A stretch of 64,000 nt of DNA from a virus, in the IMG/VR virus record IMGVR_UViG_3300048883_000431, positions 48,230 to 112,229 of that record; one strand, written 5' to 3'. Below are positions 1 through 64,000 of the stretch, piece by piece. A program made the translations under genes and the position numbers. Within the stretch, counting starts at the first letter, position 1. Each line of letters begins with the position of its first letter. The notes under the pieces were generated by a model. It ran no database searches. It was not told the DNA's origin and saw nothing but the letters and a program-made list of their open reading frames with translations.

Positions 1-1
1 G

Positions 2-1966
2 GAAGAGTCCGAAAAGCTCCGAGAGGAGTTGGCAGCCCTACAGGTGCAGGCGGACGCGACGCGCGTCACGGGAACCGACCTTCTGGCGGATTCGGCAACG
101 CGACTTGCGGGAGCCCTCGGAACGAACGCAGCCCGCGCAGCGCGGGAAGCATCCCGTAGCCTGGAGGCACTCACCGGCACCCCGGAGAAGATGGACCGTC
201 TCCGCGCGATCATGGGCGGACGGGCAGCGGACGTCTCCGCGAACCTCGGCGGACGTGGGGATGAGTTTGCGTTCGGGTCGCCCGCCGAGGTCGACCGCCG
301 CCGCCTTACCCTGGAGACCCAGGTCGAGCAGCTCACGAAGCGGCGCGACGCACTCATCACGAGCACGCGGACTGCCAAGGAAGGCGGCGCGTCGAGCGAG
401 TCTCTGAGCGGCGTACGCGCCCAGACACACGAGTTGTCGCGCCAAATCCTGACCCGTCAGGTGATCTTGGACGACCTTCTCGTCCAGTCGGACGCTATCC
501 GCGCTTCCATCGTCGCTGGTGACTTCGCCAAGCTCGACATGGACATCCAGAAGGTCGTGGAGTCGGGGAGCGTCGAGACCATTACCCGCAACATGGGCTT
601 CCTCAACGATGTCCTCGACGAGATGAACGACTTGACCGATGACGAGCGTGGCGGGATCAAGAAGCTGATCGACGATCTCGATGGCGCGAAGAAGGCTGCA
701 CAGAACGCACGCGAACTCGCCGACGAACTCAAGCGCATCAAGAGTGTGTCGTCCGCCCGACAGGGCGCAATACGCGCCGTGGGCAGTGTGGCTGGCGGGA
801 GGGCCGGTAGTGTGCTTGGCTCGATTGCGGGCATCGTGGGGGGCGTTACCTCGTTCTCCAGCATCGCGGCTACGCGCACGGCGTCCCACGAGAGTAACCT
901 CGCCGAGCGGGACGCCGGAACAATCAACCAGGGAACCTTCACCAACAACGAGTCCGCCATCAACACTGTCGCCACCATGGGCAAGATCGCGGCCGGGGCG
1001 GAGCTTGTCGGGCAGGGCATCAGCATCGCCACCACGGCCTGGTCGATGTTCAACGCGCGTGCTGAGGCAGCCAAGCAGAAGGTGCGTGAGATTCAGGAAG
1101 CCGCCAACGCGATGGGTGACGCCATCGCAGGTGGCATCGCGGCGGGCTTTGATGAGGGAGCGCAGTCGTTCGACGACTTCATGCGCAACTTCCTCCTGAA
1201 CGAGTTTAGAACGAACCTCGCGGAGACTGTGCTGGAGACGTCAGGGATACGCGCGTTCACCGACGACCTGGCGGCCACCAAGACCCTCCTCGCGGATACG
1301 ACCGACAGGGTTGACGAAATCCTTGTGCAAAACAAGGGACTCAACAAGTCCATCACCCCGGACGTCCTGACTAACCTCAGCAAACTGGACCCGGCACTAC
1401 TGCAGAACGCTAAGAACCTCACGGCACTCCAACGCCTAACCATCCTCAAGAACGCGGGGGCCGTACTACCACAGAATGAGTTCGGGGATACGATCCCCCA
1501 GGGGACGACGGAATTCCTACAGACCCTCGGAAACGAGTTGGCCACGCGTGCGAAGCTCGGTGGGCAGCTCCAGGACGCGGCCGGGGAGGTCGAGGGGTTC
1601 AGCGAGGCCATCGCGGGTGTCCAGCCGATCTTCGACGGGTTCCGGGAGGCGCTGGGACTGAGCACTGGCGCGGTGAAGGGCGTGTCCGAGATCGCGACGT
1701 CCACGTTCCGCGCTGTCACCGAGCCACAGGCGAACCTGTTGCTCAGTGCCACCATCGAGATGCGCGACCTGCAGGTCCAGATCGAGTTCAACACACGGCG
1801 CACTGCGGAGGTCCTCACACACGACATCCTCGGCGCGCTGTTGGCGAACGGGTTCAACGCGGGCGCAAGAGAGCCAGAGGACGTTCCGACAACCCCCGCA
1901 AACCTGAAGCTCGGTGACCTGAAGCAGGGGGCCGAGCAGGTCCAGAACGGTCAGGGAGTCCTCTGA
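2..1966 (+). CDS. Tape-measure-like tail protein, 3' part (5' end outside window)
   Basis: The frame is open to the left edge, so this is the C-terminal 654 residues of a longer protein. It is Ala/Gly/Glu-rich and mostly helical. Gly/Ala-rich hydrophobic stretches lie near visible residues 256-285, 322-348 and 370-386, between long polar helical segments. This composition, and the position directly upstream of a Dit-like gene, are typical of tape-measure proteins, which set tail length and help DNA cross the host membrane. The assignment rests on composition and gene order; no enzymatic domain was recognised. It is followed by a promoter-like site before the tail-tip genes. Confidence 0.6.
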   Translation, partial: EESEKLREELAALQVQADATRVTGTDLLADSATRLAGALGTNAARAAREASRSLEALTGTPEKMDRLRAIMGGRAADVSANLGGRGDEFAFGSPAEVDRRRLTLETQVEQLTKRRDALITSTRTAKEGGASSESLSGVRAQTHELSRQILTRQVILDDLLVQSDAIRASIVAGDFAKLDMDIQKVVESGSVETITRNMGFLNDVLDEMNDLTDDERGGIKKLIDDLDGAKKAAQNARELADELKRIKSVSSARQGAIRAVGSVAGGRAGSVLGSIAGIVGGVTSFSSIAATRTASHESNLAERDAGTINQGTFTNNESAINTVATMGKIAAGAELVGQGISIATTAWSMFNARAEAAKQKVREIQEAANAMGDAIAGGIAAGFDEGAQSFDDFMRNFLLNEFRTNLAETVLETSGIRAFTDDLAATKTLLADTTDRVDEILVQNKGLNKSITPDVLTNLSKLDPALLQNAKNLTALQRLTILKNAGAVLPQNEFGDTIPQGTTEFLQTLGNELATRAKLGGQLQDAAGEVEGFSEAIAGVQPIFDGFREALGLSTGAVKGVSEIATSTFRAVTEPQANLLLSATIEMRDLQVQIEFNTRRTAEVLTHDILGALLANGFNAGAREPEDVPTTPANLKLGDLKQGAEQVQNGQGVL

Positions 1967-1987
1967 ACTCCGCCGTCTAACCTGGAG

Positions 1988-2016
1988 TTCGCAAAACGGA
2001 GCGCGCGTGCTATAAT
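1988..2016 (+). promoter_or_regulatory. Sigma-70-type promoter candidate
   Basis: A TTCGCA hexamer (4/6 match to the -35 consensus), a 17-bp spacer and a perfect TATAAT lie in the gap between the tape-measure-like gene and the tail-tip genes. It would drive the plus-strand tail module from 2074 onward. Confidence 0.5.
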
Positions 2017-2073
2017 AGATGGGGGACAGTCGCCAGTGGCCTTGCCCGAAACACCTTGTATGGGAGTTGTCCA

Positions 2074-2160
2074 ATGGCGAGTCCAGAGGAACGCGACGTT
2101 GTCGTAAACCAGATCACGGTGCCTACGTTCACCGCAGATGTATGGAATGAGTTGTCGTAA
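2074..2160 (+). CDS. Small 28-aa protein, translationally coupled
   Basis: This short frame (ATG at 2074) encodes 28 residues. Its TAA stop shares one base with the ATG of the Dit-like gene (TAATG). The coupling, the full use of the gap and the promoter-like site upstream support a real gene or a leader that primes translation of the next gene. No homology is recognised. Confidence 0.45.
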   Translation: MASPEERDVVVNQITVPTFTADVWNELS

Positions 2161-3302
2161 TGGCGAACCTGGCGTGGACCAACGCGGGGATACCCGTATC
2201 CTACAAGATCAACGGCGTCAACATCCGCGAGGAGTTCGGGGTTGAGATGTCGTTGCCCAACGCCCTTATGCCCGGCGTTCGCGGACGGACATCCAATCCC
2301 TCCCAGACGCACGGGGAGGTTGACAGCGGGGCCTTCTACGGCACACGCCAGTTCTCGGTGACCGGGCGGATCATCGCCACAACCCACGCGTTGTTCACGT
2401 CCCAGATGGACGAGTTCACCGCGTGGCTTCGACTGGAGGACAACCTCCAGCAGTTCTCGCTTCGGGGGCGCACCCTATCGGGTATGCGACTGGAGATCGC
2501 GGGTCACGGGCTGGCGGAGCCCAGGACCCTCATCGTCACCTACAGTGGCAATGCCACGATCAGCCCGATCTCCACCGCCCACTTCAAGGGGCGTGCGTAC
2601 GACTTCGGGTTGGGGCTGAAGGCGTCCTACCCGTTCTGGCTCACCCAGGAGGAGACGGACGCCCACAGGGACACGAGCGCTCACCAGTGGATACGGGTAC
2701 CGAAGGACACGTCGGGGGCCTTGGGCACGTCCCAAACATACCCCGAATACACACTCGACGGGCCGGTAAGCGGAGCGAATGTCACCATCGCGCACGGGCG
2801 ATTCGGACTGAGCGTTCGGTTCAACGACCTGTCGCTGGCGGAGTCGGGTAACGGACTGGCGTTCACCGCGACCAACATCTACGGTGACTCGACAGTGGGG
2901 ACGTTCCAGAACCAAGTGGAGCTCACCGCTGTTGCGTCGACGGAGGGCGAGGGCTCGGGGGAGAGCGTGGGGCTGCACGGGTCGGCAAGCGGCGGGTCCG
3001 GCTCACTCATCAAGCTCCCCATCCGAAACGCGCAGTCACTGGCCGTGAACCCGAATGACTCGCAGGACGCGGACTACTTCAACGGCGCAGTCGGAACCTT
3101 CGGGTGCTTCTTCAAGCCTAACTTCGACATCATAGCGGGCGTGCAGGACAGCGAGAAGCGTAACGTCCTCCTAAACCTGGGTGCGGCCACGGCGGCGAAC
3201 AACATGCAGATACGGTTCGCGGATTCGTCGGACAAGCGTGTTGTGGAGCTAAGGACGGTTAACGGCGCGGGGACGGTCCTGAGCAAGACGAATAACTCGT
3301 AA
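2160..3302 (+). CDS. Distal-tail (Dit)-like protein ending in the first half of a LamG domain
   Basis: The protein has 380 aa. Residues 1-170 resemble siphovirus distal tail proteins: an N-terminal beta-rich region followed by segments such as RQFSVTGRI and GRAYDFGLGLKASYPFW. The C-terminal 75 residues (from about GTFGCFFKP) match the first half of a concanavalin A/LamG fold and then stop. The second half of that fold begins the protein at 6423. Dit proteins connect the tail tube to the baseplate or adsorption apparatus. The stop codon is part of the ribosome-binding stretch TAAGGATTT of the next gene. The gene appears to have been split by the block at 3303-6422. Confidence 0.6.
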   Translation: MANLAWTNAGIPVSYKINGVNIREEFGVEMSLPNALMPGVRGRTSNPSQTHGEVDSGAFYGTRQFSVTGRIIATTHALFTSQMDEFTAWLRLEDNLQQFSLRGRTLSGMRLEIAGHGLAEPRTLIVTYSGNATISPISTAHFKGRAYDFGLGLKASYPFWLTQEETDAHRDTSAHQWIRVPKDTSGALGTSQTYPEYTLDGPVSGANVTIAHGRFGLSVRFNDLSLAESGNGLAFTATNIYGDSTVGTFQNQVELTAVASTEGEGSGESVGLHGSASGGSGSLIKLPIRNAQSLAVNPNDSQDADYFNGAVGTFGCFFKPNFDIIAGVQDSEKRNVLLNLGAATAANNMQIRFADSSDKRVVELRTVNGAGTVLSKTNNS

Positions 3303-3311
3303 GGATTTGCC

Positions 3312-5612
3312 ATGGCCAAGTCAGCTTCCACTTACCAGGGCTTCCAGGTCCCGGCACTTCAGACCGACACCATTGGGTTTGACGACGACTTCGCTGCGTT
3401 CAAGACCCACCTCGACGCCGCCCTATCCAGCCACGCCTCGAACATCTCGGGGTCTGCGAACGCGGCGGGCGGGACCTCCTACGCCAGCAACGCGGGCAAG
3501 ATTCTCTCGGCGTCGGCGAGCTCTCCGAGCCCTCTAGGACGAGTCTTCCCCCTCTCCGCGAGCACCGACTCGATTCTGATGTTCCAGGAGAACCCTGGCG
3601 GCAACACTGCGGGTAACGACAAGTGGGTCATTGGGTACGACGACTCCAGCGGCTTCTTCGCCATCCACGACGCAGCGACTATACCGACGACCATCCGCGA
3701 CGCGCGGGTGAGCATATCTGCTAACGCGATGTACGTGACGACCAACGACTCGGGCGCGACGGTCAACTCGAACTACGACGATCTCGTCGTGGAGGTCGCC
3801 GCCACCGGGGGGATCACCATACTCGGCCCGGACGCGACCGAGTTGGGGCTTGTGTTCGGAAACGTCACGCAGCCAATCAACGCTGCCATCACGATGCAGT
3901 CTAACGACAAGCTACGGATGTTCACGTCAGTAGACGACGGCGAGATTAAGTTCGCCACCGACGTGGACTCGCTGGCCATGACCATCGACAAGAACCAGCA
4001 TGTCGTCGTCCACAGCGGGTCGCTCACGGTCATTAGGAGCGGTATCCAGTCGGGATCGGACGTCAATATTGGCGCGGACGACTTGGTTATCGACGCCTCC
4101 AACAGTGCCGGGATGTCGATACTTACGAAGGCGAACTTCAGCGCCAGCGTATTCCTCGGGGCCAACGGCTCGGCTAATGACGCGGCGCGCATACAGTGGG
4201 CGGACGACGTGGACCTCTTCCACATAGGCACGAACTACGCTGGCGCTGAGGTCCGACTACGAACGGACACCAACACCCTCGCTTTGACCCTTGGGTCGGA
4301 CCAGTCCGCCACGTTCGTAGGGGACGTCGTTGCGGAATCCAACCTTGACGTCGAAGGGTATGCGGCCATCGGGGACGGGTCCTCCCTCGACGCGGACTGG
4401 ACCCTGACCGTCGACCGCGACTTCTCGTCCACCACAAACCCCCGTATGCTCAACATCCGTGGGATTATGACGGTGACGGCCGGGACAAGCAACCTCTACG
4501 GTCTGTTCGCTGACACGTCCATGGTTATCAACTCCGCGTCGGCGGAGGTCCACCCCGAGGTCGCGCAGTTCTACATCTCGGACCCCGACATCTCCCTGGG
4601 GGGCACGTCGCCGGGAACCCTTACCCTGGCCGCAACCCTCCTCGTTGACGGTAAGCCCACCGAGGGTACGAAGAACGCAGGGATTTGGGTGCAGTCGGGA
4701 AGCTCCACTGCCACGCCCGACACCGGGGCCAACACCCTCGTCATCGAGGGGTCCGATCCCGACGGGACGGGGGCTAGCATACTCTCAGCCAACGGTAAGG
4801 AGTCGCGACTGTACTTCGGCTCCCCCGCTGACGGGAATGGGGCTCGAATTACCTGGGGGTATAACGCTGGGTTGCTATCCATCGCGAGCTATGTGAGCGG
4901 GGCCAATGTCGAACTCTTCAGTGGTACAGGGACGGCGGGCATAACGATTGCGGGCAACAGCGGCGACGTGACCGTAGACGGCACGACCACCTCGACCGGC
5001 GACATTATCGCTGGCGGGGACATCGGGCTTTCCGGCGATCAGGACCTGATCTCCTTGGCGGCGAACCTGGTGACCGTCAACGGCGCGCTCACGACGACCG
5101 GCGTCATCACGACGGCGGACGACCTGATCGTCGATGGAACCAACATCGGGATCACCACAGACCTCGACCTAATCACACTCGCGCTGAACTTGCTCACCGT
5201 GACGGGTGCCCTGACCGTCTCCCTCGACCTCATCGTGGAGGGGGGCGACATCGGGATCGCCGCCGACACCGATCTCCTTGCTCTGGCGGCCAACGCGTTC
5301 ACGATCAACGGTGCCGTCACCCAGGTCGGCGCGTTCCTCACCTCCCTGGCAGGCGATCTCCTCGTCGACGGTGGCGACATCGGCATCACGGGGGATACCG
5401 ACCTCATGCAGCTCTCCAGCGCGGCGCTAACCGTGAACGGCAGCCTAAGCGCCACATCGTTCGTATCGACGCCCCTCATCTCCCTCACGGGTTCCACCGG
5501 GGACTACCTCCAGTTTGACGCGGAAGGCACGGCCCCCAACACCGCCGCCGGAAGCGTTAAGGTGGATGTTGGCGGGGCGGTTCGGTATCTCATCACATAC
5601 TCTTCGCTGTAA
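3312..5612 (+). CDS. Fibre-like structural protein with C-terminal repeats
   Basis: The 766-aa protein is rich in Gly, Ala, Ser, Thr and Asp with almost no Cys, as in trimeric beta-structured phage fibres. Residues 569-735 contain about four degenerate repeats of 38-45 residues with the pattern GDIGI..D.DL..LA.N..TVNGA.T. It ends in a short segment, VGGAVRYLITYSS, of the kind seen at fibre tips. It is likely a receptor-binding or adsorption fibre. It has a good ribosome-binding site (AAGGA) in a junction that is repeated almost exactly after the gene. With the next two genes it sits inside the split LamG gene. Confidence 0.6.
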   Translation: MAKSASTYQGFQVPALQTDTIGFDDDFAAFKTHLDAALSSHASNISGSANAAGGTSYASNAGKILSASASSPSPLGRVFPLSASTDSILMFQENPGGNTAGNDKWVIGYDDSSGFFAIHDAATIPTTIRDARVSISANAMYVTTNDSGATVNSNYDDLVVEVAATGGITILGPDATELGLVFGNVTQPINAAITMQSNDKLRMFTSVDDGEIKFATDVDSLAMTIDKNQHVVVHSGSLTVIRSGIQSGSDVNIGADDLVIDASNSAGMSILTKANFSASVFLGANGSANDAARIQWADDVDLFHIGTNYAGAEVRLRTDTNTLALTLGSDQSATFVGDVVAESNLDVEGYAAIGDGSSLDADWTLTVDRDFSSTTNPRMLNIRGIMTVTAGTSNLYGLFADTSMVINSASAEVHPEVAQFYISDPDISLGGTSPGTLTLAATLLVDGKPTEGTKNAGIWVQSGSSTATPDTGANTLVIEGSDPDGTGASILSANGKESRLYFGSPADGNGARITWGYNAGLLSIASYVSGANVELFSGTGTAGITIAGNSGDVTVDGTTTSTGDIIAGGDIGLSGDQDLISLAANLVTVNGALTTTGVITTADDLIVDGTNIGITTDLDLITLALNLLTVTGALTVSLDLIVEGGDIGIAADTDLLALAANAFTINGAVTQVGAFLTSLAGDLLVDGGDIGITGDTDLMQLSSAALTVNGSLSATSFVSTPLISLTGSTGDYLQFDAEGTAPNTAAGSVKVDVGGAVRYLITYSSL
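5010..5450 (+). repeat. Degenerate coding repeats in fibre gene
   Basis: About four diverged copies of a 115-135 bp unit encode the GDIGI..D.DL..LA.N..TVNG pattern. The copies differ at most third positions, so the repeat is kept at protein level rather than being a recent DNA expansion. Confidence 0.6.
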
Positions 5613-5622
5613 GGATTTACGC

Positions 5623-5952
5623 ATGGCAAAGTTCCTATCGGGATACGCCTTCACGGTAAAGGCTACCCTCGGACCTGACGGGGACACCCGTGTGGTGAGG
5701 GTTCGGGCGAGCTACACCCTGGCCGACACCGAGGACGAGCGTCTCAGTACCAAGCGCGACCTCGACCTTGTACTGTCCACCGATCCTAGATCGGCGGACG
5801 TGGGCGAGAAGGGCCTCGACATCGAGCCCCCGGATGCGGCGATTGAACGGGGCATCGTGTCCGCCATTGAGAGGTCCATACGTAGGGCGTCCAAGGGGAT
5901 GGAGTCCCTGCCAATACTTGACGACGAGAAGGAGCCTGTGGCGAGGGGATGA
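5623..5952 (+). CDS. Hypothetical protein, 109 aa
   Basis: The ATG at 5623 follows AAGGA with good spacing and starts MAKFLSGYAF; a longer frame upstream overlaps the fibre gene and has no better start. The protein begins with a beta-rich half (FTVKATLGPDGDTRVVRVRA) and ends with a charged helix. It lies in the tail module, so a small tail accessory or chaperone role is possible, but no family is recognised. Its start junction is nearly the same as that of the fibre gene. Confidence 0.7.
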   Translation: MAKFLSGYAFTVKATLGPDGDTRVVRVRASYTLADTEDERLSTKRDLDLVLSTDPRSADVGEKGLDIEPPDAAIERGIVSAIERSIRRASKGMESLPILDDEKEPVARG

Positions 5953-5953
5953 G

Positions 5954-5983
5954 TTGCCGAACGACGTTCCCCCGAGGTATAGT
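5954..5983 (+). promoter_or_regulatory. Weak promoter candidate
   Basis: TTGCCG, an 18-bp spacer and TATAGT lie between the genes at 5623 and 6010. Both hexamers are imperfect, so this is only suggestive. Confidence 0.3.
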
Positions 5984-6009
5984 TCTGCCACACACCACAG
6001 GAGCTCCGA

Positions 6010-6420
6010 ATGAAACCCCTCACGATTCCGCTGTCGCGCCTGATCTTTGGTGAGGGGGATGGCCAAGTCGTACAGCAGAACGACGCGGTCATAGCCCTTC
6101 GCTTCGCGCAGCTTTTCGACTACCTCAAGCACAGTATGGCGGAGAAGCGCGCCGCAATCGAGCTTCGGGACGAGGCCACCCGTGCTGTCGACGGGGAGCT
6201 GGACACCCTGGAGCTCTCCAAAGACGCGGTCAGACTACTGAGTAAGATCTGCGAGTCCCCGATGGACCATCTCAAGGAGAAGACGGCGGTCGGCGCGGAA
6301 GGAATCGACGTCAAGGAGGGATTCCTCAACACCGACACCGCCCAATCCGCTATACTCAGTCTGGAACCAGCCTGCAAGGCCGCGCTGGGGGAAGAGGTAG
6401 CTACCACGGAGGCTGAGTAA
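6010..6420 (+). CDS. Hypothetical helical protein, 136 aa
   Basis: The ATG at 6010 has AGGAG upstream. The protein is largely alpha-helical and acidic at the end. It could be a tail assembly chaperone or accessory protein, judged only by location. It is the last gene of the three-gene block that separates the two LamG fragments, and it ends 2 bases before the start of the second fragment. Confidence 0.7.
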   Translation: MKPLTIPLSRLIFGEGDGQVVQQNDAVIALRFAQLFDYLKHSMAEKRAAIELRDEATRAVDGELDTLELSKDAVRLLSKICESPMDHLKEKTAVGAEGIDVKEGFLNTDTAQSAILSLEPACKAALGEEVATTEAE

Positions 6421-6422
6421 CC

Positions 6423-9038
6423 ATGTCGGAGATCTACGTCCAGGAGGGCGTCTGGCACCACCTCGCCGTGGTGTGGGACGATAACGCGAACACCTCTGCC
6501 ATCTACATCGACGGTGTGGAGGTGTTCGCGGGGACTGCCACCAGCGGAAACTTGCCCACGGTGTCCTCCCTCCAGAACGTGATGGGGATTGGCGGGCTCG
6601 TTGGGGGCTACGGCGCAACCTCCGTTCAGGAGCTCTCCGGCGGGGACAGCATCGAATCCGACATCGACGGCCCCACGATATGGGGCAAGGCCCTCACCGC
6701 CACCGAGATTCTTCGACTGTTCACGGCGTCTGGCAGTCCCGTCGTTGCCGATGGGTCCGCACAGATCGCGGCCAAGGGGTCCAGCTTCCGCGTAGCGCCC
6801 TCCCATATCCTTGCCCACGTTCCTTTTGACGACGACGAGTCGCTATCGCTTACGTCCAGCCTGGTGGCCTCCACGCAGCTCATTAAGTACCTCGGCACAG
6901 GGTTCGGCGGACGTTACAACATCGGAACGTCCTCGGGGGCCGGCGCGACAAACGTCTACCTCGATCTCCTAAGCTCCCTCGCGAACACGGACACGAACGA
7001 GACCGACCAGCCCATCTTTTGGACCGACCACTTCCGCACCACAAGCCCGCAGAACCTGTATAGGTTGTACAACCGTGCGACGAGCGGGGCGATGGACTCG
7101 GAGATAGTAAGCGCGGCCTCCTGGGCAGAAGGCTCTCACCTACTCACCGTGTCCGACGATCTAAACGCTACGTACGACAAGGATGTCGGGCAGCTACAGC
7201 GCAACCTCATTGCCGACGGCGACTTCGAGATTCCGGGCGGGTTTGGGTCAAGCTCCTACTGGGCTGATGTTGGAGGAGCAACGACCAGCAGGCAGACCGG
7301 GGCACTCGTCTCGCAGGGACAGGCCTCCGCGAAGATAGTCAGCGCCGGATCGGCCGAAGGAACCTCCCAGGATTTGAGGGGTGGGTACGCCTCGACTTCG
7401 GGGAGTACCTACAACTCAACGGACTGGGTGGCCTTCTTCGACTTCTACCCAACTATGGCGGTCAGTGGCTCCGGAGCCATCAGCTTCTTGGAAACCTCGT
7501 CGACCACGAGCACGACCGGTCTCTACTATGTAGCATTCGACCAGAAGACCGAGTGGGGCGATGCGATTGCGCAGGACTCGTGGAACCAGATGGTGTATGT
7601 CCACACCGGAAACGCTTACGACGCCGAGAACTACTTCCACCTCATAAACCCCGCGTCCGGGACCGCCTACTATGACAACGCGCAGCTTCTGATGAGTGAG
7701 ATTGTCGAGGGGAACTTCCACCTCGGGACTAACGGGAGCTGGAGTGCGTCAGGAACGGCCGCCGCACACTGGAGCATTCTTGCGGCGGGGGGGTTCGGGG
7801 TGTTCGCCGAGAGGTCCCACGTCGGGGCCAGATACGGGACTGTTGCGCTACCGGTGGAGGCCACCACAGATATAACGCAGACGTTCAGCCTGGCGTCGAG
7901 GGGCAGTAGGCGGTTCCTTGCGACCGTGTACGCCAAGCTCATAGACGGCGACGCCGTCACTGCCACGCTGGCGGTGAAGGACGACGGTGGGACCACCCTC
8001 GCAACCGTCTCCGAGTCCCTTACCACCGTCGCGGCCACTGGGGACTACACCAAGCTCTCGGTCCTGTTCGCCGCAGACACTGACGCTGGCTCTAACCACG
8101 ACATGGTGGTGACCATCACGGGGGATGCCGGTGACGTGGTGTACCTCGCCACCGCCTACGTCATCGAGATGACCGCGATCCCCGGCGAGGTCCGTGTGAT
8201 GCCCGAGGAGCACGCCATCGTCCCCACGAAGGATCGCGCGGGCGCGCAGTTCGTGCCGGGCAACCAGGGACTTTCGTTCAGCACGACGTACCTCAACCCG
8301 AACGAAGCCGGGTTCCTCGTCCGATTCCGACCTCAGTTCTCCAGCGATCTGAACGAGGCGACGCCGCGCGCACTGTTCGACTGGAAGGTCGACGCCAATA
8401 ACGCGGTGAGTCTTTCCTACATATCGGGGGTATGGGAGTCCACCTGGGAACAGGGCGGCACGGACAGGGACGTGACCCCGGCCACCGTCACTGCGTTCGG
8501 GCACGACGACCTCATGGAGCTTTCCGGGTGGTTCGATACCGAGGGTCGGAGTATCGACGGTACGACCTACTACGGGAAACTGTTCCTAAACGGTGAGGAG
8601 ATAGGGAGCACCACCACCGCGTGCCCTGCTATGAGCGCCTCCCTGGCCACCGCGTACGTGGGGTCCGACAGCAGCGCGAACTCCGCCGCGAGCGTCATAG
8701 ACGAAATCTATCTGATGACACAGGCCCCGACCGACCTGGAGTGCAAGGGGTTCTACGTCCAGGGCGACGCACTACACAACGATAATCGGGACTTCTCGTG
8801 GATCGCGACCACCAACGCGGGGGACCACATCCGTCTCGACACCTTCACGCAGACGTTCGAGGTCTACAATACGCCGGACATCCCCGAAGGCGCGGGGGAC
8901 TTGGCCACGAGGAGCGCGCTCACCGCCGCGACCGGGGTTCCGCCGTCGGTCAAGCCGTACGGCTCCCGAAAGGGTTGGGTGGTTGTGGACAAGAACGTGA
9001 AGGAACTTAGGATCACCTACCGCAAAGAGTTCATATAA
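6423..9038 (+). CDS. LamG-domain tail protein, starts in mid-domain
   Basis: The 871-aa protein opens with the second half of a LamG domain: the strand pattern EGVWHHLAVVWDD then SAIYIDGVEVFAG, typical of the C-terminal half. A complete second LamG-like domain lies near residues 620-780, with KLFLNGEEIG and DEIYLM at matching places. Such domains bind glycans or act as structural beta-sandwiches in tail tips. The ATG at 6423 has GGAGG about 9 bases upstream, so the fragment is probably translated. Joined to the protein at 2160 it would form one protein of about 1250 aa. Its TAA is directly followed by the ATG of the next gene. Confidence 0.65.
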   Translation: MSEIYVQEGVWHHLAVVWDDNANTSAIYIDGVEVFAGTATSGNLPTVSSLQNVMGIGGLVGGYGATSVQELSGGDSIESDIDGPTIWGKALTATEILRLFTASGSPVVADGSAQIAAKGSSFRVAPSHILAHVPFDDDESLSLTSSLVASTQLIKYLGTGFGGRYNIGTSSGAGATNVYLDLLSSLANTDTNETDQPIFWTDHFRTTSPQNLYRLYNRATSGAMDSEIVSAASWAEGSHLLTVSDDLNATYDKDVGQLQRNLIADGDFEIPGGFGSSSYWADVGGATTSRQTGALVSQGQASAKIVSAGSAEGTSQDLRGGYASTSGSTYNSTDWVAFFDFYPTMAVSGSGAISFLETSSTTSTTGLYYVAFDQKTEWGDAIAQDSWNQMVYVHTGNAYDAENYFHLINPASGTAYYDNAQLLMSEIVEGNFHLGTNGSWSASGTAAAHWSILAAGGFGVFAERSHVGARYGTVALPVEATTDITQTFSLASRGSRRFLATVYAKLIDGDAVTATLAVKDDGGTTLATVSESLTTVAATGDYTKLSVLFAADTDAGSNHDMVVTITGDAGDVVYLATAYVIEMTAIPGEVRVMPEEHAIVPTKDRAGAQFVPGNQGLSFSTTYLNPNEAGFLVRFRPQFSSDLNEATPRALFDWKVDANNAVSLSYISGVWESTWEQGGTDRDVTPATVTAFGHDDLMELSGWFDTEGRSIDGTTYYGKLFLNGEEIGSTTTACPAMSASLATAYVGSDSSANSAASVIDEIYLMTQAPTDLECKGFYVQGDALHNDNRDFSWIATTNAGDHIRLDTFTQTFEVYNTPDIPEGAGDLATRSALTAATGVPPSVKPYGSRKGWVVVDKNVKELRITYRKEFI

Positions 9039-12000
9039 ATGCCATCTGAGCGGTTTTTCCTACAGGTATGGGACAAGGACGCGAAGCTCGTCACCCACTG
9101 GCTCCCCTACGCCCACGACATTGTGGAGGAGGAGGAGCTCAACGTCGAGCACACGCTCAAGTTCAAGCTCCCCATGTCGGACTCGCGGTCGGCTGACGTC
9201 GGGTTCCGTAATATCGTGCGGCTCATCGACGCGGAGAAGGGGTTCTTCGCTACGTCGTGCTCCGGTGTGGACGAGGGAGCCAAGACGATAGACGTTCCTG
9301 ACGCAAGTCGCCTATCCGTGGACGACTACGTCCTCATCTACGACTCCCCGACCACGCCAACCAAGTCGTTCGTCGCCAAGATACTCGCCGTGGACGGAAC
9401 AACGCTGACGCTGTCACGGATGGACTTCGTGCCCACCGCAGGGACAGAGTCTGGCGGACGCACCTACGCGGAGATTGAGGGGGACGCCTACGTCGACTGG
9501 GTGGGGCGCGGGTACATCGACCTCCTCGGCGACTCGGGCGTCGCGAGTACCGGGTCGCCGGTAATGAAGTGGACGGGTAAGACGTTCCGCGTATGGGACG
9601 TCCGAGACAGTCGCGGGGCGGACGGAGCCCCCGTCCGGGATGTCACGTGCAACCACATAAGCTACGACCTCAACGACACACGGTTCCTAATAGACAGTCG
9701 AACGGACATCACGTTTGGACTGGCATCCACACAGTCGGTTACCAGCAAGCTCATCACCCCGGAGAGGATAGTGGACGAGGTCGTCAAGACCCAGAGAACC
9801 GCGGCAACCGATTTCTCCAATGGGTGGATCAAGGGCGACATCAGTGCACAACTGACGAAGCGTACGGAGACCACCTACTCCGCGTCCGTGGCGATAAGCA
9901 CGGCATCGAGGACGGTGACGGGAACCGGAACCTCCTTCCTATCGGGGGTACGGCAGGGGAGCCGACTCTACACGATCAACCTCGGGACCCTCAACGCCAT
10001 TGTCGACTACGTGGTTTCCGACACGGAGCTACTACTCAAGTCCCTCCCACGGTTCACCACGACATCCGCAGTTATACAGACCGACCCCGACGTCCGCACC
10101 TTCGAGTTCGACACCAACGGGAGCCTTCGATCCGCCATCGTCAAGATAGCGGAGGTCTGGCGTGACGACAAACAGGACGTCCACCTGACCTACGGCGAGG
10201 ACAAGTCGATCAACGTGGCGAAGGTGGATAACCCGAACGCATCCGATCCCACCGGGGACATGGAGATACGTCTCGGGAAGAACCTCCAGTCGTCCTCGCG
10301 GAAGCAAGACGTAGCGGGGTTCGGGAACACCGTGTACGCGACGGGCGGGACAAGCGGGTGGGTGGGAGCGCAAACGGGACAGCACTTTACCATAGGGGGT
10401 AATCCGGCCACGCTTCCGTTCCACCGTAACACCCGTGACAAGTTCCGTCTAGACACCCCGACCGAGATACGTCAGCTACGGTGGGGCGACCCCGTCACGA
10501 TCATGCACCAGCCCATGAACGTGAACGTGAGCGGGTGGACTGACGACAACGAGATTTTGATTAACTTCCGCGGGGCAATCCCCACCATATCCAGCGCTCT
10601 AGGCGATACGTTCGGCCACCTCGACTCCGACACAACCTACTACTTCCGAGTGGCTCCGGTGGACGCGGACGGTAAGGAGGGGCCTGCCTCACTGGAGGCC
10701 ACGGAAACACTGGCCCCTGGGGAGCACTCCGTCATGGTGTCCTACTCGGGGGGCGGGTCTACCTACAGGGTCTACTTCTCAACCACATCCGGGGAGTACA
10801 CGGAATACATCACCGACACGGCCTCCCCCTTCCAGCTTACGACCGAGGGAGGGGCCAAGAAGGGCTCCCCCAAGGACTTCGACGCGACGAGCTACACAAA
10901 CGGCATGATACTCGTCCGTGACTACGACAGCTCCGGTGCGGGCTCGGTCGTCGACGTGGACATCGGAGCGGGACAGCTACGGACCATCGAGTCCATGACC
11001 AAGGTGGGCCACGTGTCGAACACGGACGAGTCCTCTCTCTACTACCGCGTCAAGACTACCAGCCCTTGGGCAGTCCTTCCGTCAACCCACTACGATGTCG
11101 TCTTGTGCAAGGGCCCCGACGCGTTTATGACTCCCATAACCGGGTTCGGGGTGTTCCAGAAGCGTCTGCCGTCCGACGGAAGCTACTCCAGCCAGGAGCC
11201 CCATGCCACCATCGAGACTGGGTCGGGGGGCCGCCGGTTCAACGCGCGGCTCGGGGACCCGGGGGTGGGGTACCAGTCAAGCACCCACGCTTCGGGCTTT
11301 GACACGTTCAAGGACCACTACACGGGCGGGGTCATCCAGCTTAGGGACAGTAGGGGGACGTCCGCTACGACTAGTTCCCTGGCGGACGATACCCAGCTTG
11401 ACGGGCAGCAGCGAGTGATACTGTCCAGCGGGCGTGGGAGTCAGAACGAGTCCCACGCGTCGCAGACGGACATGATCGTTAAGTTCAAGAGCCCCGGAAC
11501 CCTCAACAACCTCCTCCCCCACTACGAGATGACGGGTCCATCGCAGCTTGTGCACGAATACGACGACGGGGACTACGACATCACCACGGAAATCGTTACC
11601 ACCCCAGTCAACGGACTGAGGGTCACGGTGGTCGGGGCGGAGCGCACACGTACGAACACGGTGACCTACACCAACTCGGCGTCACAGAAGTACGGGCAGG
11701 ATCGCGGCGGGGAACTCGACTTCCTTGAGATTTCCGTGGGGGACGAAGTCTACGCGGAGTACGGCGGGGAGTGGCTGATCGGGAACGTGGGGATGGTCGA
11801 CGTGGCCAACAAGCGTGTCTGGCTCGACGGCGGGTTTATCAACGGGATGTACACCGGAGGGTCACTCGACGAGCACACCCCGTCGACGAACGCCCCCATG
11901 ATTATCCGCAAGCCTCGGCCCAACTTCAACCACGAGTCCGGCATTGGAAACATGTTCCATCCGGTCCTTCACCGGGACAGTGCCGGGGACGGGGATTCGC

Positions 12001-13655
12001 CGGATTCTGTTCAGGGACACTGCTACTTGGCGGAAGCGGACTACACCGACTCGGGTGGGGATACCGCCTCCTGGGGGACTGGTGCTGAATCCGACGTCGG
12101 CGGGGTCAAGGAGGGGATTGGGCACGCCCTGGAGGTATCCACGCAGAGCGCGATTGAGAACCAGCTCTACCTTCTTTGGGACGGCGCGGCATCGACCACG
12201 CACACCGACATCACCCTCAAAAGGATACTCCTCGTTCGGCCGAACACCTTCACCTGGGTGTCGACCCTACAGTCCCCCTTCAAGTACGCCGACGGGGATG
12301 TTGTCGTTCTTATGATCGCGGAGACCGGCGGTCCCCTAACAATTGGTAAGCGCATTGCGGGGCAGTCCTGGGTCTACGGGGTCACCGGGGACCTCTCGGA
12401 GGACCACGAGTACGGGGGTATCACGGGGACGGCGATCCCGGTCCAGGATGGGCATGGGGTAAGGTTCCCCGCCGGGTCGCGTGTCTTCATCGGTGCCCAG
12501 GCCCCAAACACCGCCATCGAGTACGCCACCCGACGGGGGGACGCTAGGCTCGGGCAGGTACGCGAGGTGGACAGTGTGGTAGTGGGCGCGGATCAGTCCC
12601 CCACGAGAGCGTTCGACATTCTCAACCTCACGGCGCGTTTGGACACCCTCCCCCAGCCGGGCGACCGGGTCGAGGTCCTGACGGTGGCGGACGCGGCGTC
12701 GATCTCCACCTACGGGCGCGTGGAACGCCCTGCCGAGCACACGGAAATCCTGGACCCCGAGGAGCTCTACCGGATTGCCCGGAAGGACTTACGACTAGGG
12801 AAGGACCCGATCCCACGCTACGAGGTGTCCGTGCTTGATCTGGAGTTTATGAACCCGACCAGTCGATACGAGTTCGACGGGGCGGTCATCGGGAACACAT
12901 ACAGGATCATAGACAGCGACTACGACCTGGATAGGTCTGACTTCAAGCTCGTGAAGATCAAGCGGGACTACGAGACCCCCCTTGAGTCCCGGATGCAGTT
13001 CGACCACCACGAGAAGACGCTCATGCGTGGATTCACTCTGTCCACGGAGTTCCGTCTCCGCAAGGAAGCCCTGGCGAGAGAGCAAGTACGGTACGCCCAG
13101 GACTCGCCCAAGTGCATCTACTTCGACACGGTCACCCGACGGTGCAGGAAGGTCAAGCCGCCGAACTCGTTCTGCAATACGCAGTCGAGCAACCGCGACG
13201 GGCGTCTTCGCGGCGACAACGCACGCTTGACCACCAGTGACTGTCGGAACTTCACCCCGCCTGACAACGCGAACCTGAAATTCTTCAGCCACACGGATTC
13301 GCAGAGCTTCACGCTGGGGAGTGGGACCACGAGCCTGTCCTTCGACCTCGACGTGCTCGCCAACCCCGATCAAGGGACCACGGGGATGCAGTGGGACATC
13401 GAGGACAAGCCGAAGCCCGTCGCGTTCGTGACCGACGCCTACTACCTGGACCAGTACTCCAACAAGACGTACGTGTCCCCCGGGGACCTCTCCGCCACGT
13501 TTGACCAGGACGACGACGGGGAGTTCACACCCAACGACGCTTTCTTCGGTACGGGAGCCCGTGTTACAATAGCCAGAGCCGGGTCGTTTGACTCCGGCGA
13601 GGCGTTGACCATCTTAGGAACACTACTGGTCGTTCTTCCTGGGTCTAGGGCTTAA
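9039..13655 (+). CDS. Large tail-tip / baseplate protein (Gp37/Tal-like N-terminus, FnIII-like module)
   Basis: The protein has 1538 aa. Its N-terminus (RFFLQVWDKDAKLVTHWLPY) resembles the start of siphovirus Gp37-like / tail-associated (Tal) proteins, the hub at the tail tip. A fibronectin-III-like module lies near residues 515-610 (TTYYFRVAPVDADG, then STYRVYFST). The C-terminal 300 residues include a Cys-containing segment around CIYFDTVTRRCRKVKPPNSF. It probably forms the tail tip and contacts the host envelope. No peptidase or lysozyme active site was recognised. The start immediately follows the previous stop and its TAA overlaps the ATG of the GT9 gene, so expression of the three is coupled. 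Confidence 0.6.
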   Translation: MPSERFFLQVWDKDAKLVTHWLPYAHDIVEEEELNVEHTLKFKLPMSDSRSADVGFRNIVRLIDAEKGFFATSCSGVDEGAKTIDVPDASRLSVDDYVLIYDSPTTPTKSFVAKILAVDGTTLTLSRMDFVPTAGTESGGRTYAEIEGDAYVDWVGRGYIDLLGDSGVASTGSPVMKWTGKTFRVWDVRDSRGADGAPVRDVTCNHISYDLNDTRFLIDSRTDITFGLASTQSVTSKLITPERIVDEVVKTQRTAATDFSNGWIKGDISAQLTKRTETTYSASVAISTASRTVTGTGTSFLSGVRQGSRLYTINLGTLNAIVDYVVSDTELLLKSLPRFTTTSAVIQTDPDVRTFEFDTNGSLRSAIVKIAEVWRDDKQDVHLTYGEDKSINVAKVDNPNASDPTGDMEIRLGKNLQSSSRKQDVAGFGNTVYATGGTSGWVGAQTGQHFTIGGNPATLPFHRNTRDKFRLDTPTEIRQLRWGDPVTIMHQPMNVNVSGWTDDNEILINFRGAIPTISSALGDTFGHLDSDTTYYFRVAPVDADGKEGPASLEATETLAPGEHSVMVSYSGGGSTYRVYFSTTSGEYTEYITDTASPFQLTTEGGAKKGSPKDFDATSYTNGMILVRDYDSSGAGSVVDVDIGAGQLRTIESMTKVGHVSNTDESSLYYRVKTTSPWAVLPSTHYDVVLCKGPDAFMTPITGFGVFQKRLPSDGSYSSQEPHATIETGSGGRRFNARLGDPGVGYQSSTHASGFDTFKDHYTGGVIQLRDSRGTSATTSSLADDTQLDGQQRVILSSGRGSQNESHASQTDMIVKFKSPGTLNNLLPHYEMTGPSQLVHEYDDGDYDITTEIVTTPVNGLRVTVVGAERTRTNTVTYTNSASQKYGQDRGGELDFLEISVGDEVYAEYGGEWLIGNVGMVDVANKRVWLDGGFINGMYTGGSLDEHTPSTNAPMIIRKPRPNFNHESGIGNMFHPVLHRDSAGDGDSPDSVQGHCYLAEADYTDSGGDTASWGTGAESDVGGVKEGIGHALEVSTQSAIENQLYLLWDGAASTTHTDITLKRILLVRPNTFTWVSTLQSPFKYADGDVVVLMIAETGGPLTIGKRIAGQSWVYGVTGDLSEDHEYGGITGTAIPVQDGHGVRFPAGSRVFIGAQAPNTAIEYATRRGDARLGQVREVDSVVVGADQSPTRAFDILNLTARLDTLPQPGDRVEVLTVADAASISTYGRVERPAEHTEILDPEELYRIARKDLRLGKDPIPRYEVSVLDLEFMNPTSRYEFDGAVIGNTYRIIDSDYDLDRSDFKLVKIKRDYETPLESRMQFDHHEKTLMRGFTLSTEFRLRKEALAREQVRYAQDSPKCIYFDTVTRRCRKVKPPNSFCNTQSSNRDGRLRGDNARLTTSDCRNFTPPDNANLKFFSHTDSQSFTLGSGTTSLSFDLDVLANPDQGTTGMQWDIEDKPKPVAFVTDAYYLDQYSNKTYVSPGDLSATFDQDDDGEFTPNDAFFGTGARVTIARAGSFDSGEALTILGTLLVVLPGSRA

Positions 13656-15802
13656 TGGGACACAACTCCATCGTCTACCAGAGGGAAACTGGGGCCATCG
13701 TCCAGAAGACCTCGTCCATGTCCGTCCTTCAGCCGCGCGATGTAGCTAAGGGGCTGGTTCTCCTACATCTCCCGGCCCATCTCAGCCGAATACTGCTGGT
13801 GGAGCACACCCACGTCCGATTGTCCAACGGGGAGGCTGTCGGCTTCCACGCCGTGGGCGGTGGGTTCGGGGGGTCAGCAATATCCCACACCCAGCCCCTG
13901 GTACCCGACGGCAAGGCCAGTAAGATCGCGGTGTCCGCTCTTGGGGACGTCATACTGTCCCTACCCGCTGCCGAAGAATACGCCCGGACCCTTGACGGGG
14001 GGATCACCTACATAACCGACGGGCAGATGGTCGAGTTCCTGAGTCGGATTCCGTTCGTAGCCCGCGCGGTCTCCGGTCTACGCGCAAGATACGCCCCTGG
14101 GAGATACATCAACCTCGGGACACTGGGCGAGGCGGTTCCTCCAAGCGAACGACTCCCCCGACCGGAGCAGTACGCGGACATCCTTGGGGTCACCCTCAGC
14201 CTGACGAGTATGCCGAATTACCTGACGTCGGGACCAGAGGAACTGGCCTGGGCCTCGTCCGTCGTGGAGAATCTCCCTCGCCCCATCGTGATGGTGTCCC
14301 CCTTCACGGGGAGCACGTTGAAGGAGTGGCGTAAGGAGCGCGATCTCATGGCAGCCATGCCCGACGTGACCTTCCTGATGGTGGGGAAGAAGTCGGCGTC
14401 CACCGGGCTAGACAACGTCGTGAGCTTGGGCGGTCGGACAACGGTCACGTCGCTCATGTCCCTGATGACACTGTGCGATGCAGGCGGCTTCTTGGACACC
14501 GGACTCATGCACGTGGCCGGTATGGTGGGGACGCCCTACGTTGCAGTCTTTGGAGGGGTCCATCCCCCGGTCGAGTTCACATCCCTCTACGATACCGTCC
14601 ACACGCTGTCATCGCGGGATCATCGCGCCGTCACGGACATGTCCACGTCGGACTGCTCCCCCTGCTACCTCGGTAAGTCAGGCTCATGCTTGGGGACCGA
14701 GCACGAGCGGTGGTGTATGCGGAGTATCGAGATCGACGAGGTGGGGACCAAGCTCCGGGAAGTGCTTGATGGGAACGGGCGCAGGGGGCCGAGTAAGTGG
14801 TCCACGCCGAAGGGGCGTCCACGAAAGGCCACAAAGAGCGTAGCAGTTGTGTGCGTTGGCGGGTTCGGGGACACCCTGGTGGCCCTCAACACCCTCCGGG
14901 AGTTATCCCCCAAGCTCCGAGAATCCTACCCAAGCGCGGAGATCGACTTCGTAGTTCGGGACGACTATCGGGCACTGAAGGACCTGCCCTGGTTTGACAA
15001 CTGGCGGGCGGTCTCCGGTGGCACGACCCAGGCGAAGTCCATGGAGTGGTGCCAGAGTAACTACGACCTCACGATAGAGCTCAAGCACGGCAACCCCAAG
15101 TCGGACCCGTTCGGTCCCGACCCCATAGCTCTGGTACAGTCCAGAAACCTCGGAGACCTGTCGTTTACCCCGGACGGTGGGACTCTCACGCACCACCTCG
15201 ACGTCCTCTCCCCTGGACGTGCCGAGGTGGCCCGGCTATCCCGGGTGCTTCCGCCCGAAGGGGAGTACGTGGTCTTGGCGAACGGGACCGACGTGACACT
15301 TGGGAATCTGACGAAGGCAGTGGGGGGCAAGTTCTTCGGCGACCTGGGACGCCTCATCGCCGAAGCCGGGCTTACGCCGGTGGTCGTAGGTGTCAAGGGG
15401 GCGGGAGCTGTCGCGATCCCCGGCGCGCTCGATCTTGTGGGGAAGACCAGTCTCGGAGGGCTGGCGTCCGTCCTTCGCGGCGCGCGCGGGGTGGTGTCCA
15501 TCGACAACGGGGTTGTTCACCTCGCCTCCCAGATAGGCGTCCCGTGTGTCGTTCTGTTTGGGCCGACCAGCGCCGCCTTCTGGGGGTACGAGTTCAACCT
15601 GAACGTGACCCCCGAACCAAACACCTGCAGCGAGGCCCCCTGCTGGCTTACCACCCGGGATTGGCACACGGCCTGCAAGGTCGACCCGATGTCCACCGGG
15701 ACCCCGGCCTGCATGGGTTCGTATGACGCTGCTAGAATATGGGCGTTGGCTGGTCGCTATCTGGAAGATCGTCAGCTCGGGGGCGTCGTCGCGTCGTCGT
15801 GA
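13655..15802 (+). CDS. Double-domain GT9 (heptosyltransferase-like) glycosyltransferase
   Basis: The 715-aa protein has two GT9-type domains. The first has the N-terminal motif SALGDVILSLPA near residue 93 and DTGLMHVAGMVGTP near 280. The second has VGGFGDTLVALNTL near 400 and SIDNGVVHLASQIGVP near 615, followed by VVLFGPT, which closely matches the acceptor/donor region of ADP-heptose LPS heptosyltransferases. Cys-rich stretches follow each domain. The family transfers sugars from nucleotide-activated donors. The ATG overlaps the stop of the tail-tip gene (TAATG), which ties this enzyme to virion production. Its last 71 bases overlap the convergent gene on the other strand. The donor and acceptor are unknown. 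Confidence 0.8.
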   Translation: MGHNSIVYQRETGAIVQKTSSMSVLQPRDVAKGLVLLHLPAHLSRILLVEHTHVRLSNGEAVGFHAVGGGFGGSAISHTQPLVPDGKASKIAVSALGDVILSLPAAEEYARTLDGGITYITDGQMVEFLSRIPFVARAVSGLRARYAPGRYINLGTLGEAVPPSERLPRPEQYADILGVTLSLTSMPNYLTSGPEELAWASSVVENLPRPIVMVSPFTGSTLKEWRKERDLMAAMPDVTFLMVGKKSASTGLDNVVSLGGRTTVTSLMSLMTLCDAGGFLDTGLMHVAGMVGTPYVAVFGGVHPPVEFTSLYDTVHTLSSRDHRAVTDMSTSDCSPCYLGKSGSCLGTEHERWCMRSIEIDEVGTKLREVLDGNGRRGPSKWSTPKGRPRKATKSVAVVCVGGFGDTLVALNTLRELSPKLRESYPSAEIDFVVRDDYRALKDLPWFDNWRAVSGGTTQAKSMEWCQSNYDLTIELKHGNPKSDPFGPDPIALVQSRNLGDLSFTPDGGTLTHHLDVLSPGRAEVARLSRVLPPEGEYVVLANGTDVTLGNLTKAVGGKFFGDLGRLIAEAGLTPVVVGVKGAGAVAIPGALDLVGKTSLGGLASVLRGARGVVSIDNGVVHLASQIGVPCVVLFGPTSAAFWGYEFNLNVTPEPNTCSEAPCWLTTRDWHTACKVDPMSTGTPACMGSYDAARIWALAGRYLEDRQLGGVVASS

Positions 15803-16748
15803 ACGCCTCCCTGACCGCCTTGGCTGCCCTCGCGACCTTGAATCCGACCACCAAGTGCCCTCCCACCCTCATAACGCGCTGACGGGCTTCCCACGCACCG
15901 AGGTGATCCCCCGATACGTTCACGGAGCACCGACGCACCGTGGGGTCAGCCATCTCCGCGATGACCGTGTCCCTGTACGCGCCGTCTCTCCTACGGATGG
16001 ACACCCCGAACATGTCGACCGGCTCCCCGTCCAGGTCAGTCCGGTAGTCCTCGATGTTGTCGTAAGCGCCGTCGAGCTTCCCCTGGAAGTAGTGGCTCAT
16101 CGTCTTGCGTTCGTAGGCAGTAGGGATGGCGTAGTACTCGAAGTTCTGGATGTAGACCGTGTTGGGGGAGTTGAAGTCCGGCGGGCTCTGCCCCCGCCAC
16201 CCGTCGGTGCACAGGTTCACGGACACGGGTACCGGGATGTCGCGGGAGCCCATCAGTAGACCAGCCCCCATCCGCTCCTTGCCCCCGTGGTGCAGGTCCG
16301 GGTGGTTGCGAGAGAGAACCGGGAGGACCTTGGGGATGGCGTGCTTAACATGCCAACCGTTGAAGTAGTTGACCGACCCTAGTCCTATGGACACGACACT
16401 ACGCGGAAGGGGCGGGAGAACCTTCTGGAAGAGCGGTGCCACCGTGCGGTCGATCACCCAATACGGCTCCATCTCGATGAGCCAGTCCTGCCCCAGCTTA
16501 CGTCGGGTCTCCGTCTTCCACTGGCCGAGGGGGCCCGCGACGTTGAGGGGGATGTTCGCCTCCTCGACAGTGACGTTCTGGTACTGACCCGCCAACTCCT
16601 GGCAGAGCTCGTGTGTCCCGTCCTCGAACCGTGGGTCGTAGTCGATGTGGACCCGCTCCACGACGGCGGCGACGGCGTCGACGGACGCACGGAGTGGCTC
16701 GTCGAACTCGACAGGACGGCTGAGGTTGTAGAAGGCCGCTACTGACAT
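15732..16748 (-). CDS. Putative glycosyltransferase (GT-A/GT2-like), last gene of glycan operon
   Basis: The protein has 338 aa. It begins MSVAAFYNLSRPVEFDEPL and has an acidic segment VERVHIDYDPRFEDG, then WLIEMEPYWVIDR, resembling the Asp-containing sugar-nucleotide site of GT-A enzymes. This is a weak match, and the glycan-operon context carries most of the assignment. It has AAGGGG upstream of the ATG. The C-terminal tail is basic. Its 3' end overlaps the GT9 gene on the opposite strand by 71 bp, with no clear terminator between the two convergent operons. Confidence 0.5.
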   Translation of the reverse strand: MSVAAFYNLSRPVEFDEPLRASVDAVAAVVERVHIDYDPRFEDGTHELCQELAGQYQNVTVEEANIPLNVAGPLGQWKTETRRKLGQDWLIEMEPYWVIDRTVAPLFQKVLPPLPRSVVSIGLGSVNYFNGWHVKHAIPKVLPVLSRNHPDLHHGGKERMGAGLLMGSRDIPVPVSVNLCTDGWRGQSPPDFNSPNTVYIQNFEYYAIPTAYERKTMSHYFQGKLDGAYDNIEDYRTDLDGEPVDMFGVSIRRRDGAYRDTVIAEMADPTVRRCSVNVSGDHLGAWEARQRVMRVGGHLVVGFKVARAAKAVREAFTTTRRRPRADDLPDSDQPTPIF

Positions 16749-16757
16749 CGTTACCCC

Positions 16758-17831
16758 TTACTGGAGATCATGGAGCCACCTGTTGAGCTTCTCGGCGTGG
16801 AAGTCCCAGTCGAACAGGGTCTGCGCTATATCGTAGCATCGACGCCCCACGCGGTCAAGCCAGGGAATGTCCGACGTGAGCTCGCGGATGAGTCCAGCAC
16901 AGCTCTCCGGGCTGTTCAGGTCAAACTCGAAGCAGGTCTCGCCGGGGATGAGGTACCTCCCGGCGGTGCGGAAAGCGTAGAACGACTGTGGCACCAGGGC
17001 GGGGCGTCCCGCGTAGACGGTCTGGAGTAGCGAGTGTCCCCACCCCTCGTGCAGCTTCATGTGGAGATTCAGGGAGGTGTCGCGGACCTTCCCCGGAATC
17101 TCGCCCTCGGACAGAAGTTCGGACGCCTCCCCCTCGTTCCCCCCACCGTACAGAAGGAACTCATGTCCAGGAAGCTGCCCCCGCACGGTCTTCCAGTATC
17201 CGTAGGGGTCGTATCGAACCTCGTCGGTGGGTGCCTGGCAGTAGGGGCACTCCCTGGTGTCAAAGTCGTGCTTCACGAACTGCGCGTTGGTCATGTCCGT
17301 AAAGCAGTTGATGAAGGTCCCAATGCGCCGCGCGTTGGCGTGCGTTATGGGGGTATAGGACTCCCCGCACTGGAGGTTGAGCTCCTGGGGGAGCATGATC
17401 TTGCGTACCCCCGGAGGGGCGGCATTGTAGGTGAAGGTGTCCGACGATATTAGGTTCGGGAAGTCCGCCCAGGAGTACTGCGTCCCCTCGTTGCCCGCAT
17501 GGCAGACCATCTTCGCGTTGGGGTGGTACTTGTCCCGCCACTTGGTGAACAGGGGCATGGTGTCGATCCGCGTGCACAGCAGAATGTCCCACTCGGTGTC
17601 TCTGAACTCCGAGAACCCGATGGTCCCGTGCGGCGGCCACCCTTCGCGGTCGGGCCACGCGCCCCAGTCCTTGTCCCACATGCTTTCGTGGAAGATGCCG
17701 CCCCCAAAGGCACGCCACATCGGGGCGAAGGACTCGTCGGGTCCGTAAGCCTCGTGACCGCATCGACCGGACAGGGTGGACAGCAGTCCACGGAACAGTC
17801 CGTAGTGGTGGAAGTCAACGAATATCTTCAC
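16758..17831 (-). CDS. Glycosyltransferase, GT4-like (GT-B)
   Basis: The C-terminal region (GWGHSLLQTVYAGRPALVPQ, then GRYLIPGETCFEFD) matches the donor-binding half of GT4-type GT-B enzymes, where a conserved helix precedes the changed acceptor pocket. I place the start at the GTG at 17831 (VKIFVDFHHYGLF). It overlaps the FkbM stop by GTGA and has AAGGAAGG upstream; a longer frame upstream lies inside the FkbM gene. The protein is 357 aa. The sugar and acceptor cannot be told from sequence. Confidence 0.7.
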   Translation of the reverse strand: MKIFVDFHHYGLFRGLLSTLSGRCGHEAYGPDESFAPMWRAFGGGIFHESMWDKDWGAWPDREGWPPHGTIGFSEFRDTEWDILLCTRIDTMPLFTKWRDKYHPNAKMVCHAGNEGTQYSWADFPNLISSDTFTYNAAPPGVRKIMLPQELNLQCGESYTPITHANARRIGTFINCFTDMTNAQFVKHDFDTRECPYCQAPTDEVRYDPYGYWKTVRGQLPGHEFLLYGGGNEGEASELLSEGEIPGKVRDTSLNLHMKLHEGWGHSLLQTVYAGRPALVPQSFYAFRTAGRYLIPGETCFEFDLNSPESCAGLIRELTSDIPWLDRVGRRCYDIAQTLFDWDFHAEKLNRWLHDLQ

Positions 17832-18535
17832 GCCAGGTCCTTCCTTACCATGTACGCGTGCGGGTGTTCCCACAGTGCTCTCGGCCATTTCGGGTCTTCG
17901 ACGAAGTCGCCCTCAAGGAGGGACACGAACTCCGCCACACCGCCGCGTCCGTGCACCTCAGCAGCTATCCGCCTCATCCGTGTCAGGGTGGCGCGCGGTG
18001 CGTTCGCCACCACGTCCCACTCCGCCCCCTCGCAGTCCATCTTGAGTATCTGGACCTCACGGCTGGGGAAGTCCCGCAGTGCCGACCCCAGCGTGATGGT
18101 GTGGGTGACATAGTGACCACTGACCCACACCGGCGCGGTTTCCCCCACAAATCTGTGCGGTAAGTCGTCCATGGGGATTTTGACGGTCAGTGCCTCTCCG
18201 TCCACCCGGCCTATTGCGCGGCACCACAGAACGGGGGCCAGTGGGTGATCGTTGAGTGCGAAGTGGCACGCCTGTAGAGCTACGTTCTCAGGTATGGGCT
18301 CCACGATAACCGCCTGACACCCAAACAAGGCGGAGGCAGCGAGTCCGAACGCCCCGATATGACCGCCAACGTCCAGGACCAGGTCGCCTGCCCGCAGCCC
18401 CGCCTCGGCGAGACGGTAGACATCCTTGTGTATCACCTGGTGGGCTATGGACTTATCGTTGGTCCCCTCCCGATGGAACAGACGGAGGTCCCGCTTGGTG
18501 ACAATCGACGTGCGAGCCATCGGCTGACTATACAT
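17828..18535 (-). CDS. FkbM-family SAM-dependent methyltransferase
   Basis: The 235-aa protein has the FkbM signature: LVLDVGGHIGAFG near residue 50 (SAM-binding Gly-rich loop) and LKMDCEGAEWDV near residue 165. FkbM enzymes O-methylate sugars or polyketides; here a glycan substrate is likely because glycosyltransferases flank it on both sides. The ATG at 18535 lies one base after the upstream stop. The stop overlaps the next GTG in GTGA, showing translational coupling. Confidence 0.8.
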   Translation of the reverse strand: MYSQPMARTSIVTKRDLRLFHREGTNDKSIAHQVIHKDVYRLAEAGLRAGDLVLDVGGHIGAFGLAASALFGCQAVIVEPIPENVALQACHFALNDHPLAPVLWCRAIGRVDGEALTVKIPMDDLPHRFVGETAPVWVSGHYVTHTITLGSALRDFPSREVQILKMDCEGAEWDVVANAPRATLTRMRRIAAEVHGRGGVAEFVSLLEGDFVEDPKWPRALWEHPHAYMVRKDLA

Positions 18536-18536
18536 G

Positions 18537-19613
18537 CTACCAACTCCCAACGTATCCGCGCACGGCCTTGCGCCACTTAGCGTCAATCGTTGCGCGACCG
18601 AAGTGCTTGATGGCGGCGGCTCGCGCGCGACGCCCCATCTTCTCCCGCCGGTTCACCGCCTTCGAGGTGTTCCCCATGAGAGACTCAAGATCAGCCCTGC
18701 TCGGACTGTTGAGGACGAGGCACCCCTTACCAAGAATCTTGTCGAGCTCGAACCGTGGGAATATGGGGTCGCCGTGGTCGTAAGCGGGTGTGACCACGGG
18801 CATCCCGGTCATAGCAGCTTCCACTGGGGCGAGTGTGTAAGGGGCCGGGTGGGTACCGAGGTTGAAGAAGACGCTACTCGCCCGCATCTGCGCCTGGAGT
18901 TCGGTATACGATAGGAAGCGCGCGCTCTCACCGAGGGACTCGTTGCCCCTCCCCCCAAGAACCCAGTTGTCGCCCGGGCGTGTCTGGGTGAAGAGGTCCA
19001 TGTGGCAGGAGTCACGTCGGCTCTCCAACTGGTTGGCGACGTAGAGGACGTTTCCCTCGTGACCCGTCCAGCCCTTCCAGGTGTCCGGGTCCCGTCCGAA
19101 GTGGATGACCGGCATCTTGGAGGAAAACAGCGCCGCCTGGGACTTGGAGTAGCTCACAACGAGCGCCCCGTCGTCGTTCAGACACTGCAGCCCGAACTCC
19201 GCGTGCTTACTCATCTGTCCGTTGAGGTGGAGTATGAACGGCATGTGTGGGGCCAGGGCTCCCGCGTAGAGCGTGATGAACCCATACCCGAAGTCGCATT
19301 TCTTCGCGAAGTGCTCGATGGCGGTCCTGGCACGGTCATAGGTCCACGCGTCGATGGTGGGCGCGTCGCGGAAGGGGTCGTTCCCCTTCTCTCCGTATAG
19401 CTTCACCCATCCCTGGGTTCCCCAGATGGCGTCGTATATCTGCTCTTGGAGGTAGTAGTCGTCCTTCGTCGTGCCGACGTCAAGCTGCCCGCGCGACGGG
19501 TTGGCTCGCACCCCATAAACGGAGGGGGCGCACACGTCAAGCCCGAGGCGCTGGAACATGGTGATGAAATCCCACTCATGCTCCTCGTGCCCCGATGTCA
19601 TCATAACCCGCAT
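18537..19613 (-). CDS. Glycosyltransferase, GT4-like
   Basis: The protein has 358 aa. The segment PYTLAPVEAAMTGMPVVTPA near residue 265 corresponds to the E-x7-E-type donor-binding region of GT4 enzymes, and the upstream part (GNVLYVANQLESRRDSCHMD) matches the start of the C-terminal Rossmann domain. It ends in basic helices (RRARAAAIKHFG). It starts at an ATG with a G-rich ribosome-binding site just after the stop of the preceding methyltransferase. Confidence 0.7.
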   Translation of the reverse strand: MRVMMTSGHEEHEWDFITMFQRLGLDVCAPSVYGVRANPSRGQLDVGTTKDDYYLQEQIYDAIWGTQGWVKLYGEKGNDPFRDAPTIDAWTYDRARTAIEHFAKKCDFGYGFITLYAGALAPHMPFILHLNGQMSKHAEFGLQCLNDDGALVVSYSKSQAALFSSKMPVIHFGRDPDTWKGWTGHEGNVLYVANQLESRRDSCHMDLFTQTRPGDNWVLGGRGNESLGESARFLSYTELQAQMRASSVFFNLGTHPAPYTLAPVEAAMTGMPVVTPAYDHGDPIFPRFELDKILGKGCLVLNSPSRADLESLMGNTSKAVNRREKMGRRARAAAIKHFGRATIDAKWRKAVRGYVGSW

Positions 19614-19621
19614 GTCCGCCC

Positions 19622-20182
19622 CTACATGTAGACGAACGCTAGTCCGGGGGCACGGGTGTCGGCCCAGACGACTCGGAATCGACCGGCGGACTCGATGTCG
19701 GATACCACACCACGAACGTCCGCCGACACGGAGTCGTGTATGGCGACCATCCCGCCAGACCTAACCATGGGGGAGTAGTGGTTCCAGTCGCTGGTGCAGC
19801 CCCCGACGGTATGATCCCCGTCTATGAACAGTAGATCGACCCCGGAGGCGTAGGCGTCAAGTATCGTCGACACCGAGTCCACCGAGGGCATATCCCGAGA
19901 GCTCCCCACAATGTGGTGGTAGGCAAACCCCTCCTGGGAGGCGAAGTCGGACACGGCACGTCGGTGGTGGTCCATATCGGGCTGGTGGAGATCGACGGAT
20001 ATGAGGAGGTCGGGCCGGGTGAGTGCCAGGAGGGCGGTTGTTCCGAACCTGAAGGTCCCGATCTCAAGTATCGTGCGGGCCTTGCCCATGTGAGCCGCCG
20101 CCGCCGAGAGTATGAGTTGCCTCTCGTGCTCGGGGGTGTTGCTTTCGTGCATCGCTAGGTGGGTCATAAGTCGCACACTCAT
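19622..20182 (-). CDS. Class I methyltransferase (cephalosporin-hydroxylase/Methyltransf_24-like)
   Basis: The 186-aa protein has ILEIGTFRFGTTALLAL (SAM motif I) near residue 38 and VDLLFIDGDHTVGGC near 115. This pairing is typical of Methyltransf_24 / cephalosporin hydroxylase-type enzymes, common in glycan clusters. It starts at the ATG at 20182, which overlaps the previous stop by one base (TGATG). It is a diverged paralogue of the protein at 21089. Together with FkbM it suggests a multiply methylated sugar. Confidence 0.7.
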   Translation of the reverse strand: MSVRLMTHLAMHESNTPEHERQLILSAAAAHMGKARTILEIGTFRFGTTALLALTRPDLLISVDLHQPDMDHHRRAVSDFASQEGFAYHHIVGSSRDMPSVDSVSTILDAYASGVDLLFIDGDHTVGGCTSDWNHYSPMVRSGGMVAIHDSVSADVRGVVSDIESAGRFRVVWADTRAPGLAFVYM

Positions 20183-21099
20183 CAAGCAGTACCCCATCCT
20201 GATAGAGCGTCGTTAAGCTGCTGGTCAACCACGCCGTGGGAGAAATACCTGACCGCCGCGCGCCGGGCGCTCGCCCCACGCTCCGCAAGCCAGTCCATAT
20301 CTCGGGGTGTTGGGGAGGTTATCCGGGCTAGGCCGGACGAGCTGTGCATCCCGGACGAGCTGAACTCTGTCCTGTCTTGGGGAACAGTCCTGAACCGAGG
20401 GAGCCCCACGTCCCCGGACCCCAGGTAATCGGACACGTTGTACCGACACTGGGGGGAACTCTTGTGGTGCTGGTGGTTGGGAAGGGAAAGAGGCATCCCC
20501 ACCATAGCGGCCTCGACGACGCGCGGGGTGTAGTGCGTGCGTGGGTCACCGCAGTCATAGTACAGTCGGTGGGATCGCATAGCGGACAGTCGGGACCCAG
20601 GGGAGACATCGTTGCACGCCGCCTTTGCCCCCATGTCGACCGCCGCTTCTCCCATGACCGTGCTCTGCTGTGCGTTCCTGCCTGAGTTGAGTCCGTTTCT
20701 TGTGTGCGTGGACACCGGGTCGTTGGCGTGGGGGGTGTCCATGTAGTAGAGAACTGACTGGAACTTACCGTCCCACCCGACCCACCAGGAGGGGTCCACC
20801 CCGTACCGCACGAGGGACCCCCACCCAAGCTGCTCCACCATGGAGTCCTCGTACAGGAGCAGCAGCCCACCGCAGTTGGACAGTGCTTCGATTTCGGGAA
20901 GTCCGTCCGTTGGGATAGCTTTGTCCAGGTGGAGGATGGTGGGTCCGTCGTGCATCATCGCGGCGGCTACGGTCGGGTCGTTGGTGTAGGACACATCCGT
21001 ATCACCACCCCCCGTGGACGTCCCGTGCCCCAGACGCTCGAACGCCTGACGCGTCGCCCGCCCCACGTCTGATATGCCCGTTCCGAATCTAACCCTCAC
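20182..21099 (-). CDS. Glycosyltransferase, GT4-like
   Basis: I choose the GTG at 21099 (VRVRFGTGISDVGRA). It has GGAGG six bases upstream and overlaps the preceding stop by 11 bases; the longer frame upstream is an antiphase reading of the methyltransferase gene. The protein is 305 aa. The segment HYTPRVVEAAMVGMPLSLPN resembles the GT4 donor site. The first half has a Rossmann-like pattern. Confidence 0.65.
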   Translation of the reverse strand: MRVRFGTGISDVGRATRQAFERLGHGTSTGGGDTDVSYTNDPTVAAAMMHDGPTILHLDKAIPTDGLPEIEALSNCGGLLLLYEDSMVEQLGWGSLVRYGVDPSWWVGWDGKFQSVLYYMDTPHANDPVSTHTRNGLNSGRNAQQSTVMGEAAVDMGAKAACNDVSPGSRLSAMRSHRLYYDCGDPRTHYTPRVVEAAMVGMPLSLPNHQHHKSSPQCRYNVSDYLGSGDVGLPRFRTVPQDRTEFSSSGMHSSSGLARITSPTPRDMDWLAERGASARRAAVRYFSHGVVDQQLNDALSGWGTA

Positions 21100-21721
21100 T
21101 CGACGCCTCCTTGATGACCACCCCGTACCCGGTCTGGTTTGGGGGGACGTGCTTCTCCAGTCTGTAGGGGTGGTCCGACGCCACCAGCTCTTCCCAGAAT
21201 ATGGACACGTTTGGCTCGCCGTATGCGTTGGGTGGCTCGCCCCCGGTCTCCACGTCGTGGATGAAGATGACCGCTCTGTCCGCCGACAGCGCTGCGTAAT
21301 CCGCAAAGTCCCGCCTCACACCGTGCAGGCTGTGGTCCCCGTCTACCACAACCGCGTCGGGGGCGTGGCCTACCGCGCTGATTATGGACCGAAGCATGAG
21401 CTTGACTTCCCCGTGGTGTGAGTCCCCCTCCAGGGGGTAGTAGTCGACCCCGAGACGGTCGCACACCTTGTGCATCTTTGAGTATACCATACCGCGAGAC
21501 AGTCCGGGTAGGTCAATCGAGACGAAAACCTCCGGCTGCATCTTCACGAGACGGTAGGCTAGCCCGCACATGCGGGTCCCTATCTCCAGTATAAACCTGG
21601 GGGTCCCCCCAAGCTCTCGGGACGTGACCCTCTCGAAAATTTCCAACTCGGCTTGACTTGTGGCCTGGTGCTCCTCCGAGGCCCATCGCAGCAGAGGAGG
21701 ATCGTTCGCATCGTCACGCAT
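21089..21721 (-). CDS. Class I methyltransferase (Methyltransf_24-like)
   Basis: The 210-aa protein has RFILEIGTRMCGLAYRLV near residue 43 (motif I) and DAVVVDGDHSLHGVRRDF near 125, the same pair of motifs as in the protein at 19622. The ATG overlaps the stop of the upstream sulfotransferase by 8 bases. It is predicted to methylate a glycan building block; the substrate is unknown. Confidence 0.7.
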   Translation of the reverse strand: MRDDANDPPLLRWASEEHQATSQAELEIFERVTSRELGGTPRFILEIGTRMCGLAYRLVKMQPEVFVSIDLPGLSRGMVYSKMHKVCDRLGVDYYPLEGDSHHGEVKLMLRSIISAVGHAPDAVVVDGDHSLHGVRRDFADYAALSADRAVIFIHDVETGGEPPNAYGEPNVSIFWEELVASDHPYRLEKHVPPNQTGYGVVIKEASSEG

Positions 21722-22418
21722 GTGGCTCCCCCTCCAGGGTGTACCCGAACTCCTCTATCTCATGGACGCACGCGCGTGCCACCACGTGTACGTCGGCCCG
21801 CGACAGAACCTCGTTGGGGGGCCGAGCGTCCATCCGAACTCCCCCGCCGATGTGGGGTACCCCCACGGTGAGTCCAAGCCCAAGCCTGTCACTCAGACGC
21901 CCCAGCTCGCCGTGTAGGTCCTCGTACCGCATCACGTGGTCCACCAGTATCGTATTGTCCCACGTGTACATGCTCCAGTTTGACTCCCGCCCGAGGAAGA
22001 GTCCCCCCTGGATTGCCTCGGACAGGGTTGGGTCGCCGGTTACGCCGGGGTTCCCGTCCCACCCCATGCCGCGCTCATGGTAATACTGTGAGACGATCCT
22101 GTCCCAGGGATTGCGCTCCGTGCAGAACGTGTAGTAGTCACGCCACTCCCGTGGGAAGACGTCCCGTATTTTGACGGCCGTCATGTGGGGCGGCCACAGC
22201 ACGTCGGCGTGTGTCCAGGGCCTACTGGACGGAAACAGTGGCCCAAAGCAGTTCTGCGGGCCGCGCGGGCCGTCCTCACTTCCCCTGCCGTCCCCCAGAG
22301 CTAGTGGGGTGATGATGTCCTCGTCCCCGCATACCGAGGATAGTGCCCACTCGATGCTACTTCCCGCCACCTTAGCGCACTTCACGTATATAAATCTGTG
22401 TCTGTGGGAGATTATCAC
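21714..22418 (-). CDS. Sulfotransferase (Sulfotransfer_2-like), copy 1
   Basis: The 234-aa protein carries both PAPS-binding signatures of the family: VKCAKVAGSSIEW near residue 15 (5'-phosphosulfate loop, with the expected Lys) and TERNPWDRIVSQYYH near residue 100 (3'-phosphate site). Members move a sulfate group from PAPS to sugars. It starts at a GTG that overlaps the previous stop as GTGA without a strong Shine-Dalgarno sequence, suggesting re-initiation. It is the most diverged of three tandem paralogues (21714-23784). Confidence 0.8.
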   Translation of the reverse strand: MIISHRHRFIYVKCAKVAGSSIEWALSSVCGDEDIITPLALGDGRGSEDGPRGPQNCFGPLFPSSRPWTHADVLWPPHMTAVKIRDVFPREWRDYYTFCTERNPWDRIVSQYYHERGMGWDGNPGVTGDPTLSEAIQGGLFLGRESNWSMYTWDNTILVDHVMRYEDLHGELGRLSDRLGLGLTVGVPHIGGGVRMDARPPNEVLSRADVHVVARACVHEIEEFGYTLEGEPHA

Positions 22419-23116
22419 TGGGCAATCCCATCGTGGAGCGTGTAGCCGAACTCCCGGATTATGGAGGCGGAGTCTTTGGCGATGATCTCGGCCTGTTTAG
22501 AGGTAAGGACCAGTGACGGGTGCCTCCTGTCACGTCGGAACTCCGCATGGAGCCTCGGGAGTACCGGGACCGGCACCCCCAGCCTACCGCAGAAGTCCCG
22601 AAGCTCCGCATCGTAGTTCTCGTACCGCATCACGTGGTCCACTATGATGTTGTCGTCCGAGTCCGTGTAGAATCTCCTGTTGGTGACCTGCACACCGAGT
22701 AGCCCCTGGTCTAGGCACTCCGAGAGGGTGGGTCGGTCGACGTCGTCGCCCGTGAACTTCTTGGAGTAGTATGCCTCGTAGTAGTGCGAGATGATTCGGT
22801 CCCACGGGTTGCGCTCCGTGACGAACGTGTAGTAGTCCTCCCATTCCTTGGGAAACTCCGCCATGATCGCGGAGGGCTCCGTGTGGGCGACCCACCTGGT
22901 GTCCGCCCTGGTGGGCGGGCGGTTCGGGGGGTACAGGGGGTAGTAGCAGTTCTGCGCACCACGGTTTCCCTCGACCTCCCACCGTGGGTCCGGGTACCCG
23001 TACGGGGTGACGATGTCGTCGGGACCGCACAGTGACGAGAGTCCGAATTCGAGGCTCGTTGCGCCGACATTGACGCACTTGACATGGATGAAGCGGTGCT
23101 TGTGGGAAATTATCAA
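22415..23116 (-). CDS. Sulfotransferase paralogue, copy 2 (5'-PSB lysine replaced)
   Basis: The 233-aa protein is very similar to copy 3 over its full length, including long identical DNA stretches. It keeps TERNPWDRIISHYY, but the 5'-phosphosulfate loop reads VKCVNVGATS where copies 1 and 3 have a Lys (CAKV). That Lys normally contacts the leaving phosphate, so this copy may be weak or inactive. It starts at TTG overlapping the previous stop (TTGA). Confidence 0.75.
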   Translation of the reverse strand: MIISHKHRFIHVKCVNVGATSLEFGLSSLCGPDDIVTPYGYPDPRWEVEGNRGAQNCYYPLYPPNRPPTRADTRWVAHTEPSAIMAEFPKEWEDYYTFVTERNPWDRIISHYYEAYYSKKFTGDDVDRPTLSECLDQGLLGVQVTNRRFYTDSDDNIIVDHVMRYENYDAELRDFCGRLGVPVPVLPRLHAEFRRDRRHPSLVLTSKQAEIIAKDSASIIREFGYTLHDGIAQ

Positions 23117-23784
23117 CGGGCAACCCCGTCGTGTAGTGTGTAGCCGAACTCACGTATGATGCTCGCGCTGTCCCGGGACACAATGTCTGCGTCAGCCTGT
23201 GTGAGAACCTCGGAGGGGTGCCGCCTGTCGCGTCTGAACTTCGCGTGCAGCCTCGGCAACGTCGGTACCTCGACCCCCAGCCGGTCGCACAGCGCTGCCA
23301 GCTCCGCATCGTAGTTCTCGTACCGCATCACGTGGTCCACTATGATGTTGTCGTCCGAGTCCGTGTAGAATCTCCTGTTGGTGACCCGCACACCGAGTAG
23401 CCCCTGGTCTAGGCACTCCGAGAGGGTGGGTCGGTCGACGTCGTCGTGGTGCTGGTAGTATGCCCCGTAGTAGTGCGAGATGATGCGGTCCCACGGGTTG
23501 CGCTCCGTGACGAACGTGTAGTAGTCCTCCCATTCCTTGGGAAACTCCGCCATGATCTCGGGGGGCTCCGTGTGGGGGACCCACCTGGTGTCCGCCCTGG
23601 TGGGCGGGCGGTTCGGGGGGTACAGGGGGTAGTAGCAGTTCTGCGCACGGTTTCCCCCGACCTCCCACCGTGGGGTGATGATGTCGTCGGGACCGCACAG
23701 TGACGAGAGTCCGAATTCGAGGCTCGTTGCACCGACCTTGGCACACTTGACGTGGATGAACCGATGCTTGTGGGATATAATCAC
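23113..23784 (-). CDS. Sulfotransferase paralogue, copy 3
   Basis: The 223-aa protein has VKCAKVGATSLEF near residue 14 and TERNPWDRIISHYY near 90, both intact. I choose the GTG at 23784, overlapping the preceding stop as GTGA. It differs from copy 2 by short in-frame deletions (for example around ITPRWEVGG) and scattered substitutions, the pattern of a fairly recent tandem duplication. Confidence 0.8.
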   Translation of the reverse strand: MIISHKHRFIHVKCAKVGATSLEFGLSSLCGPDDIITPRWEVGGNRAQNCYYPLYPPNRPPTRADTRWVPHTEPPEIMAEFPKEWEDYYTFVTERNPWDRIISHYYGAYYQHHDDVDRPTLSECLDQGLLGVRVTNRRFYTDSDDNIIVDHVMRYENYDAELAALCDRLGVEVPTLPRLHAKFRRDRRHPSEVLTQADADIVSRDSASIIREFGYTLHDGVAR

Positions 23785-24815
23785 TCCGCGTGCTCCTTGA
23801 ACGGGATGATCAGACTGCGGGAGTCCCTTGTATCCCTCGGTCCCTCGCCCAGCGGCGCGGCAAGGACCCAAGACAGGATGTCATCGTCGGAGACCAGCCT
23901 ATCGGTGCAGTGGAGGTTCAGGGAATCGTCGTGCTGTAGGGTGAGGAAGTTCAGGAGTCCCTCACGCCCCTCGGCAGTGTCGGGGTAACCGTTCCTGGCG
24001 ACCGCGAGAGTCACGTTGTTGCGGTCCCACAGGGTACACCCCAGGTGGGTCCACGTCTCGGCACTGACCCGAACGTCGGCGGCGTCGAGGGCGGCAATCG
24101 CCCTGAATATGTCGTTCTTCTGGTCGACGTGGGTCACCAGCCCCGGGTGGAGGGCCCCCGCAGCCCTTGCCGCGACCGTCCGCGCGTAATACTGTGGGTC
24201 GCTCAAGTCCATCACTCCGCCCCCCAGCCACACGACGGCCCACCCTGCCCCGAGGAGTCCCTCCGTGATGTCCAGCCACGCGTGCCCGTCAAGGTGTGTG
24301 CGTCCGAAGGGGGCAAGGACGGCGAGGGGGCGTCCGCAAGCCCACGACTGGAACTCGCGGACGTACCCTTCGTACTCCGAAGGGACGTGCAGTCCGGTGT
24401 GGGCATAGGGGACCACCACACGCCTTGAATCCCTAAGACGTCGGTTCCACGCGCGCAGGGCATACGGAACCACGGTCAGGGGGTCGTCCGTCCCTGACGG
24501 CGGGGCGAAGTCGTCGGGCATTCCGAGTGACTTGACCACCATGCCAGCCTCGGAGGGGTCGATGCAGACAACATGACTGAGTCTGGGGTCGCATGACAGT
24601 AGCCTCTCGCTGGCCTTCCGGCGTGTTCGACCAGAAACGGACTCGTCGTACACGAGAACCACGCCCGCCTCCACGTCGCACACCCTTGCGACGTCCAGGA
24701 GATCGGGCACACGCCTAACGATGAACCGTATGACGTCCCCGATCCCGGTACCCGGGTAATCCCATAGGACGCCCGAAGGGAGACTCTTGGGGGAGCGGGA
24801 GACTGCGGGCCCCAT
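23781..24815 (-). CDS. GT9-like glycosyltransferase
   Basis: The 344-aa protein starts at the ATG at 24815, with GGAG seven bases upstream; a TTG at 24827 is possible. It has GTGIGDVIRFIV near residue 25, the GT9 N-terminal loop, and a C-terminal Rossmann half with LAVLAPFGRTHLDGHAWLD then WAVVWLGGG. The usual DTGxxH motif is replaced by VSAETWTHLGCTLW. It is paralogous to the next gene upstream. It is predicted to be a heptosyltransferase-like glycosyltransferase. Confidence 0.6.
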   Translation of the reverse strand: MGPAVSRSPKSLPSGVLWDYPGTGIGDVIRFIVRRVPDLLDVARVCDVEAGVVLVYDESVSGRTRRKASERLLSCDPRLSHVVCIDPSEAGMVVKSLGMPDDFAPPSGTDDPLTVVPYALRAWNRRLRDSRRVVVPYAHTGLHVPSEYEGYVREFQSWACGRPLAVLAPFGRTHLDGHAWLDITEGLLGAGWAVVWLGGGVMDLSDPQYYARTVAARAAGALHPGLVTHVDQKNDIFRAIAALDAADVRVSAETWTHLGCTLWDRNNVTLAVARNGYPDTAEGREGLLNFLTLQHDDSLNLHCTDRLVSDDDILSWVLAAPLGEGPRDTRDSRSLIIPFKEHAE

Positions 24816-24816
24816 G

Positions 24817-25788
24817 CTAGGCTCCAAGGAGTAGGGAGGTTCGCCCGGAATCGGTCTCGGGCACCCCGGTGCACCACCGAACCAAGTCGCATGGGGTCGG
24901 TAGATGGCGGACGAACACCCGGTTACTGGCGATTCCGTCCTGGTGAATGAGATCGGAGATTCCCCTATTGGACGGAGTGTACTCCCCCGAGGGGGCGCGG
25001 CAAAGATCGCCGACGAGGAAGAAGTGGCGGTCCCACAGGGTGAGGACGGTTAAGGACCATGTAACCGTGGACATCCCCGCCCTGCACAGGTCAGCGGCGG
25101 CTACGACCCTGAATATACTCCCCGCGTCTTGGCGCAGACGTGAAACGCTCCCGGGGAAGTCCTCGTGGAGCTTCCTTACCATGGGCTCCGCCGGTATGCG
25201 GATCGCACCCGGGTGTCCCTTCTGCCGAACTCGGTCGAACTCCCCCCCACCGGATATGATAAGGGCCCACCCAAGCCGGAGGAGCCTCCTTGCGGCTTTG
25301 TCTAGAAACCCCACATCGTAGTCCCCCCTACCGAACGGGCACATGAGAAGCGAGGGGGCCCGATCCACCAGAAGGCGCATCTCCTGAACATAGTCCCCGT
25401 AGTTGGGGGGCGCGTACAGCCCTTGGGGTACCGTGCAAATAGGAGCTTGAGCTACGGCGTCGGCCTTGTCCCGATGCTCCAGATCAAGTATGGTCGGGGT
25501 GGGGGTCCCCCCAAGGTGGTCGGCGAGTTCCTTTCTGTCCGCCATTATCATACGGTCGATGCGCGGGTCGTGCTCAAGTGCTTCGAGGATGCCCCTTCGC
25601 CGCATTGCCCCAGCAGGGGCCCGTCCCTGGGACAGAACTACTGTGTTGGGCACGCCCAGTGACTTGGCGAGAGATGACTTGAGGTGCGCCTCCGCGACGG
25701 TATTTCGGAGGGCGTCCCCGATGCCCGCCGGGAACACCGAGATGACCTGATCCTCCCCGAGCAGCGAGAGGTCCTGTGTTACGTCCAT
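24817..25788 (-). CDS. GT9-like glycosyltransferase paralogue
   Basis: The 323-aa protein has FPAGIGDALRNTVAEA near residue 20, SLLMCPFGRGDYDVGFLD near 165, and AGMSTVTWSLTVLTLWDRH where GT9 enzymes have their nucleotide-sugar contact. It aligns with the protein at 23781, so the two arose by duplication. It starts a few bases after the sigma factor stop and is the first glycan gene of the operon. Confidence 0.6.
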   Translation of the reverse strand: MDVTQDLSLLGEDQVISVFPAGIGDALRNTVAEAHLKSSLAKSLGVPNTVVLSQGRAPAGAMRRRGILEALEHDPRIDRMIMADRKELADHLGGTPTPTILDLEHRDKADAVAQAPICTVPQGLYAPPNYGDYVQEMRLLVDRAPSLLMCPFGRGDYDVGFLDKAARRLLRLGWALIISGGGEFDRVRQKGHPGAIRIPAEPMVRKLHEDFPGSVSRLRQDAGSIFRVVAAADLCRAGMSTVTWSLTVLTLWDRHFFLVGDLCRAPSGEYTPSNRGISDLIHQDGIASNRVFVRHLPTPCDLVRWCTGVPETDSGRTSLLLGA

Positions 25789-25794
25789 CCCCCG

Positions 25795-26379
25795 TCACTC
25801 CTCCAGCATCCTCTGTAACAGTTCGACTGAGGCGTCGTGCATCCGCTTCACGGAGGCATAGGAGAGTCCGAGGCGTCGGCTTGCGCCCCGTATGGTCTCG
25901 CCCTCCAAGTATACCATATTCAGGATGTCGGGGTAAGGGTAACATATGCGCTCGGACACCGCAACGAAGTCACGCGCCTCCGCGTCCGCTTCGGCCTCCG
26001 GGGCTACGAACATGCCGGAGGTGTCGATAGCGTCCGTCGAGACGTACTCGTGGATCGGGTTGTCCGTGAGAACACGGTGCCACGACACCGCGACGTTGCC
26101 GTTCTTGTGCTTGGCGATGCAGCGGATCATCCCGAGGTAGATAGCACGTCCGGCGTAGGTGGAGAACTTGGCGCGCTCCGGGTCGTAGCTCTGTGTGGCC
26201 CGCGCGAGGGCCTCGTACCCGGACTGCTCAACGTCTTCGTAGAACTCGGAGAAGGCAAGGGAGTACCCTCCACCGTCGAACTTGGGGCGTATCTTGCCTA
26301 GAATGTGGGGGACAAGTTTCATGTTGTCCTCCACCACCTGGCGCTGACCGTCCGTTAGTGGCACAACTGGTTTAGCCAT
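25795..26379 (-). CDS. RNA polymerase sigma factor, sigma-70 family (short)
   Basis: The 194-aa protein has the region 2 pattern: a helix with FYEDVEQSGYEALARATQSY then AKFSTYAGRAIYLGMIRCIA, where the Tyr/Trp-rich -10 recognition helix lies. The C-terminal part (GETIRGASRRLGLSYASV) is a region 4 helix-turn-helix. Between them is an acidic linker. Such phage sigma factors redirect host RNA polymerase to phage genes. The ATG has GGAGG eight bases upstream. It sits directly upstream of the glycan operon and may share its transcript. Confidence 0.8.
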   Translation of the reverse strand: MAKPVVPLTDGQRQVVEDNMKLVPHILGKIRPKFDGGGYSLAFSEFYEDVEQSGYEALARATQSYDPERAKFSTYAGRAIYLGMIRCIAKHKNGNVAVSWHRVLTDNPIHEYVSTDAIDTSGMFVAPEAEADAEARDFVAVSERICYPYPDILNMVYLEGETIRGASRRLGLSYASVKRMHDASVELLQRMLEE

Positions 26380-26569
26380 GAGTCGATCCTCCGTCTATTG
26401 ATAGGAGGGACCGACGCGGGGACATGCTGTCCACGCCCAAGGCCCACTCCGTTATGCTATCGACACTGCCTCCCCCTTCAAGGAAGTAGAGATTCCGTCC
26501 GTGGTCCGTAAGGAGCTGGGGGTCGAGGAGCGCATCGGGGTTGTTGGTGATAGGGATGCTGTGCGGCAT
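26372..26569 (-). CDS. Hypothetical protein, 65 aa
   Basis: The ATG at 26569 overlaps the methyltransferase stop by one base (TAATG), and the stop at 26372 overlaps the sigma factor start by 8 bases. The tight fit on both sides supports a real gene. No domain is recognised. Confidence 0.55.
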   Translation of the reverse strand: MPHSIPITNNPDALLDPQLLTDHGRNLYFLEGGGSVDSITEWALGVDSMSPRRSLLSIDGGSTHG

Positions 26570-27819
26570 TAGAACAACATGTCGTCGCCCTCTGGTTGTC
26601 GCTTCGCCTTCTTGAATCCGAAGGGGGCCTCGTCGTGGCCCATCTGCCTGGACGCGAGTGTGTGTGTCCACATTGCGTCGAGCCTTGACTCGGCGATGGC
26701 GCGGAAGTCGGGGCTTAACTCCACGCCTACGAAGTTGAAGTTGGTCGCGATGGCAGCCATTCCGGTGCTCCCCGACCCCATGAACCCATCGAGAACCATG
26801 CCCCCCTTTGGGGTCACGAGCTTGATGAGATACCGCATCAGTGCCAGCGGTTTGCAGGTGGGGTGGTCGTTCTTCACCGCTGTCTTGGCGTCACCCCCGC
26901 CACCGTAGCCCTTATTATACACCTCAACGCGTGCCTTAGTCGAGAGACCCTCGCAGCCGAAGTCCTTCTCCCCCCTGGAAGGCTTGTCAACGTACGCAAA
27001 GCGAAGGGTCTCCAAGTCGAAGATTTCCTCCGACTCGAAGACCCTGTAGAACGGGGTCACCTCCTGCTCTGCTTGTGCTTCCATCAGCAAAGCTGTCGTT
27101 CGATCCATTATAGCATTTTGCGGGTAGCGTCCGCCGGGGTGGGGCGACCAGTAGTAGCCGAACTCCTCGTCGGACTGCATCTGATCCTTGGGTGTCTCGC
27201 CTTCCGCATACTGCACGCGCGCGGACCCGGCGTTGATCGCCCCGGTTCTCCACTTGATGATGTTCGCTGCGATGGTCGGCTCACTGATGGGCTTCTGTGC
27301 CAGGATGATGGGCTCGTAGGCCGGGCGGAGCGTGGTGTTCCAGTCGTCATACTCCTCCGCGAGCTCCGTGTTGGGCGTGTCGTAAGCGAACTGCCCATAC
27401 CCACGCTCGTTGACGATGTCCGTCCCCTTGGCGGTGATGACCCGTCCCTTGCGGTCGTTCACGCGTGGCTTACCCAACGCCTTGTCGATGTCACGGGCAA
27501 CAGCGCGTCCCGTGTTGATCGCGTTGGCGTACATCCACATGAGGGTGTCCTTGATGACGAACCCTGCGTCCTCCATCGCCACCTTCACCCGGTGCACAGT
27601 CTTGGGGTGACCGAATACGACTGCGTGACCGCCCGGCTTCAGCACACGGAAGTGCTCGCGCCACATGTCCACGTCGTAGGCGATGCCGGACGCGTCCCAC
27701 TTGTTGCCCGCAAGAAACAGCTCGTAGGGCGGGTCGGTACAGATGGAGTCGATCTTGTTGTCACCGAACGGGAGCTCCTGGCAGCTCTGATTCCATGTCC
27801 TGTATGGCCTGTCTGGCAT
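26569..27819 (-). CDS. DNA methyltransferase (N6-adenine/N4-cytosine, beta-class order)
   Basis: The 416-aa protein has the catalytic motif DPPY at residues 29-32 and the SAM-binding motif DGFMGSGSTG near residue 345, the motif order of beta-class amino-methyltransferases. DPPY fits N6-adenine methylation, though N4-cytosine cannot be excluded. A central variable region would recognise the target site. No restriction partner is nearby, so a role in protection against host restriction or in regulation is likely. Its first 59 bases overlap the end of the phosphatase gene. Confidence 0.85.
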   Translation of the reverse strand: MPDRPYRTWNQSCQELPFGDNKIDSICTDPPYELFLAGNKWDASGIAYDVDMWREHFRVLKPGGHAVVFGHPKTVHRVKVAMEDAGFVIKDTLMWMYANAINTGRAVARDIDKALGKPRVNDRKGRVITAKGTDIVNERGYGQFAYDTPNTELAEEYDDWNTTLRPAYEPIILAQKPISEPTIAANIIKWRTGAINAGSARVQYAEGETPKDQMQSDEEFGYYWSPHPGGRYPQNAIMDRTTALLMEAQAEQEVTPFYRVFESEEIFDLETLRFAYVDKPSRGEKDFGCEGLSTKARVEVYNKGYGGGGDAKTAVKNDHPTCKPLALMRYLIKLVTPKGGMVLDGFMGSGSTGMAAIATNFNFVGVELSPDFRAIAESRLDAMWTHTLASRQMGHDEAPFGFKKAKRQPEGDDMLF

Positions 27820-28318
27820 CGTCGATCTTCCCTTCCCCCGTGAGGACGCACGCCTCGGCTAGCGTAATCATCGCGCTGCGGGGGTCGATGAACCCACGGT
27901 GCTGCGCGAGCTCGGTCAGTGTCTTGTCGATGGTCCGTGGTTCCCACGTCCTGTCGAGCATGACGAGGTAGGTGGCGACCACGATGGGCGACCGGCTTAC
28001 CCCTGCGTGACAATGCACGAGCACCCGACCGCCCCGCTTACACAGGAGCTGGTCGAGGATCATCGACGCGCGTGCCAGGTCGTAGACGTGGTTGCCCGGC
28101 CCGTCGATTAGTCGGGAAGCCCCGTAGAGAATCCTCACGGTGGGACGTCTGTAGAAGCAGTCGTTCGCAACATTCAGGACGGCCTCGATCCCACAGTTGA
28201 ACAGCGCCCCAACGGTAATCGCTGAGGCGCTGTTGCCAATGGCAATCCTGTCCGTCACAAAGTCGAAGTTACCGGATGCCGACGCTGGTAGACTCGACGA
28301 TGTGGACTCCATCTCCAT
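27761..28318 (-). CDS. Dual-specificity protein phosphatase-like protein
   Basis: The 185-aa protein carries the Cys-phosphatase signature HCHAGVSRS at residues 102-110 (HCxxGxxR, with catalytic Cys103 and Arg109). Asp72, in LIDGPG about 30 residues upstream, is the likely general acid. The N-terminal FDFVTDRIAIGNSASA resembles the start of DUSP domains. It would dephosphorylate Tyr or Ser/Thr residues, or a phosphorylated nucleotide or RNA. All catalytic residues are present. It overlaps the Gp157-like gene at its start and the methyltransferase at its end. Confidence 0.8.
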   Translation of the reverse strand: MEMESTSSSLPASASGNFDFVTDRIAIGNSASAITVGALFNCGIEAVLNVANDCFYRRPTVRILYGASRLIDGPGNHVYDLARASMILDQLLCKRGGRVLVHCHAGVSRSPIVVATYLVMLDRTWEPRTIDKTLTELAQHRGFIDPRSAMITLAEACVLTGEGKIDDARQAIQDMESELPGAPVR

Positions 28319-28796
28319 CGAACTCCCCTGCTTCGACAGCCTTCTTGAGCGCGGACTTGTCGATAGACTCCGTGGTCTTGATGAACTCGTCGGGTATCTC
28401 GGCGTACGCGTCCACCTCCAGCCGCTTCGACCGCCGCAGGAACACCGTCCCGACGTTGGTCTTCACGCTGTTGATGCTAGCCAGTTCGAGGTTGTAGGCA
28501 ACGTAGTCGTTCAGCCTGGTCGCCTCGTTCTTGCGCGCCGCCGCCGCCTTCTTCAGGCGGGCGATCTCCCCCTCGAACACACCAGCCTCTGCCAGCATGG
28601 TGTCCGCGTCCATCTCCAGGTTGCGGCGCGCGCGCATACACGCCTCAACCTTCCGGGTGATCTCGGCCTTGGTCGTCCCGAGGATGTCGGCAGCCACGCC
28701 GAGCTCCTCCATGGACAGCTCACCTGTCTGGACACCGGCCACCATCGCACGGTAGTCTTCGGAGATCTCGTAGAGCTTGCGCTGCTCCTCCGCCAT
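28269..28796 (-). CDS. Siphovirus Gp157-like protein
   Basis: The 175-aa protein has a long charged coiled coil followed by LEVDAYAEIPDEFIKT and IDKSALKKAVEAGEF, the typical C-terminus of the Sipho_Gp157 family. That family is found beside recombination genes in many siphoviruses and was linked to phage interference phenotypes; its molecular role is unclear. The ATG overlaps the previous stop in GTGATG, with GGAGG upstream; the GTG 3 bases earlier is an alternative. Confidence 0.75.
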   Translation of the reverse strand: MAEEQRKLYEISEDYRAMVAGVQTGELSMEELGVAADILGTTKAEITRKVEACMRARRNLEMDADTMLAEAGVFEGEIARLKKAAAARKNEATRLNDYVAYNLELASINSVKTNVGTVFLRRSKRLEVDAYAEIPDEFIKTTESIDKSALKKAVEAGEFDGDGVHIVESTSVGIR

Positions 28797-28996
28797 CACA
28801 GGTCCTCCAGGACATCGGCCACCACGTCGAGGGCGGCGTCGATGATGTTGTCGAAGAGCTTCTGCTCCTGCTCCTCGTCGAGACCGGGGACGTCAATCCT
28901 CTCGTTGAGCGCCTTCGCGAGCTTATCATCAATATCGGACAGGACAAGCTCGATGATCCTGGACTTGAGTATCACGCGTGCGAACCACCTAAGCAT
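28796..28996 (-). CDS. Hypothetical acidic protein, 66 aa
   Basis: The start has AGGAGA upstream. The N-terminus (MLRWFARVILKSRIIEL) is amphipathic and basic, possibly membrane-associated, and the rest is an acidic helix ending EDL. It lies between the RecT and Gp157 genes; no family is recognised. Confidence 0.65.
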   Translation of the reverse strand: MLRWFARVILKSRIIELVLSDIDDKLAKALNERIDVPGLDEEQEQKLFDNIIDAALDVVADVLEDL

Positions 28997-29005
28997 GCAG
29001 GTCTC

Positions 29006-30421
29006 CTAATCAAAGAGTCCGTCGAACGCATCCCCGCCCGACGGGTCGGGGAGGTCGGCGGGGCCAACCTTCGCGGCAGCTTCCGCCTGCTCCTTGCGGG
29101 CTTGGACGCTGGGGTCGAAGGCAATGTCATCGTCCGTGTCGCCCGACGCATCCTTCTCGGCGACGGCGGCAGTGGTGGGGACATAGGTCGCGGCCATCCA
29201 CTGGACAAACCCGTCAAGGTATGGGGTAGCGACCTCGACGTACACGTCCACCATTGACTCCTGTCCGGGACCGTCAAGCAGGAGGTAGATCACGGTCTGC
29301 ATCACGTCGACGCACGCCAGGTGGGCACGCTCGCCCTTCGCTGTGTACCGCTTGTTGTAGGTGTCGAAGTCGGCACCGAACCAGGCCATGTGTGTCTTGC
29401 CGCCCGTGCGGTGTTCCTCCAGGGGACCAGCGAAGTCCGACGCCTCGACGTACTTGGCGAAGCAGGTGGCCAGAGCCTTGAAGTTGTCGCCCCCCTCCAA
29501 GAGCTGCGCTCCGAAGCGCGCGTAAGCGCCCGTTATGATCTTCGGGGACTTGTCCGACAGCGTCCCGAGCTGCTTGAGTCGTTTCTCCGTGGCGAACTCC
29601 GTTCCGGGTTCGCGCTCCGGCGTGGCCTCGGCGACCTTCTCCCGCTGCGTCTCAGGTTCAGGTTCCGGTTCGTTGGGAACCTCCGTAACCGTTACGGGTA
29701 TGTCCTCCTCGGGGACGCGGTTCACGGTGCGCTGCGAGGGGTCGAGCGTCGCCTCGGCGGCCGCCTTACGCTCGTCGCGTTCGCCGGGTGGAAGCGGGGG
29801 TGCGGACTCGGGCGGCACGAGCGCGTCGATGATGCGTGGACGCTCCGTGTCCATCATCTCTTCTTCGCTGTAGATGCCCGCGCATCCCTCGTCGACCGAC
29901 CGGAGGACCAGGACCTCGGCAACCTTCTGGATCATGGCATCCGGGTAGGTCTGCCAGGGCTTGGACCCGCGCTTGTACTGATCGAACGCGGCGAACTTGA
30001 TGTCGTCCGGCTGGTCCTTCATCGCCCCGATGGCCCACGCGCCGATGAGCTTGCCACGGTTGAAGACTTCCCGCTTGTGGCGGAAGTTCTTGATGATGAG
30101 TTCGCCGTCCACAAACTCCTGCTCGAATTCGACGGTGTCGTTCTCGTATACGACACCCGACCGGCAGGCAATGAACGAGGGGTTGCGCTTGGCGATCTTC
30201 CGGTAGCCGTCGCGCGAGGTCATCGGACGACCTTCGGGACCCAGGAAAATCTCGCCACGGAATGGGTCGAGGTCGTAGACGACACACATGTGGAGGAAGA
30301 CTTCGATCTGTGGGGGTGTCGCCTTCGGCGCGATCACCCTGCGGATCACTTCCATCCGTTCGTCGAGGTATTCGCGCGTCATCACGACGCCGCCCTCGAC
30401 TGGTACCAGTTCGGCTGCCAT
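29006..30421 (-). CDS. RecT/Bet-family single-strand annealing protein
   Basis: The 471-aa protein's first 210 residues match the phage Bet/RecT family: FLHMCVVYDLDPFRGEIFL, then SRDGYRKIAKRNPSF and KFAAFDQYKRGSKPWQTY. The C-terminal part has an acidic, Pro/Glu-rich linker and a second domain with AWFGADFDTYNKRYT, and is unusually long compared with the 250-300 aa of many RecT proteins. It anneals complementary single strands in recombination. It starts at the ATG at 30421, overlapping the upstream stop, with AAGGAG. No exonuclease partner was recognised nearby. Confidence 0.8.
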   Translation of the reverse strand: MAAELVPVEGGVVMTREYLDERMEVIRRVIAPKATPPQIEVFLHMCVVYDLDPFRGEIFLGPEGRPMTSRDGYRKIAKRNPSFIACRSGVVYENDTVEFEQEFVDGELIIKNFRHKREVFNRGKLIGAWAIGAMKDQPDDIKFAAFDQYKRGSKPWQTYPDAMIQKVAEVLVLRSVDEGCAGIYSEEEMMDTERPRIIDALVPPESAPPLPPGERDERKAAAEATLDPSQRTVNRVPEEDIPVTVTEVPNEPEPEPETQREKVAEATPEREPGTEFATEKRLKQLGTLSDKSPKIITGAYARFGAQLLEGGDNFKALATCFAKYVEASDFAGPLEEHRTGGKTHMAWFGADFDTYNKRYTAKGERAHLACVDVMQTVIYLLLDGPGQESMVDVYVEVATPYLDGFVQWMAATYVPTTAAVAEKDASGDTDDDIAFDPSVQARKEQAEAAAKVGPADLPDPSGGDAFDGLFD

Positions 30422-31026
30422 CACGAGCTCCTTACAGCAGTGTTAATCATACGACGTTCGCGGCGCGTGAGGTATGCCCCGGTTCGCCGCCCGGTTTTCA
30501 TCAGGCGGTTGGGGTCCTTGTGATGCCGGAGGTCGGCCCAGTGTCCGATCTCGTGGGCCAAGGTGGAGCCACGCCCACGCGTGGAGTCCATGAGGATGTA
30601 GCCCGAGCGCGATGCGTGCCACCCACGTGAGCCATCGAGGTCCACGAGGAAGACAAGGAGCGCGCTGCCGGGGTATTCATGGTAGGCGTGATCCTGGCGG
30701 AGGGCCTTGGCCTCGAACACCATCCGCCGGTGCAGCCCACTAAGGGCGAAGCGGAAGCCGGGCTTGATCTTCCTCACCCGAACGCACTCGGTGACCCGTG
30801 AGTTCGTCCGACTGAGTGTCACGCGCGCCGAGTCCAGGATGTTCGCGGCGTCGCGGAACCACATGCCCGCACGCGCTGCCACGGTCTTACCGTCAAAGGT
30901 CTCGCGGCCGTCGACGTTCGCGAACCCGAGCCACAGCTCCTTGCGTGGAAGCGAACTGCTCCCCTGCACGCGGATCATGCGTTTGGGTTGCTTAACGAGC
31001 CACCCCGTCCACCCAAAGATTGACAT
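30421..31026 (-). CDS. Metzincin-like zinc metalloprotease candidate
   Basis: The 201-aa protein has HEIGHWADLRH at residues 158-168, giving HExxHxxxxxH, the zinc-binding pattern of metzincin peptidases. A possible Met-turn (RLMKTG, Met176) follows. The usual Gly in the third zinc region is an Asp, so the family assignment is not certain. There is no signal peptide, so an intracellular target such as a host protein or virion precursor is plausible. A perfect consensus promoter lies just upstream at 31047-31075. Confidence 0.6.
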   Translation of the reverse strand: MSIFGWTGWLVKQPKRMIRVQGSSSLPRKELWLGFANVDGRETFDGKTVAARAGMWFRDAANILDSARVTLSRTNSRVTECVRVRKIKPGFRFALSGLHRRMVFEAKALRQDHAYHEYPGSALLVFLVDLDGSRGWHASRSGYILMDSTRGRGSTLAHEIGHWADLRHHKDPNRLMKTGRRTGAYLTRRERRMINTAVRSS

Positions 31027-31046
31027 AGCGTCCCTTTCGTGTTGGT

Positions 31047-31075
31047 ATTATACCACACGCAATGCCGGATGTCAA
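31047..31075 (-). promoter_or_regulatory. Consensus sigma-70 promoter
   Basis: Reading on the minus strand: TTGACA, a 17-bp spacer, TATAAT, with TG one base before the -10 (extended -10). This is a perfect match in both hexamers and drives the metalloprotease, RecT, Gp157 and following genes. Confidence 0.85.
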
Positions 31076-31093
31076 CTTGATTTGGGGGACACG

Positions 31094-31270
31094 TTACCTA
31101 GGGTTGTCCCACTCCGCGACCTTGCCGTCGATGTACTTCTTGACCGTGGTGAGCTTCGCGACGACCGCCTTTGACTCAGCCGCTTCCCTGTTCAGGTTCG
31201 TCCGTATCAGCTTGCCTATCTTCTCGCTCGCCACCGTCAGTTCCCTCGACGCGATGTGCAGGATGTCCAT
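31094..31270 (-). CDS. Small helical protein, 58 aa
   Basis: This frame starts at the ATG at 31270 and encodes a charged helical protein (MDILHIASRELTVASEKIG and KLTTVKKYIDGKVAEWDN). It overlaps the last 95 bases of the upstream gene in another frame. The predicted protein looks natural and ends before the promoter at 31047. No family is recognised. Confidence 0.55.
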   Translation of the reverse strand: MDILHIASRELTVASEKIGKLIRTNLNREAAESKAVVAKLTTVKKYIDGKVAEWDNPR

Positions 31271-31643
31271 TACGTGCTCCGTCTCGTAGGTTTGCTAGGT
31301 TGACAAGCGTCTGCATGGTTGCAGCGACGGGGACCATTGTCTCCCCGAACCGCTCAAGCACCTCGGCCTGTGTGAGCCCGACGCACTGCTTGGCGACGAG
31401 GTCATTCATCGAACGTAGGAGGAGCCACGAGGACCAGGCAAGGTCGCAGACCAACGCCTCCTCCTCGGGTGACTCCATCGTTCCCAGTATAGTGAACGCG
31501 GGATCGAACTTGTCTGGTAGCTTGCGCCGCATGAACTGAACGTAATCGTTAATGGACCTCGGGGCTCCGCTGTCTCCGAGATTCTCCAGAAGGTCCTTGG
31601 CCCAAGAGGGGAGCTCGCGTGGGACCGCGTTGGCTGTTACCAT
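31176..31643 (-). CDS. Hypothetical protein, 155 aa, with odd C-terminus
   Basis: Residues 1-120 look like a normal helical protein (PSWAKDLLENLGDSG, SSWLLLRSMNDLVAKQ). The last 35 residues are Gly/Glu/Arg-rich and overlap the start of the gene at 31094-31270 in a different frame; the original stop may have been lost. The ATG overlaps the methyltransferase stop by 7 bases. Confidence 0.6.
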   Translation of the reverse strand: MVTANAVPRELPSWAKDLLENLGDSGAPRSINDYVQFMRRKLPDKFDPAFTILGTMESPEEEALVCDLAWSSWLLLRSMNDLVAKQCVGLTQAEVLERFGETMVPVAATMQTLVNLANLRDGARNGHPAHRVEGTDGGEREDRQADTDEPEQGSG

Positions 31644-33106
31644 AGTAGGTCGTCCTTGATCTCTATGTTCCCTACCCGTATCGTGCGGATGCCGAGTGCT
31701 TCCCTAAGTATACGCTCGGTTGCCTCGGCAACATAGTCAGGGTTGAGATCGTTGCCCATGAAGTACCGCTTCTTCTTGACTGCCACGACCCCGACCGTCC
31801 CGGTTCCCATCATCGGGTCAAGGACAGCGGCGGGCAACGTGCCGGTGACCGTGCAGGAACACGTTGGCACCCATCGGTCCTTCTTGCGCGTGCGGGACAT
31901 GGACTCAAGGATGCGACGCTTGGTGTCAGACGGGTTCTGCGCCATGTGTCCGGCGTAGTCCTTGCGCGCCTGCCCGGTGTAGTCTTCGACGAGCGGGGCA
32001 AGGTCGGTCTCAACGATGCGGAAGTAGGGAGCGGCGCACTCCAGGCACGCGCACGGCGGTGTGGAGGCCTCGATGGGGTCCTCGACGAGCTTCTTGGGGA
32101 AGGCAGCGTAGTGCTGCCCCTTGAAGGCATGGACGTTGACCACGGTGGCGATGGGTCTGCCCTCGAAGTCCGTGACAATCCCCTGCTCCTTCGGGTCCCG
32201 GTCAAGCATGTCGCTCGTAAGACGTCGGAGTGTCCATGCCGCCGCTTCCCGCGACGACAGCCACACGTCCATGGTCCGCCACTGTCGCCCGTGGAGGGAG
32301 AGCATGAGCTCTGATTCGAGCACATCCCCTCCCCTGTGCCCACGGTGCATGGTATGTGGCGTCTGTGGAGCGCTCTCGCCGCTCCACTTGTGCTCGTCGG
32401 ATCGAGCCGCTAGACGAAGCCCACTGGGTAACGAGGACGCGGCCAGCTCTTGTAGCACCGCGTACCTGTCATAGTAGTAGTCGTGTGATACCCACTGATT
32501 CGCACGCTTCCAGAGCTTCTTGAGTAGTCTCTGATCGCGCACTGGAGCATGACGGGTGGCGGTGGAAGGAAGTCCCCTCCGTAGTCCGTCAAACTCGTTA
32601 ACGTGAGTCCACACGTAATCAGGATCAGGTTTAACACGGACGCCTCGTTTCGTGGGGTGTGTCCAGAAGACAGGTGAGTTCGACTTAGAGAACATGAACA
32701 TGGTTTCGTGACTGATCGTCGGACGGTCGGACGCGCTGCTCGGCAGCACGTTCGGCTTCATCCAGGGTATCTCCGCGCGCAGTGTCCACCCGCGTCGGCC
32801 CATCTCGATGGCAACACGGTGCGGGATGAGGAGCTTGTTCTTGTCGCGACCGTAGGTGTCGCCGATGACGAGCCACAGCGTGCCGTCCTCGCGGAGGACA
32901 CGCCACCACTCGGCCGCCATGTCGCAAAGGGTTTTGACGTAATCCTCGATGGAGTCTTCGAGTCCCAACTGCCCGTCTACCTTGTAATCCCGTTGGAGGT
33001 AGTAGGGCGGACTAACGCAGATCATTTGCACGGAGCCTCTGCCCACGCCCTTGAGGTCGCCTGCATCGCCCACGTTCACCCGGAAGAGATGATCCATACT
33101 ATTCAT
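31637..33106 (-). CDS. DNA methyltransferase (N4-cytosine type, SPPY)
   Basis: The 489-aa protein starts at the ATG at 33106, seven bases after GGAGAG. It has VSPPYYLQRDY at residues 31-41 (catalytic SPPY, typical of N4-cytosine enzymes) and DPMMGTGTVG near residue 430 (SAM binding). An insertion near residues 370-415 holds Cys pairs (CACLEC, then CSC) that may bind zinc. This is the second methyltransferase of the region, with a different catalytic motif, suggesting protection against more than one restriction specificity. Confidence 0.8.
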   Translation of the reverse strand: MNSMDHLFRVNVGDAGDLKGVGRGSVQMICVSPPYYLQRDYKVDGQLGLEDSIEDYVKTLCDMAAEWWRVLREDGTLWLVIGDTYGRDKNKLLIPHRVAIEMGRRGWTLRAEIPWMKPNVLPSSASDRPTISHETMFMFSKSNSPVFWTHPTKRGVRVKPDPDYVWTHVNEFDGLRRGLPSTATRHAPVRDQRLLKKLWKRANQWVSHDYYYDRYAVLQELAASSLPSGLRLAARSDEHKWSGESAPQTPHTMHRGHRGGDVLESELMLSLHGRQWRTMDVWLSSREAAAWTLRRLTSDMLDRDPKEQGIVTDFEGRPIATVVNVHAFKGQHYAAFPKKLVEDPIEASTPPCACLECAAPYFRIVETDLAPLVEDYTGQARKDYAGHMAQNPSDTKRRILESMSRTRKKDRWVPTCSCTVTGTLPAAVLDPMMGTGTVGVVAVKKKRYFMGNDLNPDYVAEATERILREALGIRTIRVGNIEIKDDLLW

Positions 33107-33161
33107 CGAGCTCTCCGCCGTGTATAACGCAGTCCAGAACCACACGCTCCCGACCTACGAA

Positions 33162-33296
33162 CTAAAGGTACCCCCTGCCTTCGTCGAGCACCTGAAGTCC
33201 GTGCGCCCGGAGGGAGGAACGGGAAGCCGTCGGAGCCCGCAGCAGCTCGTGGATTGGCAGGGCAGACTCCACCAAGAAGTCCGTGCCCTGAATCAA
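33162..33296 (-). CDS. Small 44-aa protein candidate
   Basis: The TTG at 33296 overlaps the sigma factor stop as TTGA, a coupling also used in the sulfotransferase genes. The frame has strong G/C at third positions and encodes FLVESALPIHELLRAP and LQVLDEGRGYL. It fills the gap before the methyltransferase. No family is recognised; competing frames in the same gap look less protein-like. Confidence 0.4.
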   Translation of the reverse strand: MIQGTDFLVESALPIHELLRAPTASRSSLRAHGLQVLDEGRGYL

Positions 33297-34339
33297 GGAA
33301 CAGGTGGTCCATAGACTGCATAGCGTCCAACTCCCTCACGTGTCACATCCCCGCGCGCTACCGCATTGTCCAGGCACTCGTGTATCGGTGACAACCATCG
33401 GAACTTCTTCGCCAACTCCGCGTGGGGAATCGGACGTTGCTTTGATGCAGCGAACGCCCGGAGGCTGTCCCCCCAGGGTGTCCTAGCCAGTGGGCGGCCA
33501 GTTGATCTTGCGAGCGACTGCATTCGCTCGACTGCGCTCCACCGAACCTGCTTTGCCCGTGACTTCGATATACCAAGCCGCTCCCCTATCTCCAAGTCGC
33601 TGTGGACGAGGTGCGGCGGCAGTCCGAAGTGCATGGTGATGACTTCTAAGTCGCGCGGCACAAGAGTACGCAAGTAGGGCAGTGTATCCTCTACCGGTCT
33701 CGTACTGGCTTCCGAAGTACGTACCCGCTCGATGTAGTCGTCGAAGCTCGCGGAAGCATCCGCAAGTGTCGTGCGGTCCTGTCGATGCGCGTAGTCCGTG
33801 CCCTTTAACACCCATAGCTCGTCCATCCCAATGCCTGTGCGCTCCGAGATCTCCTCGGCGAACGGCGCACGCCCCATCTCGGTCTGCATGTCCCGGTCGG
33901 CCTTGGCGATCTCCTGGACGGCGTGGTACACCTCCTTGTTCACGCGTTCGCCGCCGAGCAACTGCCACCGAGCTCGTCGCACGTAGTTGCGCACCACCTC
34001 TGTGGCGTAGGTGATGAACTTCACACCCCGGTCGGGGTCGAACCACTCGACCGCCGCCATCAGTCCGATCATTCCCTCGGACACCAGGTCCTCGGTGTAG
34101 TCGCGTGCGTTCCCGTGCTGCACCGCCACGCTCAACACCATCCCGAGGTGACGACGCACAAGGCGAGCCATCGCCGTGCGCACGCCGCCCTGTGCCATGC
34201 GTATGACCGTCAGCTCCTCCGCGCGCTCCATCGGAACCGGCGGGTTGTGCTTGCGGTCCATGATCAGGTGCCACGGGAGCTTGGTAAACCCACGCCCCAG
34301 CGCACCATACTCGCCCCTGACCAGTAGCTTCTCGGTCAT
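33293..34339 (-). CDS. RNA polymerase sigma factor, sigma-70 family (regions 2-4)
   Basis: The 348-aa protein has a clear region 2 (EDLVSEGMIGLMAAVEWFD then KFITYATEVVRNYVRRARW, the -10 binding helix), a region 3-like segment (APFAEEISERTGIGMDELWV) and region 4 (DLEIGERLGISKSRAKQVRW). A C-terminal extension with WLSPIHECLDNAVARGDV resembles an extra winged helix. It is closer to a full sigma-70 than the protein at 25795. It probably directs transcription of a later gene class. The start has no strong Shine-Dalgarno sequence. Confidence 0.85.
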   Translation of the reverse strand: MTEKLLVRGEYGALGRGFTKLPWHLIMDRKHNPPVPMERAEELTVIRMAQGGVRTAMARLVRRHLGMVLSVAVQHGNARDYTEDLVSEGMIGLMAAVEWFDPDRGVKFITYATEVVRNYVRRARWQLLGGERVNKEVYHAVQEIAKADRDMQTEMGRAPFAEEISERTGIGMDELWVLKGTDYAHRQDRTTLADASASFDDYIERVRTSEASTRPVEDTLPYLRTLVPRDLEVITMHFGLPPHLVHSDLEIGERLGISKSRAKQVRWSAVERMQSLARSTGRPLARTPWGDSLRAFAASKQRPIPHAELAKKFRWLSPIHECLDNAVARGDVTREGVGRYAVYGPPVP

Positions 34340-34345
34340 GCGCGC

Positions 34346-34399
34346 TCACTTACGGTTACCGTCCCAGTCCCTGTCGAAGATCGTCGGTATCTTACGCAT
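34346..34399 (-). pseudogene. 17-codon remnant resembling the start of a phage RNA-ligase-like protein
   Basis: An ATG at 34399 begins 17 codons (MRKIPTIFDRDWDGNRK) before a stop. The pattern KIPTIF.RD.DG resembles, from memory, the N-terminus of an RNA-ligase-like family found in phages and actinobacteria. The rest of the gene is absent. It lies between MazG and the sigma factor. A chance match cannot be excluded. Confidence 0.3.
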
Positions 34400-34402
34400 G
34401 GC

Positions 34403-34732
34403 TTACCTGTCGCCCCCACTCCCAGAAAGGACACCGCGCACCGCGCGGCTTGCCAGCTTGGCTATGTTCCGCCGTGCCACCTCGGCGAGGGACACCTTGA
34501 GCTCGTGCGCCAGCGCGACGATATACCACAGCGCGTCCCCGAGCTCGTCGATCAACTCTTGGCGGCGCTCTTCGGTGAGGACCCCGTGCTCGTCCCGCCC
34601 GATTTTCTTGACTTGGTTCGCGATCTCGCCCGCTTCCCCGGCGAGTCCGAGCGCGGCGTACTCGATGTTCGACCCCCGTCTCGGGTAGATCGCGGTTGCG
34701 TCGGCCTGCTCTTGGTACTTGATGATGTCCAT
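34403..34732 (-). CDS. MazG-like nucleotide pyrophosphohydrolase
   Basis: The 109-aa protein has AGEAGEIANQVKKI at residues 31-44 (ExxE: Glu33, Glu36) and DELGDALWYIVALA near 62-75 (ExxD: Glu63, Asp66), the Mg-binding helices of all-alpha NTP pyrophosphatases. Phage MazG proteins hydrolyse nucleotides or alter (p)ppGpp pools. It starts inside the 3' part of the RusA reading frame (181-bp overlap). Confidence 0.8.
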   Translation of the reverse strand: MDIIKYQEQADATAIYPRRGSNIEYAALGLAGEAGEIANQVKKIGRDEHGVLTEERRQELIDELGDALWYIVALAHELKVSLAEVARRNIAKLASRAVRGVLSGSGGDR

Positions 34733-35127
34733 TTGCGCTCCACGATTTTGACTTCGACCCGAGGGTCATCCTTGTCGACATCAAACTGGTCCGACCAGCC
34801 GCCGATGTAGGCCCACGTGTCGTTCGGTATGATCCCCCCCACCTGGAGGGCGTCGAAGATGATCTTCTTGGCGGCTGCCACGTTGTCCTTGTCCCGCCGC
34901 CGGTCTGGGCATACCCACGTGATGACGAAGAACAGCGGGAACGTAGTGCACGCGTGCAGTCCCTGCCGTGCGATCTCCAGAACGATGATGGTTTCCCACT
35001 CGTTCTTCATCGCGTTCCACCTGTTGTACCTCGACTTGCCGCGCCGACCCATAGTGCCACGGGCCTGCAGAATCTCGTTCATTCCAGGCATTTTACCGGG
35101 GATAACAAGCGTCTGGATTCGAGCCAT
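34552..35127 (-). CDS. RusA-like Holliday junction resolvase
   Basis: Residues 1-130 match RusA: RRRDKDNVAAAKKIIFDAL near 76-94, with the cluster of acidic residues (Asp79, Asp81, Asp92) and a Lys that bind the metal, then IIPNDTWAY. RusA cuts four-way DNA junctions. Residues 131-191 are Ser/Arg/Lys-rich low complexity that overlaps the MazG gene out of frame, so the normal stop seems lost. Start chosen at 35127 with GAGGAG upstream. Confidence 0.75.
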   Translation of the reverse strand: MARIQTLVIPGKMPGMNEILQARGTMGRRGKSRYNRWNAMKNEWETIIVLEIARQGLHACTTFPLFFVITWVCPDRRRDKDNVAAAKKIIFDALQVGGIIPNDTWAYIGGWSDQFDVDKDDPRVEVKIVERKWTSSSTKSRPTQPRSTRDGGRTSSTPRSDSPGKRARSRTKSRKSGGTSTGSSPKSAAKS

Positions 35128-35777
35128 TCTCGGCTCCTCGACTGGTCTATGCGTTCGGCGTAGAACTTCTTATCCTTAGAGTATACAGCGACCCGCGCGG
35201 TATAGAAAGGACAGGAGGACACCAACGCACGAAGGTAGACGTAGGTCGAGCGTCTGAGTTCGAGCGGATCGTCGGGTCCTGTGGTGTCACACATGTCCCA
35301 CAGGAACCGATTGAATGTTGCAGGCATGACCCCGAAGTCAGGTGCGATCTCCCGCCCAGTGATGCACGCCTGGGCGAAGGTCACGTCGAACCCCTCGATG
35401 GGGGACCCGTAGTAGCACAGCCAGTAGTACCCACGTATGGACTTGATCGCTATGAGTTCCGGGTAGCGACCCCGAAGCTCCGCGCCCCTGAACTTACGAC
35501 GATCCGTCAGCGTCATCAGCTCGGGGATGCGCGATCTGTATACGTTGACCACGGACTCGGCGTGGATCATGCCGTTGGGGCAGTCCGGGTCGTCGTCCTT
35601 ACGTAGCAGGACAACGACGGGGTTGGCCAGGTCGGTCAGCGCGGACGCCACGATACGTATGCGCGGGTCGCGGTCGAGGTATGCGGCGACGGTGCGTAGC
35701 TGTTCGCGCGTGATGGAGATGCGGCCGTCGTGGATGATCCTGTCGACGACAAGCCCCGCCTTTACCCGTCCGCTCAT
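35079..35777 (-). CDS. Hypothetical protein, 232 aa
   Basis: The ATG at 35777 overlaps the clamp stop (ATGA); the longer frame upstream is antisense noise within the clamp gene. The protein is mixed alpha/beta (IRGYYWLCYYGSPIEGFDV, FNRFLWDMCDTTGPDD). It lies between the clamp and RusA and may act in replication or recombination, but no family is recognised. Its last 49 bases overlap the RusA start. Confidence 0.65.
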   Translation of the reverse strand: MSGRVKAGLVVDRIIHDGRISITREQLRTVAAYLDRDPRIRIVASALTDLANPVVVLLRKDDDPDCPNGMIHAESVVNVYRSRIPELMTLTDRRKFRGAELRGRYPELIAIKSIRGYYWLCYYGSPIEGFDVTFAQACITGREIAPDFGVMPATFNRFLWDMCDTTGPDDPLELRRSTYVYLRALVSSCPFYTARVAVYSKDKKFYAERIDQSRSREWLESRRLLSPVKCLE

Positions 35778-36928
35778 GCGTTCACCCCCGCTTTGGACAC
35801 CACCTGCGGAACCATGAAGCACTGGTTGGAGTAGGCCACGTCCGTCCCGTCGTCGTGGCGCTCGATCATAAACGCTTGCTTCTCCGAGGACAGGGTGATC
35901 TCCACCACGTCGCCGTTGGCGTGCGCCAGCGCGTCGCGCACCGCGTTCGTCCTCACCTTCTTGGTGATCGGTGGGCACGACGAGCGGGTCGGGATCAGGT
36001 CGGACGTCGCCCCGGTGAGCGCGGTCTCGTCCGTCCGCACCTCGATCTCGTTGCCCCCGAAGATGAGGTCGGCGATGGGGGCGTCGCTGTCTCCGAATAT
36101 CTCCGAGCGGTCGAGAGCTTGCGCCAGCTCGGGGCGGTCAACGACGACGGTATCGCACCCCTCCATGTCCATGAGGTGCGCCTGGATGGCATCGTAGTAC
36201 CACTCGCCCTCCAGGCAGCGACACGACAGCCACACGTGGCCGTTGTCGAGGACGAGCATCTTGCCCGACCGTCCGAGGATAAGGGGCGCGTCAGTCGTGA
36301 TGGTGCTGGAGATGATCGCGGACGTGGTGTTCGGCACGAGGAACCACGACATCGGTGTGTCGGCAGACTCGTCGAGGGTTGTGGTCGCTACCGCGCACCG
36401 CCGTCGGTCGGTCGCCATGATGGACAGCTCTTGGTCTTCCACACGGTAGTAGACCGCGCCGAGCTCGGGGGACTGTCCGCTGCTATCCGATGCGTAGGAC
36501 GTGTCCGAAACCATGCGTCGGAAGATGTTGCCGTCAGGCAGGACGCCCATCGGCTCGTAATCCTTGCGGTCGTTCGGGTAGTTCTCCGCCGTCGAGGTGA
36601 GCATCGAATACTTGCCCTGTCCCGCCGTGATGTGGAGGGTGGGCTTGCCCTTGTCCTTTCGGAAGGCCACCGACGCATCGCGCAGCCCGCTGATAAGGCG
36701 TGTGAACTTCCGTGCGTCCACTAGGAACTCTTCGGGATCAGTGTCGTGCGTGCCGACCACCACCTCAACGTAGGCCTGGAGGTTGCTTCCTCGGATGCGC
36801 ACCGTCTTGTCCGCGTCGATGGACACGCACAGGTTCTTGAGTAGTTCGATCCCACCCGCCGCACGGGCGAGAAGCTCCGCCGTCTTAGCGCCGGACTGCA
36901 GCGCGTCACGGTCGAGTGTCAATTCCAT
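35774..36928 (-). CDS. DNA polymerase sliding clamp (DnaN-like)
   Basis: The 384-aa protein fits the length and three-fold pattern of beta clamps. It starts MELTLDRDALQSGAKTAELL as DnaN does, has central segments QELSIMATDRRRCAVATT and LGRSGKMLVLDNGHVWLSC, and ends near NQCFMVPQVVS, where the clamp groove strand lies. It would tether a DNA polymerase. It is less similar to cellular DnaN than a host copy would be. It has GGAG upstream in the 146-bp gap to its right. Confidence 0.75.
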   Translation of the reverse strand: MELTLDRDALQSGAKTAELLARAAGGIELLKNLCVSIDADKTVRIRGSNLQAYVEVVVGTHDTDPEEFLVDARKFTRLISGLRDASVAFRKDKGKPTLHITAGQGKYSMLTSTAENYPNDRKDYEPMGVLPDGNIFRRMVSDTSYASDSSGQSPELGAVYYRVEDQELSIMATDRRRCAVATTTLDESADTPMSWFLVPNTTSAIISSTITTDAPLILGRSGKMLVLDNGHVWLSCRCLEGEWYYDAIQAHLMDMEGCDTVVVDRPELAQALDRSEIFGDSDAPIADLIFGGNEIEVRTDETALTGATSDLIPTRSSCPPITKKVRTNAVRDALAHANGDVVEITLSSEKQAFMIERHDDGTDVAYSNQCFMVPQVVSKAGVNA

Positions 36929-37074
36929 GTTACCGGAGTCCCCTTCCGATTTTTTACCAGATGCACAGGTTAAAATGTTTAAAACGTGTGGAAGGCAGGC
37001 ACGCCCCCCACACGCATCAGATTACCGAAAGTGGAAGCGAAACCTATCGCCTCCTGGGGAAATTATCCCCTTCC

Positions 37075-37743
37075 TCAGACACGGGTAGGAAGACCGAGTC
37101 CGAAGTCCTTGACCCGCGCCCATCCTTCCTCGCCGAGGACATCGACGAGTTTCGCGCGGCGCGCGGCCTGTGAGTTGTAGACGGTGTTGAGGCGCTCGCG
37201 GGCGGTGGCGTCCTGCATGTCAACACCGCGAAGCTGCGCATACTTGAGGAAGATGCCGTCCGCCTCATCATAGGTGTGGATTGCGCTCGACAGGACGCTG
37301 ACGAGCTTCGGCAGCTCGGGGGCGAGGTCCGCTTCGAGGTCCTTCGCCGTCCCTGGGAAGCTCGCGCTGAACGTCTGGTCCGGGTCCTTGAGGTCGGCAC
37401 CCGCTCGGAAGATGCGGAGCGTGTACTTGCGCACGGCCTCGCCGTCTTCGTCCTTGGTCGCGCTGCCCGGCTGTAGCTGACACCGGATGTCTCCTCCGGG
37501 AATCTTGAGCGACTGCTTCTTGCCCGCCGCCGCCGGAACCTCCTTGGGCGTGTGCTTCTGGACGTACTCGCCCGTGACGGTGCTAATCCGTGTGAGCGCG
37601 TCCTTGACGTCCTGCGTAAGTTTCGCCTCGCCGTCCTGGATCACAAAGTCCGAGAGGATCGCGACGTCCGCGCCATAGTCGAGTTCGCCCGAGTCCACGC
37701 CCTGATTCACGAGCTTCCGTACCGCCGTTTTGCTGAGTGCCAT
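37075..37743 (-). CDS. Hypothetical protein, 222 aa
   Basis: A helical protein with Lys/Asp-rich segments (QKHTPKEVPAAAGKKQSL) and a beta-strand region (KYTLRIFRAGADLKDPD). It is co-oriented with the clamp and separated from it by 146 bp. No family is recognised. Confidence 0.7.
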   Translation of the reverse strand: MALSKTAVRKLVNQGVDSGELDYGADVAILSDFVIQDGEAKLTQDVKDALTRISTVTGEYVQKHTPKEVPAAAGKKQSLKIPGGDIRCQLQPGSATKDEDGEAVRKYTLRIFRAGADLKDPDQTFSASFPGTAKDLEADLAPELPKLVSVLSSAIHTYDEADGIFLKYAQLRGVDMQDATARERLNTVYNSQAARRAKLVDVLGEEGWARVKDFGLGLPTRV

Positions 37744-37754
37744 TCCGAGTCCCC

Positions 37755-37946
37755 TTAGTTGGATTCGAGCTCGTCTCGCACGTCATGTGCGAAATCGTAA
37801 AGCTCCGCGAGAACGGCGTCGAGGACTGCCCCCTCGCCGTGTTCTGCCGCCACCCCGATTCGTGCCGCGACCTTCTCCTTGAAGCTATTGCGGAACGACG
37901 GGTGAAGCTGGCTCACGTAGTCTTGTGCGGTCACGTATGCGGGCAT
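37755..37946 (-). CDS. Hypothetical protein, 63 aa
   Basis: Small helical acidic protein (VAAEHGEGAVLDAVLAELY). It begins just downstream of a near-consensus promoter and precedes the 222-aa gene, so it probably heads the transcript of 37946 leftwards. No homology is recognised. Confidence 0.65.
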   Translation of the reverse strand: MPAYVTAQDYVSQLHPSFRNSFKEKVAARIGVAAEHGEGAVLDAVLAELYDFAHDVRDELESN

Positions 37947-37966
37947 ACGGTCGTCCTTCCGATAAT

Positions 37967-37995
37967 ATGATACCCCAAGCCACCGTCGGGGTCAA
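37967..37995 (-). promoter_or_regulatory. Sigma-70-type promoter (TTGACC-17-TATCAT)
   Basis: Minus strand TTGACC, 17 bp, TATCAT, followed by the short leader of the 63-aa gene. The same spacing and TATCAT recur at 38872-38900 and 52422-52450, so this is a phage promoter family. Confidence 0.75.
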
Positions 37996-38013
37996 GTTCA
38001 TTTCCGAGTTTGG

Positions 38014-38832
38014 TCAGCCGGTGCGCCACAGGAACGAAAGGCCGAGCGTCGGGCCAGGCTGGTCAATGGACGCCCACATCCGCATGAGTTTGTCCGAGTC
38101 GCGCGACGTGGAGAATCCGCCCTCCTTGACCCCGAAGTCTGCAAGCTCCTTCGTGGAAAGCAGTAGGTGCCGCGCCTGGACCATGATCTTGAACCCACGC
38201 CGGACCTCGGCCACAGGGATGACGACGTTCTTGGCGTTGTATTGGAGCTCCAGGGCGTACGTGGATGCTACCCCCCTGATGATGATTGAGGCCGACGCGC
38301 GGCGTGTGACACCGAGCTCCCGCAGGGCTGGGGCGAACAGCGCGTAGTCCATCGTGACATCCTGCTGCGCCCCGACTATGTCCTCCTTCGTGATGCTGCG
38401 GTAGAGGTCGTAGGGCTTTGCCTTCGACACGGTAGCAGGAACATCCATCTCGAACCCGCCCGTCGACAGGACGTATCCGGGCTTCTCGGGGTTCGTGCGG
38501 AATTCTACCCCAACGCCCTTGGTGTTTTCGAGAATCGGTGATACCATCGCAACCACGTGATGGTCAAGGATGAGCGGCCCGTGCTCGTCGAAGTACTTGG
38601 TCTCGGAGGTAGCCTGGTGAACCAACGCGATATTCATACGCTGGAGATCGGTCGACCAGACCGACGCGTAGAGGTCGGGTTCGTGCGTGGGCTGCAGGTA
38701 GAGCTGCTTCGCCATGATCCCCCTGTGTTCGTTGGTCCCTCCCGTTGCGGGGCAGACCGCGTAGCGCATCGCACGCCCGAGCAATTCGGGGGATTGGGAA
38801 CTGAGGATCAAGTCACCTTGCGAACTAGCCAT
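38014..38832 (-). CDS. Possible sliding-clamp-like protein, 272 aa
   Basis: The start at 38832 fits the promoter upstream; a longer frame runs through that promoter. The protein has repeated alpha/beta patterns (LILSSQSPELLGRAMRY, GFKIMVQARHLLLSTKELAD) and a C-terminal strand WASIDQPGPTLGLSFLW, reminiscent of beta-clamp or PCNA-type folds. The match is only a visual impression, and a hypothetical DNA-metabolism protein is the safer call. If real, it would be a second clamp beside the DnaN-like gene. Confidence 0.6.
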   Translation of the reverse strand: MASSQGDLILSSQSPELLGRAMRYAVCPATGGTNEHRGIMAKQLYLQPTHEPDLYASVWSTDLQRMNIALVHQATSETKYFDEHGPLILDHHVVAMVSPILENTKGVGVEFRTNPEKPGYVLSTGGFEMDVPATVSKAKPYDLYRSITKEDIVGAQQDVTMDYALFAPALRELGVTRRASASIIIRGVASTYALELQYNAKNVVIPVAEVRRGFKIMVQARHLLLSTKELADFGVKEGGFSTSRDSDKLMRMWASIDQPGPTLGLSFLWRTG

Positions 38833-38871
38833 CGGACGCCTTCCCATTGGGTGGTACGCGGGTATGGGGAT

Positions 38872-38900
38872 ATGATACCCAAGGGCGTGGGGCGTGTCAA
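38872..38900 (-). promoter_or_regulatory. Sigma-70-type promoter (TTGACA-17-TATCAT)
   Basis: Minus strand TTGACA, 17 bp, TATCAT, ending 40 bp before the ATG at 38832. A terminator hairpin lies directly upstream, insulating this transcription unit. Confidence 0.85.
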
Positions 38901-38914
38901 GTTGGATTCCGGGC

Positions 38915-38945
38915 ATAAAAAGAGCCGCCCGGAGGACCGGACGGC
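38915..38945 (-). terminator. Rho-independent terminator
   Basis: On the minus strand a GC-rich hairpin (arms of 9 bp with one mismatch, 4-nt loop) is followed by TCTTTTTAT. This is the clearest intrinsic terminator in the window and stops leftward transcription entering from the right. Confidence 0.75.
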
Positions 38946-39070
38946 GAGCGGGAATGTTGGAGGCGTGATCCACAGCCGCAAAAGGGCTGCTGTAACATGA
39001 GTAGTATAGACCCCTTCTCGACGACACAGAGTTTTCGAGCCCTTAATTCCGCAAGGAACGATCTCTGATA

Positions 39071-40063
39071 GTGCGACTCTTCGGAATCCTTAGCGAGCGC
39101 GCGAACGCTACCGGGCAAGCCCAGGAGCATCTGTTCTGGAGTTTGTGGCGGTCGTCCGATCTCGGCGAAATAGCTACGTTCGAGGAGCTCTACCCGCTGT
39201 ACACGACCGTGTTCAAGCAGCCGACCGGGGAGCCGCAGTCCAAGCGTGCGCTTCGCAGGTTGCTTGCCGGGAACGCCCTTCATTGGCGCGTGGTACAATC
39301 GCGTCGGCGTGGGGCGTGTTTCGCCCTTATCGGCGCGGCGGACGTTGCCTACGGGCTTTGTGTCCCGCTTAAATTGACCGGCGCGCGGTATGTCCGCGAC
39401 GGTATCGACATCGACGTGCCTGACGCTGCCGGGTCCCTGGCGCATCGAAACTCCATCGCGGTGCTGCCGTCGCTGGTGCGGGGAACAGACGATCCTCGAA
39501 GCCAACAGCTTATCGGGACGCAGAACGGGATGTCCCGTCGGTCCCTGGCGACGCACGCCAAGAAGCTCGCGGAGCTTGGGCATCTCGTCGTCACGCGCAA
39601 CGAGATCGTGGTTGCCGTCCACGACGACCACCTAGAGGCTACGAAAATACGAGAGGGGCTTGTATCCTGTCATCCGGGCAGGGTATTCTTCTTACGCAGC
39701 CACGGCGAGCAATACGCCGTGTGCACCGCATCGTGCAACGAATACGAGATCGGCAACTCCGTCTCGATTGCACGAACAAGGTCAGTTAAGCGAGTCCGGG
39801 CTAGGTTGCGGTCAACCGAGCGAATGCTTGGCCAAACGCGCTGTGAAATCCAGGGGGAACACGCGCCTAGTCGGACTCGCCGAGCTGCCTTCCTACGAAA
39901 CGACAAGTCTAAAGCACGCCGCACCCGCAGGCGTCGTCACGAACCACAGAAGCCACATCCGTCAGCCGTCATCATCGACGAAGGCTCCAGACGGTTCACG
40001 CATGTCGTGGGCTGTGTGCGGGAACACGCGGCTTGGTACGACGGGATGGTTGCCAATGGGTAG
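39071..40063 (+). CDS. Lone plus-strand gene; possible winged-helix regulator or initiator
   Basis: The 330-aa protein is the only plus-strand gene from 15.8 kb to the right edge. A winged-helix-like segment (GMSRRSLATHAKKLAELGHL) lies near residue 155. The C-terminal third is very basic (KSKARRTRRRRHEPQK). That suits a DNA-binding protein such as a repressor, activator or replication initiator. It starts at a GTG with AAGGA somewhat far upstream. It is flanked by the terminator at 38945 and convergent minus-strand genes to its right. The C-terminal 130 residues are less protein-like than the first 200. Confidence 0.6.
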   Translation: MRLFGILSERANATGQAQEHLFWSLWRSSDLGEIATFEELYPLYTTVFKQPTGEPQSKRALRRLLAGNALHWRVVQSRRRGACFALIGAADVAYGLCVPLKLTGARYVRDGIDIDVPDAAGSLAHRNSIAVLPSLVRGTDDPRSQQLIGTQNGMSRRSLATHAKKLAELGHLVVTRNEIVVAVHDDHLEATKIREGLVSCHPGRVFFLRSHGEQYAVCTASCNEYEIGNSVSIARTRSVKRVRARLRSTERMLGQTRCEIQGEHAPSRTRRAAFLRNDKSKARRTRRRRHEPQKPHPSAVIIDEGSRRFTHVVGCVREHAAWYDGMVANG

Positions 40064-40105
40064 TGCTAAGAATTGCACACTCAAGGTACAACCCCTCCGG
40101 GGATT

Positions 40106-40309
40106 TCATTGCCAGGCTAGGTTGAACAGCATGATCCCGAGTCCTATCACGATTACGACTGCTGCTAGAAACGCGCGGTACTGCCATTGCGACTCGAAGT
40201 GGATGCGACCGACCCAAGCACCCCATAGCGTGAACCCCCCGGTACAGAATAAGGCGGCACCCAGGACTCCAGGCACCGCCTGCTTCAGCACGGCCACGAG
40301 AGCATCCAT
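40106..40309 (-). CDS. Small membrane protein with two TM segments (holin-like)
   Basis: The 67-aa protein has a first hydrophobic segment (PGVLGAALFCTGGFTLWGAW) and a second (AFLAAVVIVIGLGIMLFNL) with a charged loop between. Two-TM proteins of this size in phages are often holins. No lysin gene is seen beside it, so another membrane role is possible. Start chosen at the second of two adjacent ATGs; 40312 is the alternative. Confidence 0.6.
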   Translation of the reverse strand: MDALVAVLKQAVPGVLGAALFCTGGFTLWGAWVGRIHFESQWQYRAFLAAVVIVIGLGIMLFNLAWQ

Positions 40310-40344
40310 CATCGCCGCCCCCCACATCGAACTCGACGTTTGCC

Positions 40345-40788
40345 CTACACGCTTTGTGTACGCCAAGCTCCGCGAGCTTCTCCTGCGTCCCGTTCCTGGG
40401 CACGCCGTGTGCGAACCCCGTCCGCGACATAGTCGCCGAAGGGAACGTCCTCGCACTCCCCACGGCCCGACACTGTGACGGTCTTCTTGGCGCAGTCCAA
40501 GACGATAAGCGGGTCTTCCTCCCCCGTTGGACTCGCCATGATTCCGAAGCCTGTCGTTCCGCCACGGTCGTCCTGGCCGTCGATCATGTCCTCGAAGACG
40601 ATCCTCCCGAGGTAGGCCCCGTCATCCCATCGTGCGCGGCCCCGATCCAGCGCGCCCTTGACGACCTCCGCTAGTTCGGTGCCGCCCCAGTGTGTGTAGA
40701 GATACACGGTCTCGCCAAAGTTCTTAACGCCAACGCTCGCGCGATCACCCATTTGCCGCGTTTCCAATGTGAGGTGTAGCTCGATCAT
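40345..40788 (-). CDS. Conserved hypothetical protein, 147 aa
   Basis: The N-terminal pattern GDRASVGVKNFGETVYLYTH followed by WGGTELAEVV is one I associate with a widespread uncharacterised protein of bacteria and phages. It then has RWDDGAYLGRIVFEDMI. The start at 40788 lies inside the previous frame (44-bp overlap). Confidence 0.6.
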   Translation of the reverse strand: MIELHLTLETRQMGDRASVGVKNFGETVYLYTHWGGTELAEVVKGALDRGRARWDDGAYLGRIVFEDMIDGQDDRGGTTGFGIMASPTGEEDPLIVLDCAKKTVTVSGRGECEDVPFGDYVADGVRTRRAQERDAGEARGAWRTQSV

Positions 40789-41089
40789 GCGCGCTCTTTT
40801 CAATGTAGAAGACGCCCTCGTCCTCGTCCTCTTGGATGTCGTATCGGTTGCCCTGGAACCCGTTCCCCCGCAAGAACTTCACGAGAGCCTTCCCGCCTAC
40901 GGTGTTCGACGTACTCATGCACCTCACGTCGTCGCCCAGGTCGTCGTCCGCCTCCGAGAAGGCGAACCTCCCTCTATCGGCGTCGTGGAGAAACCGAATA
41001 AACCGCCATCCCCCTCCCATTTTGGTCACGAACGCTACGTTGAACCGGACGACGCACACGCTGTGCTTGGCGTACTCACTGATGGTCAT
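40745..41089 (-). CDS. Hypothetical protein, 114 aa
   Basis: Beta-rich N-terminus (SVCVVRFNVAFVTKMGGG) then acidic helices (DIQEDEDEGVFYIEKSA). I choose the ATG at 41089 just after the upstream stop; the ATG at 41152 has a better Shine-Dalgarno sequence and is an alternative. No family is recognised. Confidence 0.55.
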   Translation of the reverse strand: MTISEYAKHSVCVVRFNVAFVTKMGGGWRFIRFLHDADRGRFAFSEADDDLGDDVRCMSTSNTVGGKALVKFLRGNGFQGNRYDIQEDEDEGVFYIEKSAHDRATPHIGNAANG

Positions 41090-41096
41090 TCGGGGC

Positions 41097-41618
41097 TTAC
41101 CCCTGCCGCCTCCGCCCCTCCGGTCGAGGCTTCCAATCTTCTGATATGGCATTCCGTATCTCCCTAGCCGACCGTAAGAAGTGCACTCTATCGACGGGCT
41201 CCGTGGTGTCTGTGTAGGGTAGGTGAGCCCATCCCCGGAAGCTGTCCATGTTCGCCAGTCCCTCCGCACCGAACTCCCGCGCGGCCTCCGCCCCGGCGAG
41301 CCACACCTGGTAAAGCTGCTTGGCGATACCCTCGTCCGTCATCGTCCCGGCGCGGGACTTGAACATCTCGATGTCCTGCCGAATGCAGGTCGCGTCGAGT
41401 CGCTTGGCCATCGCGAGGAGCTGCGCGAGGGTAGTGCCAGGCCCCAGGTACCACGCCTTGTATTGCGGAGAGAACCTAGCGCCCGCGAACGTGCGTTTGA
41501 TTCCGTTCACGAGGAGCTCGAACTTACCGTGATCCGTGCTGAACCAAACCGCAATCCAGCCCTTGTGCTCGTGCTGGACGTAATTCACCTCGTATGGGTC
41601 TGTGGATGGCTGACTCAT
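41097..41618 (-). CDS. Hypothetical protein, 173 aa
   Basis: Beta-rich with several Trp/Tyr residues (KGWIAVWFSTDHGKFELL, PQYKAWYLGPG). The start overlaps the previous stop by 4 bases. No family is recognised. Confidence 0.65.
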   Translation of the reverse strand: MSQPSTDPYEVNYVQHEHKGWIAVWFSTDHGKFELLVNGIKRTFAGARFSPQYKAWYLGPGTTLAQLLAMAKRLDATCIRQDIEMFKSRAGTMTDEGIAKQLYQVWLAGAEAAREFGAEGLANMDSFRGWAHLPYTDTTEPVDRVHFLRSAREIRNAISEDWKPRPEGRRRQG

Positions 41619-41938
41619 ACCCTATCCGCGTCCGACCACCTATCTGTTGCGACGAGCGTCATATCCCACCGAAGGTGGTAGAGGACCTTCCCGTCGGAGT
41701 CGTTCCCGAACATGGTGATGCAGGCGGTGCCCGGTGTCTCCCGGTTAATCGTAATAGCAACTGTCTCGTGATCTGCCATGTTCGCTGCGCCTTTGACGTT
41801 GTTAGGCATCGCCTCGTAGGCCTCCAAGGCCACCATCGAGGTGTCCACCGCGAGGTTCGATAGCCGCTTCCCGAACCCGCTGTCCGAGTTCGGGTGGGAT
41901 ACCTCTTCGGGTATTGTGTCGGGGTCAATCTTAGCCAT
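41615..41938 (-). CDS. Hypothetical protein, 107 aa
   Basis: Beta-rich C-terminal half (TVAITINRETPGTACITMFG). The ATG directly precedes the stop of the upstream gene, and its own stop overlaps the next start. No homology is recognised. Confidence 0.65.
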   Translation of the reverse strand: MAKIDPDTIPEEVSHPNSDSGFGKRLSNLAVDTSMVALEAYEAMPNNVKGAANMADHETVAITINRETPGTACITMFGNDSDGKVLYHLRWDMTLVATDRWSDADRV

Positions 41939-42127
41939 CTAGTCAGCCCCTTCTGGACCCTCCTCGCCGTCGGCCCCCACGATCTCGTCCACGGCCTTCT
42001 CGATGGCCGTGGCTAACTGGATGGCCTCCGGGATGTTGGCCGCTCCGCCCGCGTTGTTCATCTGCACTAGCTGCACGAAGATTGTCGTTGCTGACGCCAC
42101 CAGGTCACTCTTGCGCTGGCTCCCCAC
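41939..42127 (-). CDS. Hypothetical protein, 62 aa
   Basis: Helical with an acidic tail (GADGEEGPEGAD). It overlaps the upstream gene by 23 bases. Function unknown. Confidence 0.55.
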   Translation of the reverse strand: MGSQRKSDLVASATTIFVQLVQMNNAGGAANIPEAIQLATAIEKAVDEIVGADGEEGPEGAD

Positions 42128-42380
42128 TGTCCTGCTCCTTACTTGAGTTCATCGCTTTGGTGACTCCGTTGTGGAGTCTAACCGCCATCGACACCGCTCT
42201 GTCAGACACACGCTGGTCGAACGCCCTGCCGGTCTCGCCCCGCGTCGGCCGTCCGACTCCGTTCGCATCCAGAATACCTGCTTCGATCCTTTCGGACCAC
42301 TCGACCAGGGTGGCTGCCGACGTCACGAGCGTCGGTCCCGTCAAGTCGAGGCTGCTCCATTCACCAGTTCCGGCCCCCAT
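42105..42380 (-). CDS. Hypothetical protein, 91 aa
   Basis: Helical protein (SAATLVEWSERIEAGILDAN, AVSMAVRLHNGVTKAMN). It fits between its neighbours with short overlaps. Function unknown. Confidence 0.55.
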   Translation of the reverse strand: MGAGTGEWSSLDLTGPTLVTSAATLVEWSERIEAGILDANGVGRPTRGETGRAFDQRVSDRAVSMAVRLHNGVTKAMNSSKEQDSGEPAQE

Positions 42381-42516
42381 GCCTTCGCCCTTCCGTATTG
42401 CCCGTATTGCCGCCCGTATGCCGCCGTATTGCCGCCGTGTGCCGTCCCAATTCCCGTTCCGGGGTACACCCGACGGCGGCCCCCGTCGTCGGCGTCCTCC
42501 GCGCGCCCCAACTCAT
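42361..42516 (-). CDS. Small 51-aa protein candidate, low complexity
   Basis: The ATG at 42516 lies five bases after the RuvB stop and the frame ends overlapping the next gene. It is rich in Gly, Thr and Arg, and its DNA holds imperfect CCGTATTGC-type microrepeats, so it may instead be non-coding. Confidence 0.3.
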   Translation of the reverse strand: MSWGARRTPTTGAAVGCTPERELGRHTAAIRRHTGGNTGNTEGRRHGGRNW

Positions 42517-42520
42517 GCGT

Positions 42521-43459
42521 TCACGTGACAAGAGCTTCCCCCTTCTCCGTAAGAACCCGCCCGCGTGGGCTGATGGCCATGAACCCCTCCTGGAGAAGGA
42601 ACGACTCATGAACGTCGCGCAGCGTCTCGGTGTCCAAGGCTACGTATGCCTTAATAGTCGAAAAAGCAGCCCGACCGTTGTTTCCATAGATACATTGTAG
42701 AATCCTACGGTCGATACTGTCAAGCCCAGTTGAGTCGATACCGAGGTCTTCCAGGCACGAAAGTGCAGTTGCCTCGTCCAGATGCCCGTCGTTGAGTACA
42801 ACTGCGAAGTCGTACATCCTACGCGTGAGTCTCTTGGCTATACGCGGTGTCCCGCGCGAGCAACGCCCCACCAGCAGCGGCACTTCCTCGTCGCACGTCC
42901 CGCCCAGCAGGCCCACGTCCCTCGCGGCGATGGTCGCTAGGTCCTCGGGCGAGTAAAACTGCAGCGTGAGGTTGATCCCGAACCTGTCGCGCATGGGGGC
43001 CGCGACCTGCCCCGCGTTCGTCGTCGCGCCTATCACCGTCACCTTGGGGAGCGTGATCCTCATGGGACGGAACCCTGGAATGGACATCGACACCACGCTG
43101 TCCTCCATCACAGGGTAGAGCTGTTCCTGCACTGCGTGGTGGACGCTGTGGATTTCGTCGATGAACACCACATCGCCCCTTCCTACGCCGTCGAGGAATC
43201 CCGCAAGGTCTGAATTCCCGAGCGCCTTACCGATTGTCTCGCGCACTGTTCCGCCGGTCTCGTTGGCTATAACGTATGCGAGCGTCGTCTTGCCCAGTCC
43301 CTTCGGACCCGACAGTAGGACGTGGTCGAGTACCTGTCCGCGCGCGTCGGCGCTAGCCATGTACACAGCTAGGTGCTTCTTGATCGTTGTCTGCCCGACG
43401 ACATCCGCCAGCATCTGTGGCCGGAATGCTGTTGTGTCGACGGGCTGCACGACTGCCAT
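42521..43459 (-). CDS. ruvB: RuvB-like Holliday junction branch-migration ATPase
   Basis: The 312-aa protein is close to full RuvB length (about 336 aa). Walker A is GPKGLGKTT (51-59) and Walker B is VFIDEIH (98-104). The arginine-finger region APMRDRFGINLTL and the C-terminal winged helix (IKAYVALDTETLRDVHESFL, then QEGFMAISPRGR) are both present. RuvB drives branch migration of Holliday junctions and normally works with RuvA and RuvC. Neither is visible here, but a RusA-like resolvase is (34552-35127). The start has AGGAG embedded in the stop of the 34-aa gene. Confidence 0.9.
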   Translation of the reverse strand: MAVVQPVDTTAFRPQMLADVVGQTTIKKHLAVYMASADARGQVLDHVLLSGPKGLGKTTLAYVIANETGGTVRETIGKALGNSDLAGFLDGVGRGDVVFIDEIHSVHHAVQEQLYPVMEDSVVSMSIPGFRPMRITLPKVTVIGATTNAGQVAAPMRDRFGINLTLQFYSPEDLATIAARDVGLLGGTCDEEVPLLVGRCSRGTPRIAKRLTRRMYDFAVVLNDGHLDEATALSCLEDLGIDSTGLDSIDRRILQCIYGNNGRAAFSTIKAYVALDTETLRDVHESFLLQEGFMAISPRGRVLTEKGEALVT

Positions 43460-43468
43460 ACGTAGCTC

Positions 43469-43573
43469 CTAGATGTGGACGTCGTAGACAGACAGGAGGG
43501 TGTCGCCGGGGAGGGACATGACCAGTTGAATTTCAGGGTCCTCCCCGATCACGAGCACTGTTGAGTGCGACAT
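43469..43573 (-). CDS. Small 34-aa protein
   Basis: The ATG overlaps the upstream stop (TGATG) and the TAG lies within the RuvB ribosome-binding site. Exact tiling with both neighbours supports translation. It encodes a short beta-rich peptide (STVLVIGEDPEIQLVM). Function unknown. Confidence 0.5.
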   Translation of the reverse strand: MSHSTVLVIGEDPEIQLVMSLPGDTLLSVYDVHI

Positions 43574-44028
43574 CAGGCAGTCTTTCCTCGTGGTGTGGGG
43601 ATGCTCAGGTAGAGCCCTCCGAGAAACGGCGCGCTAGCTAGAGCGTCGAGCGACGCCTGGCTTCCCTCGTCGCCGCCGACCGCTTCCGAGTAACGCTTGA
43701 ACGCCGACGACACGAGCGCAATGTGGGTCACAACATCGCGCAGCCCACGTTCCTTACAGGTGTCATCCTCCCCGTCCTCGGTCACGTAGCGCCCGACGAT
43801 TTCGAGGAACTTCTCGTCCCGGTCGTGGAGTATATCCGCCTTATGCTTGACGGGCATCCCCTCCAGATCGTAGTTCCTCTCGGCTGCCTTCGCAATCTCC
43901 TGATCCCGGATGAACTCGATGTAGACTTCGAGCGTCGCGAACATCTCCTCGAACCCGTGCTCGGCCTCCATCGCTACGTATTCGTCGGTCTTGAACACGT
44001 CGGGCGTGTGCGCGTCGTTAGAACTCAT
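43573..44028 (-). CDS. Hypothetical protein, 151 aa
   Basis: Acidic, helical protein (YVAMEAEHGFEEMFATLEVY). It lies upstream of the 34-aa gene and RuvB in one transcription unit. No family is recognised. Confidence 0.65.
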   Translation of the reverse strand: MSSNDAHTPDVFKTDEYVAMEAEHGFEEMFATLEVYIEFIRDQEIAKAAERNYDLEGMPVKHKADILHDRDEKFLEIVGRYVTEDGEDDTCKERGLRDVVTHIALVSSAFKRYSEAVGGDEGSQASLDALASAPFLGGLYLSIPTPRGKTA

Positions 44029-44311
44029 CCTCGGACCCTTCTTCCAGCAGTTTCCCCGCGAGGCGGTGCGGGAGCTCCGTCAGTCCCTCGTCCACGTCCA
44101 CGTCGTAATCCGTCCCGTAGACTTCGAGCGACGCCATCACACCAGCGATCACGTCGAACACGTCGTCCGACTCGACGAACAACCGGCTGCGCGTCTTTGC
44201 CCGAGCCTCCGGTGCCATCCGGTTGAAGTACACGCAGACCGCGCCGTGTGCGGTGAACCTCTCGACGTTCGAGCCCCCACGCTCCGTGGGGACTTTGACG
44301 ACAACCATCAT
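44018..44311 (-). CDS. Hypothetical protein, 97 aa
   Basis: The start at 44311 overlaps the previous stop (ATGA); the longer frame upstream is antiphase. Beta-rich start (MMVVVKVPTERGG) with an acidic C-terminus. Function unknown. Confidence 0.6.
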   Translation of the reverse strand: MMVVVKVPTERGGSNVERFTAHGAVCVYFNRMAPEARAKTRSRLFVESDDVFDVIAGVMASLEVYGTDYDVDVDEGLTELPHRLAGKLLEEGSEDEF

Positions 44312-44637
44312 GCTGCCATCTCCAGCTTCACGAGGTCGCCGGTGTCCGGGTCGATCAGCGACTGTACCAGGCGGCGCTGCCACCGGGGCGACAGCTCGCT
44401 GTACGCGCTTCGCGTGCATCTCGACACCACCCAGGCGACGGGGGCATAGCCGAACACCAGAGTGCTCGCGCGGTCATCATTTCGTTCGAGGGTGGTCATG
44501 CAGTAGTAGCTCGGACGCCCGCCGTGGTTCACTACCTCGGTTTCGTTCACCAGGTAGAACGTGCGGCTGCCCTTCTCCTTGTAGAGAAGGACGCCTTCGA
44601 CTCGACGCGCCGTGTCCCTGTAGATCACGTTCATCAT
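44308..44637 (-). CDS. Hypothetical protein, 109 aa
   Basis: Beta-rich N-terminus (VEGVLLYKEKGSRTFYLV) and a helical end (PRWQRRLVQSLIDPDTGDLV). Tightly tiled with its neighbours. Function unknown. Confidence 0.65.
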   Translation of the reverse strand: MMNVIYRDTARRVEGVLLYKEKGSRTFYLVNETEVVNHGGRPSYYCMTTLERNDDRASTLVFGYAPVAWVVSRCTRSAYSELSPRWQRRLVQSLIDPDTGDLVKLEMAA

Positions 44638-44648
44638 CTTCCGTTCTC

Positions 44649-45197
44649 CTAGAATGGGGGCTCTGCGGGGCGATCCTGAACCTCACGGAGGTGTGCAATG
44701 TCGTCCATCTGCACGTAGGGGACTTCCCGCAGCGCTGCGACCGAGTCCTCCGCGATGCTCGTGAGGGCCGCTTGGACCTGCCCGAGATCGAGCTCCCTCA
44801 GCTCCACCGCCTCTCGCTCCAGACGATGCGCCTCGTCCTTGTACTTCCCGCAGCCCTTATCCAGCGGACACCACATCTCGGCCACTGGGACTGGCCCACG
44901 GCCCGACCTGTCTTGCCGCGCGTAGACCTGCTCCAGCCCAACCCGCTCAAGGTCCACGTCGTGATCTCCCGCCCAGGTGTGGAGATTGTCCTCGGACACA
45001 TCCGGCAGGGTGTACACCGTGTACTGCCCGCCGTAGAAGGCGGTGTCCTGAAACCGGAGACGGAACTGGTATTCCGTGTTACTACCGCAGAAGTCCTCCA
45101 CCCCCTCACGCTGGCGCGGTGCCCATACGGCACTGCCGTAGACCACCTCGCCTCTGGGGTCTAACGTCTGGTGATTGTGCGCCACCTTCAGTATCAT
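44649..45197 (-). CDS. Hypothetical protein, 182 aa
   Basis: Beta-rich N-terminal half (TEYQFRLRFQDTAFYGGQYT) followed by a short Cys pair (MWCPLDKGCGKYKDE) and a charged helix. A small zinc site is conceivable. No family is recognised. Confidence 0.65.
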   Translation of the reverse strand: MILKVAHNHQTLDPRGEVVYGSAVWAPRQREGVEDFCGSNTEYQFRLRFQDTAFYGGQYTVYTLPDVSEDNLHTWAGDHDVDLERVGLEQVYARQDRSGRGPVPVAEMWCPLDKGCGKYKDEAHRLEREAVELRELDLGQVQAALTSIAEDSVAALREVPYVQMDDIAHLREVQDRPAEPPF

Positions 45198-45703
45198 ACC
45201 TTGTCCTCTTCTTCTGGGTCGTCGACGGTCTCGCCGCCAGCCGACGCGATCTCTCTGTCGGCGAAGAACTGCTGGACTTCCTCGTCCATCTCCTCCGACT
45301 CGTTGGTGATGGCCGCCATATCTATGGCGTCATCCACGAAAGTCTCCGACACCAGCATCGACCCGCACGTCCCCGCCAGTATCTCCTCGATGGGTCGGCG
45401 CAGCACCTGCGTGAACATGGTCACGCCGCGCTTGAGCCCGTACAGGTGGACGCACTTCTGGACCACGCCCTGGATGACGCCCATCGTGTAGCCGATGCCC
45501 ACCACAGCGTCGCCCACCCCCATCCCGAACTGCACCTCGCGCTTGAGGGACTCGACCATGCCCTCGACGGTGTTGTAGTCCGAGATCTCCCGCGCGCGTT
45601 CCATACCCACGCAGCGCGACACGAAGTCCCTGATCTCGTCAGGTATCTCGTCAACGTCGATCTCCGCGTCGTCCATGTCCTCGGCGTCCGGTATCTCGTT
45701 CAT
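45194..45703 (-). CDS. Hypothetical acidic protein, 169 aa
   Basis: Very acidic at both ends (DAEIDVDEIPDEI, DDPEEEDK) with a hydrophobic middle (MGVGDAVVGIGYTMGVIQG). The middle could be a buried core rather than a TM segment. The start overlaps the next stop by 4 bases. Function unknown. Confidence 0.65.
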   Translation of the reverse strand: MNEIPDAEDMDDAEIDVDEIPDEIRDFVSRCVGMERAREISDYNTVEGMVESLKREVQFGMGVGDAVVGIGYTMGVIQGVVQKCVHLYGLKRGVTMFTQVLRRPIEEILAGTCGSMLVSETFVDDAIDMAAITNESEEMDEEVQQFFADREIASAGGETVDDPEEEDKV

Positions 45704-45715
45704 CCCTGGTGCTCC

Positions 45716-46231
45716 CTAATATTGTAGAGATACATCGTCTAGAACTGCGACGATGAAGTCCACGCGGTGACGGAGTTCCATCCTCGCCGCCTGGATGGAG
45801 TACAGGTCGACGGCCGACACCGCGACCTTAGCCGCTTGGACCTCCATCCACCCTACCCATCCCCGGCCGCACAGGGCGTCGATGCCCCACTCTACCGTGA
45901 TGACTGCCTGGCGCTCGTCCACCGCTGCGGACCATCTCGTGCTAACCGTAAGGTGTCCTCCCCGCATCCGGGAGCCGTGTGGGTCATCCGTCTCCTCCCG
46001 TCGAGTCACGAAGGAGAACACCGACGCCCAGTTCGACCACGCCTCCTCCATCTCCACGGGACCGTTCCCGAGATACTGGTCCCCGAAGTACCCCGCGACG
46101 GCGAGGCCCAGGTCGAACCTGAGCTTCGTCATCTCATCCATGTCCTCGATGCGGGGAATCTCGTCCCGTGCCAGTACGTCGCGTAGAATACCGTCCGTGT
46201 TCTCGTCCGTCGATTGACGCTCCAAGTTCAC
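45716..46231 (-). CDS. Hypothetical protein, 171 aa
   Basis: The GTG at 46231 overlaps the previous stop (GTGA). The protein is helical, with Trp-rich segments (EMEEAWSNWASVFSFV, CGRGWVGWMEVQAA). Function unknown. Confidence 0.6.
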   Translation of the reverse strand: MNLERQSTDENTDGILRDVLARDEIPRIEDMDEMTKLRFDLGLAVAGYFGDQYLGNGPVEMEEAWSNWASVFSFVTRREETDDPHGSRMRGGHLTVSTRWSAAVDERQAVITVEWGIDALCGRGWVGWMEVQAAKVAVSAVDLYSIQAARMELRHRVDFIVAVLDDVSLQY

Positions 46232-46530
46232 AGGATCATCCCCCTGAATCGAATCTCCAACACGGCGTCCACGGGGATGCTGCGGTAGTTGCGCGCTACC
46301 GTATCCCACACGCACACGAGGCCGTTGTCGAGATTCTGTTGGCGACGCTTCTCCGCCCTCACGGCGTCGAGTTTTGGGTTCTTGGGTCTAACCCCAAGGC
46401 GGCAGACCATGCGACGTTCCGTGCCGTCAGTCCGCTTCGTGAACGTCACTCCGAAGAATGTCCCCCGCGTCGTCTCCCAAAGCGCGTCCTCGAACTGTTC
46501 CGTCTGGTCCCTCAACGACAACGAAGCCAT
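46228..46530 (-). CDS. SH3-fold phage protein (DUF2693-like)
   Basis: The 100-aa protein has GTFFGVTFTKRTDGTERRM followed by CRLGV and, near the end, VWDTVARNYRSIPVDAVLEI, a strand order I recognise from small SH3-like barrels common in phages. They are often RNA- or protein-binding; the exact role is unknown. It overlaps the previous gene by 104 bases in another frame. Confidence 0.6.
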   Translation of the reverse strand: MASLSLRDQTEQFEDALWETTRGTFFGVTFTKRTDGTERRMVCRLGVRPKNPKLDAVRAEKRRQQNLDNGLVCVWDTVARNYRSIPVDAVLEIRFRGMIL

Positions 46531-46711
46531 GGAGAATTCCCTTCCAGTAGCGTTTCTTGTTGTCCAGCAGCCACGACGTGAGGTTGTGCATCGACATCAT
46601 GTTGCTGGTCCGCGTCACCCGGTCCCAGTCCAACATGTTGCAGCCACCGTGCATCCTGATGACCTCGATGTCATTGTAGATGGCCTGCGTTACCTTAGTC
46701 TTCTGTGGCAT
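46427..46711 (-). CDS. DUF5049-like protein with out-of-phase tail
   Basis: Residues 1-62 (KVTQAIYNDIEVIRMHGGCN, MHNLTSWLLDNKKRYWKGIL) resemble the small DUF5049 family found in phages. The last 32 residues read through the start of the next gene in another frame, so the native stop appears displaced. Function unknown. Confidence 0.6.
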   Translation of the reverse strand: MPQKTKVTQAIYNDIEVIRMHGGCNMLDWDRVTRTSNMMSMHNLTSWLLDNKKRYWKGILHGFVVVEGPDGTVRGRALGDDAGDILRSDVHEAD

Positions 46712-46934
46712 TACGGTCCTCCAGGTCCAGGGACTGCAGCATCTTCACGTCGCCGTCAGCGAAGTCCAGGCTGTGCTCGACGGACATGAACAGCTCGTCT
46801 ATCCGCTGCGTGGCACCCGCCCAGTAGATCTCGGCCTCCGTCAGCCGTGACCGCGCCCGACCGAGCAACGACAGCGCCTCGGTGAGGGACTCGGTCACAC
46901 GGTCCTGACGTGCTTCCTCACGCGTCGCTCCCAT
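46695..46934 (-). CDS. Hypothetical helical protein, 79 aa
   Basis: A helical, probably coiled-coil protein (SLTEALSLLGRARSRLTEAE). Overlaps both neighbours slightly. Function unknown. Confidence 0.6.
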   Translation of the reverse strand: MGATREEARQDRVTESLTEALSLLGRARSRLTEAEIYWAGATQRIDELFMSVEHSLDFADGDVKMLQSLDLEDRNATED

Positions 46935-47241
46935 TCGTCTCCTCCTCGAAGTGGTCCGATCTCGACGCGTCGCCTATGATGGTGATGTTGGGCTCGATCT
47001 CCCCGTTGGGCTTCCGTTCCAGGCAGATGGCGACCAGCTTGATGCCCTTCGACTCGATGAGGTCGAGCCACTTCACGAAGTCGAACGCTCGGTACGCCAT
47101 GTGCGCGTGCTTGGCAGTGCCCGGGTCCGTTGCGAACAGGTCCGTTCGGAGGAACGTGACGCCCTTCTCTTCCGCGAACCCAACGTCGGCCCCCGCTTTG
47201 TCTGGCCCCCCTACCACGGGGGGTTGTACGCGTTCGCTCAT
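46918..47241 (-). CDS. Hypothetical protein, 107 aa
   Basis: Mixed alpha/beta (AYRAFDFVKWLDLIESKGIK, LVAICLERKPNGEIEPN). Its start overlaps the upstream stop by 4 bases. Function unknown. Confidence 0.6.
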   Translation of the reverse strand: MSERVQPPVVGGPDKAGADVGFAEEKGVTFLRTDLFATDPGTAKHAHMAYRAFDFVKWLDLIESKGIKLVAICLERKPNGEIEPNITIIGDASRSDHFEEETNGSDA

Positions 47242-47666
47242 GCCCTTGTCCTATCGTCGACTTGCCGTTGGAGCGCTGCCGCCAGCGCCCCCAGCTTGGT
47301 GTTCACACGCTCCTCGGTAGGTGGCCCTTCGACCTCCTCGTCGGCCCGTGCCGTGCCGTCCGCCAGTATACTCTCCGCCAGATACTCCACGACCGTCCAC
47401 ACGACGCAGTTCTTGAACTGATCGTTGGAACGCACGTTCTCGGCCCAACGGTTGGAGAGCAGTTCCAGCTCGGTGATGCCCACCCTGTCCGCCACGACCC
47501 CCAGGCATTCCCACATCTCCGTTGGCCACGCGTCGTAGACCAGGCACGTCTCGGTGTAGTAGGTCAGACCGGGGATGCCCTGCGTCGCGCTGTGCTTCAC
47601 GATGTCGGACAGCTCGCCCGCCGTGTAGCGTAGCCGCATCCATTCGTAGAACGATTCAACTGCCAT
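47238..47666 (-). CDS. Conserved hypothetical protein, 142 aa (DUF7222-like)
   Basis: The ATG at 47666 follows GGAGGA. The segment SNDQFKNCVVWTVVEYLAES near residue 95 resembles a small family (DUF7222) seen in phages and megaplasmids. The fold is helical. Function unknown. Confidence 0.6.
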   Translation of the reverse strand: MAVESFYEWMRLRYTAGELSDIVKHSATQGIPGLTYYTETCLVYDAWPTEMWECLGVVADRVGITELELLSNRWAENVRSNDQFKNCVVWTVVEYLAESILADGTARADEEVEGPPTEERVNTKLGALAAALQRQVDDRTRA

Positions 47667-47723
47667 AGGTTCCTCCCCTAACATACCGAGTGTATTACGC
47701 ATTAAGTCTGTTTTCCAGCGCGC

Positions 47724-48779
47724 TTAGAATGGGGTGTAGTTGGGGTCTACGTTGCACTTGAGCGCCATCACCATGTCACTCAGGTTGCCCGTTGTGTGCT
47801 CACACTGACGCTCTATGGCCACGGCCTCCTCGTGGCCCTTCACCCCCATAGCCCGATGCAGCACGGTTGCAAGGGCTGTCATGGCCACCTTGTGCTCTGG
47901 CCGCGCCCGCTCGCCGTCCATGATCGTGGGCTGGTTGGGGTCGGGCTCCTTGACCTCGCACATCACTGGCGGCATCTCTACCCCGGTGACCCCCGTGCAG
48001 ACATCGGCCCACGCCGCGATGAATGTCTCCTTCAGGCAGGGGCTTTCCCAGATATACCCGAGGTCCTCGTGGAGGGAGTCCTCGAAGTAAGCGGACGCGT
48101 TCTCCTCGTGCCAGTGGCGCATGTGCGGGTCTGGCTTGACTAGGGGATGCCGCGCCACCCAGTACTCGGCCCACTGGACGCCCTTGTCGTGGGCCAGGTC
48201 GCCATCCATACTCTCGCACGCCTTGGGGACTCCCCACTCCTCGTGGTTCTGATCCAGACAGTCGGAGCACACGTCGCCCTCGCTGCACCCGCTGTAGGCG
48301 ATGGGCGTGTCGGTCTCTTCCAGGTAGATCAGGTCGTTATCGTCCTCGAAGAACTCCTCGCACGCCATACACGAGTGACCGCACGCGCACTCGTCGCACC
48401 ATATCTGTCCGTACTGGTTGCGGTGGTAGATGCTATCGTCATCGACACCGGCCTCGCAGACCACGCATATCTCGTTGGATTCTATGTCGAGCCGATGGGA
48501 GATGAAGTCACGAGTGCGCTGCGAGTAGTTCTTGAAGTGGTCCACGACGTAGCCCTCGTCGTCGTCGAGGTCCCAGGTCCGGGTGTTGGTCGAGCCCCCA
48601 TGTCGGCAATGTGCGCCGACCACGCACTCCGTAAGGAGCCACGCCACCTGGTAGCTGTTCACTTCCCTGTCCAGCTTGGTCTCGAAGCAGTAGATCTCCT
48701 CGTTGTCGTTGACGGCGAACAGAAGCTCATCCCCGTGGTCCCGGCGGTAGAGTATCAGCGCCGAGTCTGACATTGCCAT
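47724..48779 (-). CDS. Cys-rich zinc-binding protein, 351 aa
   Basis: The protein has a cluster of CxxC pairs: ICVVCEAGV, IWCDECACGHSCMACEEFF and GDVCSDCLDQ (roughly residues 95-185), consistent with two or more zinc sites. The flanking parts are acidic. Such proteins may bind nucleic acid or act as transcription or assembly adaptors. I choose the ATG at 48779. A 19-codon frame with a good Shine-Dalgarno sequence (48781-48840) ends two bases before it and could be a leader peptide. The gene lies directly downstream of the tmRNA-like RNA. Confidence 0.7.
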   Translation of the reverse strand: MAMSDSALILYRRDHGDELLFAVNDNEEIYCFETKLDREVNSYQVAWLLTECVVGAHCRHGGSTNTRTWDLDDDEGYVVDHFKNYSQRTRDFISHRLDIESNEICVVCEAGVDDDSIYHRNQYGQIWCDECACGHSCMACEEFFEDDNDLIYLEETDTPIAYSGCSEGDVCSDCLDQNHEEWGVPKACESMDGDLAHDKGVQWAEYWVARHPLVKPDPHMRHWHEENASAYFEDSLHEDLGYIWESPCLKETFIAAWADVCTGVTGVEMPPVMCEVKEPDPNQPTIMDGERARPEHKVAMTALATVLHRAMGVKGHEEAVAIERQCEHTTGNLSDMVMALKCNVDPNYTPF

Positions 48780-48864
48780 GCTATTGTCCCAGCCCTTGTC
48801 CAGTTTCGCTACCATGTCCGCAAGTGAGACGCCCGAGCATTCGCTTTCCTCTCGCTCCGATGTG

Positions 48865-48940
48865 TGGTGGAGGCGGGGGGAGTTGAACCCCCGTCCGCAG
48901 CGTGCTCGGATGCGTTGCTACGTCGAAACACGTCGCCCCC
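48865..48940 (-). ncRNA. 76-nt tmRNA-like RNA (tRNA-like domain only)
   Basis: Reading on the minus strand, the 76 nt start GGGGGCG and end CGCCTCC plus ACCA. These 7-bp acceptor strands pair fully, with a G-U at position 3, the identity mark for alanyl-tRNA synthetase. A perfect 5-bp T-stem (GGGGG/CCCCC) encloses the T-loop TTCAACT. The segment GTTTCGAC after the acceptor matches the conserved 5' tmRNA motif, and GGACGGGGGTTCAACT matches the 3' tmRNA sequence. Only 41 nt separate the acceptor and T-arm, with a 5-6 bp stem (GTAGC/GCTGC) around a 15-nt loop. There is no room for a tag reading frame or pseudoknots. A canonical tRNA fold (7-nt anticodon loop with U33) was not found. The RNA begins 15 nt after a gene stop. 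Confidence 0.65.
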
Positions 48941-48954
48941 ACTATCGACGATAC

Positions 48955-49497
48955 CTACGCCGTCTGCCCACGTCGGCTTTCAGGTATCCTATCGAAATCG
49001 AAGTCCTCCGGGATGTCGGGCATCTGGTCGGGGTCTATCTGCTTCCCGAACAGCTCCGACATGCTCCGGGCCACGGGGTTCACGGGCCGTTCCTCCGTGG
49101 TCCCTGGCCCCACGTCCTCGCGGAGCGCGTCCCTGAAGGGAACGCCAAGATCGAACATGCTGATGTGCAACAGGGCGTCCATTTCACTACTCGGTGCCAC
49201 CCCGAGGTGGACGTCGTCGCAGTTGTCGCAGATCAACGCGGCGCGGATATGGTAGGTCACCATCGCACGCCCTGCGGCGTCGGGGAAGATGAGCGTGGCC
49301 TGCTCGTCCAGGGAGTCGAGCGACATCTCGTCCGCCTTGGCCAGATGTCCGTGGTAGTTCCCAACGGTCAGCTTGATCGGGACGCTCCCGATAAACCCGG
49401 CGAATCTGCACACCACGCTCACCTTGGTGTCTCCGTCCTTCACGGTCTCCATGAATGTGAGCAGGTCCCGGAACGTATACGTGCCCCTAGTAGTCAT
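48955..49497 (-). CDS. Hypothetical protein, 180 aa
   Basis: Beta-rich N-terminal half (DGDTKVSVVCRFAGFIG, PIKLTVGNYHGHL) and an acidic C-terminal half. It sits between the VWA gene and the tmRNA-like RNA. No family is recognised. Confidence 0.65.
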   Translation of the reverse strand: MTTRGTYTFRDLLTFMETVKDGDTKVSVVCRFAGFIGSVPIKLTVGNYHGHLAKADEMSLDSLDEQATLIFPDAAGRAMVTYHIRAALICDNCDDVHLGVAPSSEMDALLHISMFDLGVPFRDALREDVGPGTTEERPVNPVARSMSELFGKQIDPDQMPDIPEDFDFDRIPESRRGQTA

Positions 49498-50893
49498 CGT
49501 TGCCCCCTATCTCAATCCCGACTCCGCCGCTTTGTCGTGCGATGTTGACGAGCTCTTGGTTCGTCCCGAGGACGAAGGCGTGCATCGTAGTCCCCTTCAG
49601 ATCGTTCAACGTCAGACTCACTCCGTCCTGTCCGTCGGTCACCACGAGGAGCTCCGGCTTGGTGAGCTGGTCACCCGACCCCAGTATCTCCTCGACACGC
49701 GCCGTTGCCTGGCGTGCACAGTGGTCGATGGCTGTGCCGCCCCCACCGTAGTAGACGTCCTTCACGTCTGCCATGCACTTCACGGCGGACGCCTCGTCCC
49801 ACGCGTGGTATTCATCCTTCCAGCATGAGGCATCGAAGAACCTGACGTACACCACCGCGTCGCCGCGCTTGACGGCGCGTAGGCGGTTCATAACGATGCC
49901 GCCAGCCTGGTACGTCTTACGCCCCGACATGCTGCCCGACCCGTCCACAAGGATGTAGAGAAGCTGCCGCTTCACGACTGTCTTCACCTTCTCCCGTATC
50001 ATGGCCACGCGGCTTGCGATACGATAGGCCCGCAGCACCGGCGGGTACGTCCACTCACGCGGCGTGAGCTTGTTCACCTCGTCCCACGACTCGATGGGGC
50101 GCACGCGCACCTCCCGGCCGTCGGGGTCCGCCACCTGCTCGCGGCTCAGACTCGTCACCATGCTGGGAAGGCTGTCGATCTTCTTCGACATCCTCAGCCA
50201 CACCCAGTCCTCGGCGGTGAAGTTCGAGGCGATCTCCGCCTTGCTGCCCTTCGCTTCGCTTCCCACCTCCTTGCCGACGCCCGGTTCCAGGTCTTGGAGT
50301 TCCTCCATCGAGGTCTCGTTCACAAGGATGACGCGCTCGTTGATCTCGTCTGCCATGCCCTTCATGTTGATGGAGCTGAACAGCGGGTTCGCGGTCTCGT
50401 CTGCGCCGTGTGTGTCCGAATGTTCCGGCAGGTCCTTCTCCGACATAAGCCGGACGTAGTTCATAGCGCGTTCGAGCGGCGACTTGCCCTCGCACTCGGA
50501 GAAGTCGGCGGCGTTTACGAACTCCTGCGCGTTCGTGTGGTATTGGTTGAGGTGATCCTTCCAGGCGGTTTTGGACTCCGCTTCCGCCCTCCTCGACGCC
50601 GAGCCGGAGTCGGAGTCATAGTAGGCGTTATGGTACAGGCTCCGCCCGCCCGGCAGCGAGCGGTAGCGGCTGTCCTCTTCGCCGTGGACGACGCTGGAGA
50701 TCTCCACTGCCCGTTCCTCGCACGCTTCCTCTAGCGGGCCGGGACTCACGTAGGTCCCTCCCGCGTTGACGTTCACCAGGTCCTCGACAAGATCGGAGGA
50801 CCACGCCTTGAGCCCAAGCTCCGTAGCCTTCTGGCGCATCTCGAACATGTCAGGCCCCCTGTACCCGTGCGGGGGCCGTGTCCTAATCGTCAC
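49487..50893 (-). CDS. VWA-domain protein (CobT/chelatase-subunit-like)
   Basis: The 468-aa protein has a C-terminal von Willebrand A domain: LVDGSGSMSGRKTYQAGG near residues 316-333 (MIDAS Asp317, Ser319, Ser321) and LLVVTDGQDG near 430. The N-terminal 300 residues are charged and helical. The gene follows a MoxR-type AAA+ ATPase gene, the standard pairing of metal chelatase or MoxR/VWA chaperone systems, where the VWA protein presents a substrate to the ATPase. Cyanophages carry related CobS genes. Its target here is unknown. Confidence 0.75.
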   Translation of the reverse strand: MTIRTRPPHGYRGPDMFEMRQKATELGLKAWSSDLVEDLVNVNAGGTYVSPGPLEEACEERAVEISSVVHGEEDSRYRSLPGGRSLYHNAYYDSDSGSASRRAEAESKTAWKDHLNQYHTNAQEFVNAADFSECEGKSPLERAMNYVRLMSEKDLPEHSDTHGADETANPLFSSINMKGMADEINERVILVNETSMEELQDLEPGVGKEVGSEAKGSKAEIASNFTAEDWVWLRMSKKIDSLPSMVTSLSREQVADPDGREVRVRPIESWDEVNKLTPREWTYPPVLRAYRIASRVAMIREKVKTVVKRQLLYILVDGSGSMSGRKTYQAGGIVMNRLRAVKRGDAVVYVRFFDASCWKDEYHAWDEASAVKCMADVKDVYYGGGGTAIDHCARQATARVEEILGSGDQLTKPELLVVTDGQDGVSLTLNDLKGTTMHAFVLGTNQELVNIARQSGGVGIEIGGNDDY

Positions 50894-50903
50894 GCGGGTG
50901 CTC

Positions 50904-52379
50904 CTATGCGAGTGACGTGGCCTTGGAGATGGCGCTCGTCTTGACGTTCGCCGCTGTCTCCTTGAGGGACTTCAACGAGTCCCACATTTGGTCGCTTGCC
51001 TGCACACTTTCGAGGGACACGATGACCCGTTCGAGCTCACGTGCCCATTGCAGGCACTCGACGGCCTTGTCGGTCTGTGTGACCTCACCGACGATGACCT
51101 TGAGCTCCTCCTCGATCTTGTCCAGCACAGCCTGGCACTTCGCGGACTCGCGCGCCTTCTCGGCTTCCGCCAGTATCGTGTCGCCCAGCGACTCCAGCCC
51201 GGCGACGAACCGTAACGCTGCCAGGTTATCGTTCGACTTGCCCTCGGCGTCCTCGATGGCCTTGAGGATTTCGTAGGCGTAGACCGCCGTTCGCGGGCTG
51301 ATGAACTGCCCGCCGTCTACCGCACGGGACACCAGGGATACCAGCATGTTCGCTGTCTCCCCCCGGAACCCAAGTACGTTGTAGAGCAAACGGTAGTCCT
51401 CCAGCGTGTAGCTGGCCCACTTCACTTCGAGTTGAAGCGGGAAGCGTTCAACGAGTGCGTGCGCCGACGCGCCCAGGTCGCTGATTTCCGACGGTGTGCG
51501 GTTAGTGATGGCGATGATGCACTTCGTAGCCATCGTGAATCGCTGCGCGCCGTTACGAAGCTCCCGCGCGGTCAGCGTGTCCTTGAGGGACAACAGGACC
51601 GACGGCGGCGCGTCGAACAGCTCCTCGAACACCGCGTACTTGGACGCCAAGAACGAGCGCTCCGGGTTGTATTCAAGCACCTTCTCGCTGTCCAGGCGCG
51701 CGAAGTCGAGGCCGCCGAACATCTTGGCCTCGTCCATCCCCTCGCCGAAGAACTGCACGAAGCACTCTTCCGGCGCGAACTTGTCCATCACTGCCTGGAC
51801 CATCACGCTCTTGCCGTGTCCGGCCGGGCCATACAGTAGGAGGTTGCGGCCGCTCGTCATCGCTGACGATACCGCGTCCGCTACGTCCTCACTGTGGATG
51901 AACCCCGCGCTCAGTTCCGATCTCACCGATGCCCGCATGGGGGCAGCTCCTGTCTTCTTGGTTGATGTAGGCGTTTTCTTCAGCACCACCTCTTTGGTGG
52001 GGCGTACCTGGTGTGCGTCGTCGCCCGCTCCGCTACGGAGTGCGAGTTCATCGACCGCCTCGATGTTAGTGCCAACGACTAGGTGAATGACGAGCTCCGA
52101 ACCGTCTGACACGTCCTTGAAGTCCCACCGTAGTCCGTCCGCCCAGTCGGCCTGCGCCCTGCAAATCATCTCCAAGGGGAGGCCGTCGGGGGTGTAGAGC
52201 GTAGCGCATACCTCACGCATCCCCGACACGTTGAGTTTGAAGGCGTAGCCGCCACCGTCCTCGACGTAGAACCTCCTGCACACCCACTCCGGTGGCGTTC
52301 CACCGTGGTGCAGCCAGTTCTTCGTCTCCGCGAAGTGACCGTCGGCTAGTGCGAGGACATGATGTCCCGAGAATTTCAC
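50904..52379 (-). CDS. MoxR/CobS-like AAA+ ATPase
   Basis: The 491-aa protein has Walker A GPAGHGKS at residues 184-191. A Walker B-type VFEELFDAPP and a sensor region CIIAITNRTPSEI follow, then a helical lid (SPRTAVYAYEILKAIEDA). The N-terminal 150 residues are a separate beta-rich domain followed by a Lys/Thr linker (VVLKKTPTSTKKTG). It precedes the VWA gene, so the two likely form a chaperone-like complex. It shares an exact 35-bp segment with the gene at 52453. A near-consensus promoter lies directly upstream. Confidence 0.8.
   Translation of the reverse strand: MKFSGHHVLALADGHFAETKNWLHHGGTPPEWVCRRFYVEDGGGYAFKLNVSGMREVCATLYTPDGLPLEMICRAQADWADGLRWDFKDVSDGSELVIHLVVGTNIEAVDELALRSGAGDDAHQVRPTKEVVLKKTPTSTKKTGAAPMRASVRSELSAGFIHSEDVADAVSSAMTSGRNLLLYGPAGHGKSVMVQAVMDKFAPEECFVQFFGEGMDEAKMFGGLDFARLDSEKVLEYNPERSFLASKYAVFEELFDAPPSVLLSLKDTLTARELRNGAQRFTMATKCIIAITNRTPSEISDLGASAHALVERFPLQLEVKWASYTLEDYRLLYNVLGFRGETANMLVSLVSRAVDGGQFISPRTAVYAYEILKAIEDAEGKSNDNLAALRFVAGLESLGDTILAEAEKARESAKCQAVLDKIEEELKVIVGEVTQTDKAVECLQWARELERVIVSLESVQASDQMWDSLKSLKETAANVKTSAISKATSLA
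52030..52064 (-). repeat. 35-bp exact direct repeat, copy A
   Basis: Identical over 35 bp to 52958-52992, same orientation and same frame; it encodes IEAVDELALRSG-type sequence inside the MoxR-like ATPase. Confidence 0.9.
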
Positions 52380-52421
52380 CGGAGTTGCCTTTCACGTTTA
52401 ATACGTTGGCCGCGTGTGAAT

Positions 52422-52450
52422 ATGATACCACATCCCTCGGTGCGTGTCAA
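52422..52450 (-). promoter_or_regulatory. Sigma-70-type promoter (TTGACA-17-TATCAT)
   Basis: Minus strand TTGACA, 17 bp, TATCAT with TG before the -10. It lies between the gene at 52453 and the MoxR gene and would drive the MoxR/VWA pair and the tmRNA-like RNA. Confidence 0.8.
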
Positions 52451-52452
52451 GT

Positions 52453-53049
52453 TTAAATTCGAGGTTCTGCTGCCCACACACCGTATAGGGCGGGGTCGCC
52501 CTCGTGTGCTCCGAAGAAGAAGTTGCCTGGAAGCTCGTCGTTGATCGCGTCCGTGAGCTCCTCGATGGTGTACCCGCCGCTCTCGCGCAGGTCGGTGTAG
52601 TCGACGCGCTCGGTGTTCCCTTCCTCAATCGCCACGAAGACCTCCCAGTTCGTGTCCTCTACGGCATTGGCCCGCTTGGCATTGAGGGCACGCAGTGTGC
52701 CCTCGAACGCCGCGATGAGATCGGACTGCTTCAGCGTGTCCTGACTCACGATCCGTTCCATCTCCCAATTCCTCCTAGAAGGTCGTCCCCTTTGCTCGGG
52801 TGGTAGGGCAACCCATCCCCGCTCAATCAGTATGTCGGTGACGCCTGCATACCAGCCGTCACGCCACTGCTCCTGCGGGGTGCTGTCCTCCCCGGCCACG
52901 TCGGGCATCAGCCCCATCGCCGTGGCCGGAAGCTCCCCGAGGCGGACTGACATCAGCCCGCTACGGAGTGCGAGTTCATCGACCGCCTCGATCATCTCGA
53001 CCATCCACAGTTGTCCGGCCTCGTGGCCCTCCCACTTGTGCTCCGGCAT
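52453..53049 (-). CDS. Hypothetical protein, 198 aa (possibly two coupled genes)
   Basis: Residues 1-95 hold MVEMIEAVDELALRSG (shared with the MoxR protein) and EQWRDGWYAGVTDIL. Residues 97-198 (from MERIVSQDTLKQSDLIAAF) look like a second small protein with its own AGGAGG about 11 bases upstream at 52760, so internal initiation or a former two-gene arrangement is likely. The frame is continuous. No family is recognised. Confidence 0.55.
   Translation of the reverse strand: MPEHKWEGHEAGQLWMVEMIEAVDELALRSGLMSVRLGELPATAMGLMPDVAGEDSTPQEQWRDGWYAGVTDILIERGWVALPPEQRGRPSRRNWEMERIVSQDTLKQSDLIAAFEGTLRALNAKRANAVEDTNWEVFVAIEEGNTERVDYTDLRESGGYTIEELTDAINDELPGNFFFGAHEGDPALYGVWAAEPRI
52958..52992 (-). repeat. 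35-bp exact direct repeat, copy B
   Basis: Second copy of the repeat at 52030-52064, 928 bp away, in the N-terminal part of the gene at 52453. Confidence 0.9.
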
Positions 53050-53113
53050 GTCCCGCTACCTTCCCCGTTGCGGTTTGGGCCTCCACGGGTTTAGCCCGCT
53101 TCTGACCATAAGA

Positions 53114-53134
53114 GGGCGGCTCGACCCGCCGCCC
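53114..53134 (-). terminator. Intergenic hairpin (terminator/processing element)
   Basis: Perfect 7-bp GGGCGGC/GCCGCCC stem with a 7-nt loop, placed between the stop of the gene at 53150 and the start of the next gene. One of a family of intergenic hairpins (53-58 kb). Confidence 0.45.
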
Positions 53135-53149
53135 TGGAGGGTAACTCGT

Positions 53150-53476
53150 TTACTTGCCGTGGAACGTCGCTGCGTGCGTGCATCCGGGGTTCTCGTTCTC
53201 CACTACACGGGTGACGCCTGCCAGTCCGACCGCATCGACCAGCGCGTCCTGCAGGAGGTCGAGGGCGTATGAAACGTCGTCGCTGATGGCCACCTGATGC
53301 AGCACGCGGTCACGCGGTTCCTCGTCGGTGAACGGCTCAACCTCCAGCTCCACCAGCACGTCAAGGTGGACTGACGTTATTGGGCTGTGCACGCGCTCGT
53401 TGGTCTTGGGCGCAGTCGTCACCTTGCCCCTGGGAGCCCGTTTGTTCGTGCGCGCGGTCGTCTTTGTCTCGTTCAT
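53150..53476 (-). CDS. Hypothetical protein, 108 aa
   Basis: Basic N-terminus (TTARTNKRAPRGKVTTAPK), then an acidic beta-rich part. The start overlaps the preceding stop (ATGA). Function unknown. Confidence 0.6.
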   Translation of the reverse strand: MNETKTTARTNKRAPRGKVTTAPKTNERVHSPITSVHLDVLVELEVEPFTDEEPRDRVLHQVAISDDVSYALDLLQDALVDAVGLAGVTRVVENENPGCTHAATFHGK

Positions 53477-53598
53477 GGCAATGGACCTCTCGGTTTATAT
53501 CGTGCCGCCCACAGGACGGCGAACAGAACGGAGCCCACAACTGCGGTAATAGTAATGACAAACACATCGAGTCCCTCGATACACGAATTGCCGCTCAT
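53473..53598 (-). CDS. Single-TM small protein, 41 aa
   Basis: Starts at the ATG at 53598 and has one hydrophobic segment (FVITITAVVGSVLFAVLW) with a basic C-terminus, so it is a likely inner-membrane peptide. Its stop overlaps the next ATG by 4 bases. Confidence 0.6.
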   Translation of the reverse strand: MSGNSCIEGLDVFVITITAVVGSVLFAVLWAARYKPRGPLP

Positions 53599-53601
53599 CG
53601 T

Positions 53602-53826
53602 CTACCCCCTCAGTATCTTGAGTGCGGCAGCCTTGAACGCAGCTACGAACTCCGTGCGGCCGTTTTCCACCCGAATCCCTCGATGGGTCGCCGCACGACG
53701 CGCCTCCCTACTGAGCCGAACGGTTGCGTCGTCGGGGTGGCTACTGGCCCATAGGGCTCCCGCCTGCCCGCCTTGTACCTTCCGTATCTCGTGCCATCCG
53801 TCCTGCGATTCGGTCGAGATCGGCAT
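53602..53826 (-). CDS. Hypothetical protein, 74 aa
   Basis: Small basic, helical protein (TVRLSREARRAATHRGI, FVAAFKAAALKILRG). Function unknown. Confidence 0.55.
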   Translation of the reverse strand: MPISTESQDGWHEIRKVQGGQAGALWASSHPDDATVRLSREARRAATHRGIRVENGRTEFVAAFKAAALKILRG

Positions 53827-53888
53827 GTCAAGCCGCCTTTCGTGGTTATTATATGGTACCCCGTATCTGCGCCCGTGTCGCAGTTTCT

Positions 53889-54488
53889 TCAGGCGCGTTC
53901 GAGGCCCGCATCCAGTGGTGCCGCGCGCCGACGCTCGATCAGGTAAATCTCGTCGTCCGTGAGCTCCATGAGGGACCTGCGGGCAGGGTCTGGCAAGGGC
54001 TTGTGCGGACGGTCCTCGTCGATGGCGTCGCGTAGCTCCTGGATGTCCTTCCTGAGCTCGTCATACCCTAGCTCGTCATACCCTCCCTTGTTCACCCACG
54101 ACAGGAGCTCCTGGATGTCCTTAGCGTGCTCACTGACCGTGTCGCCCAGCTCGATGTAGTCCCTCTCCAGCTCGTTGAGGTCCGTCGCGGTCGCGCCCTC
54201 GGCCTCCATGTCGTCCATGCGCTCGTTGATGGCCTGGATGGCCGACCGGAACGACGCACAGTCGGACCTGACGTCGTTGAGTCCCACGTCGATCTCGGCT
54301 CGGCTAGCCGCGATCTTGGCCGCTAGCCCGGCCCTGGCGGTGGTGGCACCCATGGCCAGCTCCGTGAGGGCCGCCGTCTGGCTCACCACGGCCTCGCGTA
54401 GGCTAGCGTGGTTGGCAGCGTTCGTGGACACACGCGCTGCGGTGCGCTCCTTGCGCGTCATAGCCCTGACTCCTTTTCGTTTGCCCAT
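53889..54488 (-). CDS. Coiled-coil protein, 199 aa
   Basis: Basic N-terminus (MGKRKGVRAMTRKERT) followed by a long coiled coil with heptad-like spacing (LAAKIAASRAEIDVGL; HAKDIQELLSWVNKGG). There are small tandem repeats (YDELGYDEL; KDIQEL twice). The start has AAGGAGC in a leader shared with neighbouring genes. Function unknown. Confidence 0.65.
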   Translation of the reverse strand: MGKRKGVRAMTRKERTAARVSTNAANHASLREAVVSQTAALTELAMGATTARAGLAAKIAASRAEIDVGLNDVRSDCASFRSAIQAINERMDDMEAEGATATDLNELERDYIELGDTVSEHAKDIQELLSWVNKGGYDELGYDELRKDIQELRDAIDEDRPHKPLPDPARRSLMELTDDEIYLIERRRAAPLDAGLERA

Positions 54489-54512
54489 TGGTAGGCTCCT
54501 TTCAGCTCAAAA

Positions 54513-54538
54513 GCCCTGACGGGTTTCCCCGCCAGGGC
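54513..54538 (-). terminator. Intergenic hairpin
   Basis: 11-bp stem with one mismatch and a 4-nt loop, followed on the minus strand by CTTTTGAGCTGAAAGGAGC leading into the next start. Same layout as 55605-55630. Confidence 0.5.
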
Positions 54539-54647
54539 GCGTACATGATGCTCAGATGTAACCGCTACATGTGGTATCTCCGGTCTTGCGTTCCGTCTGT
54601 CGAGTGGATGGTCGGGGCTACGGTGGCACATCCTTCCACGTCAGCAT

Positions 54648-54884
54648 CTACTCTGCCTCCGTGTCGGTGTAGATGTAGACGGTCGAGTGCGTACGGGAGC
54701 TGTGCATTCCTGTCTCGTCGTCAACCGCGTCTACGTTGATTCCCCGCCGCTCAATGAACCGACGGTCGGCCTCAACCTGCAGTTCCAGCGCCATGTCTAC
54801 GGCCTGCCCCGCCGTGCAGTTTGAGTAGGATTGCACCACGGCTGCCCTGTCGGCAATCGTCGTCGGGCTAGTCCTCAGTCGCAT
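54648..54884 (-). CDS. Hypothetical protein, 78 aa
   Basis: Helical middle (AVDMALELQVEADRRFIE) and a beta-like end. Overlaps the upstream gene by 17 bases. Function unknown. The 160 bases between its stop and the next start hold no convincing gene, only the hairpin at 54513-54538. Confidence 0.55.
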   Translation of the reverse strand: MRLRTSPTTIADRAAVVQSYSNCTAGQAVDMALELQVEADRRFIERRGINVDAVDDETGMHSSRTHSTVYIYTDTEAE

Positions 54885-55200
54885 CTTCGTTCTCCTTGTA
54901 CCGTAGCACGAGGAACCTGTGTGAGGCGTTTATGAACGCTGTCAGCCACGACTGATCGTAGATTGACAAGAACCCTGCGATTACCGCAGGCTTGGGCATC
55001 CCAGGCGGCAGTTCCTTGGTCGGAATCTGCGCCTCCAGCACCTGCCTCTGCGCCGCCCTGCAGGTCTCCCGCATCGTTTCAATGGTGGTCAGATCAAGCT
55101 CGTCTCCGGGGTTATAGACCCGCTTGACGCTCTCAGCTGCCCCTTGCGCGTCGCTTTTGGCGCTCAGGCCCACCTGACCCGTGAGGCTCCCGACGTTCAT
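54868..55200 (-). CDS. Hypothetical protein, 110 aa
   Basis: Helical protein (TMRETCRAAQRQVLEAQIPT, WLTAFINASHRFLVLRYK). Function unknown; start overlaps the previous stop by 4 bases. Confidence 0.55.
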   Translation of the reverse strand: MNVGSLTGQVGLSAKSDAQGAAESVKRVYNPGDELDLTTIETMRETCRAAQRQVLEAQIPTKELPPGMPKPAVIAGFLSIYDQSWLTAFINASHRFLVLRYKENEDATED

Positions 55201-55322
55201 CGCCCGTCCCTCCTCCTGCTTTTGCCCTTGCGCAGCCGCTTGGATGTGCTGACGGTCAGCGACACCAGTCCAAGGACCACGAAAACCACTGCACCGCCCG
55301 CCATCACTAGAAGCTGCCCCAT
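55197..55322 (-). CDS. Single-TM small protein, 41 aa
   Basis: Starts at the ATG at 55322, sharing a base with the previous stop (TAATG). One TM segment (VMAGGAVVFVVLGLVSLTV) followed by a basic tail (KRLRKGKSRRRDGR). A second small membrane peptide like the one at 53473. Confidence 0.6.
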   Translation of the reverse strand: MGQLLVMAGGAVVFVVLGLVSLTVSTSKRLRKGKSRRRDGR

Positions 55323-55582
55323 TATACTGCCTTCCTTATGATCTCGGATGTTTGGGCGATGCTCAACGCCATACGTCTGCCGCTGCATCTGATAACGTGT
55401 CGGAGGTTGCGCGCGTGGAACTCATACCTCTCGCTTGTGCGGGTGTTGTACCCTACGAACTTGTCGATGAACTCGCACTCCGTGAGGACGAAGTGTGCCT
55501 TGCCTGGGTGTTCGAGGAGGACTACGACGTCCCCCTCGAAGAACTCGCTTGGGTGTGTCAGGGGGTCCATGTCAGTTGGCAT
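55322..55582 (-). CDS. Hypothetical protein, 86 aa
   Basis: Beta-rich protein (GDVVVLLEHPGKAHFVLTEC). Start has AAAGGAGC after an intergenic hairpin. Function unknown. Confidence 0.6.
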   Translation of the reverse strand: MPTDMDPLTHPSEFFEGDVVVLLEHPGKAHFVLTECEFIDKFVGYNTRTSERYEFHARNLRHVIRCSGRRMALSIAQTSEIIRKAV

Positions 55583-55604
55583 GTTCGCTCCTTTCAGCCC
55601 AAAA

Positions 55605-55630
55605 GCCCGCTGGCACTTCCACCAGCGGGC
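55605..55630 (-). terminator. Intergenic hairpin
   Basis: Perfect 9-bp GCCCGCTGG/CCAGCGGGC stem, followed by CTTTTGGGCTGAAAGGAGC and an ATG. The tail nearly matches that after the hairpin at 54513. Confidence 0.55.
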
Positions 55631-55652
55631 GTTGCATTGGGCTCTCGTACGA

Positions 55653-55841
55653 TTAGGCTAGCTCGACGGTGTACTCCGTGTCGAGCATCTCGATGTCGCC
55701 GCTGCACCCCATACTGTCCCACTCGACGGCGCAGTCCTGCCCGGTCACCAGGTCAAGCGCCTCGTCCTCGTTCGCCGCGTCGACCTCGGTGATGTAGTTT
55801 CGGTACTCAGGCACGACGCTGCGTATCATGTAGCGTGGCAT
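55653..55841 (-). CDS. Hypothetical protein, 62 aa
   Basis: Start at the ATG at 55841 overlapping the previous stop (TGATG). Beta-alpha-beta small protein (YMIRSVVPEYRNYITEVDA). Function unknown. Confidence 0.6.
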   Translation of the reverse strand: MPRYMIRSVVPEYRNYITEVDAANEDEALDLVTGQDCAVEWDSMGCSGDIEMLDTEYTVELA

Positions 55842-56125
55842 CAGTAATCGTCTCCCCATGACTCGCCCGCGTCCGCTTCGCTGAACCAGCTTGGCGCGCT
55901 GTGGGACATCTGCGGGACCGGCGGCCTCCCGCGTCCGTTGTTCCCGAGGCCTGGATACGTCACCTCGAACTCGTCGTAGGGTCCGAGCCACGAGTAGCTC
56001 GTCTCCCCTTCCAACACGCTCCCGCGTGGGTGGGTGGAGACGCCGTAGAGCGCCTCCTCGTAGTTGCTGTCCGCCCACACCTCGACCGAATCGTAGTCGT
56101 TCCCTCGAACTGTGACCTTAGCCAT
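55841..56125 (-). CDS. Hypothetical protein, 94 aa
   Basis: Acidic with Trp and Tyr residues (YDSVEVWADSNYEEALYG). No domain recognised. Confidence 0.55.
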   Translation of the reverse strand: MAKVTVRGNDYDSVEVWADSNYEEALYGVSTHPRGSVLEGETSYSWLGPYDEFEVTYPGLGNNGRGRPPVPQMSHSAPSWFSEADAGESWGDDY

Positions 56126-56300
56126 TGCGGTTCATCTCCACGTCTGCGAACACTAGTGCATCGACCATCTCCGCCATCCGTATCACGGCCGTAGCTACGT
56201 CCTCCGCTCCCTGTGCTGACTCCATGATCCCGTCGACGCCTAGCACGTCGGGGTGGTTTATCAAAACCTGGAACGACTCTCGAAGCGTCAGCTTGGGCAT
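56118..56300 (-). CDS. Hypothetical protein, 60 aa
   Basis: Start at the ATG at 56300, 12 bases after the upstream stop. Helical (AEDVATAVIRMAEMVDALVF). Overlaps the next start by 8 bases. Function unknown. Confidence 0.5.
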   Translation of the reverse strand: MPKLTLRESFQVLINHPDVLGVDGIMESAQGAEDVATAVIRMAEMVDALVFADVEMNRNG

Positions 56301-56311
56301 CCCGTATTTGT

Positions 56312-56539
56312 TCACTCGTAGCTCCCAGGGTTTGCGACCCATCTCCGCTCGATCATGTTGTCGAGTGCGCCGTGGAAGAACTCGTTCCTCCACAGCGCGA
56401 AGTCTGCGAACGAGCCGGTCGACTGATGCCGCGCCGCCTCGCTCTTCGCCACCACGACGAGGTGGGCGAGGTCGATGACCCCTGCCGGGACCATCTCGTC
56501 GACCCACTCCCACCCCAAGTCGTACCCCTCAGACAGCAT
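56312..56539 (-). CDS. Hypothetical protein, 75 aa
   Basis: Helical with aromatic residues (SFADFALWRNEFFHGALDNM). Function unknown. Confidence 0.55.
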   Translation of the reverse strand: MLSEGYDLGWEWVDEMVPAGVIDLAHLVVVAKSEAARHQSTGSFADFALWRNEFFHGALDNMIERRWVANPGSYE

Positions 56540-56807
56540 TGGGCACGCCCCTCGTCAGAGTGAACGTCACGGTCTGGTCCAGGTCCAGACCAGCCAACGC
56601 TCCCGACACGAAGCCGTCTCGCCAGCAGCACCGGTGCTCGATGCCCAGGCCCTCCGGTCGTAGCTCCTCCTGCGTCGTCCTGAGCTTGCTGACCGGCATT
56701 GACATGAGGCCAGCGAGCCGCTGCGCCTTGCCCCACTCCAGCCCCGAGATGAATCCGTCGCGCCTTACGTTCTCCACGCGCGTTCCCTCCGCCTTGCTGC
56801 CCGCCAT
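56529..56807 (-). CDS. Hypothetical protein, 92 aa, with internal repeat
   Basis: Contains the pattern RRDGFISGLEWG near residue 15 and WRDGFVSGALAG near 62, an internal duplication. A similar WRDGWYAG occurs in the protein at 52453. Function unknown. Confidence 0.6.
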   Translation of the reverse strand: MAGSKAEGTRVENVRRDGFISGLEWGKAQRLAGLMSMPVSKLRTTQEELRPEGLGIEHRCCWRDGFVSGALAGLDLDQTVTFTLTRGVPNAV

Positions 56808-56858
56808 AGCCAGATCATGGTGTCCCTCCAGTTGGTGGTTCTCGGTTCTAGCACGAAA

Positions 56859-56882
56859 GCCCGCCAGCCGAAGCTGACGGGC
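56859..56882 (-). terminator. Intergenic hairpin
   Basis: 10-bp stem with one mismatch and a CGAA-type tetraloop region between genes at 56904 and 56807. Confidence 0.5.
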
Positions 56883-56903
56883 GAGGGTAACGTGTTCGCT
56901 GTA

Positions 56904-57173
56904 TTAGGCCATTTCGAGCGCTACTTCACGCCCCAAGCGCCAGGCCATGACGTAGGCGCTCTCTTGGTCCTCGTCGCTCTCGTCGAGCCCCACCCTGTTC
57001 GCGAGGAACAACCAGGACATCCGTGAGCGTTCCCCCAGCGGGCGTGCATCCAGCACCTTCGACTTGCGCAGTGCGCTCAACTCACCGGCCTCGAAGCCGA
57101 TCTCCGCCGCGCGTCGCTCCGCCTTGGTCAGCGGTCCCATCCGATCCTCGATGTCGCAGAAGGTTTTGGGCAT
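56904..57173 (-). CDS. Hypothetical protein, 89 aa
   Basis: Helical (TKAERRAAEIGFEAGELSAL). Start at 57173 overlaps the upstream stop by 1 base. Function unknown. Confidence 0.6.
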   Translation of the reverse strand: MPKTFCDIEDRMGPLTKAERRAAEIGFEAGELSALRKSKVLDARPLGERSRMSWLFLANRVGLDESDEDQESAYVMAWRLGREVALEMA

Positions 57174-57457
57174 TAGCTCCCTGCCTTAGTTACGCCTGCC
57201 TCGAACGCGGCGCTGTAGACGTCTCGTAGGGTTGCGTGTTGTCCTCGTATAGCGGGCTCGTCCGCCCACCCGTCGAGGTAGTTGCGCCAGTATGTGGCGA
57301 CCGTCCTGCCGGGCCACCGTGTTCCAGCCAGGCTTCCCGACCAGTAGCCAGCGTCCGCTACCCACTGCGGGGCGGCGTTCACCGCGTCCGAGTAGGTGCC
57401 GCCTAGGTAGGCGCGGACGGCTGCGTCCTCTACGAGTCTAACTGTATCGTGGGGCAT
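57173..57457 (-). CDS. Hypothetical protein, 94 aa
   Basis: Trp/Tyr-rich helical protein (WVADAGYWSGSLAGTRW, YWRNYLDGWADEPA), loosely like the small proteins at 56529 and 52453. Function unknown. Confidence 0.6.
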   Translation of the reverse strand: MPHDTVRLVEDAAVRAYLGGTYSDAVNAAPQWVADAGYWSGSLAGTRWPGRTVATYWRNYLDGWADEPAIRGQHATLRDVYSAAFEAGVTKAGS

Positions 57458-57512
57458 GTCATCAATCTAGTTACACGAGCTACGTGATGTGCTCATGTCG
57501 GTCAGCACAAAG

Positions 57513-57537
57513 GGCCGCTGGCATTACACCAGCGGCC
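57513..57537 (-). terminator. Intergenic hairpin
   Basis: Perfect 9-bp GGCCGCTGG/CCAGCGGCC stem with a 7-nt loop, followed by CCTTTGTGCTGA. The same stem recurs at 58024-58048 with a different loop. Confidence 0.55.
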
Positions 57538-57562
57538 TTGCGCGCGTATAGGATAAAGGAGT

Positions 57563-57748
57563 CTAATCGAAGATGGCCAGCGCTCGTTGGGCGTCTTCCA
57601 GTTCTGCCATCGCCACCGCTGAGTAGGCGGGCTTGGCGGCGTTCTCCGCCTTGACCACCTCCTCGGTCAGTCGCGTGATCTCGTAGCGCAGCGCTCGTCG
57701 GGTGACGAACGCCTCGTGCTGGGTCATATCCCGGTTCAGGGTATTCAC
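57563..57748 (-). CDS. Hypothetical protein, 61 aa
   Basis: GTG start at 57748 with GGGAG eight bases upstream; a GTG at 57757 is the alternative. Helical (VKAENAAKPAYSAVAMAELE). Function unknown. Confidence 0.5.
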   Translation of the reverse strand: MNTLNRDMTQHEAFVTRRALRYEITRLTEEVVKAENAAKPAYSAVAMAELEDAQRALAIFD

Positions 57749-57765
57749 GTTGCTCACTCCCGCGA

Positions 57766-57999
57766 TTAGGTGACGTTCTCGTAGCGCTCTTTGAGGTAGT
57801 CCACGTTTGCGCTGACCATGCGTATCAGTCGGCCCCAGGAGGACTTGTGCTGCGTGATATATCGCTCCACGCCCTCTAGTCGCTCGATGACGGGTAGCAG
57901 CTCCAGTGCATTAGTCGTGCGCTGTCGCCGTGCACCCTCTTCCCAGGCATCCCGGATGAGCTGGTTCACCTCGTCTACTGTGTGTTCGCTGCGAGCCAT
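57766..57999 (-). CDS. Hypothetical protein, 77 aa
   Basis: Helical, coiled-coil-like (VIERLEGVERYITQHKSSW). ATG at 57999 with AAAGGGGCC upstream after a hairpin. Function unknown. Confidence 0.6.
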   Translation of the reverse strand: MARSEHTVDEVNQLIRDAWEEGARRQRTTNALELLPVIERLEGVERYITQHKSSWGRLIRMVSANVDYLKERYENVT

Positions 58000-58023
58000 G
58001 ATATGGCCCCTTTCAGCGCAAAG

Positions 58024-58048
58024 GGCCGCTGGCGTTATACCAGCGGCC
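58024..58048 (-). terminator. Intergenic hairpin
   Basis: Perfect 9-bp stem identical to that at 57513-57537 with a different loop, followed by CCTTTGCGCTGAAAGGGGCC and the next start. Confidence 0.55.
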
Positions 58049-58068
58049 TCCGTTACTCGCTCCCTTGA

Positions 58069-58209
58069 TTAGCTGCGTATGATGAGCAGCATGATAGCGT
58101 CCTCGATACGCTCGAACCGGTCGATAGCAGCCGCTGTGATTAGACGGCCACACTCACGCGCCAGGTGATCCCTGTGCGCAATCGCGGCTAGGATAGCCTC
58201 AATTCGCAT
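58069..58209 (-). CDS. Small helical protein, 46 aa
   Basis: ATG at 58209 with GGGAG six bases upstream; encodes a helical peptide (IEAILAAIAHRDHLAREC, RFERIEDAIMLLIIRS). Function unknown. Confidence 0.55.
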   Translation of the reverse strand: MRIEAILAAIAHRDHLARECGRLITAAAIDRFERIEDAIMLLIIRS

Positions 58210-58261
58210 AACACACTCCCATGATATAGCCCCACACAGAGCCCGTTGCTCTCTCCGCAGG

Positions 58262-58280
58262 TACAGTACACTGTACTGTA
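58262..58280. promoter_or_regulatory. Perfect 19-bp palindromic operator candidate
   Basis: TACAGTACA, one central C, TGTACTGTA: 9-bp arms around a single base. It lies in the 280-bp gap upstream of the small genes at 58069-53150 and is the best operator-like site in the window, for a homodimeric repressor. The rest of the gap (58210-58490) shows no other gene, only the hairpin at 58444. Confidence 0.5.
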
Positions 58281-58443
58281 ACCTTGGGCGGAATTATGGT
58301 GGGGAGACAGGTGGGATTTCAAAACAGATTTAGCCCACCAGTCGCCTTAGATATCTGGGGACAATCCCCCAGGTAGGGTGTTTCTCTCACAGCATAACGC
58401 TGTGCCCTAATGACACCAGTACCTCATCAGATTAGGATGCAGA

Positions 58444-58461
58444 GGAGGCCCGTTGGCCTCC
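58444..58461 (-). terminator. Hairpin after the 228-aa gene
   Basis: Perfect 7-bp GGAGGCC/GGCCTCC stem with CGTT loop, just past the stop of the gene at 58491. Confidence 0.45.
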
Positions 58462-58468
58462 CCTACGA

Positions 58469-58483
58469 TATGCTACAGTATCC
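58469..58483. repeat. 15-bp inverted repeat, left copy
   Basis: TATGCTACAGTATCC; its reverse complement occurs at 59268-59282, so the two flank the 228-aa gene at 58491-59177. Confidence 0.7.
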
Positions 58484-58490
58484 GTACCCG

Positions 58491-59177
58491 TCACGCGCTC
58501 TCGAATTGGTCTACAGCCGCGTTGAGCTGAACATCCAAATCCTGAGCGTTGGCGAACGTAGCGCCCGCGTCAGATAAGATGTTCTTGATGACACGCCACA
58601 GGGAGTCCCCGTGAGGGCCTTCCCTGAAGGAATCAGTGTCGTCTACATCCCCGGTAAGGCTGCCCATAACGTAGGGAGCCTTACTGCTGCTGCCCAGACC
58701 CGTGATAACGCTGAAGCCCCGTACAGAGGCCTCCTTCAGGGTGATAGTCACACCCCAGGGCGCGTCATTGCCTGCCGACACCGCCTGCAACAAGCGCACG
58801 TAGCCGCGTCGCAGGTTCCTGGATTCAGGGCCACGTCGCGTGTACGACATTACCCTGTCACCGGTCGAGCCGTTGCTCGCCGCGCCGATAGGAACCGTCA
58901 CGGTGAGCTCGTCCGCAGTGATGGTGATGACGGTCTTTTTCAGACCAGGCTCCACCATAGCGTTGCGCACGCGCTCAATCAGGCCGCTAGGGACATCCGC
59001 CGGTAGCGAATCCGTCACGTCCGCCTTGATAGCGGCCGCAGCGGTCTCCTTGGCCTCCTTGCCCTGCCTTGCCTTGGCCTCCGATACCTTGGACGCGACG
59101 GCGGATTTAGCCTCCGCCAGCTCGTCCTGGTCCATCTCAGCCATGAGCGCAGCAAGCCGTTCCTGTTTCGTAGCCAT
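58491..59177 (-). CDS. Hypothetical protein, 228 aa, flanked by inverted repeats
   Basis: The ATG at 59177 has GGAGGGG eight bases upstream. The first 55 residues form an acidic coiled coil (LAALMAEMDQDELAEAKSAV); the rest is alpha/beta (KKTVITITADELTVTVPIGA, SRNLRRGYVRLLQAVSAGND). It may bind DNA or another protein, but no family is recognised. The 5' leader has two hairpins (59205-59241) and the gene is bracketed by 15-bp inverted repeats. Confidence 0.7.
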   Translation of the reverse strand: MATKQERLAALMAEMDQDELAEAKSAVASKVSEAKARQGKEAKETAAAAIKADVTDSLPADVPSGLIERVRNAMVEPGLKKTVITITADELTVTVPIGAASNGSTGDRVMSYTRRGPESRNLRRGYVRLLQAVSAGNDAPWGVTITLKEASVRGFSVITGLGSSSKAPYVMGSLTGDVDDTDSFREGPHGDSLWRVIKNILSDAGATFANAQDLDVQLNAAVDQFESA

Positions 59178-59204
59178 TATTGTACCCCTCCAGATAAGGC
59201 TGCC

Positions 59205-59241
59205 GTTGGAGTCGCACCAACCGCCTGGAGACCATCCCCAG
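59205..59241 (-). other. Paired leader hairpins
   Basis: A 5-bp stem GTTGG/CCAAC with loop AGTCGCA (plus-strand reading) and an adjacent 7-bp stem (59225-59241) lie in the 5' leader of the 228-aa gene. They resemble a tRNA T-arm, but spacing and acceptor pairing do not make a tRNA. Confidence 0.35.
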
Positions 59242-59267
59242 ACGCCACTAGGGGCGGCCATAGGGAG

Positions 59268-59282
59268 GGATACTGTAGCATA
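59268..59282. repeat. 15-bp inverted repeat, right copy
   Basis: GGATACTGTAGCATA; reverse complement of 58469-58483. Confidence 0.7.
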
Positions 59283-59890
59283 CGATTCACGTATAGCATG
59301 TGGGCTGCATATAGCAGCATACTGCAACAGATTGCCAGACAGTGCAGTGTAAGTTAGCCATAGGCGCATTACGCGCACAGAGGCTGATCAGATAATAGAC
59401 GTCTCCGGATGTGGGTCGCGCGCCTAATGCGCGCCACCTTCACCTGACTATACGCACGGTCCGTGCCAAGTACGCACCCCGAACGTCCCGGCAAGGTGTA
59501 ATAAATATTCACGACATCACTCCGTAGTTGCGGATGGCACGCCGTCAAGCCGCGCGGCCAGGCGCATACGCGTATCAACTACACCAGTTGAATTCACATG
59601 TCTCCAGAGTGGGCGCCACGCGCCGTATGCAAGGATTGTGCCTAGAATTAATCGCGGGGAGAAATACGCGCGCAACAGAATTGTAACGGCTAAACCAGCG
59701 TATTCGAGGGCAATATCGGGGAAGGTGTTCAAATATCGTCTTTGGATTGCGCACAGAGGTCAAATATCGTCTTATACTTGGGGCCGACTAACGCCTTCCA
59801 GTTACATGTAAATCTCCTTCCCTCGCCGTGATTCACGAAACAAATATACCGCCGGGATATATTCCACGTAACTACCAGGACAGTGGTTCG
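59283..59890. other. Non-coding stretch with a short direct repeat
   Basis: No convincing gene on either strand; frames here have mixed composition and no Shine-Dalgarno sequences. It holds the 13-bp direct repeat CAAATATCGTCTT at 59730-59742 and 59761-59773, leading into the motif array. Confidence 0.5.
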
Positions 59891-59893
59891 GGT

Positions 59894-61207
59894 ACACAAA
59901 CTAGTTGCGCCCACATAGGGGATGGAAAGTATTTCGGGGTGACATATCAGTGTACACACGGGGACGCGGACTTTATTTTCGCTTGACAAATTAGTCGCCG
60001 GTGTATGGAGGGCGTACTATATTTCGGACCAACACACTTGTTGCGCGCGCGATGATAGTAACTGACGTGTTGCGGGAAGAAAGTATTTGCCGTCAACAAA
60101 TTAGTCGCGGATGTATGGGACGGTCCCATCCGAAAACGCACGGGAGTTTTCGCCCAACTAGTCTGTGTACAGCGTGGACTTATTTTCGGACCAACACACT
60201 AGTCGCGGGAGGAAAGTATTTCGGCTCAACAAATTTGTCGAGGGCCCACGATAATTTAGGAACACACACTTGTCGCGCGGGGAAAGTATTTTGACACAAC
60301 ACACTAGTTTCGCTGACGGAATCGGCGCTAAGGAGTTTTTTCATGTAACTCGGTAGATACTAGGTTCGGGGAAATATTCATATCCACTGGGCAGTTGACA
60401 GGGGACTTATTTTCACACCAACACACTAGTCGGCCCATGACTGCTGTGTTGCATCAAAATCTCCGGCAGTAGTAACGCGAGTTTCATATCACGTATTAGT
60501 TGCGTACCCGGAAAGTATTTCACGTCAACACACTAGTCGCGCCATCTGGAGGGACGGACAACAATGTAAAGTAAAAATCTCCGGCAGTAGAGATTCGTGT
60601 TTACGTACACACACTAGTTGCGTACGCTATGATAAACTGCCGTGTTGCGCCATTGGACTTATTTAGGACCCAACAAATTAGTCGCGGATGTACCCGGAAG
60701 TAACTGCCGAAAAACGACGGGAGTTTCCGCGCAACTAACGTGTTGGTATAGCGATAGGCATTCCGTGATAACATAGCAGTTGCGTACCCGGAAAGTATTT
60801 AGGGCCAACACACTAGTCGCGCCGTATGGAGGCATGGACAATTATGTCGACCCCATAATTTAGTTGCGCCCGTGATATTTAGCCTTCACCGGCGTGTTGC
60901 GTACACGGACTAATATGTCACGCAACTGGCTACGGTCTGGGCGGGCCATGGTACCGATTGTATTCAAGAGCAACACACTAGTTGGCCCAGAGTGCGAGCT
61001 CAACTCCTAAGTCAGGTAAAAATTTTAGCGCGCCTGGTGATAGTTCGCGCAACCGGGGTGTGTACACAACAAGCGTGTGAGTCGAAAAATTAGTCCGGGT
61101 CCGGCCGGGACGGACGAGACGGGCACCGGGATCGAATTCTCACTCAGCATATTAGTTGGCCTTGAAGTGGCCGTGATAGTATTTCGGCTTAACATACTAG
61201 TTTGGGC
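59894..61207. repeat. Non-coding motif array, left part (about 20 copies)
   Basis: About 20 copies of a 15-17 bp motif close to CAACACACTAGTTGCG (or TCGCG) occur, for example at 60191, 60525, 60805 and 60970. Many carry GGAAAGTATTT about 5 bases before the motif, and GTATGGAGG-like sequence soon after. Two longer near-copies of about 60 bp lie at 60504-60566 and 60784-60846. The 17-bp AAAATCTCCGGCAGTAG is repeated exactly at 60456-60472 and 60574-60590. Base composition is lower in GC than in the genes. Candidate iterons for replication, partition or packaging. Confidence 0.75.
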
Positions 61208-61321
61208 GCTACGCTGGGGGCCCGTGCTGGGATCGAGGCGTATGCGGCAAGGGTATGGGACGGGCGTACATGACGACGCCCACCGGGCGTATGGTGGGCG
61301 CGTCCGTATGGGGTGTGTCGT

Positions 61322-61717
61322 CTAGTAGTCGGCGCGTGGTCGGTCGGCCAACGCTTCCGACTCGGGGTGTACTTCGGTTGCGCTGCTGCCGCTGGTGCGG
61401 CGCGTCGGGTCCGGTATGCTGGCGAGTATCGCCTGGTGCTCGGCCTCGGCTTGCGCTTTGATTGCCGCCATAACGTACCCGGCCCGGAAGGCATCCATGA
61501 TGGCCCGACCCCGTGCGCAATCATCGGCGGGCGCACGTTCCCAGCCCACATACCGTGCCCAGGAATCGTACTCCCCGTCGGCGTTGGCCCACAGCCACCG
61601 TGCGCCGTGCTTGTCGGCCTTGCCTGCGGCGTCGCCAGCGTTGAGCGCTCCCTGAATGTCGCCTGCCGTTATGCCGTCTCGCGCCATGATCTTGTCGAGT
61701 ACTGTTGCACGTTCCAT
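61322..61717 (-). CDS. Hypothetical protein, 131 aa
   Basis: ATG at 61717 with AAGGA upstream (preceding 61736-61757 hairpin). Helical, Ala-rich (AFRAGYVMAAIKAQAEAEHQ). It interrupts the motif array. The antisense frame is longer but less protein-like. Function unknown. Confidence 0.6.
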   Translation of the reverse strand: MERATVLDKIMARDGITAGDIQGALNAGDAAGKADKHGARWLWANADGEYDSWARYVGWERAPADDCARGRAIMDAFRAGYVMAAIKAQAEAEHQAILASIPDPTRRTSGSSATEVHPESEALADRPRADY

Positions 61718-61735
61718 TGTTGGTCCTTTGGGCAT

Positions 61736-61757
61736 GGCCGCGCCCGGATGCGCGGCC
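61736..61757 (-). terminator. Hairpin with conserved 6-nt loop
   Basis: 8-bp stem GGCCGCGC/GCGCGGCC with loop CCGGAT (plus reading). One of five right-arm hairpins with near-identical loops but different stems. Confidence 0.6.
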
Positions 61758-61771
61758 GTTGTGTGTTGCGC

Positions 61772-62092
61772 TTACGCGCCGCTCCAGCATCCGCCTTCGT
61801 CCGGGTCCGGTCGGTAAGATGCCATTGTATGGCCCAATTCCTCGACGACTTCCTCCAATTCGGCCGCGCCCGCAACATCGCCACCGTAACGAAGCATCAC
61901 AGCCGCGTTGCCATAACCTTCGATGGCCTCCTGGAGGCCCGCCGTTGCAGCGTTCATATACGCCACCACGGAAGGCCAATTGTGCGCCATCGTATCGGAG
62001 ACTTCAATGACGCAAGTGATGCCTTGCGCCTCCAGCGCGGCGGCCTGGTGCGCGGCCGCTTCGTAACTTGCCGCCCGTACCGTTACGGTCAT
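61772..62092 (-). CDS. Hypothetical protein, 106 aa
   Basis: ATG at 62092 with GGAGGG seven bases upstream. Helical (SYEAAAHQAAALEAQGITCV, LEEVVEELGHTMASYRP). Function unknown. A weak TATCCT site lies about 55 bases upstream. Confidence 0.6.
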   Translation of the reverse strand: MTVTVRAASYEAAAHQAAALEAQGITCVIEVSDTMAHNWPSVVAYMNAATAGLQEAIEGYGNAAVMLRYGGDVAGAAELEEVVEELGHTMASYRPDPDEGGCWSGA

Positions 62093-62215
62093 CCCGTTAC
62101 CCTCCAAGTTGTCACCGTACCATCGAACCGGACTGTAGGATACCATATCCACCGGCCCACGCAAGGCCGCGCGATATTACCCACGCAACTGCTTGTTGCG
62201 GGCGAGTTTGGCGTA

Positions 62216-62709
62216 ACCCAGCAGTTGCGCCGGGGACATATCTAAAGACGGTAACGCGGTGATAATATCAACACACTAGTTGCGCTCGAAGTGTCTCTAT
62301 CACACAACAAACTAGTTGCGCGGTATGGACGGGGACGATATATAATAATGAGTAGCGTTAGATCATATCAACAAATTAGTTGCGCTCGGGCTTGTGTTTT
62401 CCAGTAACACACTAGTCGCGCGGTATGGAATGGTTGACATCATGGTGATCTCGTAAATTAGTCTGCCGGGATATATTTCATATCTCACACATTAGTTGCG
62501 GGCCGAAAGTATTTCCACACCACACACTTGTCGCGCCCATGTCCGGGTGTAACTCCTATGCTCATGGAAAAAAATAGCAGCGCTCGTGATAACGGGCTTA
62601 ACTGGCGTGTTGTGTACACTGCTGTGTAAGGTGAAAAATTAGTCGGCGTCCGGGCCGGGGCACGCGCCGGGGGTGCGGGACGAGGGTCTCACACAACACA
62701 CTGGTTGCG
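62216..62709. repeat. Non-coding motif array, right part (about 9 copies)
   Basis: The same motif continues (62268, 62304, 62368, 62404, 62483, 62518, 62691). The region 62093-62840 holds no convincing gene; both strands carry only short frames. Confidence 0.7.
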
Positions 62710-62803
62710 CCCCCCGCTCTATTTCGGTGTAACAAAAAAGTGGAACGCTACGACTACGGCCACGTCCGGAGGGGACGGGCGGGGCAGGAGGCGTACGTGG
62801 AAA

Positions 62804-62825
62804 GGAGCCGCCCGTATGCGGCTCC
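62804..62825 (-). terminator. Hairpin with conserved-type loop
   Basis: 8-bp stem GGAGCCGC/GCGGCTCC with loop CCGTAT, just after the stop of the gene at 62840. Confidence 0.6.
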
Positions 62826-62839
62826 GTGTGTGTGCTGCT

Positions 62840-63166
62840 CTACCGGATTGTGTGTCGGTCGGTGACATCTCGGATGATGTCGTATGCCGCCCTTGCGCTG
62901 GTCTCCGCTGTGGCGCGGGCGTCCTCGCGCCCGGTCAGGCGGGCGGTGTCGGCCCACCGGATGCAAGCCACACGTGCAGCGTTCAGCGTGTCCACGGCGG
63001 CCGCCGCTGCCTTGCGGTAGTCGGCATCAATGTCGGCGGCTTCCGCATTGGTGACTACGACGTCACACTCAATGCCGACGTCCTGGAGGTGTGCGTAGGC
63101 TGCCTCCGCCTGGTGACGGTCACCGCATCGGATTAGTACGCGCGTTACGTTGCTTGGGCGTTCCAT
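62840..63166 (-). CDS. Hypothetical protein, 108 aa
   Basis: ATG at 63166 after a hairpin leader. Mixed alpha/beta (VTRVLIRCGDRHQAEAAYAH, IECDVVVTNAEAADID). Function unknown. Confidence 0.6.
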   Translation of the reverse strand: MERPSNVTRVLIRCGDRHQAEAAYAHLQDVGIECDVVVTNAEAADIDADYRKAAAAAVDTLNAARVACIRWADTARLTGREDARATAETSARAAYDIIRDVTDRHTIR

Positions 63167-63182
63167 TGTGCTGCCTTAGTGT

Positions 63183-63204
63183 GGGGCAGCCCGGATGCCG
63201 CCCC
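63183..63204 (-). terminator. Hairpin with conserved 6-nt loop
   Basis: 8-bp stem GGGGCAGC/GCCGCCCC with one G-U pair and loop CCGGAT, between genes at 63221 and 63166. Confidence 0.6.
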
Positions 63205-63220
63205 GTGTGTTGCGTTGCGT

Positions 63221-63445
63221 TTACGCGTAGCGCCCGTCGAGCATCGAGCACGCCACGTACGACGCTGTCCAGGCCCGTATCCACCGGGTCCGACGGTCGC
63301 CCTGGCAGGCGGGGTCCGTGAAGCGTATGGCGTGCTCGACCACGTCATCGTGCTGTTGCGGGTCCTGCTCGTTGGCCCGGTCGGAGCGGTACGTTCGTAC
63401 CGCGTCTCCGGCCGCTAGAGACTCTACCGTCCACTTTCGCTGCAT
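63221..63445 (-). CDS. Hypothetical protein, 74 aa
   Basis: ATG at 63445 with CTGGAGGCAACGGCA upstream. Helical, charged (TRWIRAWTASYVACSMLDG). Function unknown. Confidence 0.6.
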   Translation of the reverse strand: MQRKWTVESLAAGDAVRTYRSDRANEQDPQQHDDVVEHAIRFTDPACQGDRRTRWIRAWTASYVACSMLDGRYA

Positions 63446-63463
63446 TGCCGTTGCCTCCAGTGT

Positions 63464-63485
63464 GCGGCGGCCCGGATGCCGCCGC
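63464..63485 (-). terminator. Hairpin with conserved 6-nt loop
   Basis: 8-bp stem GCGGCGGC/GCCGCCGC, loop CCGGAT. Confidence 0.6.
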
Positions 63486-63508
63486 GTGCGTTGCGTTGCG
63501 TGTGTGTG

Positions 63509-63724
63509 CTACGCGTTGCGTTCCATGTAGTCTGTCCACGCCTTGAATACGTCGGCCATGGCACGCGCCGCGCCGTCGGCGTCGTGCAGCGTCATGCGTA
63601 ATGAGACGGCCTGTAGTAGGGGAAAGATGGTGGAGGCCATCCTCCGCGTGGCCGCCTTGGCCTCGTCGCTGCGTACCATGCACTCCAGTGTGCCGTCCGG
63701 GTCGGTGTACTTGTCAAGGTGCAT
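63509..63724 (-). CDS. Hypothetical protein, 71 aa
   Basis: ATG at 63724 after CTGGAGCAACGCA. Helical (AATRRMASTIFPLLQAVSLR). Function unknown. Confidence 0.55.
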   Translation of the reverse strand: MHLDKYTDPDGTLECMVRSDEAKAATRRMASTIFPLLQAVSLRMTLHDADGAARAMADVFKAWTDYMERNA

Positions 63725-63740
63725 TGCGTTGCTCCAGTGT

Positions 63741-63762
63741 GGCGCGGCCCGTATGCCGCGCC
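63741..63762 (-). terminator. Hairpin with conserved 6-nt loop
   Basis: 8-bp stem GGCGCGGC/GCCGCGCC, loop CCGTAT. Confidence 0.6.
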
Positions 63763-63777
63763 GTGTGTTGCCGTTGC

Positions 63778-64000
63778 CTACAGGTGGTCGATGATGGCCC
63801 GAATGTCGCAGGCCAATTCCAGGGCGTGTTCTCCGGCGCAAGGCGCATTGCCTTGCGTGTACTCCGGCGCGGCCGTCTCCAGCCTTGCGGCGGCCTTGCG
63901 CAAGCACCGCGCGGCCATCGCCATCGCCTTGTCGGCCCGTTGAACGTGGTACACACGCTCCAGCCGGACGGACGTTGCAACGGCGTCGTCAAAGACGCGG
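63778..64000 (-). CDS. Hypothetical protein, C-terminal 73 codons (5' end outside window)
   Basis: An open frame reads from the right edge to a TAG at 63778. It encodes helical sequence (RAIIDHL at the end, LRKAAARLE earlier). It tiles with the right-arm genes and their hairpins, so it is likely the next member of that series. Confidence 0.5.
   Translation of the reverse strand, partial: RVFDDAVATSVRLERVYHVQRADKAMAMAARCLRKAAARLETAAPEYTQGNAPCAGEHALELACDIRAIIDHL

Follow-up and report, generated by a model that had tools for sequence, protein, structure and literature searches.

The locus considered here raises two questions: whether 76 nt of phage DNA encode a tmRNA stripped of its message, and what such an RNA might do during infection. 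An earlier note, made from the letters alone, had described the element as a phage-encoded tmRNA-like RNA lacking the mRNA domain. Sequence, Rfam, a family covariance model and compensatory changes all bear out that description, and on this sequence evidence we conclude that the RNA is a genuine TLD-only tmRNA.

Anatomy and phage setting of the RNA

The window, by which we mean the whole 64,000-nt stretch analysed, covers bases 48230-112229 of a source record of 112,229 bases. The attribution to a phage is well founded: genes for terminase, portal, capsid protein and DNA polymerase lie on the same contig, the record also encodes a head protease, a major capsid protein and a head-tail adaptor, and tail genes inside the window identify the phage as tailed. 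Its terminase has only one identical fragment among viral contigs, and the best cultured-phage matches are about 25% identical; as far as sequence comparison reaches, the phage is without close cultured relatives. One tRNA gene (Met) occurs in the remainder of the record outside the window. SmpB is absent from the record, as is a tyrosine integrase (PF00589), in a search of the whole record that covered the tyrosine type only.

The coordinates given for the element, 48865-48940, are exact, and to them we add the minus strand (48940→48865; RNA position p is window position 48941-p). Two minus-strand genes that run in the same direction leave a 139-nt gap, which the RNA gene occupies from 14 nt past the stop of the upstream gene to 49 nt before the downstream ORF. 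Both flanking ORFs are regarded as coding because of their codon-position GC (0.61/0.39-0.42/0.83-0.84), and the 363-aa one has no relative in IMG/VR viral contigs. A scan for promoters and terminators around the RNA found none; read-through and excision are therefore presumed, by inference. The features of the locus are as follows.

48955-49497, minus: upstream co-directional gene, 180 aa, no Pfam match; codon-position GC 0.61/0.42/0.83
48865-48940, minus: predicted TLD-only tmRNA gene, 76 nt including the encoded CCA; RF00023 63.8 bits, family model R1 56.2 bits (E 9e-11)
48934-48940, minus: acceptor stem 5' strand GGGGGCG (RNA 1-7), carrying G3 of G3·U70; 7/7 pairs with 48869-48875
48923-48933, minus: single-stranded D-loop segment ACGUGUUUCGA, without a D stem; family column statistics
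48917-48922, minus: P2 helix 5' strand CGUAGC; MFE fold and family P2 pairing
48902-48916, minus: apical segment AACGCAUCCGAGCAC, 15 nt, in place of the whole mRNA-like domain and pseudoknots
48896-48901, minus: P2 helix 3' strand GCUGCG; MFE fold
48876-48892, minus: T-arm GGGGG-UUCAACU-CCCCC; from the sequence
48869-48875, minus: acceptor stem 3' strand CGCCUCC (with U70); pairing and family covariation
48865-48868, minus: discriminator A73 and encoded CCA; from the sequence
47724-48815, minus: downstream co-directional gene, 363 aa, no Pfam match; codon-position GC 0.61/0.39/0.84

From 5' to 3' the RNA thus consists of acceptor, ACGUGUUUCGA, P2, AACGCAUCCGAGCAC, P2', GAC, T-arm, acceptor, A73 and CCA. 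The parts named in the earlier note are found on the minus strand as described: the acceptor with G3-U70 forms 7/7 pairs, the T-arm, the TTTCGAC motif and the ACCA end are all present, and acceptor and T-stem are separated by 41 nt, filled by the D-loop, P2, the 15-nt loop and GAC. No tag frame exists, the mRNA-like domain (resume codon, tag, stop) being absent, and there is likewise no pseudoknot, as PK1-PK4 have no room and the interior of the RF00023 model is deleted. A feature missing from the earlier description is the 6-bp P2 helix (CGUAGC/GCUGCG), which closes the middle of the RNA in the MFE fold, where acceptor, P2 and T-arm all form as expected. The thermodynamic z-score of the single RNA is -1.7, which is weak by itself.

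An Rfam search, which the earlier note had proposed as a check, was run with cmscan and returned tmRNA (RF00023) at 63.8 bits (gathering threshold 47; E 1.4e-22), in an alignment that extends to both model ends (1 and 374) but leaves out the interior. Even in a search below threshold, the tmRNA model remained the clan winner and no tRNA was reported. A canonical tRNA with a normal anticodon loop, which would have refuted the proposal, was not recovered by ARAGORN, by the Rfam clan or by the fold: the RNA lacks the D stem and the anticodon arm with a 7-nt loop of a canonical tRNA-Ala, and ARAGORN called neither a tRNA nor a tmRNA in the whole window. A permuted two-piece tmRNA (RF04321) was also considered and rejected; it scores 30.2 bits, below the threshold of 47, and the TLD halves occur in standard order, not 3' half first.

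Elsewhere on the minus strand of the window, 42521-43459 encodes a phage RuvB-like Holliday junction helicase (RuvB_N 161 bits, with lid and C domains), and 50904-52379, two genes upstream of the RNA, encodes a MoxR-type AAA ATPase (bpMoxR), a possible component of a ternary system.

A family of viral TLD-only RNAs

Relatives were sought in a structural scan of IMG/VR, GTDB and phage records using a degenerate pattern (UUCGA, 14-44 nt, GGAC and a T-arm). Matches then had to pass a strict filter, a fully paired 7-bp acceptor and, in the last count, a GGG start; GTDB matches in archaeal and many other contigs were discarded because acceptor pairing was absent. The strict set of short RNAs, here called minis, held at least 61 distinct sequences at first and at least 91 after further scans. 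G3·U70 is present in 91/91 distinct strict minis among the matches listed, a feature that the first pattern had left free. These matches represent at least 136 loci and at least about 66 lineages, with contigs that have a common neighbour protein above 80% identity counted once. The shortest mini (L201, 737-803), with 32 nt from acceptor to T-stem, belongs to an Anaerolineae MAG that also encodes a full tmRNA and SmpB.

A covariance model, R1, trained on 20 minis with the window RNA left out, scores the latter at 56.2 bits (E 9e-11 in 835 kb), within the range of family members (50-97 bits) and above tRNA-type matches (at most 35.5 bits). Base pairs were counted over 79 distinct sequences in alignment A4, which was fitted to R1 and so leans towards the structure, hence the use of slid controls; a MAFFT alignment, A1, was kept out of these counts because it misaligned the 5' acceptor strand. 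Paired cells amount to 97.0%, against 42-55% (maximum 54.8%) in the slid controls, two-sided changes occupy 476 cells, where no slid control exceeds 94, and the covariation score reaches 0.658, the controls staying at or below 0.088.

The acceptor stem is 100% paired across the family. Positions 4-6 vary freely yet always pair, whereas G1-C72, G2-C71 and G3·U70 (79/79) never change, as expected from selection for an alanine-charged tRNA-like end. P2 cells are 93.9% paired, with compensatory changes in 6/7 pairs, and T-stem pairs covary at the first two positions. Most members have P2 capped by a conserved RAAA/hairpin element (CCG-CAYG-CGG), and the hairpin itself contains compensatory changes. 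This RAAANCCGCAYGCGG cap is common but not universal, being absent in L135, L201 and the window RNA, whose apical segment AACGCAUCCGAGCAC is shorter and does not form the hairpin. In the D-loop of the window RNA, moreover, U replaces the first G of a GG motif that is near-invariant in the family (75/80). Given this substitution and the missing cap, we consider the RNA a divergent family member.

RNAs of this kind are already known. The tmRNA of mycobacteriophage DS6A is listed as 'TLD only' (PMC4131195, PMC11915505), and a 2025 tmRNA database includes 9 standard-form CDS-less entries among 97,179 sequences, and its text names one phage case (PMC11915505). The window RNA is thus a new and divergent member of a kind hitherto represented by a single named phage and a few genes from organelles. 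It resembles the DS6A RNA in being phage-encoded, with little beyond the TLD and no tag reading frame, but occurs in an unrelated 112-kb phage and is part of a family of about 66 lineages (its sequence was not compared with that of DS6A). It shares with standard tmRNA (RF00023) the G3·U70 acceptor, the stemless D-loop with UUCGAC, the T-arm, the GGAC junction, P2 and CCA, but not the mRNA-like domain, tag or pseudoknots, and is 76 nt long rather than several hundred. Among organellar forms, the CDS-less plastid tmRNAs of Mallomonadaceae (about 65 bp) also lack a tag frame and are similar in size, but consist of two sequences, neither from a phage (PMC11915505). Mitochondrial tmRNA (RF02544) has likewise lost the tag frame and kept the TLD together with SmpB, though it too is organellar and its gene is usually permuted. 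Full-length phage tmRNAs (for example in Streptomyces BE1 phages such as Riptide) are similarly phage-encoded, in tRNA-gene-rich phages, but contain a tag, making trans-translation possible; a mini cannot tag.

What is new is the breadth of TLD-only RNAs, with at least 91 distinct RNAs from about 66 lineages sharing one covariation-supported fold. Neither this breadth nor the common P2 cap, the position beside the capsid gene described below or the Streptomyces hosts were found in the literature searched, a scope that left out subscription journals and most preprints. The earlier note had missed both the DS6A precedent and the membership in a widespread viral family.

Genomic settings of the relatives

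Some minis are associated with tRNA genes. Five (L028, L049, L061, L111 and L114) are separated from a tRNA gene by no more than a few nt, and others are part of the tRNA arrays of the isolated Streptomyces phages LuckySocke, BRock, pSt2308, Alone3, Shaeky and Riptide, the minis of Riptide and Alone3 being partly degenerate; they should therefore be processed like tRNAs. Phage RNA ligase genes are found near the minis of LuckySocke, BRock, pSt2308 and Alone3. A further mini, in Streptomyces phage GiJojo, is known from a BLAST match only. None of the seven phage records annotates its mini as a tmRNA.

In about 20 related contigs (L029, L047, L060, L068, L080 and relatives), the mini follows the head protease gene and shares its strand with the major-capsid gene, which in most cases lies 80-124 nt further downstream. 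The head operon implies very high late transcription, a location that, we infer, would suit a stoichiometric decoy. In the third setting, which includes the window RNA, minis occur elsewhere with unrelated neighbours, which argues for a trans-acting RNA. A common partner gene was looked for and rejected; neighbour clusters spanning several lineages comprise terminase, portal, protease, capsid and head-tail adaptor, that is, head-operon genes.

SmpB was found in 0/20 mini-bearing phage records, and since the window record also lacks it, the partner must be the SmpB of the host. Full-length tmRNA and SmpB are also present in 5/6 cellular genomes containing a mini. Of five pairs of mini and host tmRNA compared, four (L316/L182, L313/L211, L314/L155 and L312/L201) have different acceptor stems, so the minis are no recent duplicates of host ssrA; in the fifth (L315/L194), mini and host tmRNA have the same acceptor strand, GGGGCUG. 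Minis also occur in cyanobacterial assemblies (L187, on a 130-kb contig of Prochlorococcus SAG AG-409-P03, and L155/L194), indicating that hosts are not actinobacteria alone.

Two records, G008 and Streptomyces phage Riptide, contain a mini together with a full-length tmRNA. The former is the 123-kb phage contig IMGVR_UViG_3300025362_000004, with its mini (L040) at 46486-46567 and its full-length tmRNA (L310) at 77588-77979, the latter with an atypical ARAGORN tag, SPEYRIRLLTNTKW*. In Riptide, the full tmRNA (L311, 863-1129) has the tag ANSKFAFALAA, and the unannotated mini (L259, 1477-1556) is degenerate, with UUAGAU for UUCGAC, yet keeps the conserved P2 cap.

Possible functions

The mechanism we favour, at little better than even confidence, is a decoy for SmpB and trans-translation; expression, processing, charging, SmpB binding and inhibition are inferred, as no expression or binding data exist. 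The RNA would be co-transcribed with the flanking minus-strand phage genes and excised by host tRNA-processing enzymes. Charging by AlaRS is specified by G3·U70 and A73, through which the host enzyme would load the RNA with alanine. Host SmpB and EF-Tu would bind it and, for lack of a resume codon, a tag and a pseudoknot ring, it would compete with host tmRNA for SmpB and stalled ribosomes; trans-translation (tagging and mRNA decay) would be reduced during infection. SmpB binds the TLD elbow, for which loop-loop contacts are required (PMC3968760), and an RNA that keeps the TLD parts without the message should compete for both SmpB and stalled ribosomes. According to papers that cite the original work (Mao 2009), an RNA similar to that of DS6A strongly inhibits tmRNA whether chargeable or not, perhaps through SmpB titration (PMC4131195, PMC11915505). 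The retained TLD parts, the DS6A precedent and this reported inhibition are among the reasons for our preference. The strongest objection, which we count against the decoy, is the presence of mini and full-length tmRNA in the same record (G008, Riptide), unexpected under simple SmpB titration unless timing differs. The window RNA itself could bind SmpB more weakly than its relatives, since loop-loop contacts matter for binding (PMC3968760) and its D-loop has U for G, although there are no binding data.

By extension, TLD-only tmRNAs may constitute a widespread phage RNA anti-trans-translation factor. Such a factor would mimic Ala-tmRNA without its message, be supplied in many copies by tRNA arrays or head operons, and either block the ribosome rescue of the host or divert it; this generalization is tentative, and our confidence in it falls just short of even. 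No other general RNA inhibitor of ribosome rescue is known to us from viruses.

The same conserved parts permit a different outcome, in which the alanine-charged mini, with SmpB and EF-Tu, enters stalled ribosomes and takes the peptide, after which the ribosome is split or the peptide freed without tagging or proteolysis, preserving phage proteins or the ribosome supply. All charging and SmpB-side features are kept in the family, mitochondria retain tmRNAs devoid of a tag frame alongside SmpB, presumably to help deal with incomplete mRNAs (PMC11915505), and the full-length tmRNAs of G008 and Riptide are easier to reconcile with such rescue. We nonetheless think it unlikely, as no route is known for release without a template stop codon and the activity reported for a similar RNA is inhibition (PMC4131195). 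The strictly conserved alanine identity and elbow might instead serve a sink or decoy for a target other than SmpB, either AlaRS/EF-Tu or a host defence nuclease that attacks tRNAs by reading the acceptor or elbow. Effectors that cleave tRNA tails exist (PMC12851939), and arrays of tRNA genes close to phage RNA ligases have been linked to defences that attack tRNAs. One more ordinary tRNA-Ala would suffice for this purpose, however, and conservation of the tmRNA-specific UUCGAC and of the absence of D and anticodon arms points to SmpB, making such a target quite improbable.

A role in cis, with RNase P or 3' processing separating neighbouring phage mRNAs and forming, for example, the 5' end of the capsid-gene mRNA, would fit the many minis 80-124 nt upstream of a major capsid gene on the same strand and the window RNA between its two co-directional genes. 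Other minis belong to tRNA arrays or have unrelated neighbours in still other places, and G3·U70 and UUCGAC, both essentially invariant, are not needed for processing; we regard this role as very improbable. That the locus is an attP remnant, a phage copy of the host ssrA 3' end used in integration, is scarcely credible. The gene ssrA is a common integration site, and the T-arm/acceptor stretch has a match in the integrase region of a Moorella phage, but an att site should keep the T-arm end only, whereas here both RNA ends are present and paired; the record lacks a tyrosine integrase, the family covaries, and a mini occurs in BRock, which is reported as probably virulent (PMC7453282). Equally little weight attaches to a degenerate or D-armless tRNA-Ala, suggested by the tRNA-like length of 76 nt and by G3·U70: ARAGORN finds none, tmRNA wins the Rfam clan, the 7-bp family P2 with its C(NN)G tetraloop cap leaves no anticodon loop, and no conserved codon-reading loop was seen across the relatives.

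With the SmpB decoy as the favoured mechanism, the question raised is whether phages attack or rewire trans-translation by means of a decoy RNA, and what was a curiosity becomes a family open to direct tests in laboratory phages. The TLD-only class is missed by standard annotation (ARAGORN). In L128, an ARAGORN full-tmRNA call at 5905-6228 (tag AWDYNPMWVQCSA) has its 3' end in common with a mini; the call is probably false and is an annotation hazard. In GiJojo (PP725410.1), the annotation places a hypothetical protein (gene 44), probably a spurious ORF, on top of the mini-tmRNA at 17025-17103.
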